Made by a program: the position numbers and the translations under genes | Notes under the pieces: generated by a model | The model's database searches: none | Seen by the model: only the letters and a program-made list of their open reading frames with translations | Told to the model about the DNA's origin: nothing | Shown: piece after piece, positions 1-64,000 of the stretch | How the letters are laid out: the number at the start of each line of letters is the position of its first letter | How positions within the stretch are numbered: position 1 is the stretch's first letter | Assembly: GCA_030066075.1 (NCBI GenBank) | Contig: JASJCH010000020.1 | Coordinates: 1 to 64,000 of the forward strand | Length of the DNA stretch: 64,000 nt | Reading direction: 5' to 3' | Source: Woeseiaceae bacterium | Lineage (GTDB): Bacteria > Pseudomonadota > Gammaproteobacteria > Steroidobacterales > Woeseiaceae

Positions 1-452
1 CGCCAGACTGGGCTTATCTCGACAATGCGGTGTCGCGTGACCTGGCGCCTGATGCGGTATCGAAGGGGTTCGACGAATTTCGCCGTTATCGGCGCAACAT
101 CGAAAACATGATCGAGGTTGCCGTCGCGAACGGCATACGCCCGGTGCTGACCACGATGCCGCATACACTCGACTCCAGCAAACCCGCCGGCCAGACGATG
201 GGCCGCGCGGAGCAAATCGACCAGGCCAATGTGATCATGCGGGACATCGCCGTGGTGAACTCCGGCAGGGTCATCTTCGTGGACCTCGACGAGTTGATGA
301 CGGGCAAAATGGAAGAGGTATTCACCGACTTGGCGCACGTCACCGAGGACGGGCGCCAGGCCAAGGCGGAAGCGATCGGCGCCGCGATTCTAGAGGATCT
401 GCGGTCGCCGCCTAGCCTGCTGCAGCAAGGCGAGCAAGCCGAAGAGCAGTAA
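1..452 (+). CDS. SGNH/GDSL-type hydrolase, C-terminal part (5' end outside window)
   Basis: The frame is open from the first bases (reading PDWAYLDNAVSRD before the tracked start), so the real start lies upstream and only about 150 C-terminal residues are present. A beta-strand followed by TTMPHT and the late DLAHVTEDGRQ segment look like block V of SGNH esterases, in which an Asp-x-x-His pair completes the catalytic triad. The nucleophile Ser block is not in the window. Substrate cannot be inferred. The 3' end overlaps the convergent FG-GAP gene by 63 bases. Family call is by motif reading only. Confidence 0.6.
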   Translation, partial: PDWAYLDNAVSRDLAPDAVSKGFDEFRRYRRNIENMIEVAVANGIRPVLTTMPHTLDSSKPAGQTMGRAEQIDQANVIMRDIAVVNSGRVIFVDLDELMTGKMEEVFTDLAHVTEDGRQAKAEAIGAAILEDLRSPPSLLQQGEQAEEQ

Positions 453-2804
453 CAGGGCCGGCGATATCGTGCCACCGCCGCTGCCGCCGGTGCCTTCGTT
501 GACCCCGATCTTGATTGTCCGCACGGCGGACGATTGATTGCCGGCGCGATCAGCGACGGTATAGGTCAGAGTCTGTGTGCCGACGGCCGTCGAGTTGACG
601 GTGCCCGAGATCTCGACCTGTCCAGAAATATCCCCGTCGATGTCATCGATAGCCGTTGCACCGGGCTCAATGTAGGGCTCGCCGGCGGCCAGCGTAATCG
701 TTGTCTCGCCGAGTAACTGCAGATCCGGGGCAAGTCGGTCGCCGAGTCCGAGGCGGCCAATGCCGTTGTTCGCATGTATCTCGAACACGCCAGCATCGGG
801 ACCTGTGAGCACCAGGTCGAGCGACTGGTCGCTGTTGAAGTCGACGAGCACGCCGCGTCTCATCCCGGTGCTGACCAGCTGTTCGGGCGCAAGGGCCAGG
901 TTGCCCGACGAGGAGCCGAGATAGACCTGGTGGACGCCGGCCTGGTTGATCGTGGCGACGTCATTCCAGCCGTCGTCATTGATGTCGCCGGCGAGCAGTC
1001 CGCTGACAGGAGATGCGCCGAAGCTCTGGCCGGCGCTGAACTGGCCATTGCCTTGCTGGTAATAGACCTGGTGCTGTGGAGCTTGGAGGTCGTTGCCGTC
1101 GAGTCCAAGTAACAGGTCGGGCCTGCCATCGTTGTTGATGTCGGCCACGCTGACCGTCGCGACGCTGCCCGACTGCAGCTGCGCCTCGTTAAACGATGTG
1201 CCCGTCCCGTCGTTGAAATAGAGTTTGACGGTGCGATCGGTCGACCGGACCGCGACGATGTCCTGGTCGCCATCGAGATCGACGTCGGCGATCGCAAGAT
1301 CAATGCCACCTGCGCCGCTAAGTGATGTGACTGCAGCGCCGTTCTGTCGGATGTAGATCCCCGCCGAGCCGGCAACAACAAGCTCGGACTGACCGTTCAG
1401 GTCGAGGTCCGCGGCTGCGATGGCGGTCACGTTGCCGACGTTCACCTGCAATCGATCGGCGCTCGAGAAACCGCCCTGGCCATCGTTGACGAATATTTCC
1501 GCCGAACCGCCTGCGAGCCCGCCTGCCGCGATATCGAGATTGCCGTCGCCGTTCCAGTCGAGCAGCGTGACGGCGCTGGCGCCCGTCCCGGACCCGAGGC
1601 TGGTGCCCGGCGTGGCGAGCGCGCGATTGCCATTGTTGAAGAAGACCGTCGTTTCGGCGCCGGCAGCGACGATGTCGATTGCTCCGTCGCCATTGAGGTC
1701 ACCGGCGTCAATTCCGGCGCCGGCGAAACTGATGACCTGCGTCGGACCTTCGCTGAACGCGGCAACGACTTGCGCGCTTGCCAGATCGGTGTTGTTGCCC
1801 GGCTTCGGATCGTCCGAGACCAGGACGCCAATCAGCGAGTTGTCACCGGCACCGTCCTGCACGCCTTCGACCGGGTAGGTCGATGTCGCGCCGGCTTCGA
1901 GCGCCGAGATGTTGCACGACAAGCCTGGCGAACTCGTATTGTTCCCCGACAGTGTGCAGCCGGCCGGCGCTGTCAGCGACAACGCGGGACCGGCCGTTGC
2001 CCAGTCAGCGTTCAGCATGCCCACGTCCAGGGCGCCGGGCCCGTTGTTGGTGACAATGAGTTCCCAACGGGACGTCTCGCCGACGCCTACCGGGTTGGTG
2101 ACTACGCGTACGTCAAGCGCCACGTCGGCGCGCTGGTCTTCGATGATCGTCAGCTCGAAAGACAGGCGCGCAGTCGCACCGGCCCTGTCCCTTGCGGTGA
2201 TTCTTACGTCGTAAGGCCTCGATCGCGCATCGCCGCGCTCTGGAGTTCCGGACAAAACGCCGGACACGGGGTCGATCCTTAGCGATCCGCTCCTGGGCAG
2301 GCCGCTGGCACTGAACGCCAGGACGTCGTCGGGATCGTCATCGGTGAAATTGTCGGCCAGGGCGAGCTCGAAATAAGCTTCTTCCGCGGCCTCCTGGTCG
2401 CTGACCTCCGCGACGACTCTCGGCGGCGAATTGGGCGGTTCTTCGACACGTATCAGTACCCGGGCCGCGCGCGAATAGCGCGTTCCATCAAACGCCCGGT
2501 AGAAAAATGAGTCACTGCTGGAGTTGCCGCCGTCATGCTCGTAGAGAAACGTTCCATCGGGCCGCAGCTCCAGCGTGCCATGATCCGGGCCGTCAGAGAG
2601 AACAGCGGTCAGTTCGTCGCGTTCAAAGTCGAGGTCGTTGTCGAGAACACTGTCGGCGCCGCTGTCCAGGGTAACCGCTTCGCCGCCGCGAAAAACGGTC
2701 ATCGAGTCCTGTAAGGCAAAAGGCGGCCATCCGCGCGCCGACGCGTCGGCGGCGATGCACAGCATGACAATGCACGTCAGTATTCTTGGCAAAGCGCGAT
2801 CCAT
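390..2804 (-). CDS. Secreted FG-GAP/VCBS repeat protein with Ig-like domains and GlyGly-CTERM tail
   Basis: This is an 804-residue exported protein. It has an N-terminal signal peptide (ending near ADASA), a cadherin-like domain with DNDLD and GTFLYEHD (about 35-125), a putative Ig/CADG domain (about 130-225), a DUF11-like segment (about 230-345), and five to seven FG-GAP/VCBS repeats with Asp-rich calcium loops such as DLNGDGAID (about 350-690). A DUF5011-like Ig domain (YIEPGATAIDD, about 700-765) follows. The C-terminus is Gly-rich, then hydrophobic, then Arg-rich (GGSGGG...ARRR), the layout of a GlyGly-CTERM sorting signal processed by rhombosortase after type II secretion. A surface or adhesive role is inferred. 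No catalytic domain is visible. Confidence 0.85.
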   Translation of the reverse strand: MDRALPRILTCIVMLCIAADASARGWPPFALQDSMTVFRGGEAVTLDSGADSVLDNDLDFERDELTAVLSDGPDHGTLELRPDGTFLYEHDGGNSSSDSFFYRAFDGTRYSRAARVLIRVEEPPNSPPRVVAEVSDQEAAEEAYFELALADNFTDDDPDDVLAFSASGLPRSGSLRIDPVSGVLSGTPERGDARSRPYDVRITARDRAGATARLSFELTIIEDQRADVALDVRVVTNPVGVGETSRWELIVTNNGPGALDVGMLNADWATAGPALSLTAPAGCTLSGNNTSSPGLSCNISALEAGATSTYPVEGVQDGAGDNSLIGVLVSDDPKPGNNTDLASAQVVAAFSEGPTQVISFAGAGIDAGDLNGDGAIDIVAAGAETTVFFNNGNRALATPGTSLGSGTGASAVTLLDWNGDGNLDIAAGGLAGGSAEIFVNDGQGGFSSADRLQVNVGNVTAIAAADLDLNGQSELVVAGSAGIYIRQNGAAVTSLSGAGGIDLAIADVDLDGDQDIVAVRSTDRTVKLYFNDGTGTSFNEAQLQSGSVATVSVADINNDGRPDLLLGLDGNDLQAPQHQVYYQQGNGQFSAGQSFGASPVSGLLAGDINDDGWNDVATINQAGVHQVYLGSSSGNLALAPEQLVSTGMRRGVLVDFNSDQSLDLVLTGPDAGVFEIHANNGIGRLGLGDRLAPDLQLLGETTITLAAGEPYIEPGATAIDDIDGDISGQVEISGTVNSTAVGTQTLTYTVADRAGNQSSAVRTIKIGVNEGTGGSGGGTISPALLLLFGLLALLQQARRRPQIL

Positions 2805-2953
2805 GACTGGATTCTTGTTGTGTACTTCCTCTCACACAGAGTGTATCCGATCTTATGTCTAGCGCAACTACTAATCGGATGAGAACATTATGGTAAATAT
2901 TTGATTTAATGCGGAGTTTGTTACGAATATCGTCGTTTTCTGTGAGTTCGCAT

Positions 2954-2982
2954 TTGACTCGACCACCCTGTTACGACACTTT
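2954..2982 (+). promoter_or_regulatory. Possible sigma70 promoter for the AbgT transporter gene
   Basis: The 223-base gap between two divergent genes is AT-rich compared with its surroundings. A TTGACT -35-like hexamer is followed after 17 bases by CACTTT, a poor -10. The start codon lies 45 bases further on. The -35 is convincing, the -10 is not. Confidence 0.25.
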
Positions 2983-3027
2983 GCCAAGCTTTCCGATATC
3001 CGCGCTCCAGTAAAGGCCCCCCAGATC

Positions 3028-4614
3028 ATGCCTCCAAAACCCTCGGCCAAGCCGAACGAGACTCGTATAACCCGGTTCCTGCACGTCGTTGAGTGGCTGG
3101 GTAACGCGCTGCCGCACCCGGTGTCGCTGTTCGCGCTGTTCGCCGCGGGCGTGGTCGTTTTGTCGGGCATCCTCGGCTACTTCGACGTCGCCGTTATCGA
3201 TCCCAGGCCGGAGGGCGCGAAGGGCCGCGCGGACAACGGGATGATCGAGGTCGTGAGCCTGTTGAATGCGGAAGGCCTGCGGCTGATCGTCCTCAACCTC
3301 GTCCGCAACTTCGTCGAGTTTGCGCCATTGGGCACCGTACTCGTTGCGCTGCTCGGCGTCGGTGTTGCCGAAAGGTCGGGCTGGTTGACCGCCGTCATCC
3401 GCGGCATGGTGCTCAAGGCGCCGCCGAGCCTGGTCACGGTCTTCATCGTGCTCGCGGGTGTACTTTCCAACACGGCATCGGAGATGGGCTATGTCGTGCT
3501 CGTGCCGCTCGCCGCGGTCGTCTTCTATTCACTCGGCCGTCACCCGCTGGCCGGCCTCGCCGCCGCATTCGCCGGCGTGTCGGGCGGCTACAGCGCGAAC
3601 CTGCTGATCGGCACGGTCGACCCGCTGCTGTCCGGCATCACGACCGAGGCTGCGCGGCTGATCGATCCGACCTACGAGGTCGACGTCAGCGCCAACTGGT
3701 ATTTCATGATCGCGAGTACTTTCCTCATCACGGCGGTCGGGAGCTTCATCAGCCTCAAGATCGTCGAGCCCTCCCTGGGCAAGTACGAGGGCACGCCCGA
3801 GGGCCTCGACGACGAAGACGAGCACCGCATGGACCCGCTCTCGGCGGAGGAGAAGAAAGGCCTGTGGCACACGCTCTGGGCGACGATCCTGTTCGCGGGC
3901 CTTATCGTCATCCTCGTCGTGCCCGAAGGCGCCATCCTGCGCAACCAGGAAACCGGCGGCGTCGCGGGCTCGCCGTTCCTGCGCGGCATCGTAGCCATCA
4001 TCTTCGTCTACTTCATGATGGTGGGAATCGTCTACGGACGCGTGGTCGGCACGATTCGCAACGATCGCGACGTCATCAACGCGATGGCGCACGCGATGAG
4101 CACGCTCGGTCTCTACATCGCGCTCGTCTTTTTCGCAGCGCAGTTCGTGAAGTTCTTCGGCTGGACCAACCTCGGGTCGATCACCGCGGTTACGGGCGCC
4201 AACTTCCTGCAGAGCATCGGTTTCACGGGGCCGGTCCTGTTCTTCCTGTTCATACTCGTCTGCGCCTTCATCAACCTGATGCTGGGTTCGGCATCGGCAC
4301 AGTGGGCTGTAACGGCGCCGATCTTCGTGCCCATGCTCATGCTGTTGGGATATGCGCCCGAGGTCATCCAGGCCGCGTATCGTATCGGCGACTCGAGCAC
4401 CAACATCATCACGCCGATGATGAGTTACTTCGGGCTCATCATGGCGTTTGTAGCCAGGTACGTACCCAAGGCCGGCGTCGGCACGCTCATTGCGATGATG
4501 CTGCCGTACTCCGTGGCCTTCCTGGTGCTGTGGTCGCTATTCTTCTTTATCTGGACATTTATTATCGGTCTGCCCGTGGGGCCCGCCTCGCCGACGTATT
4601 ACACGCCCGGCTAG
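3028..4614 (+). CDS. AbgT-family inner-membrane transporter
   Basis: The 528-residue polytopic protein matches the AbgT family (p-aminobenzoyl-glutamate importers such as E. coli AbgT, and MtrF/YdaH-type drug exporters). Family-typical features are the N-terminal HVVEWLGNALPHPVSLF segment, the re-entrant region with NTASEMGYVVLVPLAA, and the C-terminal GDSSTNIITPMMSYFGLI motif. About 11-13 membrane segments are visible, with a charged cytoplasmic loop around residues 255-285 (GLDDEDEHRMD). No hydrolase partner (AbgA/B) is adjacent, so the substrate may be PABA-glutamate, a dipeptide-like compound or a sulfonamide. The ATG was kept as the first plausible start; the ribosome-binding site is weak. 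Confidence 0.88.
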   Translation: MPPKPSAKPNETRITRFLHVVEWLGNALPHPVSLFALFAAGVVVLSGILGYFDVAVIDPRPEGAKGRADNGMIEVVSLLNAEGLRLIVLNLVRNFVEFAPLGTVLVALLGVGVAERSGWLTAVIRGMVLKAPPSLVTVFIVLAGVLSNTASEMGYVVLVPLAAVVFYSLGRHPLAGLAAAFAGVSGGYSANLLIGTVDPLLSGITTEAARLIDPTYEVDVSANWYFMIASTFLITAVGSFISLKIVEPSLGKYEGTPEGLDDEDEHRMDPLSAEEKKGLWHTLWATILFAGLIVILVVPEGAILRNQETGGVAGSPFLRGIVAIIFVYFMMVGIVYGRVVGTIRNDRDVINAMAHAMSTLGLYIALVFFAAQFVKFFGWTNLGSITAVTGANFLQSIGFTGPVLFFLFILVCAFINLMLGSASAQWAVTAPIFVPMLMLLGYAPEVIQAAYRIGDSSTNIITPMMSYFGLIMAFVARYVPKAGVGTLIAMMLPYSVAFLVLWSLFFFIWTFIIGLPVGPASPTYYTPG

Positions 4615-4659
4615 GTCCTCACCGGCGGCCCAGCCGCTTCAATCACATTCGGAAGTCCG

Positions 4660-5898
4660 ATGCTGCTATTTGTTACTGCCGTCAGTGTAGTCCTGGTCGT
4701 TTCCTTTCTCTGCTCGATCTTCGAGTCGGTGCTGCTGTCGCTCACCCGGCCGCAGATCGAGGTACTCAAGACAAAACACCGCGGCGCCAGCCGCCTTATG
4801 GCGCGTTTCAAGGAGAACATGGACGTGCCGATTGCCGCGATCCTGATTCTCAATACGGCCGCGCACACGGTTGGTGCTGCGGTTGCCGGCGCGAGTTACG
4901 AGAACGTGTTCGACGAGAGCACGCTGTGGCTGTTCTCGATCCTGTTTACGATCGCCGTGCTGTTTGCCACCGAGATCATTCCGAAAACCCTCGGCGTGAC
5001 CTACGCGACGACGCTCGCGACGCCTGTTGCCTACGGCATCCGTTTACTGACCGTGCTCCTGCGTCCGCTGGTCGTGCTCAGCGAGAAGATTTCCCGCTCA
5101 CTGCGCGGCGACGCCAAAATGCCGGTGACGACCGCCGAAGAGATTCGCCTGCTCGCTGTTCTCGGTCGCAGCAAGGGAGCGCTGAAAACTGATACTGCCG
5201 GCATGATCGTCGGGGCCGCGCAGCTCGACTACCTGGACGCGCACGACGTGATGCTGCCGCGCGAAGAGGTGAACTTCCTGTCGGGCGAGATGGATCGGCA
5301 AGAGGCGATCGCTCTCGTCAAGGAGTCCGGGCACAGCCGCTTCCCGTTCTCACCGACCCGCGACCTGAAAGACGTGTCGGGGATCGTATTCGCCAAGGAG
5401 CTGCTCTACTGGCTGCTGCAGAACGATGGCGACGCCATCGACTGGCCTGCGTTGACCAAGGAGTCGCTGATCGTGCCGCCGACCGTGCCCTTGCGGCAAT
5501 TGCTGCGTACGTTCCAGGATGCGCGCCGCCACCTGGCCATCATCATCGACGAGTACGGCACGGTTGAGGGCATCGCGACGCTCGAGGACGTGATCGAGGA
5601 AATCGTCGGCGACATCTTCGACGAGAGCGACCTGCCCAAACACGAGGTCCACGAACTGGCGGACGGCTCGTTGATCGTTCGTGCGCGCGTCGACCTGCGC
5701 AAGCTCAGCTCGAAGCTGGACATCGCGTGGGACCCCGAGATCGAGGCGTCGACGATCGGCGGCTTCGTTACCGAAGGCCTCGAGCGCATACCGGTGGCCG
5801 GAGATGTCATCGACTGGAAAGACTACCGGGTCGAAGTGCTGCGGGCGGACAAGACGCGAGCCAAGCTGCTGCGCATCACGCCAAAACAGGCCGAATAG
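4660..5898 (+). CDS. CNNM/CorC-type transporter (DUF21, paired CBS, CorC_HlyC domains)
   Basis: The 412-residue protein has the full architecture of the HlyC/CorC (CNNM) family. An N-terminal DUF21 membrane domain (about 1-175) carries ATEIIPKTLG, a CBS pair (about 190-315) contains the IIDEYGTVEGIATLEDVIE signature, and a C-terminal CorC_HlyC domain (about 330-410) follows. Family members are linked to magnesium or cobalt efflux and divalent-cation homeostasis, and the older name 'hemolysin' is misleading. It starts 45 bases after the AbgT gene and may share its transcript. Confidence 0.88.
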   Translation: MLLFVTAVSVVLVVSFLCSIFESVLLSLTRPQIEVLKTKHRGASRLMARFKENMDVPIAAILILNTAAHTVGAAVAGASYENVFDESTLWLFSILFTIAVLFATEIIPKTLGVTYATTLATPVAYGIRLLTVLLRPLVVLSEKISRSLRGDAKMPVTTAEEIRLLAVLGRSKGALKTDTAGMIVGAAQLDYLDAHDVMLPREEVNFLSGEMDRQEAIALVKESGHSRFPFSPTRDLKDVSGIVFAKELLYWLLQNDGDAIDWPALTKESLIVPPTVPLRQLLRTFQDARRHLAIIIDEYGTVEGIATLEDVIEEIVGDIFDESDLPKHEVHELADGSLIVRARVDLRKLSSKLDIAWDPEIEASTIGGFVTEGLERIPVAGDVIDWKDYRVEVLRADKTRAKLLRITPKQAE

Positions 5899-5943
5899 CG
5901 CGGCTGTGGTATCTTTCCTGCGGTTAACAGGGAGTTAGCGACC

Positions 5944-7782
5944 GTGGGGAAGCTGTTCAGCGAGCTGAGGCGACGCAATGTCGTGCGGGTAGGCGTTGCC
6001 TACATCGTGCTCGGCTGGGTCGTGCTGCAGGTCGGCGACATCCTGTTCGACATGTTCGAGACGCCGGAATGGGTTGGCAAGACGCTGTTCGGTGTCCTGC
6101 TGCTCGGCTTCCCGTTCGCCTGCCTGTTTGCGTGGGCGTTCGAGCTGACACCCGAGGGCGTCAAGCGGACCGAGGAGGTCGACCGCTCAGAGTCGATCAC
6201 GCACTCGACCGGCAAGAAACTGAATTTCGTCATCATGGCAGCGCTCGTCGTCGCGCTCGGTTACTTCATCTGGGAGCGCCAGGGGCTGGTGGCGCCCGAT
6301 AGCGCCGAGGCGACGGTCGTCGACAAATCGATTGCGGTGCTGCCCTTCGTCAACATGTCGTCCGACGAGGAGCAAGAGTGGTTTGCCGACGGGCTGACCG
6401 AGGAGATTCTCAACTCGCTGGCGCGCACGCCCGACCTGCTCGTCGCTTCGCGCACATCGTCGTTCCAGTACAAGGGCCGGAATACCGATATCTCCGACAT
6501 CGCCGACGAACTCGGCGTGGCGCATATCCTCGAGGGTTCGGTTCGTCGCGGCGGCGATCGCCTGCGCGTTACGGCCCAGCTCATTCGCGCCAGCGACGGC
6601 TTCCATCTCTGGTCCGAAACTTTCGATCGCGAGCCGAAGGACGTGATCGAGATCCAGGAAAACGTGGCGATAGAGATCGCCAATGCGCTCAAGACGGCGA
6701 TGGATCCTGAAGCGCTCAGGAAAATGGTCTCTACGGGCACGGCCTCGGTTGCAGCGTACGAAGCCTACCTGGAAGCACTGGCCCTGGAAGGACAGACAGG
6801 GGCAACCGGGGTCGTCGAGGGCTGGGAACGGGCTCTCGAAGCGCACACCCGCGCCGTTGAAATCGACCCGGGGTTTGCGCTGGCGCACTGGGGGCGGGCG
6901 CTGTACTGGGGCGGTCAGCTCAATATCACGAACATCGGCGCCGAACTGTCGGACTATTCCCCGGAAGAAGACCTCGTCAATTATCTCGAGGCGATCGACG
7001 CAGCAATCGCAACGGAGGACAACGCCGCGCTTGCACTGAAGTTCAAAGCCGACAAGGCGAATAACGAACTGCGGTATGCCGATGCGATCGAGCTTTACTC
7101 GGCGTACCTCGACGAGTACCCGAACGACTTCGAGGCGCAGCAAATGCTGATTGGCGTGATCGCCGTCACCCGCGATGCGGAAGCGGCAAGGGACCGGCTG
7201 CGACGCATGGTGGACTTTTCCAGGGACGACCCGCTGCAGCTCAATGCACTGATCAACAACGTGCTGTTCGTCGGCCTCGTCGACGACGCGCTGGCAATCG
7301 CGCGCGACGTCATCCAGCGTTACCCGCAACATGCCTTCCTGCAGTACCAGTCCCACCGGGTGCTTCTGTGGGCCGGTCACACCGAGGAAGCGTCGCAGCT
7401 GGCCGCATCACTCAAGGCGTCCGGGTTCCCCGAGGAGAACATCATCCTCGTAATGCTGCGGCAGGCCTGTGCCGAGGGGGACGTAGCGGCCGCAAACGAG
7501 CTGCTGGACAGACTCGTCGAGGTTTACACGCACGACCCGAGCGTGCACTACATCGGCCTGCAGATACTCGGCCGGCCGGTAGAGGCTCACCAGCTCCTGG
7601 CCGACTCGGATCTGCGCAATCGCGAGCTCGCCAGTTTCCTGAACTACCCTTACTTCGATCACACGTATTTCCCGGAATTACAGGCGATCCTCGAGCGGCA
7701 GTTCATCGACCGGCCGTTCATGGCCGGCCCGCCGTACGCCTGTCCGGCTGACTCAGAGCTGGTTGAAGAAGTAAGCGAGTAG
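5944..7782 (+). CDS. Membrane-anchored TolB-like/TPR protein
   Basis: This 612-residue protein starts with GTG, preceded by a AGGGAG ribosome-binding site. The N-terminus has a conserved amphipathic start (FSELRRRNVVRVGVAYIVLG), two close membrane helices, the LFAWAFELTPEGVKR linker and a third helix near residue 100. A TolB-type domain (IAVLPFVNMSSDEEQEWFADG onward, about 128-260) is followed by TPR-like helices to the end. These domains occur in CadC- and adenylate-cyclase-associated proteins, but neither a cyclase nor a winged-helix domain is present. A sensory or scaffolding role is inferred. A paralogue lies on the other strand at about 28.9-30.6 kb. The 3' end overlaps the next gene by 30 bases. 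Confidence 0.8.
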   Translation: MGKLFSELRRRNVVRVGVAYIVLGWVVLQVGDILFDMFETPEWVGKTLFGVLLLGFPFACLFAWAFELTPEGVKRTEEVDRSESITHSTGKKLNFVIMAALVVALGYFIWERQGLVAPDSAEATVVDKSIAVLPFVNMSSDEEQEWFADGLTEEILNSLARTPDLLVASRTSSFQYKGRNTDISDIADELGVAHILEGSVRRGGDRLRVTAQLIRASDGFHLWSETFDREPKDVIEIQENVAIEIANALKTAMDPEALRKMVSTGTASVAAYEAYLEALALEGQTGATGVVEGWERALEAHTRAVEIDPGFALAHWGRALYWGGQLNITNIGAELSDYSPEEDLVNYLEAIDAAIATEDNAALALKFKADKANNELRYADAIELYSAYLDEYPNDFEAQQMLIGVIAVTRDAEAARDRLRRMVDFSRDDPLQLNALINNVLFVGLVDDALAIARDVIQRYPQHAFLQYQSHRVLLWAGHTEEASQLAASLKASGFPEENIILVMLRQACAEGDVAAANELLDRLVEVYTHDPSVHYIGLQILGRPVEAHQLLADSDLRNRELASFLNYPYFDHTYFPELQAILERQFIDRPFMAGPPYACPADSELVEEVSE

Positions 7783-8763
7783 CAGTATTTGCGGCACGGT
7801 CACGGCCGGCAGCCATAGCGCAGTACGCTTGCCGATGTTCGCCCACAGCAGGCCGATCTCGGTGTAGTCGGTGGCTACACCCGCCATCAGGAAGATGAAC
7901 GGGTTGCCCAGCGCGCCGGTCTGGGCGTAGATCTCGAACGCGACCGGCGACGTGCCTTCACTGCAGACCTCGATGACCGTCGCGAACAGCAGCGTCACGA
8001 GCATGCCGGTGAGGTCCGGTCCCAACCACTGCATGAAGAAATGCTCTGGCACGTAGGCGCCGATGAGGGCGGCGGCCATGATGCCGATCAGTATCCACCA
8101 GAGGACCATGTTGGCCAGCGACACGGCGCCGGCGGCACTTCCCTTCGCTGCTTTTGTCAGTTCGAAGTTGCTGACGCGATCCCAGGACACGTCTTCCGGG
8201 TCTGCGGCCTCGGACGATCCTTCGATCCAGCCGAGCGAATCCAGGGCCATGAAAATCAGCCCGGTGACCAGCGCGATCGCCATGGCGCCAAACACGATGT
8301 ACAGGGCCTTGATGCCGAAGAAGCCGAACATCAGGATTGTCATCGGCAGGTTGGCCCACGGAGAGGCGAGCAGGAACGTGACGACCGCCGGCACGCTGGC
8401 GCCTTTCTTGTAGAGCTGGATAGCAATGGCCAGGATGCCGTGCGAGCAGGCCGTCATCAGGAAGCCGGCGAGCACCGAGTAAACGAGCGTCAGCTTCCGG
8501 CGCTGGCCGAGGAAACGCATGATAAAGCCGTCAGGCACAAAGTAGTCGATGACGCCCCCGAGGACCAGGCCGAGCAACACCGCCCACCAGACGATTTCGA
8601 GGTAGCTGAGCAGGCTGTCGTTCAGCGCGCCGAGCTGTGGAATGAAAGACAGCGCCAGCAGTAGGACGAATATACTGCCGACAATCTTGAGTTTGCGGCC
8701 GAGCGGGGGTATACCCCGGTCTTCGGCAGCTTGACTGTGACAGCAATGCGTTTCGCAGGCCAT
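7753..8763 (-). CDS. ArsP/DUF318-type permease, putative Cu/Zn or organometal exporter
   Basis: The 336-residue polytopic protein has two four-to-five-helix halves. Each half carries a conserved kinked motif (MTACSHGILAIAIQLYKKGAS in the first, ATVIEVCSEGTSPVAFE in the second) typical of the DUF318/ArsP permease superfamily. The N-terminus is Cys/His-rich (CETHCCHS), consistent with metal capture, and resembles the SO_0444-type Cu/Zn efflux subgroup. Candidate thiol ligands are the Cys residues in the two motifs. No ArsR-type regulator is adjacent. Metal specificity is inference. Confidence 0.72.
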   Translation of the reverse strand: MACETHCCHSQAAEDRGIPPLGRKLKIVGSIFVLLLALSFIPQLGALNDSLLSYLEIVWWAVLLGLVLGGVIDYFVPDGFIMRFLGQRRKLTLVYSVLAGFLMTACSHGILAIAIQLYKKGASVPAVVTFLLASPWANLPMTILMFGFFGIKALYIVFGAMAIALVTGLIFMALDSLGWIEGSSEAADPEDVSWDRVSNFELTKAAKGSAAGAVSLANMVLWWILIGIMAAALIGAYVPEHFFMQWLGPDLTGMLVTLLFATVIEVCSEGTSPVAFEIYAQTGALGNPFIFLMAGVATDYTEIGLLWANIGKRTALWLPAVTVPQILLLAYFFNQL

Positions 8764-8805
8764 GGCCGAAATGATGGCGTAATCGCCGCCGCAATGCAGT
8801 AGGAC

Positions 8806-9624
8806 ATGTACCTAGGCATCGAAAACATCGACCATCCGGTCATCGCGTCGCAGGACCTGGACAATACGCGTGCACAGTTTGAACGGCTCGGGTTTACCGT
8901 GCCGCCGCGCGGTAGTCACATCGAGTGGGGCACCGGCAACCTGTGCATCATGTTCCCGGACGACTATCTCGAAGTGCGTGGCATCATCGATCCTGAGCGC
9001 TTCACAATGCATCTCGATGAGCACCTCGAAGAACACGGCGAGGGGCTGATGGGCGTGGCGTTCGGCACGAGCGACGTCAAGGCCAGTTATGCCGAAGCGC
9101 TGGAGCACGGCATCAATACCGGCGAGCTGCGCAGCCTGCGCCGCAACTTCGAACACCCGGAGGGTTGGACGCAGCCCGCCTTCGAACTCTTTGCGCCCGA
9201 TGCGGACGACGTCGAGGGCCTGATGCATGTCGTTGTCATCGAGCACCTGACGCCCGAGCTGATCCGCCGCCCCGATTTCCTGGACCATCCCAACGGTTGC
9301 GTCGGCATTAACGAAATGCGCGGCACGATCGAAAACGTCGGGCGAGTCGCCGACAAGATGCGCCGATTGCTCGGTGACGATGCCGTGTTTCAAAAACCTG
9401 ACGGTCTCGTTCTGACGGTTCCCAGTGGCCAGCGCATCGCGCTAGACAAGGCGGAGACCGCCGGCCTGTTGTCAATGACGATGCGTGTGGAAGATCTCGA
9501 TCGAACGGAGCGACTGTTGATCGACAACGACGTAGCTTTCGTTCGCGATGGAAAGACGATGACGGTGTCCGCCAGCGACGCCTGCGGAACCACGCTGCAC
9601 TTCACCGAGGCCGGGCCCGGCTGA
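8806..9624 (+). CDS. VOC-superfamily (glyoxalase-like) protein
   Basis: The 272-residue protein begins with YLGIENIDHPVIASQDLD, the usual opening of a VOC domain with its first metal-ligand His. It continues with HIEWGTGNLCIMFPDDYLE and a late second VOC module (about 180-268), so it resembles PF13468-type glyoxalase-like proteins that carry two repeats. Members include dioxygenases, isomerases and lyases on small metabolites. It ends seven bases before the FAD oxidoreductase gene, so it probably belongs to the same operon and may process a product of it. No specific reaction can be assigned. Confidence 0.75.
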   Translation: MYLGIENIDHPVIASQDLDNTRAQFERLGFTVPPRGSHIEWGTGNLCIMFPDDYLEVRGIIDPERFTMHLDEHLEEHGEGLMGVAFGTSDVKASYAEALEHGINTGELRSLRRNFEHPEGWTQPAFELFAPDADDVEGLMHVVVIEHLTPELIRRPDFLDHPNGCVGINEMRGTIENVGRVADKMRRLLGDDAVFQKPDGLVLTVPSGQRIALDKAETAGLLSMTMRVEDLDRTERLLIDNDVAFVRDGKTMTVSASDACGTTLHFTEAGPG

Positions 9625-9631
9625 CGGAACC

Positions 9632-10939
9632 ATGGAATCGCCTGTGCATCCCGGCGATATCACGCCGATGCCGAAATCGCTCTGGGCGGCGACGACGGCG
9701 CGGCCCGAACCGTACCCGTTGTTGCAGGGCAGGGTGGATGCCGACGTCTGCATCGTCGGTGGCGGGATCATGGGCCTCAGCACAGCATTGGCGCTGGCCG
9801 AGCGAGGCACCAGCGTCGCGCTGCTCGAAGCGGCCGAGATCGGGTGGGGCGCATCGGGCCGCAACAACGGTCTCGTCGCACCGGGACTGAAGCGCGATCC
9901 CTGGCAGGTGCGCAGGATGCTCGGCGCCGAGAGAGGCGCGCGCTTGCTGCAATTCTCTGGCGCGGCGCCCGACCGGGTGTTCGAGTTGATCGATCAGCAC
10001 GGCATCGACTGCGACGCGGATCGTCGCGGCTGGATACAGGCGGCGCATTCGAAGCGCGCGCTCAAGCTCGTCGGGCGTCGCTTCGCCGAGTGGGAGCAAC
10101 TCGGCGTCGACGCATCGATGCTGGACTCGACGATCATCGCCGAAGAACTCGGGTCGGATTTCTACAAGGGTGGATGTCTGTATGGCGGTGGCGGTTCGAT
10201 CAATCCGCTGGCCTACACCCACGGCCTGGCCCAGGCCGCGGCGACGGCCGGGGCTCTGCTGCACGAACAGTCGCCCGCCGTAAGGATCGAGCGGCAGGAC
10301 GACCTGTGGATCGTCGTCTCGCCTTACGGGGCGGTGGTGGCCCGGCATCTGCTCTTCTGCACGAACGCCTATAACGAGAGCATCGAGCGCCTGCAGGGCA
10401 CGGTCATCCCGTTGCGCACGGCGCAGGTCGCGACCCGGCCGTTGCCGCAACAAATCGTCACACAGATCCTGCCCGGCGCCGCGTCCGCGTCCGACACACA
10501 GCGACTGCTGACGTCGTTTCGCCTGACGGCCGACAGGCGGTTGATCATGGGCGGAGCCAGCGCGACAGCAGGCGACGCGCATCCAGACCTGGTCCGGCGC
10601 TTGCACGCGGCAGCGAGCGAACGCTTCGCCGGCATCGAACCGGCAAGCTGGGAGTTCGGCTGGAGCGGTTACCTTGCACTCACGCGCGACCATCTGCCCT
10701 ATGTATCCCGCATCGACAAAAACTGCATGGCGCCGGTCGGCTGCAACGGGCGCGGCATCGCGATGTCGACGGCAATGGGCCGAACGCTGGCCGACCTCGT
10801 TGGCGGTATGCCGGACGAGGAAAGCGATATACCGGTTGGTGCGCCAAGGCGTATAGTCGGGTTCGGCCTGCGGCGCGTCGGAGTCGCCGTTGGCGTTGTG
10901 GGCAATCGGCTACTCGACAGGATGGGCAGACTGTTATGA
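9632..10939 (+). CDS. FAD-dependent amine/D-amino-acid oxidoreductase (DAO family)
   Basis: The 435-residue flavoprotein has an N-terminal dinucleotide-binding motif (CIVGGGIMGLSTALALAERG, about 35-54), then GWGASGRNNG, the FAD-contacting segment of PuuB/OrdL-like oxidoreductases. The C-terminal SGYLALTRDHLPYV and GCNGRGIAMSTAMGR segments close the DAO fold. These enzymes oxidise secondary or primary amines or D-amino acids. The last 30 residues form an Arg/hydrophobic amphipathic tail unusual for the family. The stop overlaps the aminotransferase start by four bases (ATGA), which implies translational coupling and a shared amine or amino-acid pathway. Confidence 0.82.
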   Translation: MESPVHPGDITPMPKSLWAATTARPEPYPLLQGRVDADVCIVGGGIMGLSTALALAERGTSVALLEAAEIGWGASGRNNGLVAPGLKRDPWQVRRMLGAERGARLLQFSGAAPDRVFELIDQHGIDCDADRRGWIQAAHSKRALKLVGRRFAEWEQLGVDASMLDSTIIAEELGSDFYKGGCLYGGGGSINPLAYTHGLAQAAATAGALLHEQSPAVRIERQDDLWIVVSPYGAVVARHLLFCTNAYNESIERLQGTVIPLRTAQVATRPLPQQIVTQILPGAASASDTQRLLTSFRLTADRRLIMGGASATAGDAHPDLVRRLHAAASERFAGIEPASWEFGWSGYLALTRDHLPYVSRIDKNCMAPVGCNGRGIAMSTAMGRTLADLVGGMPDEESDIPVGAPRRIVGFGLRRVGVAVGVVGNRLLDRMGRLL

Positions 10940-12255
10940 CCAGTGTCTTCTACCGCAGTCCTAACCACGCCTACCCGCGCGCTGCGCGCGGCGAGGGCGC
11001 CTATCTTTACGACGAGAACGGCAAGCAGTACCTCGATGGCAGCGGCGGCGCCGCGGTCACCTGCCTGGGCCACGGCCATCCCGACGTCATCGCGGCGATC
11101 AAGGCGCAGGCGGACCGGCTCGCCTACGCACACACCGCGTTCTTCACCAACGAGCCCCAGGAGCAGCTCGCAGCCCGCCTCGCGGAACGCTTCGGCGAGG
11201 ATGGCGCGCGAGTCTATTTCCTCTCGGGCGGCTCCGAGGCCAACGAGACGGCCATCAAGCTCGCCCGCCAGTACTGGCTCGCGCAGGGCAAGGACAGCAA
11301 GCACATCGTGATCAGCCGCGAACAGAGCTATCACGGCAACACGCTCGGCGCGCTGTCGCTGTCGGGCAACCCGATGCGCCGCAGCATCTTCGCTCCCTGC
11401 CTGCACGACTGGCCGCGCATCCCGCCGTGTTATGCCTACCGCCACCAGCAGGACGACGAGACGGATGACGAGTACGGCGCGCGAGCCGCGCAGGCGCTGG
11501 AAGATGCAATACTCGAGCACGGCGCCGAGAATATTGCGGCCTTTATCGCCGAGACCGTCGTGGGCGCCACGCTGGGGGCAGTACCGCCCGCAGGCCCGTA
11601 TTTCCGCCGCATCCGGGAGATCTGCGACCGCCACGACGTGCTGCTGATTCTCGACGAGGTCATGGCAGGCAGCGGTCGCGCGGGCACGTTCTTCGCGTTC
11701 GAGCAGGATGGCGTACTACCCGACATGACTACGATTGCCAAAGGCCTCGGTGGCGGCTACCAGGCGATCGGGGCAACCATCGTGCGCGGCTTTATCCACG
11801 ACGTCATCGTGGACAAGTTCAACTATTTCGAGCACGGGCACACGTACATCGGCCATGCCACGGCCTGCGCGGCTGGCATGGCCGTGCTGGATGTCATCAA
11901 CCGTGACGACCTGCTCGCGAATGTGCAGCACATCAGCGACCAGCTGTTCGGCGAACTCAAGATTGCTTTCGGCGATCATCCCAACGTCGGCAACGTGCGC
12001 GGGCGCGGCCTGTTCATCGGCATCGAGCTCGTCGAGGATCGCGACACGAAGAAGCCGCTCGACAGGGCCTATGGCGGCCGCATCAAGCAGGCCGCGATGG
12101 ACAACGGCCTCATCATTTACCCGGGCGGGCGCACGGCCGACGGCGAGCAGGGCGCGCACATCCTGCTGGCGCCGCCCTTCATCTATGAAGAGTCACACGT
12201 CGATGAGCTCGTGAGCAAGCTGCAGACCGTCGTCAAAGAAGTTGGCCTGGGGTGA
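10936..12255 (+). CDS. Class III PLP-dependent aminotransferase
   Basis: The 439-residue enzyme has class III hallmarks. These are the early DGSGGAAVTCLGHGHP segment, the phosphate-binding SGGSEANETAIKLAR (about 97-111), SYHGNTLGALSLSG, the pyridine-N-contacting ILDEVMAGSGR (Asp240), and the Schiff-base lysine Lys269 in TTIAKGLGGGYQAIG. The family transfers amino groups from omega-amines, beta-amino acids or similar compounds to 2-oxo acids. It is coupled by four-base overlaps to the FAD oxidoreductase upstream and the racemase downstream. Substrate is unknown; taurine/beta-alanine-like or diamine substrates are possible. Confidence 0.87.
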   Translation: MTSVFYRSPNHAYPRAARGEGAYLYDENGKQYLDGSGGAAVTCLGHGHPDVIAAIKAQADRLAYAHTAFFTNEPQEQLAARLAERFGEDGARVYFLSGGSEANETAIKLARQYWLAQGKDSKHIVISREQSYHGNTLGALSLSGNPMRRSIFAPCLHDWPRIPPCYAYRHQQDDETDDEYGARAAQALEDAILEHGAENIAAFIAETVVGATLGAVPPAGPYFRRIREICDRHDVLLILDEVMAGSGRAGTFFAFEQDGVLPDMTTIAKGLGGGYQAIGATIVRGFIHDVIVDKFNYFEHGHTYIGHATACAAGMAVLDVINRDDLLANVQHISDQLFGELKIAFGDHPNVGNVRGRGLFIGIELVEDRDTKKPLDRAYGGRIKQAAMDNGLIIYPGGRTADGEQGAHILLAPPFIYEESHVDELVSKLQTVVKEVGLG

Positions 12256-12947
12256 CGGTGCAAAGAAGAATTCCGGGCGTGCTCGGCGGCATGGGTCCCG
12301 AAGCGACCGTCGACTTCATGGCGAAGGTCATCGCGCTCACGCCCGGGGACAAGGACCAGGACCATATCCACATGCTCGTGGACCACAACCCGACCGTGCC
12401 CAACCGGCAGGACGCGATTATCGGTGATGGTGAGGATCCGGGCCCAGCGCTGGCGGCCATGGCCCGGCGTCTCGAAGCAGCCGGCGCCGATTTCCTGGTG
12501 ATACCGTGCAATACCGCCTATGTGTTCAAGCAGGCCGTTATCGACGCCGTGGAGATTCCGCTGGTCTCGATCATTGACGTGACCATCGATGCGATTCCGG
12601 ATGAGTGCGACGCGGTCGGACTGCTCGCAACAGAGGGGTGCCTGCAGGCAGGCGTCTACCAGCGCGGCCTCGAGGCGGCGCAGGTCGGGGCGCTCCAGCC
12701 GACCGCGGACGAGATGCGTCGGCTAATGCCGGCGGTCACAGCGGTCAAGGCGGGCCGGGCGGACGCAGCAACAAGCGACACGCTGCGGGCCCTGGCCGAG
12801 GCGCTTGTCGGCCGCGGTGCCGGGGCCATCATCGCGGGCTGCACCGAGATTCCTCTCGTCCTGACGGCCTCCATGCTGGATGTGCCATTGCTGTCATCGA
12901 CTGACATTCTGGCGCATAAAACCGTACAACTGGCTCTCTCGGAGTGA
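12252..12947 (+). CDS. Aspartate/glutamate racemase-family protein
   Basis: The 231-residue protein opens with GVLGGMGPEATVDFM and has both catalytic cysteines of the Asp/Glu racemase family: Cys86 in VIPCNTAY and Cys197 in IAGCTEIPLVL. The VDHNPTVPNRQDAI stretch is typical of the aspartate-racemase/YgeA branch. It probably interconverts enantiomers of an amino acid for its operon partners, by PLP-independent two-base chemistry. The GTG start overlaps the aminotransferase stop by four bases (GTGA); the in-frame GTG two codons later is an alternative. A broad-specificity racemase is also possible. Confidence 0.83.
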   Translation: MTVQRRIPGVLGGMGPEATVDFMAKVIALTPGDKDQDHIHMLVDHNPTVPNRQDAIIGDGEDPGPALAAMARRLEAAGADFLVIPCNTAYVFKQAVIDAVEIPLVSIIDVTIDAIPDECDAVGLLATEGCLQAGVYQRGLEAAQVGALQPTADEMRRLMPAVTAVKAGRADAATSDTLRALAEALVGRGAGAIIAGCTEIPLVLTASMLDVPLLSSTDILAHKTVQLALSE

Positions 12948-12950
12948 ACC

Positions 12951-13946
12951 GTGTTACTCGATAAGTTTCCCCGGGTGCCGCTTGCGCACCTGCCGACGCC
13001 GCTCGAATACCTGCCGCGCCTGAGCGCCGAACTGGGCGGACCGCGAATTTACGTGAAGCGCGATGACTGCACCGGCCTCGCCACGGGCGGCAACAAGACC
13101 CGCAAGCTCGAGTTCTCGATGGCCGCGGCGCTCGAGGAGGGGGCCGACACGATCGTCACCGTCGGTGCCGTGCAGTCCAACCACGTGCGCCAGGCGGCGG
13201 CCGCTGCATGCAAGCTCGGTCTCAGGTGTGAAGTGCTGCTCGAGCATCGAGTGACCGACCCGTCCATCTATTACACGGACTCCGGTAACGTCCTGCTCGA
13301 TCGCATCTTCGGGGCTAACCTGCGCGAGTACCCGGCCGACACCGACTTCGACGCCGCGATGGATGACGTCGCCGAGGAGGTGCGGGCGGCCGGCGGCAAG
13401 CCTTACATCATCCCGGGCGGCGCCTCGAATCCTGTCGGTGCGCTCGGCTATGTCAACTGCGTCATCGAGATGCTGGGTCAGTTCGAAGAGCAGAATCTCG
13501 ACGTCGGCCACATCGTGACCGCAACCGGCAGCGCCGGCACCCAGGGCGGCCTGGTCGTCGGCCTCAAGGCGCTGGAGAGCGCCATTCCGCTACTCGGCAT
13601 CGGTGTCAGCATCCCGCGGGACGAGCAGGAGGAGAAGGTCTACGCGCTGGCGCGCGAGACGGCTGACTTCATCGGCAAGCCCGGTTGCGTGGCGCGCGAG
13701 GACGTCGTCGCAAATTGCGACTACGTTGGCCCCGGCTACGGGATGCGGACCGATTCGATGAACGAGGCGGTGCTGATGCTGGCCCGCAGCGAGGGGCTGC
13801 TGTTCGACCCGGTATACAGCGGCAAGGCGCTGGCCGGCATGATCGACCTGGTCCGCAAGGGCGAACTCGGCGACGGGGATATCGTATTCCTGCACACGGG
13901 CGGCGCCGCGGCCCTGTTCGCGTACGCTGACCAGCTACAGCTCTGA
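12951..13946 (+). CDS. D-cysteine desulfhydrase / ACC-deaminase family PLP lyase
   Basis: The 331-residue fold-type II PLP enzyme has the PLP lysine Lys49 in [11 protein letters not shown] and the [15 protein letters not shown] cofactor-phosphate region. The C-terminal [13 protein letters not shown] matches the DcyD group. Known relatives release sulfide from D-cysteine (DcyD), sulfite from L-cysteate (CuyA) or open the cyclopropane ring of ACC, and these cannot be separated safely by eye. It begins with GTG three bases after the racemase stop, so the two may act in sequence. No sulfite exporter is nearby, which weakly disfavours the CuyA option. Confidence 0.8.
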
Positions 13947-13956
13947 CAGGTATGAT
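13927..13956 (+). promoter_or_regulatory. Candidate promoter for the ABC-2 exporter genes
   Basis: CTGACC (4 of 6 matches to the -35) and TATGAT (5 of 6 matches to the -10) are separated by 18 bases. They lie over the end of the preceding gene. The start codon follows the -10 after only eight bases, so transcripts would have little or no leader. Confidence 0.45.
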
Positions 13957-13964
13957 TCGCCCCC

Positions 13965-14891
13965 ATGCAGCCCGTCATCAGCATCCGTGACCTGACCAAG
14001 ACCTACGCCGGGGGATTCGAGGCGCTCAAGGCGGTAAGCCTCGACATCGACAAAGGCGAGATCTTCGGGTTGCTCGGGCCGAACGGCGCCGGCAAGACGA
14101 CGATGATCAACATCATCTGCGGCATCGTTACCAAGACCAGCGGCACCGTAACCGTGAACGGGCATGACAACGAAAGCGGGTTTCGGGAGACGCGGGGGTG
14201 TATCGGGCTGGTGCCGCAGGAACTGCCCACCGAGACTTTCGAGACGCCGTACAACGTGTGCCGGTTCAGCCGCGGACTGTTCGGCAAGCCGCCGAACCCC
14301 GATCATATCGAGAAGGTCCTGAGGTCGCTCTCGCTGTGGGACAAGAAAGACACGAAGATCATCAACCTGTCGGGCGGCATGAAGCGGCGCGTGCTGATTG
14401 CCAAAGCGCTGTCGCACGAACCGGACGTCCTGTTTCTCGACGAGCCGACGGCGGGCGTCGACGTCGAACTGCGCCAGGATCTCTGGCGGGTCGTGCAGTC
14501 ACTGCGTGAGTCCGGCGTCACGGTGATCCTGACGACGCATTACATCGAGGAGGCGGAACAGCTGGCCGACCGTGTCGGGGTGATCAACCACGGCGAGGTT
14601 ATCGTCGTCGAGGAAAAGAACAAGCTCATGCGCGAGCTGGGCAAGAAGGAGCTCGTGCTGCACCTGGCCGATCCCATCGATGCGATTCCGCCGGGGCTCG
14701 ACGGTTACCACCTGGAGCTGGGCGCCGACGGCAGCGAGCTTACCTACCATTACGACACCAAGAGCGATCACACTGGCATCACGGCGCTGCTGTCGGCGTT
14801 GCACAAGACCGGCATTCGCTTTAACGACCTGCAGACCTCGCAGAGTTCTCTCGAGGAGATCTTTGTCGGCCTCGTGAATAAGGAACGATGA
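13965..14891 (+). CDS. ABC-2-type exporter, ATP-binding subunit
   Basis: The 308-residue ATPase has Walker A in [12 protein letters not shown] (about 40-51), signature [15 protein letters not shown], Walker [13 protein letters not shown] and a switch His in [12 protein letters not shown]. The extended C-terminal domain (about 215-308) is typical of DrrA/NodI/YadG-type subunits. It pairs with the permease whose start overlaps its stop by four bases (ATGA). Homologous pairs export polyketides, polysaccharides, lipids or drugs. No biosynthetic genes adjoin this pair, so the cargo is unknown. Confidence 0.88.
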
Positions 14892-15649
14892 ACTGGTACT
14901 CGGTACAAGCGATCTACCGGACCGAGATGTCGCGCATGATGCGGACCGTCGTGCAGAGTATCGTGGCGCCGGTGCTATCGACGTCGCTGTACTTCGTGAT
15001 CTTCGGCGCCGCGATCGGCTCGCGGATCACCGAGATCGACGGGGTGAGCTACGGCGCCTTTATCGTGCCCGGCCTGATCATGCTGTCGATCATGACCGAG
15101 AGTATTTCCAACTCGTCGTTCGCGATCTATTTTCCAAAGTTCTCGGGCACGATCTTCGAGCTGCTGTCGGCGCCGGTGTCCTGGGCAGAGATCGTGCTCG
15201 GCTACGTCGGGGCGGCGGCGACAAAGTCGGTGATCATCGGCGGCATCATCCTGGGTACCGCGAGTTTCTTTGTCGAGATCAACGTGGCGCATCCCGCGAT
15301 CATGCTGCTGTTCCTGGTGCTGATCTCGGTGTCGTTCAGCCTGTTCGGTTTCATCCTCGGGGTCTGGGCGGACGGCTGGGAAAAGCTCACGATCGTGCCG
15401 ATTCTCGTCATCATGCCGTTGACGTTCCTGGGCGGCACGTTCTACTCGATCAGCATGCTGCCGGAGTTCTGGCAGAAGTTGAGCCTGTTTAACCCGATCG
15501 TCTACCTGATCAGCGGTTTCCGCTGGGCGTTCTATGAGAACGCCGACGTCGCGATCGGCCTTAGCCTCGGCATGGTGATCGGCTTCCTCGCGATCTGCCT
15601 CGGCGTCGTCTGGTGGATCTTCAAGACCGGCTATCGGCTGCGCGCCTGA
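14888..15649 (+). CDS. ABC-2-type exporter, permease subunit
   Basis: The 253-residue protein has six predicted membrane helices and the ABC-2 signature region. The N-terminal half holds [16 protein letters not shown] and [19 protein letters not shown]; later come [15 protein letters not shown] and [16 protein letters not shown], all close to the YadH/DrrB branch. It forms the membrane part of a half-size exporter with the coupled ATPase upstream and probably works as a dimer. The gene ends three bases before the next convergent gene. Confidence 0.88.
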
Positions 15650-15652
15650 TTA

Positions 15653-15892
15653 TCAGTACTTGTCGGGCTCGAGGATCATGCGCAGCGCGTCCTCGTCCAT
15701 GCAGAAGCACGAATACGGTTTGTTGATGCGTTCGACGCAGGTCGGCGTGCGGTCGGACGGACAGTTCAGCGCCTTGGCAACCTCGAGCATGTCCGGCCGG
15801 GGTCGATACTCGAGTGGTTCGGTTGGCGCACAGGCGGCGGACACAACTGCCACCGCCAGCGCCAGGAGGATTCGCGGGGCTCTTGCAGTCAT
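15653..15892 (-). CDS. Small cysteine-containing lipoprotein, hypothetical
   Basis: The 79-residue product has a lipoprotein signal peptide ending in a VSAAC lipobox, so mature protein is about 59 residues and lipidated. It carries four further cysteines (CPSDRTPTC and SCFC), enough for two disulfides or a metal site. A good ribosome-binding site (GAGGTGAT) and a TATACT -10 precede it, which supports a real gene despite the small size. I do not recognise the family. Confidence 0.62.
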   Translation of the reverse strand: MTARAPRILLALAVAVVSAACAPTEPLEYRPRPDMLEVAKALNCPSDRTPTCVERINKPYSCFCMDEDALRMILEPDKY

Positions 15893-15908
15893 AACATCAC
15901 CTCTACCC

Positions 15909-15914
15909 AGTATA
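15909..15914 (-). promoter_or_regulatory. -10 element upstream of the small lipoprotein gene
   Basis: On the minus strand TATACT lies about 17 bases before the start codon, with room for the GAGGTGAT ribosome-binding site between. No good -35 is present at 16-18 bases; the closest is TTGGCG at a short spacing of 13. Confidence 0.4.
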
Positions 15915-15963
15915 GACCGCCACCGTGCGCCAACGTTGCATGTGCTAAGGTGCCGGGCCCAAG

Positions 15964-17220
15964 GTGTCCCGTTATCTCTACATCGCCGCCCTGATCATTG
16001 CCGGAGAAATGATCTTCGGCCTGCCATTTCACACGGCACGCTTTTTCCGGCCGACGATGCTCGAGGTCTTTGGCTTCACCAATACCCAGCTCGGTGACTT
16101 GTTTGCGCTGTATGGCGTGACGGCAATGCTGAGCTATTTTCCGGGTGGAGCGATCGCAGACCACTTTTCGGCTCGCGGGCTCCTGTCAGCGTCTCTTATC
16201 ACCACCGCGATTGGCGGGTTGTTCATGGCGACAATCCCCGGCGCCGGCGGCATGGCCGTGCTGTATGCGTTTTGGGGCTTCACGACGATTTTCCTGTTCT
16301 GGGGTGCCTTGATCCGCGCAACACGGGAGTGGGGTGGTGAGTCAGAGCAGGGCGTGGCCTTCGGTCTGCTCGAGGGTGGGCGTGGGATAGTGGCGGCCGT
16401 TGTTGCCGGCCTGCTGGTCGCGGTCCTCGCTTTTCACATGCCGGAGGACGCAACGCTGGCGACAGACGAAGAGCGGCGTCGCGGATTCCAGGGTGTCATC
16501 CTGGGCTACTCACTGGTCGCCTTCCTGACCGGCGTGTTGACCTGGTTCCTGATCCCGCCGCCCGACAAGGAGCCCGACCATCGTGGCAACCCGTTTCCGA
16601 ACATGGCTGCGGTCATTCATTTGCCGGTGGTCTGGGCACAGGCGGCGATCATCGTCTGCGCCTACTGCACGTACAAGGCTGTCGACTATTACTCGCTGTA
16701 CCTCGTGCAGGTAATGGGGCTCGACGAGGTGGAGGCCGCCAGGCTAGCCAGCTGGGGCGCTTACATACGACCTGTCGGGGCAATCGTCGCGGGGCTGATC
16801 GCCGACCGATTCAACGCGGCCAATGCCATTGGGGTTACGTTCGGCATCCTCGCGGCGACCTACCTTGCCCTGTCGATGCTGTTACCCGAAACGGCCGGAC
16901 AAGCGATCATTTACGCCAATCTCGCCGTCGGGCTCTTTGCCGTGTTCGCCTTGCGCGGCATTTATTTTGCCCTGCTCCAGGAAACGCGGACACCCCGGCA
17001 CATCACGGGAGCAGCCGTCGGCCTGGTGTCGGTGGTCGGCTATACCCCGGAGATCTTCTTCGCGCCCATCGCTGGCCGGATTCTCGACGCCAACCCGGGC
17101 GCGGTCGGCTTCCAGGATCTCTTCGCCCTGCTTGCCGGAATTATGGTTGTCGGGATCATGTTTGTCGGCTGGCTCGTCTGGCTGAAACGAAATAATTCTG
17201 CGAGTGCGCCGGTCTCCTGA
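15964..17220 (+). CDS. Major facilitator superfamily (MFS) transporter
   Basis: The 418-residue protein has 12 predicted helices and a central hydrophilic loop (about 160-215, including DEERRRGFQG and PPPDKEPDHRGNP). The N-terminal half holds FGFTNTQLGDLFALYG and a motif-A-like loop (GAIADHFSARG); the second half repeats this as AGLIADRFNAANAIG. The GTG at 15964 fits the first helix. Closest general type is nitrate/oxalate-like or sugar-phosphate MFS, but specificity cannot be read. Two small membrane-protein genes follow within 12 bases each and may be co-transcribed. Confidence 0.85.
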   Translation: MSRYLYIAALIIAGEMIFGLPFHTARFFRPTMLEVFGFTNTQLGDLFALYGVTAMLSYFPGGAIADHFSARGLLSASLITTAIGGLFMATIPGAGGMAVLYAFWGFTTIFLFWGALIRATREWGGESEQGVAFGLLEGGRGIVAAVVAGLLVAVLAFHMPEDATLATDEERRRGFQGVILGYSLVAFLTGVLTWFLIPPPDKEPDHRGNPFPNMAAVIHLPVVWAQAAIIVCAYCTYKAVDYYSLYLVQVMGLDEVEAARLASWGAYIRPVGAIVAGLIADRFNAANAIGVTFGILAATYLALSMLLPETAGQAIIYANLAVGLFAVFALRGIYFALLQETRTPRHITGAAVGLVSVVGYTPEIFFAPIAGRILDANPGAVGFQDLFALLAGIMVVGIMFVGWLVWLKRNNSASAPVS

Positions 17221-17223
17221 TCC

Positions 17224-17649
17224 ATGAACGTCAAAGAACAACTGCGGCGCAATACGGTTGCACTCATCAGCCTCGTAATTGCGATCACGAGCCTGGGCTA
17301 CAACACCTGGCGCAACGAGGCCAGCGAATCCAATCGCACGCAGCGGCTGGTGGCGCTCGAGGTGCTGATCAGGCTTGGAGAACTCCAGCAACTGACCTGG
17401 CACCATCACTTCGACAAGGACTTCGAGGACAAGGGCAACCTGCGAACCGGCTGGACACTCGTGCTCGTCATCAAGGATATCTGCCAGATTCTCGACGGGC
17501 CGCTGCCGGATTCGACAAAGAACCTGCATGCAACCTGGAAAAAGTATTCTGATGACCTCGACTCCAGCCGCGAGGCGAACGACATCATCATTGCGGCGAT
17601 CAATGCCGTCCGGCAGGATACGCTCGACCTTCTGATAATGCTGGATTAG
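17224..17649 (+). CDS. Hypothetical protein with one N-terminal membrane helix
   Basis: The 141-residue product has a short basic N-terminus, one hydrophobic helix (about 11-27, TVALISLVIAITSLGYN), then a soluble helical part rich in charged residues. The shape suggests a bitopic membrane protein with a cytoplasmic or periplasmic helical domain. It starts four bases after the MFS stop. Frame use and spacing support coding, but I do not recognise a family. Confidence 0.6.
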   Translation: MNVKEQLRRNTVALISLVIAITSLGYNTWRNEASESNRTQRLVALEVLIRLGELQQLTWHHHFDKDFEDKGNLRTGWTLVLVIKDICQILDGPLPDSTKNLHATWKKYSDDLDSSREANDIIIAAINAVRQDTLDLLIMLD

Positions 17650-17660
17650 CCGGGCCTGAG

Positions 17661-18071
17661 GTGAAAGTGAAACTGACCAGGGCATTGATGATGGCGAGCG
17701 CGCTGTTCATGGCGGTGCTGGGACTGATCACGTCCTATGCCCCGGACCGGGTGCTCGAAACGCACGGCACCGTGCCCGACGGGCCGACGATGCTGCTGAT
17801 CCAGATGATGGGCGCGCTGTACCTCGGTTTTGCTCTCCTCAACTGGACGGCGCGCGGCGTGATCATCGGCGGCATTTACGCGCGGCCGCTCGCGCTCGGC
17901 AATTTCCTTCACTTTGCAATGGTCGCGGTCATGCTGACGCGCGAGGCTATCGAGCACGGCGTCTTGCCATTGGCGACCAGCGCGGCGGTCTTCAGCGCGT
18001 TTGCTATCGGTTTCGGTGTTGTCCTGTTTCGGCCGCCTGTGCCCAGGCGGCCGGAAGGCGAGGGTTCCTGA
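17661..18071 (+). CDS. Small four-helix membrane protein, hypothetical
   Basis: The 136-residue product has four predicted membrane helices (about 8-26, 42-62, 70-94, 98-118) and a basic C-terminal tail (RPPVPRRPEG). GTG at 17661 or the in-frame GTG two codons later can start it. The second helix region (LLIQMMGALYLGFALLNW) resembles small DoxX-like or DUF4345-like membrane proteins, without a firm match. It abuts the convergent SRPBCC gene with no spacer. Confidence 0.6.
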   Translation: MKVKLTRALMMASALFMAVLGLITSYAPDRVLETHGTVPDGPTMLLIQMMGALYLGFALLNWTARGVIIGGIYARPLALGNFLHFAMVAVMLTREAIEHGVLPLATSAAVFSAFAIGFGVVLFRPPVPRRPEGEGS

Positions 18072-18611
18072 TCAGGCGCTGAGCCGCTTTTCGTACTCGG
18101 CTTCGAACGCCGTGTGCGTTTTCCAGAAAGCTTTCGGCTCGCGGCCTTCCAGTACGTCGACGAGGATGTCCAGGTGCGTGTGCCAGCCGCCGCAGACTCC
18201 GAGCACGGTGTCGTCGGTCTCCAGCCGGCGGTGCGTCAGCACGAGGCGCACCCGGTCGCCGACCGTTTCGAGTTCGTAGCAGACCTCGGACGACTCCTCG
18301 TCATCGAATTCCCAGGTGTGCGCAACCGCGTGTGGCGGATCCCAGCGAGTCACACGGCCGATAAACCGCATCTCGCTCGGCAGGTCGCGGTACTTCGCCG
18401 GCGTCTCGATATCCTCGGCTTCGCTGAGCGTCTCGTTGTGAAAGTGCATGTCGACCTTCTCGCCATCGCCGGGGCCGATGTCGCCGGCGCAAAGCCACTG
18501 GCGGCGTTTGTCGCTCTCCACGATGTAAGCCCAAACGCGCTCGATCGGCCCCGGTAGCACGCGCTCGAAACGGACGGTGTTTTCGTCAAGCAGTTCGCCA
18601 TAAGCACTCAT
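18072..18611 (-). CDS. SRPBCC/AHSA1-domain protein
   Basis: The 179-residue protein has the START-like AHSA1 layout. It opens with FERVLPGPIERVWAYIVESDKR (the first strand and helix), has a central GRVTRWDPPHAVAHTWEF and ends with HLDILVDVLEGREP and the long C-terminal helix. Such proteins bind hydrophobic ligands in a deep cavity. Its start overlaps the upstream ArsR-type gene by four bases, a pairing seen in many bacteria where the regulator controls the SRPBCC gene. Ligand unknown. Confidence 0.85.
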   Translation of the reverse strand: MSAYGELLDENTVRFERVLPGPIERVWAYIVESDKRRQWLCAGDIGPGDGEKVDMHFHNETLSEAEDIETPAKYRDLPSEMRFIGRVTRWDPPHAVAHTWEFDDEESSEVCYELETVGDRVRLVLTHRRLETDDTVLGVCGGWHTHLDILVDVLEGREPKAFWKTHTAFEAEYEKRLSA

Positions 18612-18925
18612 TGGTCTTCTCCTCTGTCTTCGTCCGCAAGCAATTCCTCGAGCTTGTCGAGGCGCTGCGTCCAGTACTGGCGGACCTTGCCGAGCCAGGC
18701 GTCGAGTTCGTCGAGGCCGCTGTCGCTCAGGCGATAGATGCGTCGCTGCGCGTCGGCGCGCGCCGTCACGATGCCGGCTTCCCGCAACGTCTTGAGGTGC
18801 TGGGAAACGGCGGGGCGGCTCATGTCGAACTGGTCGGCGAGGTCGCCGAACGACGTCTCGCCAAGGGCGAGCTGTTCGACGATGCGGCGGCGCGTGGGGT
18901 CGGCAAGGGCGGTGAAGGTATCCAT
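18608..18925 (-). CDS. ArsR-family winged-helix repressor
   Basis: The 105-residue regulator starts with TFTALADPTRRRIVEQL, the typical opening of ArsR proteins paired with AHSA1 genes. The recognition region is DQFDMSRPAVSQHLKTLREAG and the wing is ARADAQRRIYRLSD. No metal-binding CxC motif is present, so it probably senses an organic ligand or works as a simple repressor. A 16-base palindrome lies within its promoter, suggesting autoregulation of this two-gene operon. Confidence 0.9.
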   Translation of the reverse strand: MDTFTALADPTRRRIVEQLALGETSFGDLADQFDMSRPAVSQHLKTLREAGIVTARADAQRRIYRLSDSGLDELDAWLGKVRQYWTQRLDKLEELLADEDRGEDQ

Positions 18926-18931
18926 GCCCTT

Positions 18932-18959
18932 ATTTTAAGTAATTACTTAATTAAGTCAA
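18932..18959 (-). promoter_or_regulatory. Promoter with embedded palindromic operator for the ArsR/SRPBCC operon
   Basis: On the minus strand TTGACT (-35) and TAAAAT (-10) are separated by 16 bases. A perfect 16-base palindrome, TTAAGTAATTACTTAA (18935-18950), fills most of the spacer and enters the -10, so a bound dimer would block polymerase. The start codon begins seven bases after the -10, implying a leaderless message. The 37-base gap has no room for a conventional leader. Confidence 0.72.
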
Positions 18960-18962
18960 GAC

Positions 18963-20756
18963 TTATCTTAAATCGATGCCAATGATCAACGGGTCGTGGT
19001 CGGAGGCGCGGTGCGGCGACGCCGGGTCGAAGATGTCCGGATCGCGGCCGAACTCGAGGTTGTAGTCGTGCAGCGGCGCCTCGTCGGCGTTGATGTGCCA
19101 CTCCACCGCATCGACAGCCTGCGCTGCAAGACTGGGCGTCGCCATCGCATGATCCAGGGTGCCGAACTGGCCCCGGAACTCGAACGAATACGCACTGTCG
19201 CCGATGATCGACGCGCCCAGGTTGGTATAGCCCGCCGATTCGAATCGCGTCATCGCGTCGCCCTGGGTGTAGGTGTTGAAGTCGCCGATCACGAGGAAGT
19301 CGGGGTCGCCGCTGCCCGTCGGGTCCGTCGCGACCCAGTCGATGATCGCGGCAGCAGCCAGGCTGCGTGTCGAGCTGCAATTGCCTTGCCCATCGCCGAT
19401 ATCCGGGTCGCCGGCGAGATCACAGTCGGATCCTTTCGACTTCAGGTGCAGCGCCAGCACGGTGAGCCGCTCGCCACCCGGAATCGCATCGAAGGTCTGT
19501 GCGAGTACCGGCCGGTTGCGGCTGTCGTCGAAACGCGGATCAACGCTGTTGTCGAGGACGGCCGGGTCGCCGACTGGCGCCAACGTGTCGCTCCTGTAGA
19601 TAAAGCCGACCTTGATCACCGAACTTCCGATCGTGCCGGCGTCCACAAAGTCCCAGTCCGGGCTGCCCGCGTCGGCATTCATGGCTGCCACGATGGCCTC
19701 CAGCGAGGCCGACGCATTGTTCTCGAGTTCGACCATCGCGACGACGTCGACATCCATCATCCGCATCACGGTGACGATCTTGGCGAGCTGGCGCTCCAGT
19801 TCCAGCGCGCTGTCCGCGCCGCGGCAAGATGAACCGGACGTCGGCCCGCAGATGTCCTGTCCCGCGTCGATCGTCGTGAAAAAATTATTGACGTTGAACG
19901 TCGCGACCGTAACGGCGCCATCCACATCCGGTGCGCCCGGCCGCGGGTTGGCAGTGACGAACGGCGGATCGATGGTCGGCATCAATCGGTAAGTGTCGGT
20001 GCCGAACTCACCGCTGCCGCGCGAGTAGCGCACGACCCCGGTCAGGCCTGTTACCTCGTCGCCGTTGCGCACGTTGAGCACCGTGCCCGGGTTCTGGTCG
20101 CGCCGGCCGTCATCGAGCAGTATGCGGCGCGCCTCGACATCCGCCTGGTACGTCTCGAATCCGGCAACGCTGGGTGCGTTGAGATTCGTGAACGCGAATT
20201 TTCTGCCGCCTTCGCTGAGTAACATCTCGCCAAAGCGCTCGAAGAACCGCAGCTGACTGACCGTGAGGGTCTGCGGGAACTCGACGAGCATGCCTTCGTA
20301 ACGCTCCAGGTCGCTGGCTGGCAAATTGACAACGGTTGGCTGCACCGAGCCGGAGCCCGTCACAGTGACCGACTCGGCCTGGATCTGCGTTTCGCCGAAG
20401 AACTCTTTCACGGTGCCGGTCACCGTGACGACGTCGCCGGGGCTCACGTCGGTCGCTGGCGAGGTGCCATCGAAGACGAAGATACCATCCGACGTTGCGG
20501 GATTGCCGTCACTGGCACCCTGGACGTAGAAGCCGCCGAGATTGCGACTGGTGTCTTCGTCGTTGTCCTGGAAGTCGCCGGTCACAACAGCCTCCAGCGT
20601 GACGGGCTGGTCCACGACAGGGCTGATTCCGTCACTGCCCTGGATCTCGCCGATAACGGTAAGGTCGGGCGGGGCGGGCGCGGTAGAGGCAGACGAATTG
20701 CCCCCGCTGCTGCAAGCAGCGAGGGCAACCAGCGGAAGTAGGGGGAGGGATCGCAT
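18963..20756 (-). CDS. ExeM/NucH-family extracellular endonuclease lipoprotein
   Basis: The 597-residue protein has a lipoprotein signal (ALAACSSGG). An N-terminal OB-fold region (about 35-150, with GGFYVQG and DVVTVTGTVKEF) precedes an endonuclease/exonuclease/phosphatase domain (about 280-597). Catalytic landmarks of the latter are VATFNVNNFF, VELENN, LVIGDFNTY and the final ASDHDPLIIG. This order is that of ExeM/NucH secreted nucleases, which degrade extracellular DNA for nutrition or biofilm turnover. The lipobox suggests anchoring in the outer membrane rather than free release. Confidence 0.87.
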   Translation of the reverse strand: MRSLPLLPLVALAACSSGGNSSASTAPAPPDLTVIGEIQGSDGISPVVDQPVTLEAVVTGDFQDNDEDTSRNLGGFYVQGASDGNPATSDGIFVFDGTSPATDVSPGDVVTVTGTVKEFFGETQIQAESVTVTGSGSVQPTVVNLPASDLERYEGMLVEFPQTLTVSQLRFFERFGEMLLSEGGRKFAFTNLNAPSVAGFETYQADVEARRILLDDGRRDQNPGTVLNVRNGDEVTGLTGVVRYSRGSGEFGTDTYRLMPTIDPPFVTANPRPGAPDVDGAVTVATFNVNNFFTTIDAGQDICGPTSGSSCRGADSALELERQLAKIVTVMRMMDVDVVAMVELENNASASLEAIVAAMNADAGSPDWDFVDAGTIGSSVIKVGFIYRSDTLAPVGDPAVLDNSVDPRFDDSRNRPVLAQTFDAIPGGERLTVLALHLKSKGSDCDLAGDPDIGDGQGNCSSTRSLAAAAIIDWVATDPTGSGDPDFLVIGDFNTYTQGDAMTRFESAGYTNLGASIIGDSAYSFEFRGQFGTLDHAMATPSLAAQAVDAVEWHINADEAPLHDYNLEFGRDPDIFDPASPHRASDHDPLIIGIDLR

Positions 20757-20785
20757 CCGGGGATTCTAACGCGATCCCGCTTCCG

Positions 20786-21484
20786 TCACGCCATGTCGAA
20801 TAGCAGCAATTCGCTGTCTTCCAGGGCCTTGATCTTGAGCTTGTCGTGATCCTGCGTGGCGACCGCGTCACCCGCCGTCAGCGTTTCGCCGGCGATTTCG
20901 ATGCTGCCGCGCACGACCTGCATGAAGCCGCGGCGACGGCCGTTGAACACGTAGTCGAGCTCCTGGCCCTGTTCGAGTTCGGTCGATGACAGCTCGACGT
21001 CCTGGTGGATCGTCAGCGAGCCGTCCCGTCCGTCACGAGAGCCGACAAGCCGCCACTGGTTGCGCTTTTCTTCGCTCGGGAACAGTTTCTGCTCGTAACC
21101 CGGCTCCAGGCCATTGCGTTCCGGCAGGATCCAGATCTGCAGCAGGTGCGCCTTCTCCTCCTCGGAGTGGTTGTACTCGCTGTGCAGGACGCCGGTGCCG
21201 GCCGTCATGCGCTGCAGCTCGCCGGGTCGTATGACCGAGCCATTGCCCATGCTGTCCTTGTGCTCGAGCGCGCCGTCGATCATGTAGGTCACGATCTCCA
21301 TGTCACGGTGCGGATGGGTGCCGAAACCGGTGCCGGGCTCGATCCAGTCCTCGTTGACGACGCGCAGCTTGGCGAAACCCATCATCTCGGGATTGTGGTA
21401 GTCGGCGAACGAGAACGTGTGCTTGGACTTGAGCCAGCCGTGGTCGGCGCCACCGCGGGAATCAGAACGAATGATGTCGATCAT
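20786..21484 (-). CDS. Pirin-family protein (YhaK/quercetinase type)
   Basis: The 232-residue bicupin protein has the pirin N-terminal signature HTFSFADYHNPEMMGF and the metal site His57, His59, His101 and Glu103 (THPHRD and LHSEYN). Bacterial pirins of this length often have quercetin dioxygenase-like or redox-sensing roles. It lies 13 bases downstream of the AzoR-type reductase in a two-gene operon that is divergent from a LysR regulator. The context suggests a response to quinones or other electrophiles. Confidence 0.9.
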   Translation of the reverse strand: MIDIIRSDSRGGADHGWLKSKHTFSFADYHNPEMMGFAKLRVVNEDWIEPGTGFGTHPHRDMEIVTYMIDGALEHKDSMGNGSVIRPGELQRMTAGTGVLHSEYNHSEEEKAHLLQIWILPERNGLEPGYEQKLFPSEEKRNQWRLVGSRDGRDGSLTIHQDVELSSTELEQGQELDYVFNGRRRGFMQVVRGSIEIAGETLTAGDAVATQDHDKLKIKALEDSELLLFDMA

Positions 21485-21497
21485 GTCTCTCTCCTCG

Positions 21498-22115
21498 TCA
21501 GGCGGCTTCGTTGCTCGAAGGCCGCGATGTGTGAATCAGGTTGGCGATCTGCACGCGCGCGGCGTCGATCGATTCGTCAGCCCGGCTGCCGAGTTGGTCG
21601 GCCGCGATGACATCGACGTCCGTAAGGCCAACGAAACTCAGCACGTGGCGCAGGTACGGCGTGGCGAAATCCACCGGGCTGTCGACCGGCACACCGCCGG
21701 AAGCGATGACCACGTAGACTTTCTTGTCCTTCAGGAGGCCTTCCGGTCCGTCCGACGTATAGCGAAATGTCTTCCGGGCGCGAGCAATCATGTCAATCCA
21801 GGCCTTGAGCGCGGCCGGCACACCGAAGTTGTAAATCGGTGAGCCGATGACAATAACGTCGGCGGCCTGCAGTTCCTCGACCAGGACGTCCGACACGCCG
21901 AGCGCCTCGCGCTGGTCGCGGGTGCGCTCGTCCTCGGGCGTGAAGTTCGCCTGGATCCAGCCCTCATCAACGAGCGGGATGCCCTGGCTCAGGTCGCGAC
22001 GCACGACCTCGACCTTGCCTTCGCGGGTCTCGAGTGCCTCGATGATCTCGTTGCTCAGCTTGCGGCTGACGGAATCGGCACGACGACCGCTCGCGCTGAC
22101 TTCAAGAATCTTCAT
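21498..22115 (-). CDS. azoR: FMN-dependent NADH-quinone/azo reductase (AzoR type)
   Basis: The flavodoxin-like protein (205 residues from the preferred start) opens with MKILEVSASGR, has the FMN-phosphate-binding region and the GSPIYNFGVPAALKAWIDMIAR motif typical of AzoR. The later IASGGVPVDSPVDFATPYLRH segment belongs to the same family. The ATG at 22115 is chosen over 22127 because a GGAG ribosome-binding site lies eight bases before it. It probably detoxifies quinones by two-electron reduction. LysR-AzoR-pirin is a coherent electrophile-response cassette. Confidence 0.87.
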   Translation of the reverse strand: MKILEVSASGRRADSVSRKLSNEIIEALETREGKVEVVRRDLSQGIPLVDEGWIQANFTPEDERTRDQREALGVSDVLVEELQAADVIVIGSPIYNFGVPAALKAWIDMIARARKTFRYTSDGPEGLLKDKKVYVVIASGGVPVDSPVDFATPYLRHVLSFVGLTDVDVIAADQLGSRADESIDAARVQIANLIHTSRPSSNEAA

Positions 22116-22211
22116 TGTTATCTCCATTCAGGTTGCCCCGCAGGGCCGTGATTTCAGTTGCCGCGCAGTTTGACTGTTGGAAATAACGAGATAAATATCC
22201 GTTTATAGATA

Positions 22212-22238
22212 ATATTGTTCTAGAATAAGCAACAATAT
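22212..22238. promoter_or_regulatory. Inverted repeat with LysR-type T-N11-A spacing
   Basis: ATATTGTT and AACAATAT form perfect 8-base arms separated by 11 bases, the spacing of LysR-type recognition sites. The right arm overlaps the start codon of the LysR gene, which fits negative autoregulation. A TAGAAT sequence sits in the spacer. The surrounding 50 bases are AT-rich, and the divergent AzoR/pirin operon would be read in the other direction. Confidence 0.6.
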
Positions 22239-23172
22239 GCGAAGATTCGAGGAACTGCAGGCGTTTGTAGCCGTGGTGGAAACGGGCAGCTTTACGGCGG
22301 CTGCCGACCGTCTTGATGCTGCCAAGTCGGCGGTGAGTCGCCGTGTTTCTTCGCTCGAAGACCGCCTGGGTGTGCAGCTGCTGCGCCGCACGACGCGCAG
22401 CCTGAATCTCACGGACACGGGCCGCAGCTTCTACGAGCACAGCGCCCGTATCCTCGCCGACCTCGACGAGGCCGAAGCCGCCGTGTTGCAGGAGCACGGC
22501 GAACTGCGGGGTAGCCTGCGCGTCGCATTACCGCTGTCTTTCGGCGTGCGCCACATGGCAGACCCGATTGCCGAATTTTCGCGGCGACACCCGCGAGTGA
22601 CGTTTGACCTGGACCTCAACGACCGGCGCGTCGACCTGTTGCAAGAGGGCGCGGACCTGGCGTTGCGCATCGGCCGGCTGCGGGACTCGTCACTGATTGC
22701 GCGCAAGCTGTTCGATGCGCGCACGGTCGTTTGCGCGTCGCGGGACTATCTCGACACCCACGGTACGCCCGCCACGCCGGACGACCTGGCTACCCACCAG
22801 TGCCTCGTCTACAGCAACGTGCCCGATCCCTCGCGATGGGTTTACTACGATCCCGACGGCGTGCGCGCGCAGGTGGAAGTGCACACTGCCATTTCGGCCT
22901 CGAACGGCGACTTCCTGCGCCAGGCAGCCGCCGAGGGCCTCGGGATTGTTATGCAGCCGACTTTCATCGCCGGCAAAATGATCTGCAACGGTGAACTCGT
23001 GCCGATCCTGCAGGACTACAACTGGCCGGTGACGCCGGCGTATGCCGTCTACCCGCCGACGCGGCACCTGTCGTACCGGGTACGTGCTTTCATCGACTTC
23101 CTGGCGGAACGGTTCGAGGGCGTGCCTTACTGGGACGAGGAATGTGAACTGCCGAGCGCCAGGCAGAGCTGA
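22237..23172 (+). CDS. LysR-family transcriptional regulator
   Basis: The 311-residue protein has an N-terminal LTTR helix-turn-helix (ELQAFVAVVETGSFTAAADRL to SLEDRLGVQLLRRTTRSLNLT). A periplasmic-binding-protein-like effector domain follows (about 90-300, with GSLRVALPLSFG at its start). It is of the CrgA/YhjC/DsdC-like LTTR type often next to quinone reductases. It is divergent from AzoR/pirin and probably controls them. The last 46 bases overlap the convergent YhhN gene. Confidence 0.88.
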   Translation: MRRFEELQAFVAVVETGSFTAAADRLDAAKSAVSRRVSSLEDRLGVQLLRRTTRSLNLTDTGRSFYEHSARILADLDEAEAAVLQEHGELRGSLRVALPLSFGVRHMADPIAEFSRRHPRVTFDLDLNDRRVDLLQEGADLALRIGRLRDSSLIARKLFDARTVVCASRDYLDTHGTPATPDDLATHQCLVYSNVPDPSRWVYYDPDGVRAQVEVHTAISASNGDFLRQAAAEGLGIVMQPTFIAGKMICNGELVPILQDYNWPVTPAYAVYPPTRHLSYRVRAFIDFLAERFEGVPYWDEECELPSARQS

Positions 23173-23783
23173 CCCGCGTAGTAAAGCGGCAGTCCCCACA
23201 GGTATGCCGGGAAGCCCGGTGCGACGATCCGCTGCATTGCCACCGCGATATCCGACACGAAAAAGAGCACCGCGCCAATGACGACCAGGCGCGCGGCCCC
23301 TGCGCCGTGGGCGCCGAAGGCCGTGATAACCATCAGGCTGATCGCGGCGACGTAGACCTTCACCGGCAGCTCGAGCGGCGGCTCGAGATGCGGCTCCAGC
23401 CAGGCCAGCACCAGCACGGCGATCACGGTGATCGGCAGCGCCGCCAGAAGCGCGTGGCGGCGGTCCTGTCCGTGCAGGATAAAGGCGGTCGTATAAGCCA
23501 CATGGGCGAGCAGGAAACTGGCCAGCCCGAACAGGAAGAAATGCTGCGTCTGGCCAACGAGGAACATGTCCCCCGCCATCGACAGCAGCAGGCCGGCGAA
23601 GATGACGCGACCGAACCCGTGACGTAACGCCCCTGCGCTGACGGCGGTCGCAAGGAAACCCGTGGACGCGATGAACTTCGCTGCTGCAGCCGCCTCTCTC
23701 CAGCCCGTGTGCAGGCAGTACACGAGAGTCGCACAGGCGAGCGCTGTGATGACAACGAAGGCAATCGATGCGGGACGACGCAT
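23127..23783 (-). CDS. YhhN/TMEM86-family membrane protein (lysoplasmalogenase-like)
   Basis: The tracked frame is longer, but hydrophobic sequence begins at MRRPASIAFV, so the ATG at 23783 was chosen (218 residues). About eight helices are visible, with the family segment KFIASTGFLATAV, then LLLSMAGDMFLV carrying the conserved Asp, and FFVSDIAVAMQR with a second one near the end. Characterised members hydrolyse the vinyl-ether bond of lysoplasmalogens, but bacterial roles vary. The 3' end overlaps the LysR gene. Confidence 0.8.
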   Translation of the reverse strand: MRRPASIAFVVITALACATLVYCLHTGWREAAAAAKFIASTGFLATAVSAGALRHGFGRVIFAGLLLSMAGDMFLVGQTQHFFLFGLASFLLAHVAYTTAFILHGQDRRHALLAALPITVIAVLVLAWLEPHLEPPLELPVKVYVAAISLMVITAFGAHGAGAARLVVIGAVLFFVSDIAVAMQRIVAPGFPAYLWGLPLYYAGQLCLALGSSHSSSQ

Positions 23784-23833
23784 AACGCGATGGTAACCTA
23801 TGCGCCTGCTACAGCACTCATGGGGAGAGAGCC

Positions 23834-25075
23834 TTGCGGACATCGAGACTTGCGTTCCTGGCTGCCGTCGCCCTTGTCGCGGCCTGCACCCGGGAAGAGC
23901 CGGCGCAGCCCGACGCCGCGGCGATGGCATTCGAGAAGCAGCTGCAAACCCAGCTCATCACGGCGCAGCCCGGCGACGTCATCACGATCCCGGCGGGCGT
24001 GCATCCGATCTCGCGCGGCCTGTCGCTCAACGTATCGGGCGTGACCATTCGCGGCGAAGGCATGGACAAATCCATACTGTCCTTCGCGGGACAGTTGCAG
24101 GGGGCCGAGGGACTGCTCGTCAATGCCAGCGACTTCACGATCGAAGATCTCGCCATCGAGGATACGCCCGGTGACGGTCTCAAGGTCAACGAGGGCCGCA
24201 ATATCATCATCCGCCGCGTCCGCACGGAGTGGACCAATGGCCCTGACGAGAATAACGGCGCCTACGGTATCTACCCGGTGCAGGGAGAGAACGTGCTGGT
24301 CGAGGAATGTGTCGCAATCGCGGCATCGGACGCCGGTATCTACGTTGGCCAGTCGCGCAACGTCGTCGTGCGCAACAATCGAGCAGAGCGCAACGTGGCG
24401 GGCATCGAGATCGAGAACACGTTCTATGCCGATGTCTACGGCAACGTGACCAACGAGAACACGGGCGGCATCCTCGTGTTCAACATGCCCGACCTGCCGC
24501 AGCCCGGTCATAGCACGCGCGTCTACCAGAACACCGTGGTCGGCAACAACACGGACAACTTCGGCGCCGAGGGCACGCCGGTTGCGAGCGTACCCGCGGG
24601 CTCGGGGATCGTGATCAACTCGAACGACAAGGTCGAGATCTTCGACAACGAAGTTCGCGACAACGACACGGCGAACATCATCATTAGCAGTTACTACGCA
24701 ACGGGCTGGGAAGGCATGCGCGACATGGGCGAGGAGTACGACCCGTATCCCGAGACCATTTATATCTACGGCAACCGCATGTCAGGCGGCGGCTCGTCGC
24801 CCGACGGCCTCGACCTCAAGGCGCTCAAGGTCGCCATGTTCGGCCTGAACGGCGCCTTGCCCGATGTGCTCTGGGACGGCTACTTCAATGCGGACAAGGT
24901 CGACGCCGATGGCAACCTGCTGCCGGATTACGCAATCTGCGTGGATAACGGCGAGGCGGAGGTCCTGAACGCCGACCTGCCCAACGGCAGTTCGGACATC
25001 GTCGTCGGCGCCGCGCAGCATAACTGCGGCCACGAGAAGCTTGCGCCGGTCGCTCTCGAGGCGCCGCTCGGGTAA
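23834..25075 (+). CDS. Parallel beta-helix lipoprotein (TIGR03805-like)
   Basis: This 413-residue protein starts with TTG after a GGGGAGAGAG ribosome-binding site. It has a lipobox (LVAAC, Cys18). The rest is a right-handed beta-helix with many short repeats such as GVTIRGEGMDKSILSF, NIIIRRVRTEWTN, NVLVEECVAIAASDAGIYVG and VEIFDNEVRDN. From memory this matches TIGR03805, a family reported to occur next to TIGR03806 proteins, and the next gene fits that partner. A surface polysaccharide- or ligand-binding, or lyase-like, role is possible; no catalytic residues are evident. Confidence 0.8.
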   Translation: MRTSRLAFLAAVALVAACTREEPAQPDAAAMAFEKQLQTQLITAQPGDVITIPAGVHPISRGLSLNVSGVTIRGEGMDKSILSFAGQLQGAEGLLVNASDFTIEDLAIEDTPGDGLKVNEGRNIIIRRVRTEWTNGPDENNGAYGIYPVQGENVLVEECVAIAASDAGIYVGQSRNVVVRNNRAERNVAGIEIENTFYADVYGNVTNENTGGILVFNMPDLPQPGHSTRVYQNTVVGNNTDNFGAEGTPVASVPAGSGIVINSNDKVEIFDNEVRDNDTANIIISSYYATGWEGMRDMGEEYDPYPETIYIYGNRMSGGGSSPDGLDLKALKVAMFGLNGALPDVLWDGYFNADKVDADGNLLPDYAICVDNGEAEVLNADLPNGSSDIVVGAAQHNCGHEKLAPVALEAPLG

Positions 25076-25077
25076 CT

Positions 25078-26205
25078 ATGCGCGGCCTTGCCAGCATCAT
25101 TGTCCTGGCCGTTCTGCTGGGCTCCTGCGGACAGGCGACGCGGCCGGTTACCGTGCACGCCGCGGATTCGCCGCCCGCTTTGCTCAGTGACTGGGGCATT
25201 GTCTTTGCCAACGGCCGGACTTTCGCCCTCAATGAAGGGGTTACGCCCTACGATCTCAACACACCGCTGTTCACTGACTACGCGCTCAAGTTGCGCACGG
25301 TCTGGATGCCGCCCGGCGCGAGCGCCGCTTACACGACCGACGGCGCGCTCGATTTCCCGGTGGGTACGATCATCAGCAAGACGTTTCACTACGAGAAGTC
25401 TGCTGATCCTGAGGACGGATCGCTGCTGGCAGTCCGGGCCGACCGCGAGTCGGCGCTGAACGTCGATGGCGTGCTCGACCTAGACGAGGTCGCGCTCGTC
25501 GAGACGCGCCTGCTCGTTCGTTACGACGACGGGTGGCGGGCGCTGCCGTATGTCTGGAACGCGGCCCAAACCGATGCAACCCTCGAAATCGCGGGCGACT
25601 ATCGGCAGGTAAGCCTGGTCGACGGGACCGAGGTGCAGAATATTGTCTACGTCGTGCCGGACATGAACCAGTGCAGCGGCTGCCATGTGACCGATCACAC
25701 GGCGAAGCAACTGCAGCCGATCGGTCCCAAGGCCTGGCAGCTGAACCGGGAGTACTCGTGGTGGGGTAACGACGCGTCCCAGCTGGAAAACTGGTCCACA
25801 CGGGGCTTGCTGCACGGTTTTGACGGTGATGCCCCGGCTGGCGTGCGCTGGTCGGCGCCAGGGGACGCGACGCTCGCGCAGCGCGCTCGTGCCTACCTCG
25901 ACGCCAACTGCGCGCATTGCCACAATCCGTCCGGCGCCGCGGACACCTCGGCCCTGCACCTCAACATCGACGCGCCGCTGGGCCGACTGTACGGCGTGTG
26001 CAAGCCGCCCGTCGCGGTCGGCCGCGGCAGCGGTGACCGGCCGTTCGATATCTTCCCCGGTCGCCCCGAAGAATCGATCATGGTGTTTCGGATGCAGCAC
26101 ACGGACCCCGCTATCGCAATGCCCGAGCTCGGCCGCAGCGCGGTGCACGCGGAGGGCGTGCGGCTTGTCAGCGACTGGATATCTACACTGAACGGTGACT
26201 GCTGA
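25078..26205 (+). CDS. Diheme c-type cytochrome lipoprotein (SO2930/TIGR03806-like)
   Basis: The 375-residue product has a lipobox (LLGSC, Cys17) and two heme c sites: Cys199-x-x-Cys202-His203 (CSGCH) and Cys278-x-x-Cys281-His282 (CAHCH). The N-terminal half holds LNEGVTPYDLNTPLFTDYA, typical of the SO2930 group. It begins two bases after the beta-helix gene stop, so both are one transcript and both are lipidated. It probably carries electrons at the outer membrane or periplasmic face for an oxidation linked to its partner. The reaction is unknown. Confidence 0.82.
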   Translation: MRGLASIIVLAVLLGSCGQATRPVTVHAADSPPALLSDWGIVFANGRTFALNEGVTPYDLNTPLFTDYALKLRTVWMPPGASAAYTTDGALDFPVGTIISKTFHYEKSADPEDGSLLAVRADRESALNVDGVLDLDEVALVETRLLVRYDDGWRALPYVWNAAQTDATLEIAGDYRQVSLVDGTEVQNIVYVVPDMNQCSGCHVTDHTAKQLQPIGPKAWQLNREYSWWGNDASQLENWSTRGLLHGFDGDAPAGVRWSAPGDATLAQRARAYLDANCAHCHNPSGAADTSALHLNIDAPLGRLYGVCKPPVAVGRGSGDRPFDIFPGRPEESIMVFRMQHTDPAIAMPELGRSAVHAEGVRLVSDWISTLNGDC

Positions 26206-26254
26206 CGGCGGTCAAAAACGGCGGTGGGACCCGGATGATGAAGGGAAGCAAGGA

Positions 26255-26629
26255 ATGAGAAAGAGTCTGTGCGTATTTTTGCTGTTGGCAGCGCCGTTCG
26301 CGGGCGCGGAGCAGGTCGTAAAGGAGTTCACCGGCACCGGGAACACGACGACGGCCATGTTCACGGTCGAGGCTCCCTGGCTGCTCGACTGGCGTCTCGA
26401 TGCCGACTACGAGTCGCTTACCGCGCTGGATATCACGCTGGTCGAGGCGCACGGCGGCCGCCATGTCGGCCGCGTGCTGCACACCAAGCGCAAGGGTAAC
26501 GGCCTGAAGAAATTCGAAGAGGGCGGCACCTACCAGCTGCGCATTAGCTCCACGCTGGCGCGCTGGCGCATCAAGATCATCCAGATCAGCGACGAGGAAG
26601 GCGAGCTCTATACGCCCCGCGGTCAGTAA
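26255..26629 (+). CDS. Small secreted protein, hypothetical
   Basis: The 124-residue product starts at the ATG after AAGGGAAGCAAGGA and has a Sec signal peptide (cleavage near FAGA-EQ). The mature part has a beta-rich pattern, with TTTAMFTVEAPWLLDWRLDAD resembling the opening of small DUF-type secreted beta-sandwich proteins. It follows the cytochrome gene by 49 bases on the same strand and may be part of its unit. The tracked start 60 bases upstream was rejected because it puts charged residues before the signal peptide. Confidence 0.65.
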   Translation: MRKSLCVFLLLAAPFAGAEQVVKEFTGTGNTTTAMFTVEAPWLLDWRLDADYESLTALDITLVEAHGGRHVGRVLHTKRKGNGLKKFEEGGTYQLRISSTLARWRIKIIQISDEEGELYTPRGQ

Positions 26630-27192
26630 TAGTCGGGCTCGTTACCCGGCCGCCACTTGATATTGCAGCCGATGCTGGGCACCTGGTCCGCATCGACTTC
26701 GTTCCCTGCCAACACGGCGTCCAGCGCCGCCCGCAGGTCGCGGCCGTCGACCGGCACGCTGTTGCCCGGCCGACTACCGTCAAGCTGACCGCGGTAGACG
26801 AGCTTTTTCTCCGCATCGAACAGGTAGAAGTCCGGCGTGCATGCGGCCCGATAGGCCTGCGCCACTGACTGGTCCGCGTCGAGCAGGTAGGGGAACGTAT
26901 AGCCCCGGTCAAGCGCCTCCTCGCGCATTTGCTCCGGGCCGTCGTCCGGGTACTTCTCGATGTCGTTACTGTTGATCGCCACGAAAGCCACACCGCCCGC
27001 GCTATAGTCACGCCCGAGAGCCGCGAGTTCTGCTGCCACGTGTTTGACGAAAGGACAGTGATTGCAGATAAACATGACGACGAAAGCGCTCGCCGCGTCG
27101 GGCAATGCGTGTATCTGCCCATCAGGGTCGGGTAAGGAAAACTCGGGCGCCGGTGTGCCGAGCTCGAGCATTTGTGATTCGACTGCTGCCAT
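26623..27192 (-). CDS. Thioredoxin-fold redoxin (AhpC/TSA-like)
   Basis: The 189-residue protein has the redoxin start LGTPAPEFSLPDPDG and the active-site motif CNHCP in VVMFICNHCPFVKHVAAELA, then INSNDIEKYPDD. This is the thioredoxin-family group with a CNHCP site found near metabolic operons. It has no signal peptide, so it is cytoplasmic. The second Met of the tracked frame is preferred, because a TAAGAT element lies seven bases before it. Its 3' end overlaps the small secreted protein gene by seven bases. Confidence 0.82.
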   Translation of the reverse strand: MAAVESQMLELGTPAPEFSLPDPDGQIHALPDAASAFVVMFICNHCPFVKHVAAELAALGRDYSAGGVAFVAINSNDIEKYPDDGPEQMREEALDRGYTFPYLLDADQSVAQAYRAACTPDFYLFDAEKKLVYRGQLDGSRPGNSVPVDGRDLRAALDAVLAGNEVDADQVPSIGCNIKWRPGNEPDYY

Positions 27193-27204
27193 GGGGCGCA
27201 TCTT

Positions 27205-28329
27205 ATGCGATCATTCGCGTTCAATGAAGTGGGTCGCAGTCGTTTGAGCGAAAGGTCCTACAACAAGGGTAACGCTGTCATCAGCTTTGCCGCCGTTGTC
27301 GTCATCGTTATTGGCCTGCAGATGGCCAAGGACCTGCTGGTTCCCTTCCTGCTCGCGATATTCCTCGCCCTGATCACCGTGCGTCCAATGCTCTGGATGC
27401 AGTCCAAGCGCGTGCCGGCCGTGTTGGCGGTGCTGGTTATCGTGCTGGTGATGCTGTCGATACTCGCGGTCCTCGGCACGATCATGGGCGCGTCGATTGC
27501 CGAGTTCACGGCGGCTCTGCCTTCTTACCAGCGACGGCTGGACGTGCTGATCGACGGCGTGGTTACGTTCCTGAGTACGCGCATCGATGGCGCCGGGGCG
27601 TTCGAGTCCCTCGGTGACCTGATCGACCCGGGCTGGGCCATGGGGCTGGTCGCCGGCTTGCTCAACAGTCTCAAGGACGTGTTGACCAACATCTTCCTGA
27701 TCATTTTCACGATGATCTTCATCCTGCTCGATGCATCGACCGTCGAGACCAAGGTAGCGGCCGCGTTCGGGCGCAGCACGCAGTCGCTCAAGCGGCCACG
27801 CGTATTCCTTGCCAACCTCGGCAGCTATCTCGGCATCAAGACCGTCGTCAGCATGGCGACCGGGTTGTCCGCCGGCCTGCTGACCTGGGCGCTGGGCGTG
27901 GATTTCCCCTTGATGTGGGCCATGCTCGCGTTCCTGCTCAACTACATTCCGACAATCGGCTCGATCATTGCCGCCGTGCCGGCTGTTCTGATTGCTCTCG
28001 TACAGCTCGGCCCCGGCGAGGCAATGGCCACGGCGGTCGGGTTCGTCGGCATTAACGTGGTGTTCGGCAACTTCATCGAGCCGCGGTTGATGGGGCATGG
28101 AGTGGGCATTTCGCCGCTCGTCGTATTTATCGGCCTGTTCTTCTGGGGTTGGGTGTTCGGGCCGGTCGGCATGCTGTTGTCGGTGCCGCTCACGATGACC
28201 CTCAAGCTCGCGCTCGAAAGCGACAAGCGCACGCGCTGGATCGCAATACTGATTGGGTCGGAGCGCGATGCCGAGTACGCGCTCAAATTACGCCGGGCAG
28301 AAACGACCGACGAGTCCGGGGGCGGCTAG
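27205..28329 (+). CDS. AI-2E/UPF0118-family membrane transporter
   Basis: The 374-residue polytopic protein has the AI-2E layout. Paired N-terminal helices (VVVIVIGLQMAKDLLVPFLLA) precede a large amphipathic region (about 95-155). Further helices carry GLSAGLLTWALGVDFPLMWAMLAFLLNYIPTIGS, and the last pair LVVFIGLFFWGWVFGPVGMLLSVPLT is diagnostic. Members act in autoinducer-2 export or Na+/H+ antiport. The start is uncertain because GTG at 27229 and TTG at 27241 also fit. Confidence 0.87.
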   Translation: MRSFAFNEVGRSRLSERSYNKGNAVISFAAVVVIVIGLQMAKDLLVPFLLAIFLALITVRPMLWMQSKRVPAVLAVLVIVLVMLSILAVLGTIMGASIAEFTAALPSYQRRLDVLIDGVVTFLSTRIDGAGAFESLGDLIDPGWAMGLVAGLLNSLKDVLTNIFLIIFTMIFILLDASTVETKVAAAFGRSTQSLKRPRVFLANLGSYLGIKTVVSMATGLSAGLLTWALGVDFPLMWAMLAFLLNYIPTIGSIIAAVPAVLIALVQLGPGEAMATAVGFVGINVVFGNFIEPRLMGHGVGISPLVVFIGLFFWGWVFGPVGMLLSVPLTMTLKLALESDKRTRWIAILIGSERDAEYALKLRRAETTDESGGG

Positions 28330-28333
28330 GCGT

Positions 28334-28777
28334 TCAGGCGAATTCCTGGTCGACGGGCTCGGTTTCTTCCGCGAGCTCGAGCAGATTGATGGCGACGCCG
28401 ACGAAGTCGGTATCGGTGATGATGCCGCGCAGCTTGCCATCCGTAACGATCGGCAGGCAGCCGATCTGGTGTTTCTCGATGAACATTGCGGCCTGCCGCA
28501 GGCTGGCGTGTTCGTCGATGGTCGCGATATCGGTCACCATGATGTCCTTGACCGCGAGTTCCCGTGCGGGAATACGATTGTCCGCGTCGCGCAGGAAGGA
28601 GTCCGTCGCCGCAAGGACATTGGTCAGGGTAACGAGGCCGACCAGGTTGTCTTTGTCTTCTACAACCGGCAAGTGATGGATGCGATGCGTGTGCATCAGG
28701 TTGCGCGCGTCAGCGACCGTGGATTCGGGCGTCAGCGTGACGAGGTCTGTGCTCATGATGGCGTCGATGCTGAACAT
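28334..28777 (-). CDS. CBS-pair protein
   Basis: The 147-residue protein consists almost only of two CBS motifs. The first (about 5-65) contains VADARNLMHTHRIHHLPVVED, the second (about 80-140) contains LRQAAMFIEKHQIGCLPIVTDGKLRGIITDTD. Stand-alone CBS pairs bind adenine nucleotides and sense energy state or act as regulatory subunits. A ribosome-binding site (AAGGAAAG) precedes the start. It ends four bases after the AI-2E gene on the opposite strand. Confidence 0.87.
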   Translation of the reverse strand: MFSIDAIMSTDLVTLTPESTVADARNLMHTHRIHHLPVVEDKDNLVGLVTLTNVLAATDSFLRDADNRIPARELAVKDIMVTDIATIDEHASLRQAAMFIEKHQIGCLPIVTDGKLRGIITDTDFVGVAINLLELAEETEPVDQEFA

Positions 28778-28877
28778 GGATCTTTCCTTGCCTCTTCCCT
28801 TCTTATTGATTCGAGTCTAGCTACTGCTGGGCGATGCACCATTGCGAAAAACACGTATTCTCGCGGACGCTAATAGT

Positions 28878-30620
28878 CTACATGCCTGCTTTGGCTACGA
28901 TTTCTGGCCAGCGCGGATCGTTGTGAGCGGATACCAGGAACTCCGACGTGGTCAGCCAGGGAATACCCGGGTCACGAATCCGGATGCCGGTTTCGAGCCA
29001 TTTGAACGCATTGTCGAGATCGCCAACAAAGCCGTATAGCTCGGCCAGTTGGTACGAGGTATTCGTGCCGTAAGCGTCGGCGTAGGCGTGCACGGCAGCC
29101 TGGAAGGTCTCGCTGTCTTCACCCTTGCTGTTGACCATAATCGCGAGCATCTCGCGCTCCCATCGAACAGGTTCGCGCGCCGTATGCCGGGCTGCCGCTT
29201 CAAAGTCGCCTGTTGCCAAAGACATGCGCGCGAGGCGGCCGTTGATACGCGCTGTATCAGGCTGCAGATCGAGCGCTCTTGCGTAAACTGCCGCTGCTTC
29301 ATCCTGGCGGCCCGCGACGCGATAGGCGTCGCCGAGTGAGCGCAAAGCAGCGATTGACAGTGGATCGACGCTCAAAACCCGCCGTCCGAGCTCGATTGCC
29401 TCGTCGTCGCGGCCCTGCACCATGCGGAGGTAGCCCATCCAGCTCAGCGTGCCCGGGTCGTTCGGATCGTGTTCGAGCGCTTTCCCGAAATACTCTGCGG
29501 CGCGCTCAATATCAAAATCCGTGGCCCAGATCGCGCCGCCCTTTGCGGCCAGGGCGTCAGGCAATTGCGGATCGATAGACAGCGCGGCATCCGCGTACTC
29601 GTGCACCTGGCGAAACCCGTTGGTGTAATCGACGCCGCCGTAACTGACAAAGCCGCTGACGTAGAACCGGTACGTCTCGGCCAGTAGCGCATAAGCCCTT
29701 GCGAACTGCGGGTCAATTTCAATGGCGCGCCGCAGCGCTTCGATCGCGCTGAGGAAGGCGGCTTCCGTTGTCTGGTCTGACAGGTACAGGCCGCGCAGGA
29801 ACAGGTTGTAGGCCTCGACATTAGCGGTACCGCTCGCAGGAGATGGCGCGGTCTCCCCGAGTAACTCCAGACGCAGCGCGGCAACGACGGCAGTAGCGAT
29901 CTCGTCCTGGATGGCGAAGACGTCGGTCAGTTCGCGGTCGAAAGTCTCGGACCAGAGGTGATAACCGGTATCCGCATTAACGAGCTGCGCCGTTATGCGC
30001 AGGCGCGTACCCGATTGCCGCACGCTGCCTTCCAGCACGTTGGCGACGTTCAGCAACTCGCCGATTTGTCGCAGGTCCTGGTTCTCGCCCTTGAACTGGA
30101 ACGATGATGTGCGCCCGGCAACGTGCAGTTGTGGGATCTTGGCCAGCAGGTTGAGCATTTCCTCGGACAGGCCGTCGGAGAAATACTCGTTCTCTATATC
30201 GCCACTCATGTTGACGAACGGCAACACGGCGATCGACGGCTTGATCTCGGCGACCGACTCGTCACTCTCAGGCGACAGGTAAAATTTGTCGACGAGCAGG
30301 AAGCTCACCGCAACGGCGAGAATGACAATAATCTTGCGGTTGAGGCTCTTGCCGGTCTGGGCAGTAATCGACTGGCTGCGGTCGACGTCCTTCTCTCGCT
30401 TGATGCCGTCGGGCGTGAGCTCGAAGGCCCAGGCGAAGATCAGCGCGAACGGGAAGCCGATGAGCAGCAGCGCGGCGACGAGCGACGTGACCCAGCCGGG
30501 TATGTTGAGCGCCGGGAACATGACGTCGACCACCTGCATCGTCAGCCAGCCGGCGATGATGTAGACGATGGCGACGCGGAACACGTTGCGCCGTTTTACT
30601 TCTTCGAGAAATTCCCGCAT
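28878..30620 (-). CDS. Membrane-anchored TolB-like/TPR protein (paralogue)
   Basis: The 580-residue protein (start at MREFLEEVKRRNVFRV, with GGAG upstream) has the same order as the gene at 5.9-7.8 kb. It shows an N-terminal amphipathic start, paired helices, the LIFAWAFELTPDGIKREKD linker, and a third helix. The TolB domain includes SIAVLPFVNMSGDIENEYFSDG and ANVLEGSVRQSGTRLRITAQL; TPR helices follow, for example GKALEHDPNDPGTLSWMGYL. The tracked start 45 bases upstream adds a hydrophobic stretch not seen in the paralogue. Function is unknown; a periplasmic TPR scaffold is inferred. Confidence 0.8.
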   Translation of the reverse strand: MREFLEEVKRRNVFRVAIVYIIAGWLTMQVVDVMFPALNIPGWVTSLVAALLLIGFPFALIFAWAFELTPDGIKREKDVDRSQSITAQTGKSLNRKIIVILAVAVSFLLVDKFYLSPESDESVAEIKPSIAVLPFVNMSGDIENEYFSDGLSEEMLNLLAKIPQLHVAGRTSSFQFKGENQDLRQIGELLNVANVLEGSVRQSGTRLRITAQLVNADTGYHLWSETFDRELTDVFAIQDEIATAVVAALRLELLGETAPSPASGTANVEAYNLFLRGLYLSDQTTEAAFLSAIEALRRAIEIDPQFARAYALLAETYRFYVSGFVSYGGVDYTNGFRQVHEYADAALSIDPQLPDALAAKGGAIWATDFDIERAAEYFGKALEHDPNDPGTLSWMGYLRMVQGRDDEAIELGRRVLSVDPLSIAALRSLGDAYRVAGRQDEAAAVYARALDLQPDTARINGRLARMSLATGDFEAAARHTAREPVRWEREMLAIMVNSKGEDSETFQAAVHAYADAYGTNTSYQLAELYGFVGDLDNAFKWLETGIRIRDPGIPWLTTSEFLVSAHNDPRWPEIVAKAGM

Positions 30621-30732
30621 CGGTGCTCCGAATTGAGCGAGCGCCAAGTTTAGCAGAGCCGTCAACGCCGTGGCGACGCTGCCAACCGTGTGAAATACTG
30701 AGAATTCAAGGGGCTGGCGTGTCTAACCAAAC

Positions 30733-31485
30733 ATGAATAAACAGCTATTGTTAACCGCGGTCACGATGCTGCTTGCGGGTACTGCGCAGGCCCAAGAGCG
30801 CGACGCGACCAGCATCGTCAGGGACGCCGTCAACCACTGGCGTGGCCTGTCTTCCGACGCCGTCATGACGATGGTTATCCATCGTCCGGACTGGGAGCGC
30901 ACGATGACGATGCGCGCCTGGACCAAGGGCGACGATCGCTCGTTGGTGCGCGTGCTGGAGCCGACGAAAGATCGCGGCAACGGCACGCTGACTGACGACA
31001 ACAGCATGTGGTCGTTCTCGCCGAAAGTGAATCGCGTCATCAAGATCCCGTCGTCAATGATGGGGCAGAGCTGGATGGGCTCGGACTTTTCCAACAAGGA
31101 CGTGGCGCGCGCCGACGACATCGTCGACCAGTACGACCACAGAATCCTGGGCGTGGAAGAGGCCGACGGCGTGACCATCTACGAGATCGAGTCGATTCCG
31201 CACGAGGATGCCGCCGTGGTCTGGGGGCGCGAGGTGCTGAGTATCCGTGACGACCACGTCGTGACAACGCACCGCTTCTACGACCAGGACGGCGAACTCG
31301 TGAAAACGCTCACGTCGCTGGAGATTGGCGAGATGGGCGGGCGCACGATTGCGCTGCGCCAGCGCATGAGCAAGGAGGAAACGCCCGAGGAATGGACGGA
31401 AATCGCGGTCGAGTCGGTAGATTACGATATAGACCTGCCCGACAGCCTGTTTACACTTTCTAACTTACGCAATCCCCGAGAGTAG
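30733..31485 (+). CDS. LolA-like outer-membrane lipoprotein-sorting protein
   Basis: The 250-residue protein has a clear signal peptide (ending AGTAQA) and the LolA-like fold pattern of PF17131: repeated strand motifs such as SDAVMTMVIHRPDWERTMTMRAW, MWSFSPKVNRVIKIPSSMMGQSWMGSDFS and YEIESIPHEDA. Such proteins are often encoded with FtsX-type ABC permeases. It heads a five-gene cluster that includes two permeases, an ATPase and an outer-membrane barrel. It is likely a periplasmic carrier for a lipid or lipoprotein. It is not LolA itself, which is shorter and lies elsewhere in most genomes. Confidence 0.82.
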   Translation: MNKQLLLTAVTMLLAGTAQAQERDATSIVRDAVNHWRGLSSDAVMTMVIHRPDWERTMTMRAWTKGDDRSLVRVLEPTKDRGNGTLTDDNSMWSFSPKVNRVIKIPSSMMGQSWMGSDFSNKDVARADDIVDQYDHRILGVEEADGVTIYEIESIPHEDAAVVWGREVLSIRDDHVVTTHRFYDQDGELVKTLTSLEIGEMGGRTIALRQRMSKEETPEEWTEIAVESVDYDIDLPDSLFTLSNLRNPRE

Positions 31486-31489
31486 CCGC

Positions 31490-32719
31490 TTGAACCTCGT
31501 CCTTCGCCTGGCGTGGCGCAACCTGTGGCGGCAGCCGCGCCGCACGTGGCTGACGACCGGGGCGATGGTGTTTTCCAACACGCTGCTCGTGTTCATGATC
31601 TCGCTGCAGTTCGGCATGTACGGGCTCATGATCAACAACACGCTGCAGGCGTACACCGGCCACCTGCAGATCCAGGCGCCGGGTTACATCGACGACCAGA
31701 AAATGCGCCAGACGGTGGCCGACATCCTGCCGCTGGCCGAGCGGCTGCGCGCGGAGTTTCCGGAGCAGAGTATCGCCGCCCGCGCCACCGGCTTCGCGCT
31801 GGTTTCCAGCGCTGACCGCAGCTACGGTGTCGCGGTGGTCGGCGTCGAACCCGGTTACGAGAGCCGCGTCTCGACGCTGCCGGGCCTGGTGTCGTCAGGA
31901 CGTTTCCTCGAGGACAATGATGCCGCCGAGATCGTTATCGGCGCGGCCCTGGCGCGAATCCTGCGCGTTGACGTGGGCGACGAGCTGACGCTACTGGGCA
32001 GTGGTAAGGACGGTTCTTTTGCTGCCGCCGTCGTCATCATCGCCGGAATCTTCGACAGCGGGCTGCCCGATTTCGACCGCAGTTTCACCGAGATTCCGCT
32101 CGGACTGTTCGACGACGTGTTTTACATGAACGGCAGCGGCCACCACGTCGTGATCAACAACGGCGGCATCAGCGGCGTGGCCGATCTCAAGACCCGCGTC
32201 GAGGCGACGGTGCCGCCCGGCGAAGAGCTCGTCGTGCATGACTGGGACGCGCTGCAACCCGGGCTGCAGCAGACCATCAAGGCCGATATCAGCAGCGCGT
32301 TTTTCATGTACGGCATTCTGGTCATCCTCGTGGCGTTCAGCGTCCTCAATACGCAGCTGATGTCGGTGCTGGAGCGCACGCATGAGTTCGGCATTGTGAT
32401 GTCGCTGGGTTTGACGCCGGGCCGGCTGGGCCGGCTGGTTCTGCTCGAAACGGCCATCATGGGGTTCATGGGACTTGTGCTTGGCGCCATCCTCGGCGGA
32501 CTGGTGACCTGGTGGCTGAGCTTCAACGGTTTCGCCTACCCGGGCATGGAAGAGATGGCGTCGAGGTTCAACCTGCCGGCCCGCTTCTACCCGGAGGTCA
32601 CCTTGATCTCCTTGCTGTCGGGCCCGGTGGTGGTATTCCTGTTCACGTTACTCGCCGCGCTCTACCCGGCGCTGCGGCTGCACAAACTGCACCCGGTCGA
32701 AGCGATGAGGGCCGTCTGA
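31490..32719 (+). CDS. ABC transporter permease, FtsX/LolE type (first copy)
   Basis: The 409-residue permease starts at TTG four bases after the LolA-like stop. It has one N-terminal helix preceded by LRLAWRNLWRQPRRTWLTT, a large periplasmic domain (about 45-265) and three C-terminal helices including FVALERT-like MSVLERTHEFGIVMSLGLTP, the conserved FtsX-domain motif. This is the MacB/LolCE topology, which uses mechanotransmission instead of a transmembrane pore. It probably forms a heterodimer with the next gene. Confidence 0.87.
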   Translation: MNLVLRLAWRNLWRQPRRTWLTTGAMVFSNTLLVFMISLQFGMYGLMINNTLQAYTGHLQIQAPGYIDDQKMRQTVADILPLAERLRAEFPEQSIAARATGFALVSSADRSYGVAVVGVEPGYESRVSTLPGLVSSGRFLEDNDAAEIVIGAALARILRVDVGDELTLLGSGKDGSFAAAVVIIAGIFDSGLPDFDRSFTEIPLGLFDDVFYMNGSGHHVVINNGGISGVADLKTRVEATVPPGEELVVHDWDALQPGLQQTIKADISSAFFMYGILVILVAFSVLNTQLMSVLERTHEFGIVMSLGLTPGRLGRLVLLETAIMGFMGLVLGAILGGLVTWWLSFNGFAYPGMEEMASRFNLPARFYPEVTLISLLSGPVVVFLFTLLAALYPALRLHKLHPVEAMRAV

Positions 32720-33948
32720 TGCATATGCTCGCGGTCCTGAGTCGACTGGCCTGGCGCAACCTGTGGCGCAATCATCGCCGCACGCTGATCATGCTGCTTG
32801 CGATCATTCTCGGTACCTGGGCGATGATTTTCATGACGGCGCTGATGCGCGGCATGGTGTCACAAATGGTGGCGGACGGTATCAGCTCGCTGCCGGGACA
32901 CGTGCAGGTGCACCACCCTGACTTCCGCGACGACCCGAGCGTCGCCAACCTGATCAACGTGCCCGATTCGGAGATCGCGGAGCGCTTCAATGCCGCTAAC
33001 TTCAGGCAGTGGGCGAGCCGCGTCCGCGTGCCGGCCGTCATCACGAGCGAGTATGACTCGCGTGGCGTGACCCTGGTCGGTGTCGATCCGGCGCTCGAGG
33101 ATGGCCTGACGTTCGTCGACTATCGTGAGGTGGAGGGACGCTTCCTCGAGTCCGCCGACGATAAGGGCGTCGTCATCGGCCGCAAGCTTGCCGATATTCT
33201 GAATACCGAGGTCGGCAAGCGCATCGTGCTGATGAGCCAGGACCCCGATAACGAAATTGCCGACCGCGGCTTCCGTGTTGTCGGTCTGTTCACCGCCAGC
33301 GTCAAAGCGTTCGAGGAACAGTTCGTGTTTGCTGGCAAAACGACGACGCAGAACATGCTGCGTATTGGCGACCAGGTCTCCGAGATTGCGGTACTCGGCG
33401 ACGACTACCGCGATGTCGAGGCGGAGTTTCAAAAAACGCTGGAGCTGATTAACGATGGCGTAACGGTGCAACGCTGGACTGAGGTCGATCGCTTCCTCGG
33501 CACGATGCTCGGCGTAATGGATGGGTTCGTGCTGGTCTGGATCGTCGTGATCTTCCTGGCGCTGTCCTTCGGGCTCGTCAACACGCTGGTTATGGCGGTG
33601 TTTGAGCGCGTGCGTGAGATTGGCCTGATGCTGGCGCTCGGTATGCGGCCCAAGGACATTCTTGGCCAAATCATCCTCGAGTCGCTGCTGTTGCTCGCGA
33701 TCGGCCTGGCGCTGGGCAGCGCGCTCGCCTGGGCGACCGTGCAGCCTATCCGGGACGGCATCGACCTCTCGATGGTCAGCGAGGGCATGGAAATGATGGG
33801 CGTGTCGAGCGTGCTGGTGCCCGAATTGTTGTTGAGCGACGTGGTCCTCGCCAATGTCGTCGTATTGATTCTCGGTTTCTTTGCGAGCCTGTCGCCGGCA
33901 TGGCGCGCGGCGCAATACGAGCCGATCGAAGCCATAACAAAGGTCTGA
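32719..33948 (+). CDS. ABC transporter permease, FtsX/LolC type (second copy)
   Basis: The 409-residue permease starts at the ATG overlapping the preceding stop by one base; the tracked frame runs in too early. It shows the same order: SRLAWRNLWRNHRRTLIML, a periplasmic domain (about 50-270), and AVFERVREIGLMLALGMRPKD in the C-terminal FtsX domain. With its equal-sized neighbour it makes a LolCE-like heterodimer. Both have the Arg-rich N-terminal RNLWR motif, which indicates an old duplication. Confidence 0.87.
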   Translation: MHMLAVLSRLAWRNLWRNHRRTLIMLLAIILGTWAMIFMTALMRGMVSQMVADGISSLPGHVQVHHPDFRDDPSVANLINVPDSEIAERFNAANFRQWASRVRVPAVITSEYDSRGVTLVGVDPALEDGLTFVDYREVEGRFLESADDKGVVIGRKLADILNTEVGKRIVLMSQDPDNEIADRGFRVVGLFTASVKAFEEQFVFAGKTTTQNMLRIGDQVSEIAVLGDDYRDVEAEFQKTLELINDGVTVQRWTEVDRFLGTMLGVMDGFVLVWIVVIFLALSFGLVNTLVMAVFERVREIGLMLALGMRPKDILGQIILESLLLLAIGLALGSALAWATVQPIRDGIDLSMVSEGMEMMGVSSVLVPELLLSDVVLANVVVLILGFFASLSPAWRAAQYEPIEAITKV

Positions 33949-33950
33949 CC

Positions 33951-34643
33951 ATGACAGCAGTGCGTTGCGTTGATTTGTGCAAAACCTATCGCCAGGGCGA
34001 GGAAGACATCAAGGCCCTCGACCACGTCAGCATCGAGATCGAGGAGGGCGGCTTTGTTTGCCTGTCGGCGCCGTCCGGCGGCGGCAAGACTACGCTTCTC
34101 AATGCGATCGGCGGTCTCGACAAACCCGATAGTGGCGAGGTCTACGTCGCGGAGCGCCGCATCGACAACCTGTCCAAGGGCGAGTTGGCCGAACTTCGCC
34201 TGCGCCAGATCGGCTTCGTATTCCAGGCCTTCAACCTGATCCCGGTGCTGACGGCGCGTGAGAATGTCGAGTTCGTCATGCAGGTGCAGGGCGTGCCGGC
34301 GGCCGAGCGCGGACAAAAAGCGCTGGAGATTCTGGAGGAAGTCGGCCTGAAGGGGCTCGAGGACCGGCGCCCGGCCGACATGTCGGGCGGACAGCAGCAG
34401 CGCGTCGCCGTTGCGCGGGCAATCGTCTCGCGGCCGGCGCTGGTGCTGGCCGACGAGCCCACGGCGAACCTCGACTCGAAAACGTCCGATGGCCTTATGG
34501 AGTTGTTCCGCGAACTCAACGACCATCACAGCACGACCTTTGTTATCGCGACACATGACAAGCGCGTGATGAGCTACGCGAAACGTATCGTACGCATGCT
34601 CGACGGCCGCATCGTCGAGGACATCAGCCAGGATGCGGTGTAG
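33951..34643 (+). CDS. ABC transporter ATP-binding subunit (LolD/MacB type)
   Basis: The 230-residue ATPase starts at the ATG two bases after the permease stop. It has Walker A in APSGGGKTTLLN, slightly divergent from the usual GxSGSGKST. The Q-loop is VFQAFNLIPVLTARENVEF, the signature MSGGQQQRVAVARA and Walker B LVLADEPTANLD. These match the LolD/MacB branch. The 3' end overlaps the following barrel gene by 11 bases. It powers lipid or lipoprotein extraction by the two permeases. Confidence 0.88.
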   Translation: MTAVRCVDLCKTYRQGEEDIKALDHVSIEIEEGGFVCLSAPSGGGKTTLLNAIGGLDKPDSGEVYVAERRIDNLSKGELAELRLRQIGFVFQAFNLIPVLTARENVEFVMQVQGVPAAERGQKALEILEEVGLKGLEDRRPADMSGGQQQRVAVARAIVSRPALVLADEPTANLDSKTSDGLMELFRELNDHHSTTFVIATHDKRVMSYAKRIVRMLDGRIVEDISQDAV

Positions 34644-35760
34644 CTGGATAGCGCTGCTGTTTCTGTTCGCCGCCGCTGCGGGGGCTGAGGACAGTCCTTT
34701 CGAGTTCGACGGCCACACCAAGCTGCGCGCTGTGGGGCAGACCTATCCCGACGACAGCCTGTTGCGCGACCTGGCTGGTTCGTCGTCGCTGGACACGATT
34801 GGCGAGCTGCGGCTGAACCTGGCCGCGAAAAAATACGACTGGTCCTTTCACGCCGATTACCAGGCGCTGGGGCTCTACAGCGAGTTCCTGGCGCTCGGGC
34901 TGCCCAACGACGACCGGCGGCTGTTCGACTTCACCAAGGTCGTTGCCGACGGCTCCGACTATGCGCTAGTACACCGGCTGGACCGTTTCTGGGCGGGATA
35001 CGCGGGCCGCAAGCTCGTCGTGCGCGCCGGGCGCCAGGCCCTGTCCTGGGGGAACGGGCTGTACTTTCATCCGCTGGATCTCGTCAATCCCTTCGACCCT
35101 ACGACGATCGACACCGAGTACAAGACGGGTGACGACATGGTCTACGCGCAGTATCTGCGCGATAACGGCGATGACTTGCAGGCCGCGGTCGTGTTCCGGC
35201 GCGACCCGCTCACCGGGGAGCGGCGGAGCGACGAGGGAACGGTCGCGGTTAAGTACCACGGATTTGCTGGCGAGAACGAGTACGACGTGCTGATCGGTGA
35301 GAACTTTGGCGATACCGTGGTCGGTCTCGGTGCCGTCGGCAGCCTGGGCGGCGCCGTCTGGCGCGGCGACCTCGTGATTACGGACGCCGATGACGAGACA
35401 GAGGTAGAGTTCGTAACCAACGTCAGTTACTCGTGGGTCTGGGCCGAGCGCAATGTCAGCGGCTCCGCGGAGTACTACCGCAGCGGGGAAGACCGCGACT
35501 ACTTCGCAGGCAGCCTGATGATCGAGATGACGCCGCTGTGGACCCTGACGCCGACACTGATCGGCAACTTTGATGACCCGAGTGCATTACTGCAGGTCGT
35601 GACCCAGTACAGCCTCGGCGACAACACGACCTTCCTCGGCAGCCTCAACCTGCCGATCGGCGCTAATGGCACTGAGTACGGTGGGCCCGAAACAGGCGTT
35701 CCGGGGCGCTACCTGTCGTTCGATGTCGGCGTTTTCGCGCAGTTGGCCTGGTATTTCTGA
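34633..35760 (+). CDS. Outer-membrane beta-barrel protein of the Lol-like operon
   Basis: The 375-residue protein has a signal peptide (ending AAAGA) and no lipobox. The mature part alternates hydrophobic and polar residues as in barrel strands (WSFHADYQALGLYSEFLAL, VRAGRQALSWGNGLYFHPL, VEFVTNVSYSWVWAERN). The C-terminus is aromatic (FAQLAWYF), typical of BAM substrates. The segment RQALSWGNGLYFHPLDLVN also resembles DUF1302-type barrels. It overlaps the ATPase by 11 bases, so a functional link with the transporter is likely. Acceptor or channel role is inferred. Confidence 0.77.
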   Translation: MRCSWIALLFLFAAAAGAEDSPFEFDGHTKLRAVGQTYPDDSLLRDLAGSSSLDTIGELRLNLAAKKYDWSFHADYQALGLYSEFLALGLPNDDRRLFDFTKVVADGSDYALVHRLDRFWAGYAGRKLVVRAGRQALSWGNGLYFHPLDLVNPFDPTTIDTEYKTGDDMVYAQYLRDNGDDLQAAVVFRRDPLTGERRSDEGTVAVKYHGFAGENEYDVLIGENFGDTVVGLGAVGSLGGAVWRGDLVITDADDETEVEFVTNVSYSWVWAERNVSGSAEYYRSGEDRDYFAGSLMIEMTPLWTLTPTLIGNFDDPSALLQVVTQYSLGDNTTFLGSLNLPIGANGTEYGGPETGVPGRYLSFDVGVFAQLAWYF

Positions 35761-35830
35761 TCGCGCCCATGGGGCGCTCCTACGGACAGGCTTTGATCGC
35801 GCCCGTGGGGCGCTCCTACGGACGCGCTTT
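35759..35830. repeat. Tandem REP-like doublet (2 x 36 bases) between convergent genes
   Basis: Two adjacent 36-base copies differ at three positions. Each copy contains GCGCCC-N3-GGGCGC, a perfect hairpin, followed by TCCTACGG. The reverse complement reads CCGTAGGAGCGCCCC, like the GTAGGAGCG head of REP elements in gammaproteobacteria. It sits exactly between the barrel and hemerythrin genes and may also terminate transcription in both directions. I did not find further copies by eye. Confidence 0.75.
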
Positions 35831-36393
35831 TACGACGCTGACAGGCTCCTGATATTGCGCAGCAGGTTCTCGAACGAATGTTCGCGTTCGGGGCCGAAGA
35901 CCGGGTCGAGCTGGTCGAAGTTTGAGATGTCGATGAACATGTCTTCTTCGTGCTGGATCAGGTCTTTTGCGCGGCGGAACAGGTCTTCCTCCTCCCAGGC
36001 CATGTGCTTCCTGAGCGTACGCACGTAGGTGGCGGCGTCTTCGACCAGGCGCTCGCGGGTGACCGCGGCTCCGGACGCGACTGCCTCGACGTCGTTGCGC
36101 AGCCTGTCGCCGTTCTCGGCAATCTCGCGGTGCTCCGGGCCGACGCGCTCGAGGCCCTCGCCGAGCTCGGGCTGCTGTGCGCGCATCGCGGCGTACAGAA
36201 CGTCTTCCTTGGGATGGTGCACGGCGTCCGAATAGACCGTCATGTAGCGCATGATGTCGTGGATCAGTTCGTAGTCCGGCCGCTCGCCGTCGCGAATGTG
36301 TTCAATCTGCTGGCTGAGGAGATCGAGCATGATCGCCATGTTGCGGTGGTCCTCACGGAGGTCTCTCAAAAGGTCGGCCAGCAGGATGGTCAT
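35830..36393 (-). CDS. Hemerythrin/HHE cation-binding domain protein
   Basis: The 187-residue all-helical protein has the HHE pattern. LREDHRNMAIMLDLL carries the first His, DIMRYMTVYSDAVHHPKEDVLY the second site and EHREIAENGDRL the third; RTLRKHMAWEEEDLFRRA carries the last His and Glu ligands. This makes a di-iron four-helix bundle used for oxygen or NO sensing or iron handling. No partner kinase or cyclase is fused. The gene has its own unit, bounded by the REP doublet. Confidence 0.85.
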   Translation of the reverse strand: MTILLADLLRDLREDHRNMAIMLDLLSQQIEHIRDGERPDYELIHDIMRYMTVYSDAVHHPKEDVLYAAMRAQQPELGEGLERVGPEHREIAENGDRLRNDVEAVASGAAVTRERLVEDAATYVRTLRKHMAWEEEDLFRRAKDLIQHEEDMFIDISNFDQLDPVFGPEREHSFENLLRNIRSLSAS

Positions 36394-36499
36394 TTTCGTG
36401 CCTCTGTTGTTTTCCCTGGTCTTGGATCAGGGTGCGCGCAGGAAATTCCCGCTTGAATCCGTGATTTCACGTACATACATGCGGCCCCCGTTAATCCGG

Positions 36500-36517
36500 T
36501 TGTAATAAAACCGCAAT
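36500..36517 (+). promoter_or_regulatory. Pho-box-like sequence upstream of the PhoB-like regulator
   Basis: TTGTAATAAAACCGCAAT matches 14 of 18 positions of the E. coli Pho box consensus (CTGTCATAWAWCTGTMAY) that I know. It lies about 70 bases before the regulator start in an AT-rich patch of the 194-base intergenic region, consistent with autoregulation. It also overlaps a small CGGTT-N7-AACCG inverted repeat. The four mismatches leave real doubt. Confidence 0.4.
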
Positions 36518-36587
36518 ATCCACGTAAAAGGAGTGTAAAACGCCGGTGCTTTAGTAGACCGGGTGACCGGATAGCCCAGGATTCGAA

Positions 36588-37280
36588 ATGACATTGGCAT
36601 CTATCCTGCTCGTCGACTCGGATGCTGAGTTGCGGCAGCGGATTGCTCAGGAACTGCGAGAGCTCGGCCATGACGTCGACGAACTGGCTACGGCTGGCTC
36701 GGCCATCGAGGCAGTGCATGATACCTGCCCGGACCTGATGGTCTGCGAATTCGCGCTCCCGGACCTCAGCGGTATCGAGCTGCTCAATGATGTCCGCAGT
36801 AGTGAAAAACTGCGTCACCTGCGCGTATTGATGACTTCGGCGGCTCCCGGATCGGGTGACGTGGTTGCCGCGCTCGAGTCCGGCGCCGACGACTTCGTCG
36901 CTAAGCCCGTGGACTTGCAGGAGTTGACTGCGCGCATTGGTGCTTGTCTCAATCGCCCCGCAAACAATGCGGATGCGGGTCGGGTTAATGCCGGTGGAAT
37001 TGCAATTGACAAGATCGGCCACCGCGTCACGGTCGACGACACATTTGTAACGCTTGCACCTCGCGAATACCGTCTTCTCCTCTTCCTCATGACGCACCAG
37101 GATCGGGTATTTAGCCGCAAGCAGCTGCTCGTGTATGTGTGGGACCGGGACGTATCAGTCGGCCCGCGAACGGTCGATGTGCATATACGCCGCCTGCGCA
37201 GCGTACTCGAACCGTTCGACTATGCAGGTTACCTCCAGACTGTGCGGGGCGCCGGCTACCGGTTTTCGCTGCATACCTGA
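36588..37280 (+). CDS. PhoB-like OmpR-family response regulator with Asp54-to-Glu phosphoacceptor
   Basis: The 230-residue regulator has a receiver domain (about 5-118) and a winged-helix effector (about 130-228). The recognition helix TVDVHIRRLRSVLEP and C-terminal YLQTVRGAGYRFS are nearly those of E. coli PhoB. In the receiver, Asp10 and Asp12 (acidic pair), Thr83 and Lys106 are kept. The phosphoacceptor position reads PDLMVCEFALPDLSG, so Glu54 (codon GAA) replaces Asp. Glu can mimic phospho-Asp, suggesting an always-on or phosphorylation-independent regulator. No histidine kinase gene is adjacent. A poor copy of a Pho box precedes the gene. Confidence 0.85.
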   Translation: MTLASILLVDSDAELRQRIAQELRELGHDVDELATAGSAIEAVHDTCPDLMVCEFALPDLSGIELLNDVRSSEKLRHLRVLMTSAAPGSGDVVAALESGADDFVAKPVDLQELTARIGACLNRPANNADAGRVNAGGIAIDKIGHRVTVDDTFVTLAPREYRLLLFLMTHQDRVFSRKQLLVYVWDRDVSVGPRTVDVHIRRLRSVLEPFDYAGYLQTVRGAGYRFSLHT

Positions 37281-37298
37281 CCGAGCGTCGTAACGTAG

Positions 37299-37316
37299 CC
37301 GTGACAAATCTGTCAC
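37299..37316 (+). promoter_or_regulatory. Putative Pho box upstream of the lipoprotein/TonB receptor pair
   Basis: CCGTGACAAATCTGTCAC matches the E. coli Pho box consensus at 15 of 18 positions, with a perfect second heptamer (CTGTCAC) and spacer (AAAT). It lies 19 bases after the regulator stop and 110 bases before the lipoprotein start. The same bases contain a GTGACA-N4-TGTCAC palindrome, so a dimeric non-PhoB protein is an alternative. No good -10 was found at the expected distance. Confidence 0.5.
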
Positions 37317-37426
37317 ATCCGCTCCACATGCCAGCGCTAGTTTGGCCGCCTCGATGGACCGAGAGAGTCCTACCCGACTGATCGCCGCCGACGGTGCGGC
37401 GGCCATTACACAACCTGGAGAGGAAA

Positions 37427-39136
37427 ATGAACCGTACTCAACTGTTCACCGTTGCTTGTTCGGCGATAGCGCTGGCCGCATGCTCAAGCGGCGACGTCAA
37501 TATCAAGCCCGCCACGACGGTGACGGACAGCAACAACACCACGATCAACAACAGTGGCGGTGGCAACCCCAATCAGAACTGCGCTTCTTTCGTTCGTGCC
37601 GGACAGACCTTGCAGGGTACGGACGACGGCAACGGCAACTGCACCTACGGCTCTGCTTTCGTCGGACCGCAGAACAACCTCGATGTTGATCTGTTCATCC
37701 CGGCTCTGCCAAACGGCGGCGTGCATATCTTCACATCGAGCCTGTTTGTCGGCGAGACATACCGTACACAGGCCGACCTCACAGCCGCAGGAATCATCGA
37801 GGGTGGCGACGGCCCGACGCTGACGATCGAAGCTGGTGCCACGCTCGCCTTCCAGACGAACAGTGACTTCGTCATCATTAACCGCGGCTCGCGCATCCTT
37901 GCTGACGGCAACGCCAACAACCCGATCACGTTCACATCGGTTTCCGACATTAACGGCACGGTCCTGCCGGAAGATGTCCAGCAGTGGGGCGGCATCGTCA
38001 TCAACGGTTTCGGCGTCAGCAACAAGTGCAGCTACGACGGCGTTCGGGGCGAGCCTGGCTTTCAACTGACCCCGGGCACCGAGTGCTCGATCGAGGCGGA
38101 AGGTTCCGTCGGTGACGACGAGTCGCAATACGGCGGCGACAACGACGCCGACAGCTCAGGCATCCTGCGCTACGTGCGCGTCAAGCACACCGGCGCCCAG
38201 GTTGCCAACGGCGACGAGCTGAACGGCATCTCGTTCGGCGGCGTCGGCAGCGGCACGGTTATCGAGAACCTGCAGGTTTATTCGACCTATGACGATGGTG
38301 TTGAGATGTTCGGCGGCAGCGTCGACATCACCAATCTCGTCGCTGTCTACGTTCGCGACGACTCTATCGACATCGACGAAGGTTACAACGGCACGATCAC
38401 GAACGCCCTTGTCATCCAGCAGGAAAATGACGGCGATCACTGCATCGAGGCTGACGGTCTCGGCTCATACTCGGGTCTTGACCAGCCGACGAAGGATGAC
38501 TTTATCGCGCGCGACCTCAACAGTGCCCCGACGATTAACAGACTGACCTGCATCGTCTCGGCGAACGAGGGCGGCACGCACTCCGACGGTTCGGGCTGGC
38601 GCCTGCGCGAGGGCATCCACCCAGTCATCAACGATGCGCTCGTGATCTCCAGTTTCGGTGCCAACGACACGTCATCAGGCGACGATAACTATTGCCTGCG
38701 CATTGACAGTGCCGAAACGCAAGATGCCGCGGTCAATGGCGACCTGCAGCTGAACCAGGTCATCTTTGCCTGCCAGGAGAACTCCCGAGGTAACGCCATC
38801 GGCGGATTCGCCGACGAGCAGGCCTGGGCCGAAAGCGTTGGCAACCAGTTCGCGACTCTCGCCGATGGTGTAGCCACCGACCCGACGGTAGCTGCCGACT
38901 CAGGGCTGCAGCTGCTCGAAGCAAGCGCTCAGAATCCGCCGATTTACTCGATCAGCTGGGCATCCTCTCAGGTTGACGGCCTGGCGCCGACGGGCACGAC
39001 ACAACCATCGACAGGCGACTTCCTGGGAGCGTTGGAAGCGTCGTCCGACTGGGCGGCAGGCTGGACCTACGGCATCTTCGATGGCGTTGATGCCAACGGC
39101 AATGCCACGCGGGGCCAGCCGCTGTGGTTCGAGTAA
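37427..39136 (+). CDS. Large surface lipoprotein, beta-helix-like, partner of a TonB receptor
   Basis: The 569-residue product starts at the ATG after GGAGAGGAAA and has a lipobox (LAAC, Cys19). A low-complexity Asn/Thr/Gly linker (about 20-50) precedes a repetitive beta-rich body with IEGGDGPTLTIEAGATLAFQ, ILADGNANNPITFTSVSD, QQWGGIVINGFGVSN and GILRYVRVKHTGAQ. These match a family common in TonB-receptor-rich bacteria that I know only as uncharacterised. It probably sits on the cell surface and binds or processes a ligand for the receptor encoded directly downstream, like SusD in Bacteroidetes but unrelated in fold. Confidence 0.77.
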   Translation: MNRTQLFTVACSAIALAACSSGDVNIKPATTVTDSNNTTINNSGGGNPNQNCASFVRAGQTLQGTDDGNGNCTYGSAFVGPQNNLDVDLFIPALPNGGVHIFTSSLFVGETYRTQADLTAAGIIEGGDGPTLTIEAGATLAFQTNSDFVIINRGSRILADGNANNPITFTSVSDINGTVLPEDVQQWGGIVINGFGVSNKCSYDGVRGEPGFQLTPGTECSIEAEGSVGDDESQYGGDNDADSSGILRYVRVKHTGAQVANGDELNGISFGGVGSGTVIENLQVYSTYDDGVEMFGGSVDITNLVAVYVRDDSIDIDEGYNGTITNALVIQQENDGDHCIEADGLGSYSGLDQPTKDDFIARDLNSAPTINRLTCIVSANEGGTHSDGSGWRLREGIHPVINDALVISSFGANDTSSGDDNYCLRIDSAETQDAAVNGDLQLNQVIFACQENSRGNAIGGFADEQAWAESVGNQFATLADGVATDPTVAADSGLQLLEASAQNPPIYSISWASSQVDGLAPTGTTQPSTGDFLGALEASSDWAAGWTYGIFDGVDANGNATRGQPLWFE

Positions 39137-39141
39137 TCACT

Positions 39142-41955
39142 GTGGTGTCCAGGAACCGGATTTTGGGGCTGGGCCTGGTTACCGCTCTATCTGGTTGGCA
39201 TTCGACGGCGCATGCGCAGGAAGAGGGTACGAACGTCTCGGCTGACGTTGAAGAAGTCATCGTAACGGGTCGCTTCATCAGTTCCAGCCAGCAGCTGATC
39301 AACGAGCGCATGGACGACGCATTCGCGACCGATCTGCTCGGCGCCGACACGATCAGTCGTCTTGGCGATTCGACGGTTGCGGGTGCTTTGCGGCGAATCC
39401 CGGGGCTCACGCTCGTTCAGGACAAGTACGTTTATATCCGTGGCCTCGGTGAGCGCTACTCGCAGACCACGCTCAACGGCGCCTACATCCCTTCCGTGGA
39501 TCTGACCCGCAACGTTATCCCGCTCAATGTGTTCCCGACCTCGGTCGTGGAATCGCTGCGTGTCCAGAAATCGTACTCGCCGGAGCTGTCGGCGAACTTC
39601 GGCGGCGGAGCTGTAGATATCCGCACCAAGGGCATCCCGGACGGCTTCACGCTCAAGTTTGAGGCCGGTATCGCCTTCAATGACGAGAACCCCAGCGATG
39701 TGCTGACCTACAAGGGCGGGGGTGACGACAGCCTCGGCACCGACGATGGCACGCGCAAGCTGTCGCGCGGACTCATCAACGGTGTCGTCGCGTTCCAGGG
39801 CAATCCGAACGTCAACAACATCAACAGCTTCCTGCATCGCCAGGATCCAACCTCGACGCTGTTCGACGCGCAGACCGTCAACCGCCAGCTCGGCGCGGAG
39901 CTCAATCGCGAGGTTGCGATTCGGGAGACCAGCGCCGACCCGGATTACGATTTGCGCGCAAGTGTTGGCAACACCCATGAGATTGGCGCCGACTGGGACT
40001 TCGGCTGGAATGTCGGCGGCTCCTATGAGACCGATTGGCGCTGGCGCAGGACCAGGACCGCAACCTTCGGCGAGCCCGAGGAGGAGAACGGTGTGCGCGA
40101 GGAGACGACCCGCAGCGTAAACATCACCGGCACGCTCAACCTGGGCCTCAAGTTCGCCGAGGACCACGAGCTCGAGACCACCAGCCTGTTCCTGCGCAAC
40201 ACTGACGACGAAACCGAGGTGTTCGACTTCTTTAACGAGAACAACCGTAAGTCGGACGGCCAGGGCTTCCGTGACTACCGGCTGGAGTTCGAAGAGCGCA
40301 ACATGACGACCCACCAGATCGCGGGCACGCACTACCTCGGCAGCGCCACGCGCGAGTTGCTCGGTGGTATGTCAAGGCTTATTGACTGGTTGCCGGAAGA
40401 AACGTCGATTGAGTGGTTTTACTCCGATTCGACGGCCGAGACGGACATCCCCAACCGCGTAGTCATCAACTCCGAGACGGTCACTGATCCCGTCACGGGC
40501 AGGGTGCTCTCGGATCGCGTGACGCGGCAATCCTCAGCCGCCGAGTATCGCTTCACGGAGCTCGAGGACGAGGTCGAGAACTACGGCTGGAAAGGCACGT
40601 TGCCGATCAGCCTCCGGAACAGCTACCTCGAGGTGTCGGGTGGCTACGATCACGCGCAGAAGGTCCGTACCTACGAGCAGTCCGAATTCAGCCTCGGCTT
40701 CCTGTCGGTCGTGGACCAGTCGGTTCTCGAAGGGCCGCTCGACCAGGTGTTCTCGGACGAGAACCTCTTCGAGCGCTTCCCCGACGATCCGTTGACGCAG
40801 ATCGACGAATCGCTTGCCTATGTTAACGACGTGCAGTTTGATCGCCAGGGTTCGAACACCAACAGCTACCTGGCCGCAACCGTGACCGACTCGATGTGGG
40901 GCAAAGTGGACTGGACGTACAAGGATTCGTGGCGGTTCGCAGTGGGCGCGCGCTGGGAGGACTACCGCCAGGTCGCAGTTGAGTGGAATCCGTGGGGCTT
41001 CTCGGAAGAGAACCCGCAGGTCACGACCGATCCGGCTATCCTCGAAGAGCGCACGTTCACCGAGGACGAATACTATCCGGCCGCGTCGGTTACCTACATG
41101 ACCGACTGGTTGGCGGAAACGTTCCAGCTGCGGCTTGGCTACAGTGAGACTGCGGTACGTCCCGACCTGCGTGAGCTTACCGGATCGAGCTACATCGACC
41201 CGATCACTGGGGACCTCGTTCGCGGTAACCCGGGCGTCGTGCCCTCGAAAGTGGATAACATCGACCTGCGTGCAGAGTGGTTCCTAGGCAACGGCGACAA
41301 CTTCACGATTACGCTGTTCCAGAAGGATATTGAGGATCCGATCGAATTCTTCGAGATCCCCGCCTCGGATACGACCATTGCGCGTGAAATTCTGAACGCC
41401 GATTCGTCGGAGGTTCGTGGCATCGAGATCGAAGGCCTCAAGGAGCTCGCTTTTCTTGGCGGCATCTTCGATACGATGTTTGTGCAGGGAAACCTGACGC
41501 TTCAGGAGACCGAGCTCGTTCCGGGCAATCCGAATGACCCGAATGATTCGGGTACCACTCAGGTGTCGTGTTTCCAAACAGAGACCGAGGGCCAGCAGGT
41601 CAGAGTCGTCAAGAACAAATGTCAGCTGTCGGGCGCGTCCGAGTATGTGGCCAACTTCATGCTCGGATTCGACTCGTACGACTCAAAGCACACAGGGTCC
41701 CTGATCTACAACGTGTTCGGCGAGCGCGTCTTCGCTTTCGGCCGCTTCGGTCCGGATGCGATCGAGCAGCCGTTCAAGTCCCTCGACGCGACGTATTTCT
41801 GGTACCCGACCGATCGATTCACGGTCAAAGCGAAAGCCCAGAACATCCTCGGCGACACAATCGAGATCACGCGTTCCGAGCCGGGACGCAAGATCACGGT
41901 TTTCGAGGAAGACCCGGGCACGACGTATTCCGTGGCATTTTCCTGGGAATTCTGA
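39142..41955 (+). CDS. TonB-dependent outer-membrane receptor
   Basis: The receptor is 937 residues from the GTG chosen at 39142. GTG at 39145 is nearly equivalent, while the tracked 39124 start would overlap the upstream stop. A signal peptide ends at STAHA, then comes the TonB-box-like EEVIVTGRFIS. The plug domain includes GALRRIPGLTLVQDKYVYIRG, RYSQTTLNGAYIPSVD and YSPELSANFGGGAVDIRTKG. The barrel follows to the C-terminal SVAFSWEF. It belongs to the receptors with an R-G-L-G-E-R-Y plug motif. It is coupled to the surface lipoprotein upstream and closed by a strong terminator, so the two form one unit. Confidence 0.87.
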   Translation: MVSRNRILGLGLVTALSGWHSTAHAQEEGTNVSADVEEVIVTGRFISSSQQLINERMDDAFATDLLGADTISRLGDSTVAGALRRIPGLTLVQDKYVYIRGLGERYSQTTLNGAYIPSVDLTRNVIPLNVFPTSVVESLRVQKSYSPELSANFGGGAVDIRTKGIPDGFTLKFEAGIAFNDENPSDVLTYKGGGDDSLGTDDGTRKLSRGLINGVVAFQGNPNVNNINSFLHRQDPTSTLFDAQTVNRQLGAELNREVAIRETSADPDYDLRASVGNTHEIGADWDFGWNVGGSYETDWRWRRTRTATFGEPEEENGVREETTRSVNITGTLNLGLKFAEDHELETTSLFLRNTDDETEVFDFFNENNRKSDGQGFRDYRLEFEERNMTTHQIAGTHYLGSATRELLGGMSRLIDWLPEETSIEWFYSDSTAETDIPNRVVINSETVTDPVTGRVLSDRVTRQSSAAEYRFTELEDEVENYGWKGTLPISLRNSYLEVSGGYDHAQKVRTYEQSEFSLGFLSVVDQSVLEGPLDQVFSDENLFERFPDDPLTQIDESLAYVNDVQFDRQGSNTNSYLAATVTDSMWGKVDWTYKDSWRFAVGARWEDYRQVAVEWNPWGFSEENPQVTTDPAILEERTFTEDEYYPAASVTYMTDWLAETFQLRLGYSETAVRPDLRELTGSSYIDPITGDLVRGNPGVVPSKVDNIDLRAEWFLGNGDNFTITLFQKDIEDPIEFFEIPASDTTIAREILNADSSEVRGIEIEGLKELAFLGGIFDTMFVQGNLTLQETELVPGNPNDPNDSGTTQVSCFQTETEGQQVRVVKNKCQLSGASEYVANFMLGFDSYDSKHTGSLIYNVFGERVFAFGRFGPDAIEQPFKSLDATYFWYPTDRFTVKAKAQNILGDTIEITRSEPGRKITVFEEDPGTTYSVAFSWEF

Positions 41956-41980
41956 TCCCCCTCTGAATTCCCTTGATTCA

Positions 41981-42009
41981 ACGGCCCCGCTTGCGGGGCC
42001 GTTTCTTTT
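41981..42009 (+). terminator. Rho-independent terminator after the TonB receptor gene
   Basis: A perfect 10-base stem (ACGGCCCCGC/GCGGGGCCGT) with a two-base loop is followed by TTCTTTT. It closes the lipoprotein/TonB receptor unit. The T-run merges with a TATAAT element that serves the next gene. Confidence 0.9.
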
Positions 42010-42014
42010 ATAAT
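42009..42014 (+). promoter_or_regulatory. -10 element (TATAAT) abutting the M48 protease start
   Basis: A consensus TATAAT ends six bases before the ATG at 42021, so transcription would begin at or next to the start codon. No matching -35 lies at 16-18 bases because the terminator stem occupies that region, and no ribosome-binding site is visible. Confidence 0.5.
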
Positions 42015-42020
42015 GCCGGC

Positions 42021-43568
42021 ATGCGCTGGCACTCCCTGATCCTCCCCATCACTGCCGGCCTGGTGGCCGGATGTTCCGTCAATCCCGTTACCGGCGATCG
42101 CGACTTCATGCTGGTCAGCAGCGAGCAGGAGCTCGCTATGGGCGAGCAGAGCTATGTGCCCATGCAGCAGTCGCAGGGCGGCGTCTACGACGTCGACCCC
42201 ATACTGACTGAGTACGTGAGTAACGTCGGCATGAAGGTGGCCAACGAGAGCGGCGTCGACCTGCCTTACGAGTTTGTCGTGCTCAACAACTCGGTCCCCA
42301 ACGCCTGGGCGCTGCCGGGCGGCAAGATCGCGATCAATCGCGGGTTGCTGACCGAGATGAACTCCGAGGCGGAACTCGCTGCGGTTCTCGGCCACGAGGT
42401 AACACACGCGGCCGCGCGGCATTCCGCCCAGCAGCAGTCACGCGGCATGCTGACGCAGGGCCTGGTAGTCGCCACGACGATCGCGGCCAGCGACAGCGGC
42501 TATGGCGACCTCGCGGCGGTCGGGGCGGGTCTCGCCGGCCAGCTGACGCTCATGAAGTACGGTCGTGACGCGGAGCTCGAGTCGGACAAGTACGGCATGC
42601 GTTACATGTCGAAGGCCGGGTACGACCCGCAGGGCGCCGTCACGCTGCAGGAGACCTTCGTACGCTTGAGCGAGGGCCAGAAGCAGGATTGGTTGAGCGG
42701 CCTGTTCGCCAGCCATCCGCCGTCGCAGGAGCGCGTGGACGCCAACCGCCGGCGGCTCAAGAACCTGCCGGAAGGCGGCATTATCGGGGAAGACAGGTAT
42801 GCAGCCGCCATGCGTACGACCCGCGAGGTCCTGCCGGCCTATAAGGCCTATGACGACGGCCGCGCGGCCTTGGGCAAGAAGGACCCGGTTGCTGCACTTG
42901 CGCTGGCCAACGAGGCGCTGACGCTATTCCCCGACGAGGCGCACTTTCATGCGCTGCGCGGCGATGTCCGGCTCATGAACGAGCAGTACGACATGGCCGT
43001 AACCAATTACAACCGGGCGATCGGCCGGCGCGACGACTTTTTCTACTACTACCTGCAGCGCGGGCTTGCTCAACACAGGCTCGATCGCGACGACGCCGCG
43101 CTGACGGACCTCGAGCGCAGCCTCGAGTACCTGCCGACGGCCCCGGCGCATCTCGTCCTTGGCGACATCAAGGCGGAGCGGGGCGCCACCAGCGAGGCGA
43201 TCGACCATTACAAGGTTGTCGCCAAGGGTGGCGGCGACGTCGGCAAGGCTGCCTACGAGCGCCTGGTCTATCTCGAGCTCGAGCAGCAGCCTGCCGCCTA
43301 CGTGGCGTCCGCCTGTGGCGTCGATGACAACGGACAGGTTGCGCTACAGGTGCGCAACGACACGCCGGTGGAGGTCATCGACGTGCAGGTTCGCTTCGCC
43401 TACGTCGATGCGGCGGGGGCGCAGCAGCAGCGCACCCAGACCTTCAGCGGCGCGCTTGAGCCGGGGAAGATCGTTACTACTCGCACCGGGCTGACGGCGT
43501 ACCCGTCCACCCGGTGCGAAGCCACGGTCAGTCGAGCTCGTCCAGCAGACGCTCCATCTCGTCCATGA
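42021..43568 (+). CDS. M48-family periplasmic metalloprotease with TPR repeats (BepA-like lipoprotein)
   Basis: The 515-residue protein starts at MRWHSLILP, with lipobox LVAGC (Cys18). An M48 domain (about 40-270) holds the zinc motif His125-Glu-Val-Thr-His129 and the third-ligand region GRDAELESDKYG. TPR-like helices follow (about 285-430), then a C-terminal beta domain (about 435-515, CGVDDNGQVALQVRND). The combination recalls BepA/YfgC, which degrades misfolded outer-membrane proteins such as LptD, but with a lipid anchor and a longer tail. Its 3' end overlaps PepF by 41 bases. Confidence 0.85.
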   Translation: MRWHSLILPITAGLVAGCSVNPVTGDRDFMLVSSEQELAMGEQSYVPMQQSQGGVYDVDPILTEYVSNVGMKVANESGVDLPYEFVVLNNSVPNAWALPGGKIAINRGLLTEMNSEAELAAVLGHEVTHAAARHSAQQQSRGMLTQGLVVATTIAASDSGYGDLAAVGAGLAGQLTLMKYGRDAELESDKYGMRYMSKAGYDPQGAVTLQETFVRLSEGQKQDWLSGLFASHPPSQERVDANRRRLKNLPEGGIIGEDRYAAAMRTTREVLPAYKAYDDGRAALGKKDPVAALALANEALTLFPDEAHFHALRGDVRLMNEQYDMAVTNYNRAIGRRDDFFYYYLQRGLAQHRLDRDDAALTDLERSLEYLPTAPAHLVLGDIKAERGATSEAIDHYKVVAKGGGDVGKAAYERLVYLELEQQPAAYVASACGVDDNGQVALQVRNDTPVEVIDVQVRFAYVDAAGAQQQRTQTFSGALEPGKIVTTRTGLTAYPSTRCEATVSRARPADAPSRP

Positions 43569-45396
43569 TCGCGTTCATTTCGGCGACGATAGCCAGGTAC
43601 GGTCCCGGCTTGGCCATGTCCACGCCGGCCTCGACGAGCAGCAGGTACGGGTAGTCGGAGCCGCCGGCACGCAGCAAGTCCTTGTAATTCTCGACGCCCG
43701 CCTCGCGGTCTTCCATGATCTTGGCGTAGAGCGCCGTACCGGCGGTCTTTGACGTCGCGTACTGGTACACGTACATGTTGAAGTAGAAGTGCGGAACGAA
43801 CATCCACTCATTCGTGTAGAGGTCGTCGATGACGACCACGCCCTCATCGTGCCCGTGATAGCGGCGCAGGATCTCGCCGTAAATCTCGGTGATGCGATCG
43901 CCGGATAGCGCTTCGCCGCGCTCCGCCGCCTCGTACAGTGCAAGCTCGAACTCGGCGAACATCGTCTGGCGGAAGAACGTGCCGCGCATACCTTCGAGCG
44001 CATGCCCGAGATAGAACAGGCGTTCTTCGATCGACTTGGCGTTCTCATCCATGTAGTCCTGCAGGATTAGCTCGAGCGAGGTCGATGGAATCTCGGCGAT
44101 GAACGTCGAGTAGCCGGCCGTTTCGAACGGCTGCTTCTGCTTCGCGTACAACGTGTGCATCGCGTGGCCCCATTCGTGCGCAAACGTCGACAGCGACGAG
44201 TAATCGTCGTTGTGGTTGAGCAGGATGTACGGGTGCACGTCGTAAGCGAAACCGGACATGTAGGCGCCGGACCGCTTGCCGCGCTGCGGATAGACATGCA
44301 TCCAGCGCTCATTCATCGCCGCTTCCTGCATGTCGACCCAGTCGTCGCCGAGTACGGACATAGCTTCGAGCGTGATGCGCTTGCTGGTTTCAAGATCGAA
44401 TTCCTTGTCCAGCGACACGAGCGGCGGGTAGATGTCGTAGTAGTGCATCTGGTCGATCCCCAGCATGCGCGCGCGCAGACGGAAATAGCGGTGCAGCGTC
44501 GGTAGCGCCTTGTTCACTTCCTCGACGAGCGTCGTGTAGACGGCCGGCGGGATGTTGTCGGCGAACAGCTCGCGATGCAGCACGCTGTCGTAATTGCGCG
44601 CTTTGGCCAGACCGACCTGGGTCTGAACGTGCGAGTTCAGCACCATGCCCACCGAGTTGCGGTATTCCTCCCACTTCGACCAGAAGGTGTCGAACGCCAG
44701 CTTGCGATCATCGCGATTCTGGCTGCCGCGGACGCGCCCGTAGCCTTGCGAGTCGATCGTCACCTCGTCGCCCGTGGACAGCGTGACGGTCGGCCACGGG
44801 ATGTCGGAGTTGGCGATCAGGCTGTAAATGTTGTTCGGCGCGCCGAAGGTCTGCGTGAGGTAGGACAGCGTCTGCTCGGCTTCCTGGCCCAGCGTGTGCG
44901 GCGCGTTGCGCAGGCTGTTGTCGAGCTGGAACGCGAACGGCGCCAAACGCTCGTCTTCGTTGATGAACGACTCGACGACTTCCCGGCCGACCTCGATCAG
45001 CTCGGGCTGCATCCAGGCGGTCGCCTCGTTGAACTGCGAGAACATGATCTGCGCGAGCTGGCGGCGCTCCTGCGGGCCGCCCTCGCGCAGGTCCTCGTCG
45101 GCGTTAAGCGACGCATAGACGAACACGCGCCCGCCCTTGCGCAGGGTGTCCGACACGTGGCGGTAGGCCTGGTACAGGGCGTCGGCGCTATCGCCGAGCG
45201 TGCCGCGGCGGGCCTCGATCTTCGGCAGTTCCGCGAGCACTTCCTGGCGCGCCGCATCCCAGGCCTCGACGGTCGGGAACAGCTCGGTCAGGTCCCAGGT
45301 CGCACTCGGGTCGACCTCGGCGGATTCGTGGTTGTCGGCGAACGCCGGCGAGAATGCGAGCAGCAGCGCTGCCGCAGGCAGTAAGAATTTGCGCAT
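43528..45396 (-). CDS. pepF: M3-family oligoendopeptidase F with signal peptide
   Basis: The 622-residue zinc peptidase has the M3 motif His407-Glu-Trp-Gly-His411 in STFAHEWGHAMHTLYAKQK. The N-terminal half holds SATWDLTELFPTVEAWDAAR, and the downstream SLELILQDYMDENA adds the third ligand. These are PepF features. A signal peptide (LLAFSPAFA-DN) is present, whereas typical PepF is cytosolic, so this one probably acts in the periplasm on imported or misfolded peptides. Confidence 0.87.
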   Translation of the reverse strand: MRKFLLPAAALLLAFSPAFADNHESAEVDPSATWDLTELFPTVEAWDAARQEVLAELPKIEARRGTLGDSADALYQAYRHVSDTLRKGGRVFVYASLNADEDLREGGPQERRQLAQIMFSQFNEATAWMQPELIEVGREVVESFINEDERLAPFAFQLDNSLRNAPHTLGQEAEQTLSYLTQTFGAPNNIYSLIANSDIPWPTVTLSTGDEVTIDSQGYGRVRGSQNRDDRKLAFDTFWSKWEEYRNSVGMVLNSHVQTQVGLAKARNYDSVLHRELFADNIPPAVYTTLVEEVNKALPTLHRYFRLRARMLGIDQMHYYDIYPPLVSLDKEFDLETSKRITLEAMSVLGDDWVDMQEAAMNERWMHVYPQRGKRSGAYMSGFAYDVHPYILLNHNDDYSSLSTFAHEWGHAMHTLYAKQKQPFETAGYSTFIAEIPSTSLELILQDYMDENAKSIEERLFYLGHALEGMRGTFFRQTMFAEFELALYEAAERGEALSGDRITEIYGEILRRYHGHDEGVVVIDDLYTNEWMFVPHFYFNMYVYQYATSKTAGTALYAKIMEDREAGVENYKDLLRAGGSDYPYLLLVEAGVDMAKPGPYLAIVAEMNAIMDEMERLLDELD

Positions 45397-45527
45397 TTTC
45401 GGGTTCCCCCAGGATTAACTAACTGGTTAGACACGCAATTCTAGCGGCGTTCAGCTGTCGAACGCTGTACGTGTCAACCGTTAGATGCGCGAACCATTAG
45501 AATAGGTTGCAAAACCGGGGGCGTGAC

Positions 45528-46361
45528 ATGAACAAGAACTTGCTCGCGATCACGATCAGCCTGCTCGCCGGCGGCATGGCGCTGGCTGTGGTCCTGTTCA
45601 CCCGCGAACCGGCGCCGCTGGCGACCCCGGCGGCCAATCCCGGGCTGCATTTCGATCAGTCGGCCGGCACCGAGCAGCGCATTCGCGCGCTCGAGGCCGC
45701 GGTCGCCGAGGAGCGCAACGCGCGCATGCTGCTGGAAGAGGAGCTGCAGGCCCTGTACCTGGCGCTTGATGAGATCAGCGCCGGGCAGTCCGTCGCCGCG
45801 GCACGCAGCGACGAAGGCAGTGCGCCGGAGCGATCTCGTGAAGCGCGTCAACAGCGTCGGCCGGATGACGCCGACTCGCTTCGGTTACGGCTGGTCGAGG
45901 CCGGTTTGTCGGAGGACCGCGCCGCCTGGATTCTCAGGCGCGAATCGGAGCTGCGGATGCAAAGCATGCAGGCTGCCTATGAGTACCGTCGGACAGGCGA
46001 GCGACCGGAGGGCTTCGAGCAGATCAGGGACCCGGACCGGGCGCTGCGCGCCGAGATCGGGGATGTCGAGTACGAGCAATATCTGGAGGCCTCCGGCTAC
46101 CCGACAGCGGTCGCCGTGGGGTCGGTGCTCGAGTCTTCGCCGGGACAAAGAGCCGGGCTGCAGCCTGGCGACCAGATCGTGGCCTACGGCGGCGAGCGCG
46201 TGTTCAGTTTCAGTGACCTGGGCGAGAGGACCATGGCGGCAGAGCCCGGCCAGCCGGTCGTGGTGGACTTCATTCGCGACGGCGTGCCGATGCAGATCGT
46301 CGTCGACGGCGGACCTATCGGGATCTCGGGCGGCCGCTACCTGCGCCCCGGCCGCAGGTAA
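45528..46361 (+). CDS. PDZ-domain membrane protein
   Basis: The 277-residue product starts at MNKNLLAITISLL; the tracked TTG 21 bases upstream precedes it. One N-terminal anchor (about 4-24) is followed by a coiled coil (about 50-85, QRIRALEAAVAEERNARMLLEEEL). A charged helical region follows, then a PDZ domain (about 195-265) with SSPGQRAGLQPGDQIVAYGG. It resembles periplasmic PDZ parts of DegS or type II secretion proteins, but without a protease domain. A palindrome forms its last codons. Confidence 0.75.
   Translation: MNKNLLAITISLLAGGMALAVVLFTREPAPLATPAANPGLHFDQSAGTEQRIRALEAAVAEERNARMLLEEELQALYLALDEISAGQSVAAARSDEGSAPERSREARQQRRPDDADSLRLRLVEAGLSEDRAAWILRRESELRMQSMQAAYEYRRTGERPEGFEQIRDPDRALRAEIGDVEYEQYLEASGYPTAVAVGSVLESSPGQRAGLQPGDQIVAYGGERVFSFSDLGERTMAAEPGQPVVVDFIRDGVPMQIVVDGGPIGISGGRYLRPGRR
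46338..46360. terminator. Inverted repeat over the PDZ gene stop codon
   Basis: TACCTGCG and CGCAGGTA form an 8-base stem with a seven-base loop, ending in the stop codon region. A TTTT run lies only 11 bases later, so it is a possible weak terminator rather than a classical one. Confidence 0.35.
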
Positions 46362-46394
46362 CGACCCCCGTTTTCAGGCAGAATAAGCCGCGGG

Positions 46395-47123
46395 ATGGGA
46401 AGACTCCGATATTCGATACCGAATAGCTTCACGGCGCTGAGCCTGCTGCTCGGCCTGGCGTCGATCGTCAGCGCGCAGCTTGGCGATCTCGAGTTCGCGG
46501 CGTGGCTGATCGTGTGGTGCGGCCTGCTCGACACGATGGACGGACTGGCGGCGCGGCTGCTGAAAGCGACGTCCGACTTCGGCGCCGAGTTCGACTCGAT
46601 GGCCGACCTCGTGTCCTTCGGCGTGGCGCCCGGCGTCCTCGTCTTCAATGCCGGGCTGGAGATCGCCGGCGTCGAGGTCGAGACCGGGCAGTTCTGGGTG
46701 CTGGCGCTGGCCTGTGGCGTGTTCGTGCTCGCCGGCGCGATGCGCCTGGCGCGTTTCAATCTTGGCACGCATTCCCCCGGCCACGGCTGGTTCCTGGGTG
46801 TCCCGATCACTGGCGCCGGCGGCGGCCTCGTGGCATCGATGGTGCTCGTGCTGATTTATCACCCGGACATCGCCGAAGTGCTGCCGCTGCACCGTTACCT
46901 GCCGATCATCATGTTCGTGCTCGCAATCCTGATGATTTCGCGCCTGCGCTTCCCGAAAGCCGTCATTCGCAAGAGCATGCTGATCAACGTGTTCATGTTC
47001 GTTAACGTCGCCCTGATTTTTTATTGCGGCATATTCCGGGTTTATCCCGAGTACCTCTTTGGCATTGGCGTCTTCCTGCTCGTCGCCGGCATCATTGCCG
47101 GACGGATGTCGCAGATCGAGTAA
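46395..47123 (+). CDS. pssA: CDP-diacylglycerol-serine O-phosphatidyltransferase
   Basis: The 242-residue integral membrane enzyme has the CDP-alcohol phosphotransferase motif D-x2-DG-x2-AR-x8-G-x3-D-x3-D (Asp46, Asp49, Gly50, Ala53, Arg54, Gly63, Asp67, Asp71) and about six to seven helices. It makes phosphatidylserine, the precursor of phosphatidylethanolamine. This is the membrane-type PssA, unlike the soluble E. coli enzyme. The next gene, PutP, begins ten bases later. Confidence 0.88.
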   Translation: MGRLRYSIPNSFTALSLLLGLASIVSAQLGDLEFAAWLIVWCGLLDTMDGLAARLLKATSDFGAEFDSMADLVSFGVAPGVLVFNAGLEIAGVEVETGQFWVLALACGVFVLAGAMRLARFNLGTHSPGHGWFLGVPITGAGGGLVASMVLVLIYHPDIAEVLPLHRYLPIIMFVLAILMISRLRFPKAVIRKSMLINVFMFVNVALIFYCGIFRVYPEYLFGIGVFLLVAGIIAGRMSQIE

Positions 47124-47132
47124 ATAACAAGA

Positions 47133-48566
47133 ATGGATTCCGTACTTGCGGTCATGATCGTCTATCTCGGCCTGTTGGTCGGGTTCGCGATTTGGAGCCG
47201 CCGCGAGACGCAGACGCTCAAGGGCTTTTACCTGGCCGGCAAGAAGCTGCCGTTCTGGGTCGTCGCTTTCAGCACCAACGCGACCGGGGAAAGCGGCTGG
47301 CTGCTGCTGGGCCTCACGGGCATGGGCTATGCCGTGGGCGCACAGGCCTATTGGGTAGTCGTTGGCGAGATCCTCGGTATCGCGGGGTCATGGTGGTTGA
47401 TCTCGAGGCGGCTCAAGCGCCTCTCGGACGAACACGATTCGATTACCGTGCCCGACGCGCTCGCCGCCAAATTCCAGGACCGTTGGCACCTGGTACGCGG
47501 CGTTGCCGTCGTCATCATCCTGTCGATGGTGACGATCTACGTCACTGCGCAGATGGTGGCGTCCGGTAAGGCGCTCGACGGTTTCCTCGGCATTCCCTAC
47601 GAGTGGGGCGTGGTTGCCGGGTCCGTGATCATCATTGCTTACACGTTTATCGGCGGCCACAAGGCGGTGTCCTACACGGACGTGCTGCAGGGCGTGCTGA
47701 TGTTCCTCGGCTTGCTGTTCGTGCCGATCGTGGCGATTGATGCGGCCGGCGGCTGGGACACGATCATGGCGACGCTCGCCGCCGAGGATCCGGGGCTGAC
47801 TGACATGTTCTCGTTGACCGGCGACGGCTTCCCGGGGTGGATCGCGATCGCGAGTTTCGTCGGCATCGGCCTGCCGTTCCTCGGCGTGCCGCAGCTGCTC
47901 GTTCGTTATATGTCGATACGCGAGGAGGCGGAGCTCAAGAAGGCTCGCTGGGTGTCTGTGGCCGTGCTGTTTGTCTTCACGTTTGGCGCCGTCACGGCCG
48001 GCATTGCGGGCCGTGCGCTGTTCCCGGGATTGAGCGATCCCGAACAGATCTTCCCCATGTTGTCTAGCGAGCTGTTTTCGCCACTCGTTGCCGGCGTCCT
48101 GCTCGTCATCGTCATATCGGCGATCATGTCCACGGCGGACTCGCTGCTGCTGCTCGCGTCGTCGGCCGTGGTACGCGATACGATGCAGAAGATCATGGGC
48201 AGCGCCAGGAGTGATCACCAGCTCGCCGTCTTCGGCAAGGTCGTGACCGTCGTGATCGGCGTGCTCGGCATCGTTGTCGCATTGGATGATCAGCGCAAAA
48301 TTTTCGACTTCGTGCTGTATGCCTGGTCCGGGCTCGGTGCGGCATTTGGCCCGACGCTGCTTTGCCTCCTGTATTACAAGCGAACCACCTGGTCTGGTGT
48401 AATTGCGGGCATGATCGCCGGTTTTGCCACGAGCATTATCTGGGTCGAAGTTTTCAAGGCACAGACTTACGACCTCTACGAGGCTATTCCGGGTTTCATT
48501 GCGGGATTCGTTGCGACATTCGTTGTGAGCAAACTGACATTCCGCGAACCCGAGAGCAGTGACTGA
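47133..48566 (+). CDS. putP: Sodium/proline-type symporter (SSS family)
   Basis: The 477-residue protein shows the SSS fold with 12-13 helices. Hallmarks are FYLAGKKLPFWVVAFSTNATGESGW near the start (the sodium-binding region), FIGGHKAVSYTDVLQGVLM, and VISAIMSTADSLLLLASSA in helix 8, which carries the substrate/Na+ contact Ser residues. The motifs match PutP closely, but related solute specificities are possible. The stop overlaps a short remnant gene (GTGACTGA). Confidence 0.82.
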   Translation: MDSVLAVMIVYLGLLVGFAIWSRRETQTLKGFYLAGKKLPFWVVAFSTNATGESGWLLLGLTGMGYAVGAQAYWVVVGEILGIAGSWWLISRRLKRLSDEHDSITVPDALAAKFQDRWHLVRGVAVVIILSMVTIYVTAQMVASGKALDGFLGIPYEWGVVAGSVIIIAYTFIGGHKAVSYTDVLQGVLMFLGLLFVPIVAIDAAGGWDTIMATLAAEDPGLTDMFSLTGDGFPGWIAIASFVGIGLPFLGVPQLLVRYMSIREEAELKKARWVSVAVLFVFTFGAVTAGIAGRALFPGLSDPEQIFPMLSSELFSPLVAGVLLVIVISAIMSTADSLLLLASSAVVRDTMQKIMGSARSDHQLAVFGKVVTVVIGVLGIVVALDDQRKIFDFVLYAWSGLGAAFGPTLLCLLYYKRTTWSGVIAGMIAGFATSIIWVEVFKAQTYDLYEAIPGFIAGFVATFVVSKLTFREPESSD

Positions 48567-48645
48567 CAAACGCGACATCACGCGCCGCGACTTCCTGAAC
48601 GGCATATTGCGTCAGCCGCCAACCGTGCCGTCACGGAGCAGATGA
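48559..48645 (+). pseudogene. 28-codon remnant of a Tat-exported protein
   Basis: GTG at 48559 overlaps the PutP stop and opens a frame of 28 codons reading MTDKRDITRRDFLNGI, then a different sequence and a stop. RRDFLNG is a twin-arginine signal start, and from memory this opening is common in Tat-exported flavin amine oxidoreductases. The usual hydrophobic core and body are missing, so the gene is probably a deletion remnant. The frame is too short for the ORF track. An alternative is a chance match over non-coding DNA. Confidence 0.5.
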
Positions 48646-48648
48646 ACC

Positions 48649-48675
48649 TGTAACCTTTTTGCCGCGACGCGACTA
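48649..48675 (+). promoter_or_regulatory. Candidate ECF-type promoter for the secreted protein/sigma operon
   Basis: TGTAACC and CGACTA are separated by 14 bases. They resemble the TGTAAC/CGWC elements recognised by many ECF sigma factors, and lie just upstream of an operon that encodes one. This would give autoregulation. The spacing is one or two bases short of the common one. Confidence 0.4.
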
Positions 48676-48713
48676 CAAGCAGATAACACCAGTCACATCG
48701 TGAGGACACGATC

Positions 48714-49640
48714 ATGCGGCAATTGAGACCCCTGATACTCGTATTCCTGTTCCTGGCGCCCGTGGCGGCGTTGTCGGCCATTAGCGCGGACGACCTGCCG
48801 GGTTCCTCCAAATGGTATTTCCACGCGGATTTCGAGCAGATGCGCTCGAGCGAGGCGGGCCGGCACCTTTACGCCTGGCTGCAGGACGAGGTTTTCGAGG
48901 ACATCCGTGAAGATGCCGGCTTCGACCTCGACAAGGAGGCGGACAGCCTGACGGCGTTTGCGACCGAGAACGACGGCACCGTCATCGTCATCGAAGGCAA
49001 CATCAGTCGCGACACCGAGGACAAGATCGTGGCCATGGGCGCGTCCTCGGTCTCGATGGACCGGTACGGGTCCGGCGGCAAAGCCTTCTATCACATCAAG
49101 GATGACGACGACGTCGAGTTCGAAGGCGACGAAATCAAGATCGATGTCGATTCTTTCGACAACGGCGTTTTCCTGAGCTTCGCCGTCAAGAACAAGCTTA
49201 TCGTCACGTCGACGCGCGAGAAGATGGAACAGCTGCTGGACAACAAGGGCCGTATCTCGAGCACCAGGTCCGAGAAAGGGCAGCTATTCGTGCTCAGCGC
49301 GGAACGCGGCCTGATCCAGGCCGGCGCCCACACGGCGGGCCTGGACGGCAACGGCGACTGGGATTCCAACATCCTGCGCAACACCAAGCACGCAGCCCTG
49401 CTGGTAGCCGACAAGAAGGGCAAGATCTCGATCGAGGCGCAGCTCGTTACCGCCGAACCCGAGATGGCCGACTCGCTGGCCAGCATCGTACGTGGGTTGA
49501 TCAGCCTGCAGGTATTCAACGACGACCTGGACCCCGAGGTCTCGTCGTTCCTGCAGAACACCAGCGTCGATGTCGACGAGACGAAGCTGACGATCAGCGT
49601 CGCGCTGGACCCCGAAGTCGTCGTCGCCGCGATCGAGTGA
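48714..49640 (+). CDS. Secreted hypothetical protein of an ECF sigma operon
   Basis: The 308-residue product starts with a signal peptide (ending near ALSAISA) after a GAGGA ribosome-binding site. The mature part is acidic with repeated short strands and aliphatic segments (DGTVIVIEGNISRDTEDKIVA, VFLSFAVKNKLIVTSTREKMEQLL, KHAALLVADKKGKISIEAQLV). It has no cysteine, lipobox or known motif that I recognise; the layout resembles DUF3352-like proteins weakly. The sigma gene starts two bases after its stop, so it is probably the target or input of the sigma/anti-sigma pair. Confidence 0.7.
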   Translation: MRQLRPLILVFLFLAPVAALSAISADDLPGSSKWYFHADFEQMRSSEAGRHLYAWLQDEVFEDIREDAGFDLDKEADSLTAFATENDGTVIVIEGNISRDTEDKIVAMGASSVSMDRYGSGGKAFYHIKDDDDVEFEGDEIKIDVDSFDNGVFLSFAVKNKLIVTSTREKMEQLLDNKGRISSTRSEKGQLFVLSAERGLIQAGAHTAGLDGNGDWDSNILRNTKHAALLVADKKGKISIEAQLVTAEPEMADSLASIVRGLISLQVFNDDLDPEVSSFLQNTSVDVDETKLTISVALDPEVVVAAIE

Positions 49641-49641
49641 T

Positions 49642-50190
49642 TTGAACAGCGAAGCGGCATTGATCGAGGCAGCACGGAAAGGCTCCGCCGCGGCCTTTGC
49701 GGAGCTCGTCGGCACGTATCGCGACGGGCTGCTGCGTTTCCTGCTGACACGCTCGGCCAGCTTCGCCGACGCCGAGGATGCGCTGCAGGACACCCTGATC
49801 AATGCCTATCGCTACCTGCACAGCTACGACGCGCAGTGGCGCTTCAGCACCTGGCTGTATCGCATCGCGATCAACAACGCCGCGAAACTGAAGACGGCCG
49901 ATACGGTGGAGCTGGGTGAGCTTGCCGACGAGGAGAACGACCCGCTCAGCCACTGCATCCGGCACCAGGACCGCCAGAACCTCTGGCTGTCCGCGAGGCG
50001 CAGACTGTCCGACGAGGTGTATACAGCCATGTGGCTGCGCTACGTCGAGGACATGTCGATAAACGACATCGCCGCGGTGCTTGAAAGGTCCCTGTCATGG
50101 ACCAAGGTAAACCTCATGAGAGGGCGCAAGACCCTCGAGGTGGAACTCGACAACCTCGCTACTGACGTAAAGAGCAAGGCCTATGGATAA
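49642..50190 (+). CDS. ECF-type RNA polymerase sigma factor
   Basis: The 182-residue sigma factor starts with TTG. Region 2 is read in AAFAELVGTYRDGLLRFLL, ADAEDALQDTLINAYRYLHSYD and FSTWLYRIAINNAA. Region 4 is YTAMWLRYVEDMSINDIAAVLERSLSWTKVNLMRGRK. Both regions fit ECF sigma-70. Length and spacing are typical. It overlaps the anti-sigma gene by eight bases and follows the secreted protein directly. A TGTAACC-type promoter upstream suggests autoregulation. Confidence 0.9.
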   Translation: MNSEAALIEAARKGSAAAFAELVGTYRDGLLRFLLTRSASFADAEDALQDTLINAYRYLHSYDAQWRFSTWLYRIAINNAAKLKTADTVELGELADEENDPLSHCIRHQDRQNLWLSARRRLSDEVYTAMWLRYVEDMSINDIAAVLERSLSWTKVNLMRGRKTLEVELDNLATDVKSKAYG

Positions 50191-50584
50191 ACTCGCCAAA
50201 CGACTCCGTGAAGACGCCGCGCATATTGAATGCGCGGTATCCGACGAACTGGACGACCGCATCCGCGCGTCGCTCGAAAACATCAAGCCGCAGCAGCCGG
50301 CCGAACCGCGGCGGTCCGCGCGCCCACCTGCTTTCTGGTGGGCGAGCAGCCTCACCGGCGTAGCAGCCGCTATCGTGCTCATCGCGGTTTTGAACCTGCA
50401 AGAACCTGAACCGGCTATCCCGACGACGGAACCCGTTGCCCAACAGCTGGTTATCCCGTCGATCGAGTGGCAGGCCGAGACGGCCGTGCTCGTCAGCCCG
50501 CTGGAGCAGGAGTTCGAGGATCTGCAGTCGGACCTCAAGAAGGCCGAGGAAGCCCTCAGGGAGGACATCGAAAGACTGTTCTAG
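50183..50584 (+). CDS. Putative anti-sigma factor, single membrane helix
   Basis: The 133-residue protein has a helical N-terminal region (about 1-45), one transmembrane helix (about 52-70, WASSLTGVAAAIVLIAVL) and a periplasmic tail ending in a coiled coil (about 105-133, LEQEFEDLQSDLKKAEEALRED). It overlaps the sigma gene by eight bases, the usual place for a cognate anti-sigma. It lacks the HxxxCxxC zinc motif of ZAS domains, so binding would be by a different fold. The coiled tail may sense the envelope state. Confidence 0.72.
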   Translation: MDKLAKRLREDAAHIECAVSDELDDRIRASLENIKPQQPAEPRRSARPPAFWWASSLTGVAAAIVLIAVLNLQEPEPAIPTTEPVAQQLVIPSIEWQAETAVLVSPLEQEFEDLQSDLKKAEEALREDIERLF

Positions 50585-50618
50585 TAAGCTCGTCCGCACC
50601 GGGGACGGGCAAATAATA

Positions 50619-51845
50619 ATGACAATACTAACGAGCATTGCCGGGGTGCTCGCGATGCTCGGCATCGGCTACGCTGCGTCCACGGCGCGTGGCCACATCA
50701 ACTGGAGAACCATCGGGACGGCGCTGCTGCTGCAGGCTGCAATCGCGGGCCTGGTGCTCTATGTGCCGCAAGGCGGCGTCGCGCTCGATGCGGCGGTGCG
50801 CGGCGTGCGGCACGTCCTCAACTTCGCCATGGATGGCGTCAAGTTCGTCTTTGGCGAAAATTTCGAGGAAAATCTCGGCTTCACGGTGGCGCTTAACGTG
50901 TTGCCGGTGATCGTGTTCGTCGGTGCGCTGATGTCGGTGCTGTACTACCTCGGCATCATGCAAGTGGTCGTCGGCACGGTCGGAGGCTGGCTGCATCGCC
51001 TGCTCAGGACCAGCCATCCCGAGTCGATCTCCGCCGTCTCGAATATCTTCGTCGGTCACACCGATGCGCCGCTCGTGATCCGGCCGTATCTCAAGGGCAT
51101 GACCGAATCCGAACTGTTCGCCGTAATGGTCGGCGGCTGCGCGACGATAGCGAGCGCCGTGATGATGGGCTTTGCCCAGCTCGGCGTGGAGCTCAAGTAC
51201 CTCATTACGGCGAGTTGCATGGCGGCGCCGGGCGGCCTGCTGATGGCCAAGCTAATGATCCCGGAGACCGAGGAGCGCCCGGAGGAGTTTGACCCGAAGA
51301 ACCTCGGCGAGACCGACAAGCCGGTCAACATCTTCGAGGCGATCGGCAACGGGGCGATGACCGGCATGCAGGTCGCGTTCAGCGTCGGCGCCATGCTGAT
51401 CGCCTTCGTCGCGCTGGTCGCACTGGTCAACGGGGCGCTGTCGGGCATCGGCGCCTGGTTCGGCTTCGACGGCCTGACGCTGCAGTGGCTGCTCGGCAAG
51501 CTGTTCATGCCGATCGCGCTGCTGATCGGCGTACCCGTCGCCGAGGCGGCCGAGGCGGGCAGCCTGATCGGCCAGAAACTCGTCATCAACGAGTTCTATG
51601 CCTACCTGTCGTTCGTGCAAATCAAGGAAGCGCTGTCCCCGCACACCCAGCTGGTCATCACGTTCGCGCTTTGCGGTTTCGCCAACCTGTCATCGATCGC
51701 CATACTGCTTGGCGGGCTTGGAGCGATCGTTCCGGAAAGACGGCACGATATCGCTAGACTTGGTCTAAAGGCGGTGATTGGCGGTACACTCGTCAACCTG
51801 ATGAATGCCGCTCTGGCGGGGCTGTTTTTCGCTCTCCAGGCGTGA
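50619..51845 (+). CDS. Concentrative nucleoside transporter (NupC/CNT family), copy 1
   Basis: The 408-residue protein starts at [11 protein letters not shown]; the longer tracked frame begins inside the anti-sigma gene. CNT hallmarks are [40 protein letters not shown] and the C-terminal [21 protein letters not shown]. It symports nucleosides with H+ or Na+. A second copy lies at 58.1 kb. It is 10 bases upstream of DeoB and so part of a nucleoside uptake and breakdown unit. Confidence 0.9.
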
Positions 51846-51855
51846 TGAGGAAGAC

Positions 51856-53064
51856 ATGGGCAGAGCAGTCATACTGGTATTGGATTCATTCGGCATCGGC
51901 GCCACGGCCGATGCCGCCGGGTTCGGTGACGCCGGGTCGGACACCTTCGGGAGCATTGCCCGCGAGCGCGCCGCGGCCGGCAAACCGCTCGCCCTGCCCA
52001 ACCTGGCGAAGCTGGGCCTGTACCACGCCAGCCGTGACAGCACCGGTGATTTTCCGGCCGGGGCGATTACCGATGCCGAGATCGTCGGCGCCTACGGCTT
52101 CGCCGAGGAGCTTTCCAGCGGCAAGGACACGCCAAGCGGTCACTGGGAGATCGCCGGCGTGCCGGTGATGTTCGACTGGGGCTATTTCACCGAGAAAGAG
52201 AACACGTTCCCACAGGAACTGCTCGACGCGCTGGTCGAGCGCGCCAACCTGCCGGGCTACCTCGGCAACTGCCACGCGTCCGGAACGACGATCATCGCCG
52301 AGCTCGGCGAGGAACACGTGCGCACCGGTAAGCCGATCTTCTACACGTCGGCCGATAGCGTGTTCCAGATTGCAGCGCACGAGGAGGCCTTCGGCCTGGA
52401 TCGCCTCTACGAGCTGTGTGACATCGCGCGTGAACTTGTCGACGAGTACAAGATCGGCCGGGTGATCGCGCGGCCGTTCGTCGGCGATGGTCCGGACAGC
52501 TACGCGCGCACCGGCAATCGCCGCGACCTGACGACGCCGCCGCACGCCGATACGGTGCTGGACAAGCTCGTGGCAGCCGGCGGCGACGTGATCAGCGTCG
52601 GCAAGATCGCCGACATCTATGCGCACAAGGGCATCACCCGCAAGATCCAGGCCACGGGCAATGCCGCGCTGTTCGACGCCACGCTGGACATGCTGCGGGA
52701 GGCCGGCGATCGCACGATCGTGTTCACCAACTTCGTCGACTTCGACATGCTGTACGGCCACCGCCGCGACGTCGATGGCTATGCGGAAGCGCTCGAGTAC
52801 TTCGATGCGCGCCTGCCCGAACTGCTCGCCGCGCTGCACGACGATGACGTGCTGTTCCTGTGCGCCGATCACGGCTGCGACCCGACCTGGGAGGGCACGG
52901 ATCACACGCGCGAGCATATCCCGGTGCTGGCTTACGGCAGGGGTATCCGGTCCGGCGCCCTGGGCAAGCGCGAGACGTTTGCTGACATCGGCCAGACAAT
53001 AGCGGACTACTTTGACCTGCCGCCTACGGAGTACGGAACGAGTTTCCTGGAGCCCCGGACCTAA
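51856..53064 (+). CDS. deoB: Phosphopentomutase
   Basis: The 402-residue metalloenzyme starts at [20 protein letters not shown] (AGGAAG ribosome-binding site). Binuclear Mn-site motifs of the alkaline phosphatase superfamily are visible: LDSFG near the start, [20 protein letters not shown] and [21 protein letters not shown] toward the end. It interconverts (deoxy)ribose-1- and 5-phosphate, linking nucleoside phosphorolysis by DeoA to central metabolism. Ten bases separate it from the CNT gene. Its 3' end overlaps the next gene by four bases. Confidence 0.92.
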
Positions 53065-53477
53065 GACGAGGCTTGGGCTTGCCGCCTGCCGGCAAGCTGC
53101 AAGGACAGCCAACCGCCGATGATCACGGCTGCTACGGCCGTTACCGAGAACCACACCGGGTGCGGAATCGAGATCAGGTTAGCGATCGTGAACGCCAGCA
53201 GAACCAGGCCGACCACGCCGACCAGCGCCAGGGGCTTCGCACTGCTGATCCTGCAGGCGACATAGGTGCCGGCGAGCGTACCGAGGAAGTACGAGATGAT
53301 CGGGAACAGCAGCGCGAGAAACGGCAGCTGCGACGTGTAGGTGCGGATGACCTCGGCGTCATTCCAGTCGAGACCTTCGGGCGCCGGCCAGATCTTGTGG
53401 CCGATCACTTGCACGGCCATGATGATGCCAACGGCGACGACCAGTCCGGCGACCACTGCCCCGATCGCACGCAGCAT
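53061..53477 (-). CDS. Small four-helix membrane protein, hypothetical
   Basis: The 138-residue product has four predicted helices (about 1-24, 48-75, 80-100, 108-128). Loops are short; a [18 protein letters not shown] loop follows helix 1. Its ATG overlaps the stop of the amidohydrolase by one base, so it is translated from the same message. Family not recognised. Confidence 0.65.
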
Positions 53478-54880
53478 CAGCGGTTCCTCTCCTCGAGCGC
53501 GCTCTGTATGCGGGCGGCGAGTTCGGTTGCCTCGCGGGCGACGCGCTGCGTGTCGATGGTCAGCATTTCACGTTCGTTCATCAGCACCATGCCGTCGACG
53601 ACGACTGACGCCACGTCCTGCTCGTCGTTCACATACACGAGGTGCGACACGACGTCATAGGTCGGAACATGGTGCACGTCCTCGAACGCCACCTGGATCA
53701 GGTCGGCGCGCTTGCCTGGCTCGAGCGTACCGATCTTGTCGCCCAGGCCGATGGCCGTAGCGCCGCCGCTCGTCGCCATCCGCAGTACGGTTTCGGCGGA
53801 GAGCACTTCCGGATTCATCTGCTCGACTTTCTGAAGGAAGGCCGCAAGTCGCATCTCCTCCCACATGTCGAGATCGTTATTGCTGGCCGCGCCGTCGGTA
53901 CCGAGGCCGACGAGAACGCCGGCGGCCAGCATGTCGGTGATCGGCGCAATACCCGAGGCAATTTTCATGTTCGACGTCGGGTTGTGGATGACGCCGACCT
54001 TGCGCTCGGCCAGGATCGGGATCTCGCTCTCGGTTGGCCAGACCACGTGCGCCGCGATTGTGGGCCCGTCGAAAAACCCGATCGACTCGAACAACTCGAT
54101 GCTCGTCGTGCCGTAAGTGTCCTTGGAGTACTGCACTTCGTAAGGAGATTCGGACAGGTGGATGCTGATCGGCACGCCGTACTTCATCGCCGCCTCGCGA
54201 GTGGCCTCTAGCTGCTCGGCATTCAGGGTGTAATTGGCGTGCGGACCGAAGATCGGCGTTATGCGGTCATTCTTGCCCAGCCAGCGTTCGATGAAGCCGC
54301 TGCCTTTGCGGATCGAGTCGCCGGCGTCCTCGGCGTCCGGGCTGCGCTGGTCGATGACGGTTGCCGAGATCAGGGCGCGCATGCCGCAGCTGTCCACGAT
54401 CTCGGCGATCGTGTCGGGGTAGTAGTACATGTCGACGAAGGTCGTCGTCCCGCCGCGGATCATTTCCCAGCAGGCCAGCTCGGTGCCGATGCGGACGAAC
54501 TCGGCGTCCACGAACTGCACCTCCGCCGGGAAGATGTAGTTGTTGAGCCAGTCCATGAGGGCCAGGTCGTCGGCAACGCCGCGCAGCAGGGTCATGGCGG
54601 CGTGCGAGTGGCCATTGACCAGCCCGGGCATGACGACACGATTGGCGCCCGGCAATACCTGTGCGGCAGTGTAAGCTGCGTTGATCTCGCTGGCCGGGCC
54701 CACGGCGAGTATGACACCCTCGTCGATCGCGACGGCGCCGTTCTCGATGACGGTCATCGCCGCGTCCATCGTGACGACGTGGTCGCCCTCGACGATGATG
54801 TCGATAGAATCCTGCGACTGACAGGCGATCGGCAGCAGGGCCGCAAGAATCGTCACGAAACAGCGGGTTGGTCTTGTCAT
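53477..54880 (-). CDS. Exported amidohydrolase, SAH/MTA deaminase-like (MtaD/AtzA group)
   Basis: The 467-residue enzyme starts at the ATG at 54880 behind GAGGAG. The signal peptide ends in LPIACQS, a possible but non-canonical lipobox. The amidohydrolase site shows VNGHSHAAMTLLRGVADDLAL (first His pair), PISIHLSESPYEV (third ligand) and GTDGAASNNDLDMWEE (Asp). This is the AtzA/TrzA/MtaD group that deaminates S-adenosylhomocysteine, methylthioadenosine or adenosine. The location near nucleoside genes favours an adenosine-like substrate. An exported enzyme of this group is unusual. Confidence 0.82.
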   Translation of the reverse strand: MTRPTRCFVTILAALLPIACQSQDSIDIIVEGDHVVTMDAAMTVIENGAVAIDEGVILAVGPASEINAAYTAAQVLPGANRVVMPGLVNGHSHAAMTLLRGVADDLALMDWLNNYIFPAEVQFVDAEFVRIGTELACWEMIRGGTTTFVDMYYYPDTIAEIVDSCGMRALISATVIDQRSPDAEDAGDSIRKGSGFIERWLGKNDRITPIFGPHANYTLNAEQLEATREAAMKYGVPISIHLSESPYEVQYSKDTYGTTSIELFESIGFFDGPTIAAHVVWPTESEIPILAERKVGVIHNPTSNMKIASGIAPITDMLAAGVLVGLGTDGAASNNDLDMWEEMRLAAFLQKVEQMNPEVLSAETVLRMATSGGATAIGLGDKIGTLEPGKRADLIQVAFEDVHHVPTYDVVSHLVYVNDEQDVASVVVDGMVLMNEREMLTIDTQRVAREATELAARIQSALEERNR

Positions 54881-54961
54881 GGGAACTCCTCGTGGCGCAA
54901 TTGTAGCATCGGGTCCAGCGTTTCCATGCGCGAAAACAGCCGGCCGATGGCCGCTCTTGGT

Positions 54962-54967
54962 TAGAAT
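54962..54967 (+). promoter_or_regulatory. -10 element (TAGAAT) just before the PhyH gene
   Basis: TAGAAT ends seven bases before the ATG at 54975, so transcription would begin at the start codon. It overlaps the alternative ATG at 54966. No convincing -35 is visible. Confidence 0.4.
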
Positions 54968-54974
54968 GGCAGGC

Positions 54975-55859
54975 ATGTCTGAATCTATACCGGCCTATGA
55001 AGCCACGCAGTCAGGCGCCCTGACGCCTGCAATGCTTGCCGATTACCGCGAGAGCGGCGTACTGATCCTGCGCAATTTCGTTAGCCGGGACGATTGCGAC
55101 TCGCTCAAGCAACGCATGCTCGAGATGGTTGACGCCTTCGACCCGGCGACCGTCAAGACCGTGTTCTCAACGGCCAGCGATTCGCACCAGGCCGACGACT
55201 ATTTCATCGAATCGGGCGACAAGATTCGTTTTTTCCTCGAGGACGGCGCGTTCGACGACGAGGGTAACCTGCGGCAGTCGAAAGCCGACAGCCTCAACAA
55301 GGTTGGCCACGCCATGCACGACCTCGACCCCGTGTTCGATGCCTTTTCACGCACGCCCAAACTGGCGGGCGTGGCGGCGAGCCTCGGGTTCGAGGAACCG
55401 GGGATCATCCAGTCGATGTACATCTTCAAGCCGCCGCGTATCGGCGGCGAAGTCCTCTGTCACCAGGACTCGACCTATATCTACACCGAGCCCGAGTCCT
55501 GCGCAGGGTTCTGGTTCGCGCTCGAGGACGCCACCATCGAGAACGGCTGCATGCGCTTCATCCCGGGCGCCCACAAGGCGCCGCTCAGGAAGCGCAACTA
55601 CCGCGATGAATCGGGCGCAATCGTCAACGAGATCATCGACGAAACCCCGTTCGACCTAGCCGATACCGTCCCTGCCGAGGCGCCTGCCGGCACCCTGGTC
55701 GTCTTCGACGGGAGGGCGCCGCATTACAGCGGGCCGAACCTGTCGGACCGATCGCGCCATGCCTACACATTGCACGTTATCGACCAGGCCTGTCACTACC
55801 CGGAGAGCAACTGGTTGCAGCGAAACGCGGACCTGCCGCTGCGCGGTTTCCACGCCTGA
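54975..55859 (+). CDS. Phytanoyl-CoA dioxygenase (PhyH) family protein
   Basis: The 294-residue Fe(II)/2-oxoglutarate oxygenase has the HxD motif in LCHQDSTYIYTEPESCAGFWF and the distal His in APHYSGPN, with Arg in SDRSRHAYTLHVID. The N-terminal ALTPAMLADYRESGVLILRNF is typical of PhyH. ATG 54975 was preferred to 54966 because the latter lies in the -10. Substrates of this group range from phytanoyl-CoA to ectoine and small acids, and none is suggested here. Confidence 0.87.
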   Translation: MSESIPAYEATQSGALTPAMLADYRESGVLILRNFVSRDDCDSLKQRMLEMVDAFDPATVKTVFSTASDSHQADDYFIESGDKIRFFLEDGAFDDEGNLRQSKADSLNKVGHAMHDLDPVFDAFSRTPKLAGVAASLGFEEPGIIQSMYIFKPPRIGGEVLCHQDSTYIYTEPESCAGFWFALEDATIENGCMRFIPGAHKAPLRKRNYRDESGAIVNEIIDETPFDLADTVPAEAPAGTLVVFDGRAPHYSGPNLSDRSRHAYTLHVIDQACHYPESNWLQRNADLPLRGFHA

Positions 55860-55944
55860 GCAACATACGTGAAAGCCCGCATTGTGTGGTCTTGCGGCCA
55901 GTGTTGCCATTGGCGCGAACGATTCGCTTGACAGGAAAATCATC

Positions 55945-56625
55945 ATGAAACGCTTTACCACTATTCTCGCGACGGCCGCCGTTGCGACGCTCGCTGCTGC
56001 CCCTGCCATGGCCCACGAAGAGGGGACATGGATCCTTCGCGCCGGCGTTGGTACGGTCGATCCGGAATCCAACAACCTCGTGCTGCGGGACTTCCCGGCC
56101 GCTGCTCTCAATACGACGATCGAGGTTGATGACGGCACCAGCCTGACGCTCACCGGCACCTACATGTTCACGCGTAACTGGGCGTTCGACATCCTGGCCG
56201 CGTGGCCCTTCAGCCATGACATCGACGCCAAGATCGTCGATACGCAGGCTCCTGGCGGTGCGAGCTCGCTGGCGATTGGTGAGACGGATCATCTGCCGCC
56301 GACGTTCTCGGTGCAGTATCACTTTATCCCCGACGGCAAGTTCCAGCCCTATTTTGGCCTCGGCCTGAACTACACGACTTTCTTCAGCACGGACGTTGAC
56401 CAGGAGCTCACGGATGCGCTGGGTGTAACACGCCTGAGCCTGGACGATTCCTTCGGCCTGGCGGCGCAACTGGGCGCCGACATCGAGCTGAATGACGATT
56501 GGGTCATCAATCTCGATTTCCGTTACATCAACATCGAGTCGGATGTTTCCGCGAACGGGGCCAAGCTCGGGACGGTCGACATCAACCCGTATGTCTATTC
56601 GATCTCGGTAGGCAAACGCTTCTGA
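55945..56625 (+). CDS. ompW: OmpW-family outer-membrane protein
   Basis: The 226-residue protein starts after AGGAAA with a signal peptide (ending PAMA-HEEG). GTWILRAGVGTVDPESNN is the typical OmpW mature start. An eight-stranded barrel follows, with LTGTYMFTRNWAFDILAAWPF, FSVQYHFIPDGKFQPYFGLGLNY and final YSISVGKRF. OmpW forms a hydrophobic channel through the outer membrane for small nonpolar compounds. A hairpin terminator follows the gene. Confidence 0.92.
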   Translation: MKRFTTILATAAVATLAAAPAMAHEEGTWILRAGVGTVDPESNNLVLRDFPAAALNTTIEVDDGTSLTLTGTYMFTRNWAFDILAAWPFSHDIDAKIVDTQAPGGASSLAIGETDHLPPTFSVQYHFIPDGKFQPYFGLGLNYTTFFSTDVDQELTDALGVTRLSLDDSFGLAAQLGADIELNDDWVINLDFRYINIESDVSANGAKLGTVDINPYVYSISVGKRF

Positions 56626-56676
56626 TAAACGCCCTGGTCTCCCGACCGGGGATTTGCGCTGTAACGCGCAACGTGG

Positions 56677-56707
56677 AGAATGGCGCCATGTGCGCCATTC
56701 TTCATTT
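56677..56707 (+). terminator. Hairpin terminator after ompW
   Basis: A perfect 10-base stem AGAATGGCGC/GCGCCATTCT with a five-base loop is followed by TCATTT. The tail is only moderately T-rich, so efficiency is uncertain. It separates ompW from deoA. Confidence 0.6.
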
Positions 56708-56720
56708 GGGCTCCTGACCG

Positions 56721-58034
56721 GTGTTGTTCGCCGATGTCATACGCGCCAAGCGCGACGGCGGTGAGCTGTCGCGTGAGCAGCTCCAGTTCTTCGTAGACGG
56801 CCTTGCCGACGAGTCGTTGCCGGCCGAGCAGGTCTCCTCGCTGGCGATGGCCGTGTTCCTGAACGGCATGAGCTTCGACGAGGCGGCGACGCTGACAATC
56901 GGCATGTCGCAGTCGGGGACCGTGCTCGACTGGAGCGACGCGGGCCTCGACGGCCCGGTCGTTGACAAGCATTCGACCGGCGGCGTCGGCGACAAGGTGA
57001 GTTTCCTGCTGGCGCCTATCGCCGCGGCTTGCGGTTGCTACGTGCCGATGATCTCGGGGCGGGGTCTTGGCCATACGGGCGGCACGACCGACAAGGCCGA
57101 GGCGATTCCCGGCTATAGCACGGCGCCCGACTTCGAGACCTTCAAACGCGTCGTCAGGTCGGTCGGCTGTGCCGTTATCGGCCAGACCGCGGACCTCGCG
57201 CCGGCGGATCGGCGGCTGTACGCCATTCGTGACGTTACGGCGACGGTGGAGTCGATTCCGCTGATCACGGCCTCGATCCTGTCGAAGAAAATCGCGGCGG
57301 GCCTCGACGCGCTGGTCATGGACGTCAAGGTGGGTACTGGTGCGTTCATGCCGACCTATGAAAAATCCGTCGACCTGGCGAAAAGCATCATCGCGACCGC
57401 GGCGAGGGCGGATCTCAAGACCAGCGCCGTGCTCACCGACATGAACGAAGTGCTCGGCACGACGGCTGGCAACGCGCTGGAAATTGCGGAGTCGATGGCT
57501 TACCTGCGCAACGACTACCGGGATTCACGCCTGGACGACGTCGTCATGGCGCTGTGCGCCGAGATGCTGCTCGTCACGGGTCTCGAGGACGACCTCGAGC
57601 GTGCGCTTGCGCGCTGCGACAAGGCCGTCGTAAGCGGCCAGGCCGCGGAACGCTTCGACGAGATGTGTGTGGCCCTCGGCGGGCCGCCCGGGTTCGTTGC
57701 CGGCAGTGAGAAGCATCTCGCCAAGGCGCCGGTGACGAAGGCCGTGCACGCGGCGGGGTACCTGGCGGGCGTCGACGTGCGGGCCGTCGGTAACGCCATC
57801 ATCGAGCTCGGCGGTGGGCGACGCAGAGTCGGCGAGGCGCTGGATCTGTCCGTTGGATTCAGCGACGTCGCGCGCATCGGGACGCTGCTCGATGGTGAGA
57901 CGCCGCTTGCGATCGTGCATGCGGCCAGTGACAACGAAGCGCAACGCGCGGGCCAGCTATTACTCGATGCCTGCTCGATACATGACGAGCCGCCGAAGAG
58001 CGAGCCCACGATTCACGACAAAATATCGGGTTAG
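56721..58034 (+). CDS. deoA: Thymidine phosphorylase
   Basis: The 437-residue enzyme starts at GTG and shows the pyrimidine-nucleoside phosphorylase signature in VVDKHSTGGVGDKVSF (residues 81-95) and SGRGLGHTGGTTDKAEAIPG. The internal SILSKKIAAGLDALVMDVKVG adds substrate contacts. Length and motifs fit DeoA of proteobacteria. It splits thymidine and deoxyuridine into base and deoxyribose-1-phosphate. The next gene is a second CNT transporter, and both lie in the nucleoside catabolic region. Confidence 0.93.
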   Translation: MLFADVIRAKRDGGELSREQLQFFVDGLADESLPAEQVSSLAMAVFLNGMSFDEAATLTIGMSQSGTVLDWSDAGLDGPVVDKHSTGGVGDKVSFLLAPIAAACGCYVPMISGRGLGHTGGTTDKAEAIPGYSTAPDFETFKRVVRSVGCAVIGQTADLAPADRRLYAIRDVTATVESIPLITASILSKKIAAGLDALVMDVKVGTGAFMPTYEKSVDLAKSIIATAARADLKTSAVLTDMNEVLGTTAGNALEIAESMAYLRNDYRDSRLDDVVMALCAEMLLVTGLEDDLERALARCDKAVVSGQAAERFDEMCVALGGPPGFVAGSEKHLAKAPVTKAVHAAGYLAGVDVRAVGNAIIELGGGRRRVGEALDLSVGFSDVARIGTLLDGETPLAIVHAASDNEAQRAGQLLLDACSIHDEPPKSEPTIHDKISG

Positions 58035-58096
58035 GGCAGACCATTGCGGTATCCTAGGGCCGCCACGTAATAACAAGAACACCCGGGGGTAGGCAC

Positions 58097-59320
58097 GTGG
58101 GCAATTTCATCGGCATTTTCGGCATCATCGCTATTCTGGCAATCGCGTTCGCGTTCTCGAGCAACCGCAAGGCCATTAATCTCCGAGTCGTGGGACCCGC
58201 GTTTGCGTTGCAGGCGGTCATCGCTGCCATCGTGCTGTTCTGGGACCGCGGCCGGGCGTTTATCGACACGCTGAGCACCGGCGTGCTGGCCATCATCGGG
58301 TTCGCGAATGCCGGCATCGACATGGTCTTCGGCCCATTGGCCGATACCGACATCGTCGGCTTCAGCTTCGCCATCAACGTGCTGCCGATCATTATCTTTT
58401 TCGCCGCGCTCATGTCGGTGCTTTATCACCTGCGGATCATGGAGTGGGTCGTACGCATCGTCGGTGGCGCGCTGCACAAGATTATCGGCACGGGAACGAT
58501 CGAGTCGATGAACGCCGCAGCGAACATTTTCGTCGGGCAGACCGAGGCGCCGCTCGTCGTGAAGCCCTACCTGCGCGGCCTGACCGAACCGCAGATGTTC
58601 GCCGTGATGGTCTCCGGCCTGGCATCGATCGCCGGAACCGTGCTGGCGGGTTACACACTGATGGGCGCGGAGCTGAAGTACCTGCTGGCTGCTGCGTTCA
58701 TGGCCGCGCCGGGCGGCCTGCTCATGGCCAAGATCATCATGCCCGACGACGAGGTAGCGCCGACGAGCGCGCCCGAGAAATTCAAGATGGAGCCGAGTCA
58801 TCACAAGAACGTGATCCTGGCCGCGGCCACCGGCACCTCGGACGGCCTGCGCCTGGCCGTCAACATCGGTGCGATGCTGGTCGCCTTCGTCGCGCTGATC
58901 GCGCTGTTCAACGGCCTCGTGGGATGGCTGTTCGGGCTGGCGGGGATTGAAGGCGTCACCCTGCAGCTGATACTGGGCAAGATCTTCCAGCCGCTGATGT
59001 ATCTCCTGAGCGTCCCGTGGGACGAGGCGCAGGCGGCCGGCGCCCTGTTCGGCGAGAAGCTGATCCTCAACGAGTTCGTCGCCTTTTCGCACCTCAACGA
59101 GTACCTGGCCGGAATGAGCCCACGCACGGTCGCTATCACCACGTTCTCGCTGTGCGGCTTCGCCAACCTGTCGTCGATTGCGATCCTGCTCGGCGGCCTC
59201 GGCGTGCTGGTACCGGAGAAGCGCGAGCTGATCGGGGTGCTCGGCATCAAGGCGGTGCTCGCCGCCTCGTTGTCCAACCTGATGAGTGCGGCCCTTGCCG
59301 GACTGATGCTCACGTTCTGA
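58097..59320 (+). CDS. Concentrative nucleoside transporter (NupC/CNT family), copy 2
   Basis: The 407-residue CNT protein starts at GTG after GGGGGTAGG. It matches copy 1 along its length: [42 protein letters not shown] and [21 protein letters not shown]. Copies differ in the central loop (PTSAPEKFKMEPSHHKN versus a shorter acidic stretch). Two paralogues within 7 kb of each other imply different nucleoside preference or regulation. Confidence 0.9.
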   Translation: MGNFIGIFGIIAILAIAFAFSSNRKAINLRVVGPAFALQAVIAAIVLFWDRGRAFIDTLSTGVLAIIGFANAGIDMVFGPLADTDIVGFSFAINVLPIIIFFAALMSVLYHLRIMEWVVRIVGGALHKIIGTGTIESMNAAANIFVGQTEAPLVVKPYLRGLTEPQMFAVMVSGLASIAGTVLAGYTLMGAELKYLLAAAFMAAPGGLLMAKIIMPDDEVAPTSAPEKFKMEPSHHKNVILAAATGTSDGLRLAVNIGAMLVAFVALIALFNGLVGWLFGLAGIEGVTLQLILGKIFQPLMYLLSVPWDEAQAAGALFGEKLILNEFVAFSHLNEYLAGMSPRTVAITTFSLCGFANLSSIAILLGGLGVLVPEKRELIGVLGIKAVLAASLSNLMSAALAGLMLTF

Positions 59321-59324
59321 CGCG

Positions 59325-60269
59325 GTGAGCCGCAAGATCATCATCGACTGCGATCCGGGGCAGGACGACGCTGTCGCGCTGCTGCTGGCTTTCGCATCGC
59401 CCGAAGTTGACGTGCTCGGCATCGCGACCGTCGGCGGGAACGTGCCGCTGGCTCTCACGCACCGCAACGCGCGCATGATGTGCGACCTGGCCGGCTGCGA
59501 TGTTCCCGTGTTCGCTGGTTGCGACAAACCGATGCAACGCGTGCTCAGGACCGCCGAATACATCCACGGCGAGACAGGCATCGACGGCATCGACGTGTTT
59601 GAGCCAAAAGCGCCGCTGCAGCCGCAGCACGGCGTAGATTTCATTATCGAAACCCTGCTGGCGGCGGACGATAGTTCGGTTACGCTGGTGCCCACCGGGC
59701 CGTTGACGAATATCGGCACGGTCATCGATCGTGAGCCGGCCGTGCTGCCGAAGATCGAACGCATCGTGTTGATGGGCGGTGCAATGCGCGAAGGCGGTAA
59801 CCGAACGCCATCGGCCGAGTTCAATATCCTCGTCGATCCCGAGGCGGCGGACATCGTGTTTCGCTGCGGCAGGCCGATTACCCAGATGGGGCTCGACGTC
59901 ACTCACCAGGTGTTGTCCACCAAAGACCGCGTGGAGCGCATACGCGCGCTCGATAACCCGGTCGCCGACGCCACCGCGGGCATGCTTGGCTTCTTCGAGC
60001 GCTACGACATGAGCAAGTACTCGGCTCCGGGCGCGCCGCTGCACGATCCATGCACGGTGGCCTGGCTGATCAAGCCGGAGCTTTTCACCGGCAAGGACTG
60101 TAATGTCGCGATCGAGACGCGCTCCGACCTCACGCTGGGTCATACGGCGGTGGATTTCTGGCACGTGACGGACCGCCCGAAGAACGTTCACTGGGTCTAC
60201 GAAGTCGATAGTGGCGGATTCTACGACTTGCTGACGGAGCGGCTCGCTACGTATGGAGAAACGGCATGA
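59325..60269 (+). CDS. Inosine/uridine-preferring nucleoside hydrolase
   Basis: The 314-residue protein starts at GTG, four bases after the CNT stop. The calcium-binding cluster is IIIDCDPGQDDAVALLLA (Asp8, Asp10, Asp14, Asp15). Other family motifs are VPTGPLTNIGTVI, VLMGGAMREGGNRTPSAEFNI and the ligand Asp near HDPCTVAWL. It hydrolyses ribonucleosides to base plus ribose, which the ribokinase encoded next phosphorylates. Confidence 0.9.
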   Translation: MSRKIIIDCDPGQDDAVALLLAFASPEVDVLGIATVGGNVPLALTHRNARMMCDLAGCDVPVFAGCDKPMQRVLRTAEYIHGETGIDGIDVFEPKAPLQPQHGVDFIIETLLAADDSSVTLVPTGPLTNIGTVIDREPAVLPKIERIVLMGGAMREGGNRTPSAEFNILVDPEAADIVFRCGRPITQMGLDVTHQVLSTKDRVERIRALDNPVADATAGMLGFFERYDMSKYSAPGAPLHDPCTVAWLIKPELFTGKDCNVAIETRSDLTLGHTAVDFWHVTDRPKNVHWVYEVDSGGFYDLLTERLATYGETA

Positions 60270-61117
60270 GCACTATCGCGGTCATCGGTTCGGTCAACCT
60301 CGATATGGTTGCTACCGTCAAGAAACTGCCGGCGCCCGGGGAGACCGTAACAGATGCGGAACTGAACCGGTTTCCGGGTGGCAAGGGCGCGAACCAGGCG
60401 CTGGCCGCCAGGCGGCTCGGCGCCGATGTGCAGTTGTTTGCCTGCGTTGGCGATGATGCGGCGGCCGACGAGGCGCTGGCGCTGTTGAGAGAAGGCGGCG
60501 TCGACCTGTCGCACGTGGTCGTCGCCGACGATAAGCCGACCGGCACGGCGCTAATCGCCGTCGCGCCCTCGGGTGAGAATCACATCGTCGTGGCGCCTGG
60601 CGCCAACCGCAGCCTGACCCCCGACAGGTTCACCGTGCCCGACGGCGACGCGCTCATCTGCCAGCTCGAAGTGCCCACGGACACGGTGGCCCACGCCGCG
60701 GAGCGGTTCGGCGGCTTTTTCTGTGTCAATCTCGCGCCGGCCAAGCAGGTCGACGTGACGGTGCTGCAACGAGCCGACCTTGTGGTCGTCAACGAGATCG
60801 AGGCGGCCTGGTACGGCGAGACGCTGAACGCGTGCCCGGGCATGATCGTGACCACGGTCGGCGCGGCTGGCGCCACGATCACTCAGGGAGGTGAAGATAT
60901 AGCGGTCGCGCGTCCACCGCGCGTCGATGTCGTCGACACGACGGCGGCTGGCGATACGTTCACGGCTGCCCTGACCGTTGCGCTCGTCGAAGGCCAGTCG
61001 CCGCAGGCAGCGCTGGAGTTCGCCTGCGCCGCGGGCGCCGCGGCGTGCACCAAGCTCGGCGCACAGCCGTCATTGCCGACCCGAGACGAGGTAGAGTCAT
61101 TGCGAACTGTCAGTTAG
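60266..61117 (+). CDS. rbsK: Ribokinase (PfkB family)
   Basis: The 283-residue kinase has the PfkB N-terminal signature FPGGKGANQALAARRLGADV and the catalytic C-terminal motif VVDTTAAGDTFTAALTVAL. It phosphorylates ribose released by nucleoside hydrolase, and its start overlaps that gene by four bases. At 283 residues it is slightly shorter than typical ribokinases (about 305). Its 3' end overlaps the next convergent gene by eight bases. Confidence 0.88.
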   Translation: MSTIAVIGSVNLDMVATVKKLPAPGETVTDAELNRFPGGKGANQALAARRLGADVQLFACVGDDAAADEALALLREGGVDLSHVVVADDKPTGTALIAVAPSGENHIVVAPGANRSLTPDRFTVPDGDALICQLEVPTDTVAHAAERFGGFFCVNLAPAKQVDVTVLQRADLVVVNEIEAAWYGETLNACPGMIVTTVGAAGATITQGGEDIAVARPPRVDVVDTTAAGDTFTAALTVALVEGQSPQAALEFACAAGAAACTKLGAQPSLPTRDEVESLRTVS

Positions 61118-61358
61118 CCTGGCCCTTTGCCGTAACGAGCCAGGAGTGAGTGACGACCGTTGCGACCAGCACTGCCAGCGCTACCGGCCAGAACCAGCTG
61201 AATGCGGTCTCCGCTACGATGGCCCAGTTCGTGCCCGTCTCATCGTGAAAGATCCCGGCCGGGTTCAGGCGCCAGTCCGCAACGGTTGCCGGGATAGCTA
61301 CCAGCAGACCCGCAAACAAGCCGGCGATGATCCCGAAGTACCATGAACGAGCGCGCAT
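61110..61358 (-). CDS. Small two-helix membrane protein, hypothetical
   Basis: The 82-residue product has two predicted helices (about 7-27, WYFGIIAGLFAGLLVAIPATV, and 47-70). A polar loop between them reads RLNPAGIFHDETGTNW. The frame lies 36 bases downstream of cytidine deaminase on the same strand and may be the last gene of the preT-preA-cdd unit. Family not recognised. Confidence 0.6.
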   Translation of the reverse strand: MRARSWYFGIIAGLFAGLLVAIPATVADWRLNPAGIFHDETGTNWAIVAETAFSWFWPVALAVLVATVVTHSWLVTAKGQAN

Positions 61359-61394
61359 CGATTGTCTCCAGCCCGGCCGAGGCCGTATTGGCGG

Positions 61395-61790
61395 CTAGAG
61401 GTGGAACGACGAGGGCAGCAGCTCATCCATCGTGTAGCTGTGCCAGTTCTCGTCGTTGTCCTTGACGATGATGCGGGTGTTCTCGTCGGCAAATTCGTCA
61501 ATGCGCTGACGGCAGCCGCCGCAGGGAGTGCAGGCGCGCGATTTTTCGCCGGCGCTGCCACCGGCGACCGCGATCTTGGCGATACGCGTACCGCCGCCGG
61601 CGACCATGGCGCTGATTGCGCCGGCCTCGGCGCAGCTGACGTTCGAGTAGGCGGCGTTTTCCACGTTGCAGCCGAGATGTACGACGCCGTTCTCGTCGAT
61701 GAGCGCCGCGCCGACGCTGAATCCTGAGTACGGACAGTGCGCCTTGTCGCGCACCTGTCGAGCAAGATCGAGCAGTTCGTCGTCGGTCAT
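61395..61790 (-). CDS. cdd: Cytidine deaminase
   Basis: The 131-residue protein has the tetrameric cytidine deaminase motifs: HCPYSGFSVGAAL near the start, catalytic CAEAGAISAMVAGG (Cys and Glu) and zinc-binding PCGGCRQRIDEF. The tracked frame starts 129 bases too early; ATG 61790 overlaps the preA stop by one base. It converts cytidine to uridine, providing uracil for reductive degradation by PreTA. Confidence 0.93.
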   Translation of the reverse strand: MTDDELLDLARQVRDKAHCPYSGFSVGAALIDENGVVHLGCNVENAAYSNVSCAEAGAISAMVAGGGTRIAKIAVAGGSAGEKSRACTPCGGCRQRIDEFADENTRIIVKDNDENWHSYTMDELLPSSFHL

Positions 61791-63061
61791 CAGGACTTCC
61801 TCATCGGGTTGTTCGGGTGCCGCGTCCAGTCGAGCGGCGGCTGGTCGTCGGGTATGTGCTCCATCGTTATGCAACGATCGACAGGGCACACGCTGACACA
61901 CAGGTTGCAGCCGACGCACTCCTCATCGATAACCTCGAAGCGGCGTTCGCCATTGACGGTGTGGGTAATTGCCTGGTGTGACGTGTCCTCGCAGACGATG
62001 TGGCAGCGGCCGCACTTGATGCAAAGCTCCTGGTCGATGACCGCCTTTTCAACGTAGTTGAGATTGAGGTGCTGCCAGTCAGTGACCGAAGGCACGGCTT
62101 TGCCGACGAGTTCGTCAACAGAGCTCATACCCTTGTCGTCAAGGAACGTACTCAGGCCGTCGGCCAGATCGTCAATGATCTTGAAACCGTACACCATGGC
62201 TGCTGTGCACACCTGCACGTTGCTGGCTCCGAGCGCAAGGAAGTCGACGGCGTCGCGCCAGTCGGTGATGCCGCCGATGCCCGAGATCGGGATGTCGGAG
62301 GTCTCGGCCGTGCGTGCAATCTCGGCGACCATATTGAGTGCAATCGGTTTGACGGCTTCACCGCAGTAGCCGCCGTGGGTGCCCAGGCCGTCGGTGGTCG
62401 GGTACATCGTCAGCGTGTCGTAGTTCACGCCCATGATCGAGTTGACGGTATTGATGAGCGATACGGCGTCTGCGCCGCCGTCTTTGGCTGCCTTCGCCGG
62501 TGGCAGGATATTAGTGACGTTGGGAGTCAGCTTGACGATGACGGGAATCGTCGCCGCCGCCTTGGCCCATTCGGTCGCCATCTGGATGTACTCGGGCACC
62601 TGGCCGACGGCCGCGCCCATGCCGCGTTCGGACATGCCGTGCGGGCAGCCGAAGTTGAGTTCGAGCGCGTCGGCGCCGGTGTCCTCGATCATCGGCACGT
62701 GGTCGCTCCAGGCTTTCTCGGTCATCGGCAGCATCACTGAAACGACCAGCGCGCGATCCGGCCAGTCGCGTTTGATCTGCCGGATTTCCTCGAGGTTGGT
62801 CTCCAGCGGCCGGTCGGTGATCAGCTCGATGTTGTTGAAGCCGATGACCCGGCGCTCGTTGCTGTGCAGGGCGCTATAGCGCGGTCCGCTGACATTGACG
62901 ATCGGCGGACCGGCTTCGCCCAGGGTTTTCCAGACGGCGCCGCCCCAGCCGGCTTCGAACGCGCGGTTGACGTTGTAGGCCTTGTCCGTCGGCGGCGCGG
63001 ACGCCAGCCAGAACGGGTTGGGGGATTTGATGCCGAGAAAATCGGAGGTCAGGTCAGCCAT
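61790..63061 (-). CDS. preA: NAD-dependent dihydropyrimidine dehydrogenase, subunit PreA
   Basis: The 423-residue flavoprotein combines a DHODH-like TIM barrel (about 1-320, with LNFGCPHGMSERGMGAAVGQ and ISGIGGITDWRDA) and two C-terminal [4Fe-4S] clusters (CIKCGRCHIVC and CVGCNLCVSVCPVDRC). With PreT it reduces uracil and thymine to dihydro forms, the first step of the reductive pyrimidine pathway. Its start overlaps preT by eight bases. The overall pattern is closest to pseudomonad-type PydA. Confidence 0.93.
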   Translation of the reverse strand: MADLTSDFLGIKSPNPFWLASAPPTDKAYNVNRAFEAGWGGAVWKTLGEAGPPIVNVSGPRYSALHSNERRVIGFNNIELITDRPLETNLEEIRQIKRDWPDRALVVSVMLPMTEKAWSDHVPMIEDTGADALELNFGCPHGMSERGMGAAVGQVPEYIQMATEWAKAAATIPVIVKLTPNVTNILPPAKAAKDGGADAVSLINTVNSIMGVNYDTLTMYPTTDGLGTHGGYCGEAVKPIALNMVAEIARTAETSDIPISGIGGITDWRDAVDFLALGASNVQVCTAAMVYGFKIIDDLADGLSTFLDDKGMSSVDELVGKAVPSVTDWQHLNLNYVEKAVIDQELCIKCGRCHIVCEDTSHQAITHTVNGERRFEVIDEECVGCNLCVSVCPVDRCITMEHIPDDQPPLDWTRHPNNPMRKS

Positions 63062-64000
63062 TTTCGCCTCCCAGGTGGCGGTCGATCGCCAGCGCGGCCA
63101 CCTTGCCGTGCTGCACGGCGCTTACGGTCAGGTCGTCGCCGCCGAGCACGCAATCGCCCCCGGCCCAGACGCCGGGCAGTGAGGTCGCCTGGCCATCGTC
63201 GACGAGAATCTTGCCATGCTCGAGGTCGATACCCTTGAGCTCGCCGGCGAGTTCCCTGTCGGCCAGGCGCTGGCCGATGGCTTTGAAGATCACGTCGGCC
63301 GGCATCATCACTGATTGGCCATTCTTGTCGAACTCGACGGCTTCCACGTGCTCGGCGCCGTGCACGGCTTTGGGATGCAACCAGTGGTGCACGGCCACGC
63401 CGCTGGTTTGCGCGAGCTGCTGCTCGAACTCGGAGGCACTCATGTCTTCGGGGCCGCGCCGGTACACGATGTCCACGTGTTCGGCGCCCAGCCGTTTGGA
63501 TTGCACGGCGATATCGATCGCCGTCATGCCGCCGCCGATTACGATGACGTTACGCCCGACGGGCAGCGTCGACTTGTCCGTCGCCTGCCGGAGTTGTGCG
63601 ATGTAGTCGATGGCGTTCTCGACGCCGGGCAGATCCTCGTTGTCGATCTTGAGTTCGTTGACGAGTGCGAGACCAATGCCGAGGAACACGGCGTCGTAGG
63701 CGTCGCGCAGCGCCGCCAGCGAAAAGTCCTTGCCGAGCGCCACACCGTCCTCGAACTCGATGCCGCCGATCGCAAGGATGTACTCGACCTCTTTCTGGGC
63801 GAAGTCATCGACGGTCTTGTAAGCGGCAATGCCGTATTCGTTCAGGCCGCCGCGCTTCGGGTCGCGGTTGAATACCTTGACGTCGTGACCCAGCATTGCG
63901 AGCCGGTGCGCGCAGGAGAGTCCGGCCGGCCCGCCGCCGACGACAGCCACGCGCTTGCCAGTGGCTGGCGCCCGCTGGAATAGCTGCTTGCCGGCGTCGA
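63054..64000 (-). CDS. preT: NAD(P)-dependent dihydropyrimidine dehydrogenase, subunit PreT (partial)
   Basis: The frame is open to the window edge: upstream of the tracked start it reads DAGKQLFQRAPATGKRVAVVGGG, so the 5' part is outside. The Rossmann motif VAVVGGGPAGLSCAHRLA binds FAD and a second, NVIVIGGGMTAIDIAVQSKRLG, binds NAD(P)H. It ends with GVWAGGDCVLGGDDL, typical of GltD/PreT oxidoreductases. It feeds electrons to PreA. The N-terminal Fe-S region of PreT should lie beyond the window. Confidence 0.92.
   Translation of the reverse strand, partial: DAGKQLFQRAPATGKRVAVVGGGPAGLSCAHRLAMLGHDVKVFNRDPKRGGLNEYGIAAYKTVDDFAQKEVEYILAIGGIEFEDGVALGKDFSLAALRDAYDAVFLGIGLALVNELKIDNEDLPGVENAIDYIAQLRQATDKSTLPVGRNVIVIGGGMTAIDIAVQSKRLGAEHVDIVYRRGPEDMSASEFEQQLAQTSGVAVHHWLHPKAVHGAEHVEAVEFDKNGQSVMMPADVIFKAIGQRLADRELAGELKGIDLEHGKILVDDGQATSLPGVWAGGDCVLGGDDLTVSAVQHGKVAALAIDRHLGGENG

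Follow-up and report, generated by a model that had tools for sequence, protein, structure and literature searches.

The lipoprotein ElpS (CC0170) of Caulobacter crescentus bears a lipobox, is encoded ahead of the TonB-dependent receptor Cc0171 and is linked to phosphate starvation, the elpS-cc0171 locus displaying a lipoprotein-receptor-T2SS order (PMC2996285). In Flavobacterium johnsoniae (Bacteroidota), the lipoprotein Fjoh_3856 (FI) lies beside the TonB-dependent receptor Fjoh_3857 in the phosphate-depletion-induced PUSIII; a polygalacturonase-like fold was suggested for Fjoh_3856, which was reported to be related to ElpS (PMC8115612). PusCD/SusCD systems likewise combine a surface lipoprotein with a TonB-dependent receptor, and some of them are induced by phosphate. 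Among regulators, a receiver is defined as a pseudo-receiver when one or more of five conserved residues are missing (PMC12632262); such receivers and ChxR (PMC3960148) were proposed to act independently of phosphorylation.

The locus analyzed here belongs to a MAG of a Woeseiaceae bacterium (Gammaproteobacteria, GCA_030066075.1, 2.58-Mb assembly), and was studied within a 64-kb window corresponding to positions 1-64,000 of contig JASJCH010000020.1. As an earlier note on this DNA had stated, a lipoprotein/receptor pair was found beside a regulator, the open reading frames following one another on the + strand in the order regulator (36588-37280), lipoprotein (37427-39136) and TonB-dependent receptor (about 39142-41955). 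The strong terminator announced past the receptor gene was also recovered (41980-42003, + strand, with a 10-bp stem and a T tail). This is probably a phosphate-starvation locus, in which a PhoB-type promoter would drive the lipoprotein-receptor operon, preceded by a PhoB paralogue itself controlled by Pho boxes.

The lipoprotein-receptor pair and its relatives

The lipoprotein (569 aa, lipobox LAAC) had no match in Pfam or NCBIfam, and no Pfam match was common to the members of its family. It contained no SusD-type domain (PF07980, PF14322), which separates the pair from PusCD/SusCD. Its previous description as a large repetitive protein did not fit its length, nor the gene DNA, which was free of tandem repeats. 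The receptor harbored the Pfam plug and barrel domains and scored below the cut-off of TIGR01782; its start is a GTG at 39142 or 39145, in a long open reading frame that opens at 39124.

Homology and the gene order of relatives indicate that the pair is of the ElpS/Cc0171 type. Kinship with ElpS is suggested by homologous lipoproteins that plasmid searches revealed in Indioceanicola (34%, tblastn with this protein) and Sphingomonas (36.5%, tblastn with the ortholog L114), both encoded in the lipoprotein-receptor-T2SS order; homology to Fjoh_3856 is suggested by the relation that both bear to ElpS, together with weak plasmid matches from Bacteroidota. The receptor gene adjoined the lipoprotein gene in nearly all relatives. 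Cultured bacteria, for example Microbulbifer or Spongiibacter, also carry the pair. Unlike in the elpS-cc0171 locus, a PhoB paralogue precedes the pair and T2SS genes are not adjacent (none in the window; a GspD exceeding the cut-off was encoded on contig C62), T2SS adjacency being common but not defining for such pairs. Both genes also seem to share one Pho promoter here, whereas cc0171 was reported as constitutive (PMC2996285). The Flavobacterium pair differs in that no PhoB paralogue of this type was reported with it.

The pair was repeatedly located in phosphate loci of other genomes, directly behind phoB-phoR-porin-phoU-pstSCAB in one of them (G014), between phoB-phoR and gspE-gspF in UBA5109, and behind phoB-phoR-pstS-like genes on the Alteromonas plasmid pBGP9. 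PstS was encoded in 31 of the 33 lipoprotein-bearing genomes and in 34 of 74 others (raw counts, kinship ignored). Because homologous pairs occupy phoBR/pst loci, and homologs from Caulobacter and Flavobacterium are induced by low phosphate (PMC2996285, PMC8115612), the phosphorus-acquisition role advanced in the earlier note is supported; nothing in the analysis pointed to the phosphorylated polymer suggested as its substrate.

The structure of the lipoprotein was modelled as a beta-rich, beta-helix-like solenoid. Sequence searches of the PDB with the lipoprotein returned weak, unrelated matches only, and Foldseek searches of the PDB gave no match at E <= 0.001 (best E ~1e-3, TM-scores <=0.3), so that an activity is not assignable from them. 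All the weak structural matches were nevertheless beta-helix lyases, glycosidases and phage tailspikes, as would suit a carbohydrate-uptake rather than a phosphorus system, with Pho control reflecting co-limitation. The repeated siting of the pair in phoBR/pst loci makes this explanation improbable, as does the behavior of homologs, which are induced when phosphate is depleted but not when nitrogen or iron is limiting (PMC8115612).

Pho-box arrays and promoter geometry

An 18-mer sharing 15 of 18 positions with the E. coli Pho box had been noticed ahead of the lipoprotein gene, and was found at 37299-37316. Across the two strands of the window, it was the sole site with at least 14 of 18 matches (chance alone would give about 0.08 sites with at least 15 of 18), and it was the sole match within three mismatches in the whole assembly. 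The 14-of-18 site mentioned ahead of the regulator was not reproduced, the best one reaching 13 of 18 at position 36500, a level of which about eight sites per window are expected by chance. As the E. coli consensus on its own provided only one significant site, we turned instead to an independent, local matrix derived from the promoters of phoB and pstS in other Woeseiaceae.

With this matrix, the regions upstream of the regulator and of the lipoprotein contained the two 3-unit arrays with the highest scores in the window, at 20.7 and 20.2 bits, above the best sites of 100 random 64-kb sequences (mean 10.7, sd 2.7, maximum 19.0 bits). The true signal is made of four to five tandem 11-bp units, and not of a single 18-mer. 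The regulator array (36489-36539, + strand), ranked first, comprised the units CGTTAAT, TTGTAAT, CCGCAAT, ACGTAAA and GTGTAAA at 36489, 36500, 36511, 36522 and 36533, 11 bp apart. The lipoprotein array (37288-37327, + strand), which includes the 15-of-18 site, comprised TCGTAAC, CCGTGAC, CTGTCAC and GCTCCAC at 37288, 37299, 37310 and 37321. The 37299-37316 site can also be read as a palindrome (GTGACA-AATC-TGTCAC); this reading was dropped because relatives conserve the 11-bp direct repeats instead. The same unit and spacing were found at the phoB, pstS and porin promoters of this genome. An IUPAC pattern scan of the whole assembly yielded 25 matches, the majority with low matrix scores, vs 5 in a reversed control.

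A -10-like element (TAGTTT, 37338-37343, + strand) lies 10 bp past the last lipoprotein unit, the spacing of PhoB-type promoters. This spacing was fixed in 19/19 orthologs, with TA at the first two positions in all of them and T at the sixth in 18/19; the corresponding element at the regulator promoter was weak. Arrays were significant in all 18 orthologous regulator upstream regions, and were present in all 19 lipoprotein upstream regions, in the ten lipoprotein upstream regions (10/10) that lack a neighboring regulator and, beyond Woeseiaceae, in most gammaproteobacterial relatives; none was found at the two alphaproteobacterial loci tested. Arrays, conservation and -10 spacing together support the proposed Pho control of both pair and regulator, and make the link to phosphate stronger than the earlier note could show. 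Conserved among orthologs and resembling the phoB/pstS arrays of the lineage, these arrays place the locus, as far as sequence can tell, in the Pho regulon. That the boxes are chance matches in a locus unrelated to phosphate would agree with the chance-level score of the regulator box against the E. coli consensus (13/18), but is contradicted by the ranks given by the local matrix, the ortholog conservation, the fixed -10 spacing and the phoBR/pst neighbors of the pair in other genomes, which leave it a negligible probability.

The pair had further been regarded as part of a self-contained system, a view that is not supported. The array precedes the pair in lineages devoid of an adjacent regulator, and a canonical PhoB-PhoR-Pst system is encoded elsewhere in this genome; for these reasons canonical PhoB is the likely driver.

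A PhoB paralogue with an altered receiver

The regulator scored 221.2 bits against the PhoB equivalog model TIGR02154, below the cut-off of 296.2, while a second copy on contig C103 reached 329.3 bits and is the true PhoB of the genome. The former is a Woeseiaceae PhoB paralogue and not PhoB; no such regulator was detected outside Woeseiaceae in 369 genomes of the class at E <= 1e-60. A regulator tree separated the paralogue from PhoB, and because of its long-branch warnings no duplication point is claimed.

Domain order, recognition helix and boxes are those of canonical PhoB, from which the paralogue differs by the loss of D10 and a rewritten RNA-polymerase-contact loop. The PhoB-like recognition helix reported earlier was confirmed (residues 193-203, as in PhoB), with R193, T194, H198, R200, R201 and R203 kept in 20/20 orthologs, and T217 and R219 in 19/19. 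For the paralogue, identity was 63% in the receiver vs 77% in the DNA-binding domain (79% and 77% for true PhoB). A receiver active site requires two acidic residues, Asp, Thr/Ser and Lys, and is incomplete here: the second acidic residue (DD2), the metal-binding Asp equivalent to D10, was lost in 20/20 orthologs, replaced by S, A, P, G or V (S in this regulator). Judged on its residues, the regulator falls within the definition of pseudo-receivers and atypical response regulators. It also carries E at phospho-acceptor position 54 (for D53), by which the earlier note had named it; this feature is shared with one other genome only, D occupying the position in 18/20 orthologs, and is ruled out as a defining one, the family-wide lesion concerning another residue, D10. 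Some phosphorylation may still be possible, as D53 and K105 were mostly kept among orthologs. In one relative (G090), most of the receiver was deleted in frame with the arrays kept, which brings indirect support to a phosphorylation-independent activity. In contrast to ChxR and the pseudo-receivers, the paralogue would derive from PhoB itself, act on Pho boxes and be tied to one surface operon, and most of its orthologs keep D53.

Regulator, lipoprotein and receptor were linked in 20 of the 21 regulator-bearing genomes. Two outcomes that the earlier note had named as refuting its proposal, boxes not enriched above background and a regulator separated from the pair in relatives, were checked and not observed. 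The strict co-occurrence and linkage would also fit a local regulator with its own kinase or ligand, answering the imported substrate and not phosphate, with the Pho boxes serving canonical PhoB only, and ligand or partner binding is possible for pseudo-receivers (PMC12632262). We find this improbable, given a DNA-reading helix that is that of PhoB, the deleted receiver and retained arrays of G090, and the lack of a kinase gene adjacent to the regulator in the window or in the loci of relatives.

The loop contacting RNA polymerase (transactivation loop) differed strongly from that of PhoB (G185D in 15/20 orthologs, E191G in 20/20, D192P or D192A in 18/20), so that the paralogue may not activate. 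It could then be an anti-activator that occupies the Pho boxes of PhoB, contacts RNA polymerase poorly and, as a negative feedback, caps or delays Pho output at the locus; the model would otherwise be unchanged. The recognition helix identical to PhoB, the family-wide rewriting of the loop and the Pho array of the paralogue gene itself all speak for this role. We still hold it to be unlikely, since W184 and V190 were kept and a repressor linked to its target in one direction is more often a specific sensor, with no known ligand site here.

Proposed functioning and significance

In the preferred phosphate-starvation model, the ordinary PhoR-PhoB system of the genome would bind the tandem 11-bp repeats under low phosphate and recruit sigma70 RNA polymerase at the -10 box, so that lipoprotein, receptor and paralogue would increase in concert. 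The paralogue would read the same repeats as PhoB and, because its normal phosphorylation site pocket is gone, its amount rather than its phosphorylation would set its effect, most likely reinforcing and prolonging expression. At the surface, the lipoprotein would capture a phosphorus-bearing molecule, or aid its breakdown, and the receptor would import the product. We propose tentatively, with slightly less than even confidence, that a duplicated PhoB kept its DNA reading and lost its phosphorylation switch, becoming the private, phosphorylation-independent modulator of one surface phosphorus-scavenging operon, and that one lineage shrank it nearly to the DNA-binding domain.

Lipoprotein-receptor pairs of the ElpS type are found in both Proteobacteria and Bacteroidota, and those studied, two in number, are surface proteins under strong phosphate regulation. 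At the sequence level, the present locus connects this family with PhoB-type promoters throughout Gammaproteobacteria, and offers a handle on a widespread and poorly understood phosphorus-scavenging system. Its regulator, a naturally occurring PhoB paralogue whose switch looks disabled, would make it possible to examine, by comparison with true PhoB on identical boxes, what phosphorylation and the loop contacting RNA polymerase contribute to Pho control.

Pho-box arrays and gene layout of the locus

The locus, on contig C53 of a 2.58 Mb assembly (80% complete), encompassed a PhoB paralogue (the regulator; 36588-37280, +), a lipoprotein gene (37427-39136, +), a TonB-dependent receptor gene (about 39142-41955, +) and a terminator (41980-42003, +), followed downstream by an M48 peptidase gene. 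Among named genomes, the closest to this assembly were Woeseiaceae MAGs (Gammaproteobacteria). The 15-of-18 match to the E. coli Pho box described in an earlier note was confirmed before the lipoprotein (37299-37316); it was the best in the window, where chance alone would give about 0.08 sites this good. The 14-of-18 match claimed before the regulator was not found. As the best match there (13 of 18) was at chance level for the E. coli consensus, a matrix of 7-base units was built on the promoters of phoB and pstS in other genomes of the Woeseiaceae. These promoters displayed two units spaced by 11 bp. In the genome under study these units were TCGTAACagaaCTGTAAT for phoB and CTGCAACaaatCGGTAAC for pstS, each with a -10 box 10 bp further on.

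When both strands were scanned with this matrix, the top three-unit arrays of the window were those upstream of the regulator and of the lipoprotein (20.7 and 20.2 bits), compared to a mean best score of 10.7 per random window (n=100, sd 2.7, maximum 19.0). Four units (TCGTAAC, CCGTGAC, CTGTCAC and GCTCCAC) preceded the lipoprotein, and TAGTTT lay 10 bp beyond the last of them. This -10 hexamer started with TA in all 19 orthologous promoters compared and ended with T in 18. The regulator was preceded by four to five units and a weak -10. Across the whole assembly, a loose three-unit pattern matched 25 times, compared with 5 for the reversed control, and the three with the highest matrix scores were the two arrays of this locus and one before the porin gene of the phoBR cluster.

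The intergenic region with the regulator-side array was also common to a divergent hemerythrin-domain gene (35830-36393, -), and a gene from its cluster (11) was found at the equivalent place in several relatives. Further upstream (30733-35760), ABC-transporter permease/ATPase and outer-membrane-type genes formed a block devoid of any Pho array and kept in many relatives (L073, L074, L077, L083, L089-L091; clusters 10, 4, 4, 5, 3), which is probably old synteny.

Canonical PhoB and phosphate genes

Arrays were significant against shuffles in 18/18 regulator upstream regions, and in lipoprotein upstream regions both with (19/19) and without (10/10) an adjacent regulator. Because the array was the same in both situations, canonical PhoB is likely the common reader, and the self-containment first proposed for the system is wrong or unproven. 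Outside Woeseiaceae, most gammaproteobacterial relatives, with Microbulbifer, Pseudoalteromonas and Alteromonas among them, also had the array, and it was not found at the loci of two alphaproteobacterial relatives.

A separate true PhoB (329 bits, above cut-off) was encoded on another contig of the same genome (C103), with PhoR, a porin, PhoU and PstSCAB. The porin gene, of Porin_5 type (L100:7065-8351, -), was situated between phoR and phoU, and its upstream region (to 8500) harbored two arrays, TTGTCACaaaaGTGCAATatttCTGTCAT, the third-best of the pattern scan, and CGGTAACgtgcCGCTAACatttCTGTAAC. The lipoprotein-receptor pair came directly after phoB-phoR-porin-phoU-pstSCAB in the small genome G014 (phoR, phoU, pstS and pstB named by NCBIfam; porin, pstC and pstA by position). 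It was flanked by phoB-phoR and gspE-gspF in UBA5109, and on the Alteromonas macleodii plasmid pBGP9 it stood after phoB, phoR and a PstS-like gene and before an ExbB system.

A paralogue with a degraded receiver

Of the 107 family genomes, 21 had an ortholog of the regulator: identity was 59-100% in 19 of them and 47% in G086, and the ortholog in G090 showed an internal deletion. None was detected at E <= 1e-60 among 369 genomes sampled over the class. All regulator-bearing genomes also had the lipoprotein, with the regulator directly upstream of the pair in 20 of the 21 and elsewhere in G010. The glutamate at the phospho-acceptor position (E54), previously taken as a trait of the regulator, was not family-wide, 18/20 orthologs having Asp. 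The equivalent of PhoB D10, the direct metal binder 'DD2', was lost in 20/20, making the domain a pseudo-receiver as defined in PMC12632262. Mean pairwise identity was 63% for the paralogue receiver and 77% for its DNA-binding domain, versus 79% and 77% in true PhoB of the same family; on these comparisons, constraint is lost on the receiver and not on the DNA reader. In G090 the ortholog (L070:8900-9337) had lost residues about 39-126, most of the receiver with the phosphorylation site, through an in-frame deletion. The DNA-binding domain was intact in the 145 aa that were left, and the promoter arrays were kept. With the caution due to a single draft genome, this supports a paralogue able to act without phosphorylation. 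In G086, whose regulator was the most degraded (47% identity) and which was without a PstS match, several copies of a short degenerate repeat, GATCGGTACGG...AGAAGACTAGT, occupied the regulator-lipoprotein gap (L091 about 8026-8430).

The recognition helix was as in PhoB, and the loop toward RNA polymerase was rewritten. This loop is the main doubt about a reinforcing role and would suit an anti-activator, which we consider rather unlikely; since W184, V190 and promoter geometry were kept, reinforcement of expression is favored as the somewhat probable role. Most likely, starvation sensed by canonical PhoBR would switch on both the regulator and the pair, and the paralogue, produced in turn, would also act on these arrays, to an extent that depends on how much of it is made.

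A putative ElpS-type lipoprotein and a probable role in phosphorus acquisition

The lipoprotein structure model was confident (mean pLDDT 87.6), and its leading fold matches were all beta-helix lyases, glycosidases and tailspikes, none significant enough to assign an enzymatic activity. Acidic residues invariant in 36 relatives, among them D289, D311, D312, D315, E341 and D343, were spaced by 22-30 residues, about one coil, and may form a metal or substrate site. Lipoproteins of ~1,360 aa on Alteromonas pBGP9 (L201:5507-9577) and a Pseudoalteromonas megaplasmid (L209:7683-11783) displayed up to three matches to that of the window, and other gammaproteobacterial genomes, several in the class sample, displayed two within a single reading frame of 800-1,000 aa; these longer proteins appear to contain a multiplied beta-helix unit.

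On Sphingomonas and Indioceanicola replicons, the order lipoprotein, receptor, type II secretion (T2SS) genes was that reported for ElpS (CC0170)-CC0171 in Caulobacter and others (PMC2996285). ElpS is produced under phosphate starvation and linked to extracellular phosphatase activity (PMC2996285), and the Caulobacter PhoB regulon includes T2SS (PMC11208175). The pair is classed as putatively ElpS-type, by homology and gene order rather than by alignment to CC0170 itself. Taken as a whole, the earlier observation was mostly correct, with stronger support than was first given. The locus is very probably under Pho control and probably serves phosphorus acquisition, with a phosphorylated polymer as a possible substrate.

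Follow-up and report, generated by a model that had tools for sequence, protein, structure and literature searches.

The window, a stretch of 64,000 nucleotides from a Woeseiaceae bacterium, encodes an orphan PhoB-like regulator of 230 aa (36588-37280, + strand) that we believe, with moderate confidence and from the evidence of its sequence, to be a phosphorylation-independent, pseudo-receiver paralogue of PhoB which is autoregulated and activates the neighbouring operon for a lipoprotein and a TonB-dependent receptor. In other words, an adjoining surface nutrient-receptor operon is probably controlled by a regulator that works without a kinase.

The open reading frame is intact and, as the initial annotation had proposed, its product is PhoB-like: a REC domain (PF00072) is followed by a Trans_reg_C winged helix (PF00486), both above the Pfam cut-offs, which is the architecture of the OmpR/PhoB family. 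The pseudo-receiver covers residues ~5-122 and the PhoB-type winged helix residues ~135-228, and the recognition helix TVDVHIRRLR is present as described. The top NCBIfam model for the regulator is PhoB (TIGR02154), at 221 bits against an equivalog cut-off of 296 bits, whereas the true PhoB of the same genome scores 329 bits on this model. Nor does the protein have the phosphorylatable receiver of a PhoB equivalog (acidic pair, Asp, T/S and Lys), as the second member of the acidic pair (DD2) is Ser and the phosphoacceptor is Glu. With both DD2 and the phosphoacceptor Asp changed, its sequence places it instead with the pseudo-receivers and the aspartate-less receivers (ALR, in which the Asp is replaced), as these are defined in PMC12632262 and PMC4395418. 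An AlphaFold2 model of the regulator has a mean pLDDT of 87.8, and its predicted DNA-binding domain superimposes on the PhoB/pho-box DNA complex 1gxp with an rmsd of 1.1 A.

Glu54 (codon GAA, 36747-36749, + strand) aligns unambiguously and without gaps with the phosphoacceptor of E. coli PhoB, which is numbered D53 in PDB sequences, and no alignment placed an Asp at this position. The remainder of the active site requires some correction. The acidic pair was thought to be kept as D10 and D12, but E9, D10 and E11 of PhoB correspond to D10, S11 and D12 of the window protein (codons at 36615-36623, + strand), so that Ser stands in place of the second member, the equivalent of E. coli PhoB D10; since DD2 is the residue that binds Mg2+ directly (PMC12632262), the direct Mg2+-binding Asp has been lost. 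Likewise, the switch T/S is S84 and not T83, while K106 is retained. Further changes relative to PhoB are T to S, Y to F and, at the K+2 position, F to V; most orthologues have I, V or L at K+2 and canonical PhoBs have Phe, and residues of the I/V/L type promote the active state of CheY and are over-represented among pseudo-receivers (PMC12632262). Given that the alignment is gap-free and that two relatives carry GAG at the same codon, we rejected misalignment or a sequencing error at GAA as the main reading; a sequencing error keeps some small likelihood, as the genome is incomplete (79.7% complete) and a single genome of this kind shows the Glu.

Orthologues of the regulator, which form their own clade apart from canonical PhoB in the tree, are carried by 18 of the 73 genomes of the same genus, including that of the window; the other 17 are at 59-70% identity, and more distant orthologues were found in the same family (G249, 60% identity) and in family f2 (44-46%). 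DD2 is S, A, P, G or V in all 23 orthologues examined, whereas the 20 canonical PhoBs of the order without exception show Asp here, their pair reading E-D, and have D, T, Y, K and F at the remaining diagnostic positions. At the phosphoacceptor, 20 of the 23 orthologues have Asp; the three with Glu are those of the window (GAA), G249 (GAG) and G112 (GAG). The Glu is therefore not conserved among close relatives, a point that the initial annotation had marked for checking, as 17 of the 18 genus orthologues keep Asp. The two Glu-bearing relatives (L058 and L060) are separate from each other in the tree, and exactly Ala at DD2 with Glu at the phosphoacceptor is the combination seen in G249 (L058). 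As the window protein is nested among proteins that have Asp, G249 branches as the sister of the remaining family clade and the sisters of G112 carry Asp, three separate changes between Asp and Glu are needed, the direction being open for G249 and G112. On this phylogeny the loss of the Mg2+ ligand is old and clade-wide and the D-to-E change in the window lineage is recent. Furthermore, the Asp is absent from 2% of REC-OmpR proteins, and Glu is present in 26% of Asp-less receivers (PMC4395418), rates at which three Glu among 23 proteins would be unlikely (2e-4 in a simple binomial calculation, which takes no account of relatedness).

The receiver has also diverged faster than the rest of the protein. 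Mean pairwise identity in the orphan clade is 64% for the receiver and 78% for the DNA-binding domain, compared with 82% and 83%, respectively, for canonical PhoBs within this genus. An ORF of 145 aa represents the regulator in G032 (L185:2900-3337; contig C122, from 21899); an in-frame loss has removed most of its receiver, with the phosphoacceptor, and it retains the DNA-binding domain, both blocks of repeats described below and the downstream lipoprotein/receptor operon; G089 has a degenerate version of the regulator.

One might argue that Glu54 is functionally neutral, that is, that phosphorylation-independence arose when the Mg2+ ligand was lost and that the phosphoacceptor drifted afterwards. 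The greater age and universality of the DD2 loss in the clade, the loss of the entire site in G032 and the ability of ChxR to bind DNA when its Glu is replaced by Asp or Ala (PMC4395418) all agree with such drift. However, the other 17 genus orthologues all have Asp even though DD2 is lost, and among the 79 columns invariant in those 17 proteins the window differs at D54E alone, which argues for a specific change and not general decay; moreover, a free site should show other residues, whereas Glu is the only replacement and has appeared three times. We consider neutrality an unlikely explanation.

Given that Asp occurs together with K106 and S84 in 17 of the 18 genus orthologues, this residue still has a role across most of the clade, through phosphorylation or structurally, and a structural role of this Asp has been reviewed for GlnR and RamR (PMC12632262). 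The former option leads to a second alternative, to which we give a lower probability than to neutrality: the Asp-bearing orthologues would still be phosphorylated by PhoR or acetyl phosphate, with D12 or DD1 replacing the metal ligand, and only the Glu lineages would be locked on. Most orthologues do keep the active-site Asp, Lys and Ser/Thr, and the Shewanella orphan SsoR is phosphorylatable though it does not need to be. Against this, the direct Mg2+-binding residue is missing in every orthologue, the operon persists in G032 although most of the receiver is gone, and the contig of the window has no kinase gene: as the initial annotation had observed for the adjacent genes, a PhoR-type HMM found no histidine kinase on this 74-kb contig, and its matches were on other contigs only.

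The most constant companion of the regulator is the lipoprotein gene (37427-39136, + strand), which lies downstream of the regulator in all 18 genus orthologues (p = 2e-14, uncorrected for relatedness) and is followed, wherever the contig reaches, by a gene for a TonB-dependent receptor (39124-41955, + strand; TIGR01782-like, below the cut-off). This neighbourhood is absent from the distant groups, G249 and family f2. The lipoprotein is present in 21 of the 73 genus genomes, these being the 18, G032 with its receiver-less regulator, G089 with its degenerate regulator and G086, where the gene is at a contig edge. Four genomes (L144, L150, L157 and L186) have a divergent lipoprotein/TonB-receptor pair, at 35-45% identity, at the same site, a possible case of receptor swapping under one regulator. 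Although the lipoprotein family is strongly conserved, no relatives were found in Pfam, NCBIfam or the PDB; given this, the low confidence of its model (pLDDT 54) and the weakness of its beta-helix matches, we claim no enzyme function, and the modelled fold is possibly a beta-helix. The TonB-dependent receptor had no relatives in the PDB by sequence. On the other side of the regulator (30733-36393) are genes for a LolA-like protein, two FtsX-type permeases, an ABC ATPase, a DUF1302-like outer-membrane protein and a hemerythrin-domain protein, the order of which is conserved at many orthologous loci.

Both the regulator and the operon are preceded by direct repeats. Upstream of the regulator are five half-sites at an exact spacing of 11 bp and a partial sixth (36491-36550, + strand; TTAAT at 36491, GTAAT at 36502, GCAAT at 36513, GTAAA at 36524 and GTAAA at 36535), conserved in the 18 orthologues as the block GTAACaaaaccGcAAcAntagCGTAAAcngcCTGTAAA. 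Upstream of the lipoprotein gene are four half-sites at the same spacing (37290-37327, + strand; GTAAC at 37290, GTGAC at 37301, GTCAC at 37312 and TCCAC at 37323), within the conserved block GTAAcaaatccTTAATnnnccTGTCACannnnTCCACAT; ten bases past the last half-site the window has TAGTTT (37338-37343, + strand), a putative -10 element that reads TAgatT in the orthologues. The two operator blocks, with their 11-bp period, reach 51 and 47 bits against ~15.5 bits for shuffled sequence, a control that does not model relatedness. Such Pho-box-like 11-bp repeats at both promoters are a feature expected of the Pho regulon; they match the GTAAC-type half-site of this lineage rather than the full CTGTCAT consensus of E. 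coli. The promoter of phoB in the same genome has GTAACagaactGTAAT, and since GTAACagnnctGTAAT is present at canonical phoB promoters across the genus, the half-site is common to PhoB and the regulator. The canonical phoB-phoR pair itself, for which the initial annotation had recommended a search, lies on contig C103 with a porin gene, phoU and pst genes alongside (names beyond phoB and phoR were assigned by inspection of translations), and this locus rules out a genome without canonical PhoB-PhoR.

A specific pattern for the regulator-type operator matched 12 of the 396 genomes of the order; among 369 genomes sampled across the class, it matched that of the window only. In ten of the 12 the operator lies before an orthologue of the regulator. 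In the remaining two, which belong to another family, it precedes a related, DD2-less and Asp-bearing regulator immediately upstream of phoB-phoR (L062:7187-7897, which is L192, in G215; L193 in G164); the same operator at these genes connects the group with the phosphate locus and points to an origin by duplication of phoB, the placement of these long branches in the tree being unsure. The lipoprotein-type pattern had one match in its own genome, the known site, and a wider regulon was rejected on this basis. An isolated exact pair of the regulator's half-sites, GTAACn6GTAAT, is found at 63538-63553 on the - strand.

It is very improbable that the Glu makes the regulator inactive or antagonistic to PhoB, a repressor or competitor occupying common Pho-type boxes without activating, since, for all that half-sites are shared with the phoB promoter and that D-to-E by itself often fails to activate receivers, the repeats at the lipoprotein promoter end ten bases before the -10-like element and the D10A/D53E double mutation reportedly activates PhoB. 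Repeats placed just before the -10 element are the layout of PhoB-activated promoters.

Based on the residues, the phylogeny, the gene linkage and the conserved repeats, we propose a model for the activity of the regulator, its DNA binding, its input from PhoB and the nutrient or signal that it serves. First, the clade's ancestor would have lost the Mg2+-ligand Asp (D10S in PhoB numbering), with D54E following later in the window lineage, and a histidine kinase would then be unable to switch the receiver. Since S11 and E54 are the counterparts of the D10A/D53E state of PhoB, the protein would be expected to dimerise and to bind DNA as made. It would then bind the 11-bp Pho-box-type repeats (GTAAC/GTAAT/GTCAC) before its own gene and before the operon, activating the latter and regulating itself. 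Control would lie in how much of the protein is made from a promoter with half-sites that are also found before the genome's phoB, through which phosphorylated PhoB may feed in. Of the natural, kinase-independent member of the Pho regulon that had been suggested, kinase-independence stands as the best reading, in view of the clade-wide DD2 loss, the receiver-less G032 and the faster divergence of the receiver; membership of the Pho regulon is backed only indirectly, by the half-sites in common with the phoB promoter and by the relatives adjacent to phoB.

More speculatively, the PhoB duplicates may record a stepwise conversion from kinase-controlled to constitutive, with loss of the Mg2+ ligand beside phoB-phoR, relocation to the TonB-receptor operon, repeated change of Asp to Glu and deletion of most of the receiver, the regulator becoming the second tier of a feed-forward loop whose level phosphorylated PhoB sets through the common boxes. 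We hold this extension only tentatively. Activation and inactivation are the main open question in a 2025 review of pseudo-receivers, which regards the Glu hypothesis as easy to test (PMC12632262). The clade is a natural test set for it: one regulator occurs in Asp-bearing, Glu-bearing and receiver-less forms, each combined with the same operators and operon. If true, our model links a surface receptor system to the phosphate response.

The closest comparison is with PhoB itself. The regulator shares with the PhoBs of E. coli and of its own genome the REC and winged-helix domains, a near-identical recognition helix, 11-bp direct repeats and GTAAC/GTAAT half-sites; it differs in its Mg2+ ligand and phosphoacceptor, in scoring below the equivalog cut-off and in not lying beside phoR. 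PDB entry 2jb9, matched by sequence, carries D10A and D53E and is presumably the structure of the double mutant from a 2007 study of PhoB mutants, where this mutant is said to be constitutively active. The same two positions are changed alike in the window protein, D10 to a small neutral residue and D53 to Glu, albeit in a natural, diverged paralogue with further changes, and by analogy with 2JB9 it is plausible that Glu54 mimics phospho-Asp. Glu alone often fails to activate PhoB and a second change is needed (PMC4395418); on the sequence comparisons, the clade already had such a change, the DD2 loss, before the Glu.

Pseudo-receiver regulators of the OmpR/PhoB type are already known, for example, ChxR, HP1043 and SsoR, and Glu is the commonest replacement (PMC4395418, PMC12632262, PMC11045786). 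ChxR of Chlamydia has the same architecture, a Glu at the phosphoacceptor and phosphorylation-independent activity (PMC4395418, PMC3960148), but it is not a PhoB paralogue of the Pho-box type and its Glu is dispensable for DNA binding. HP1043 (HsrA) of Helicobacter is likewise an orphan with a degenerate receiver that acts independently of phosphorylation (PMC8345958); in contrast to the window regulator, it is essential, its receiver has decayed differently and the tree in PMC11045786 groups it separately from PhoB. Similarly, SsoR of Shewanella is an orphan relative of PhoB, linked to uptake genes and controlled by its own abundance (PMC11045786), yet it keeps the phosphorylation pocket and Asp52, is under the control of Fur and is associated with siderophore genes. 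What the window regulator and its relatives add to these is a graded natural series of receivers, together with the match to an engineered PhoB.
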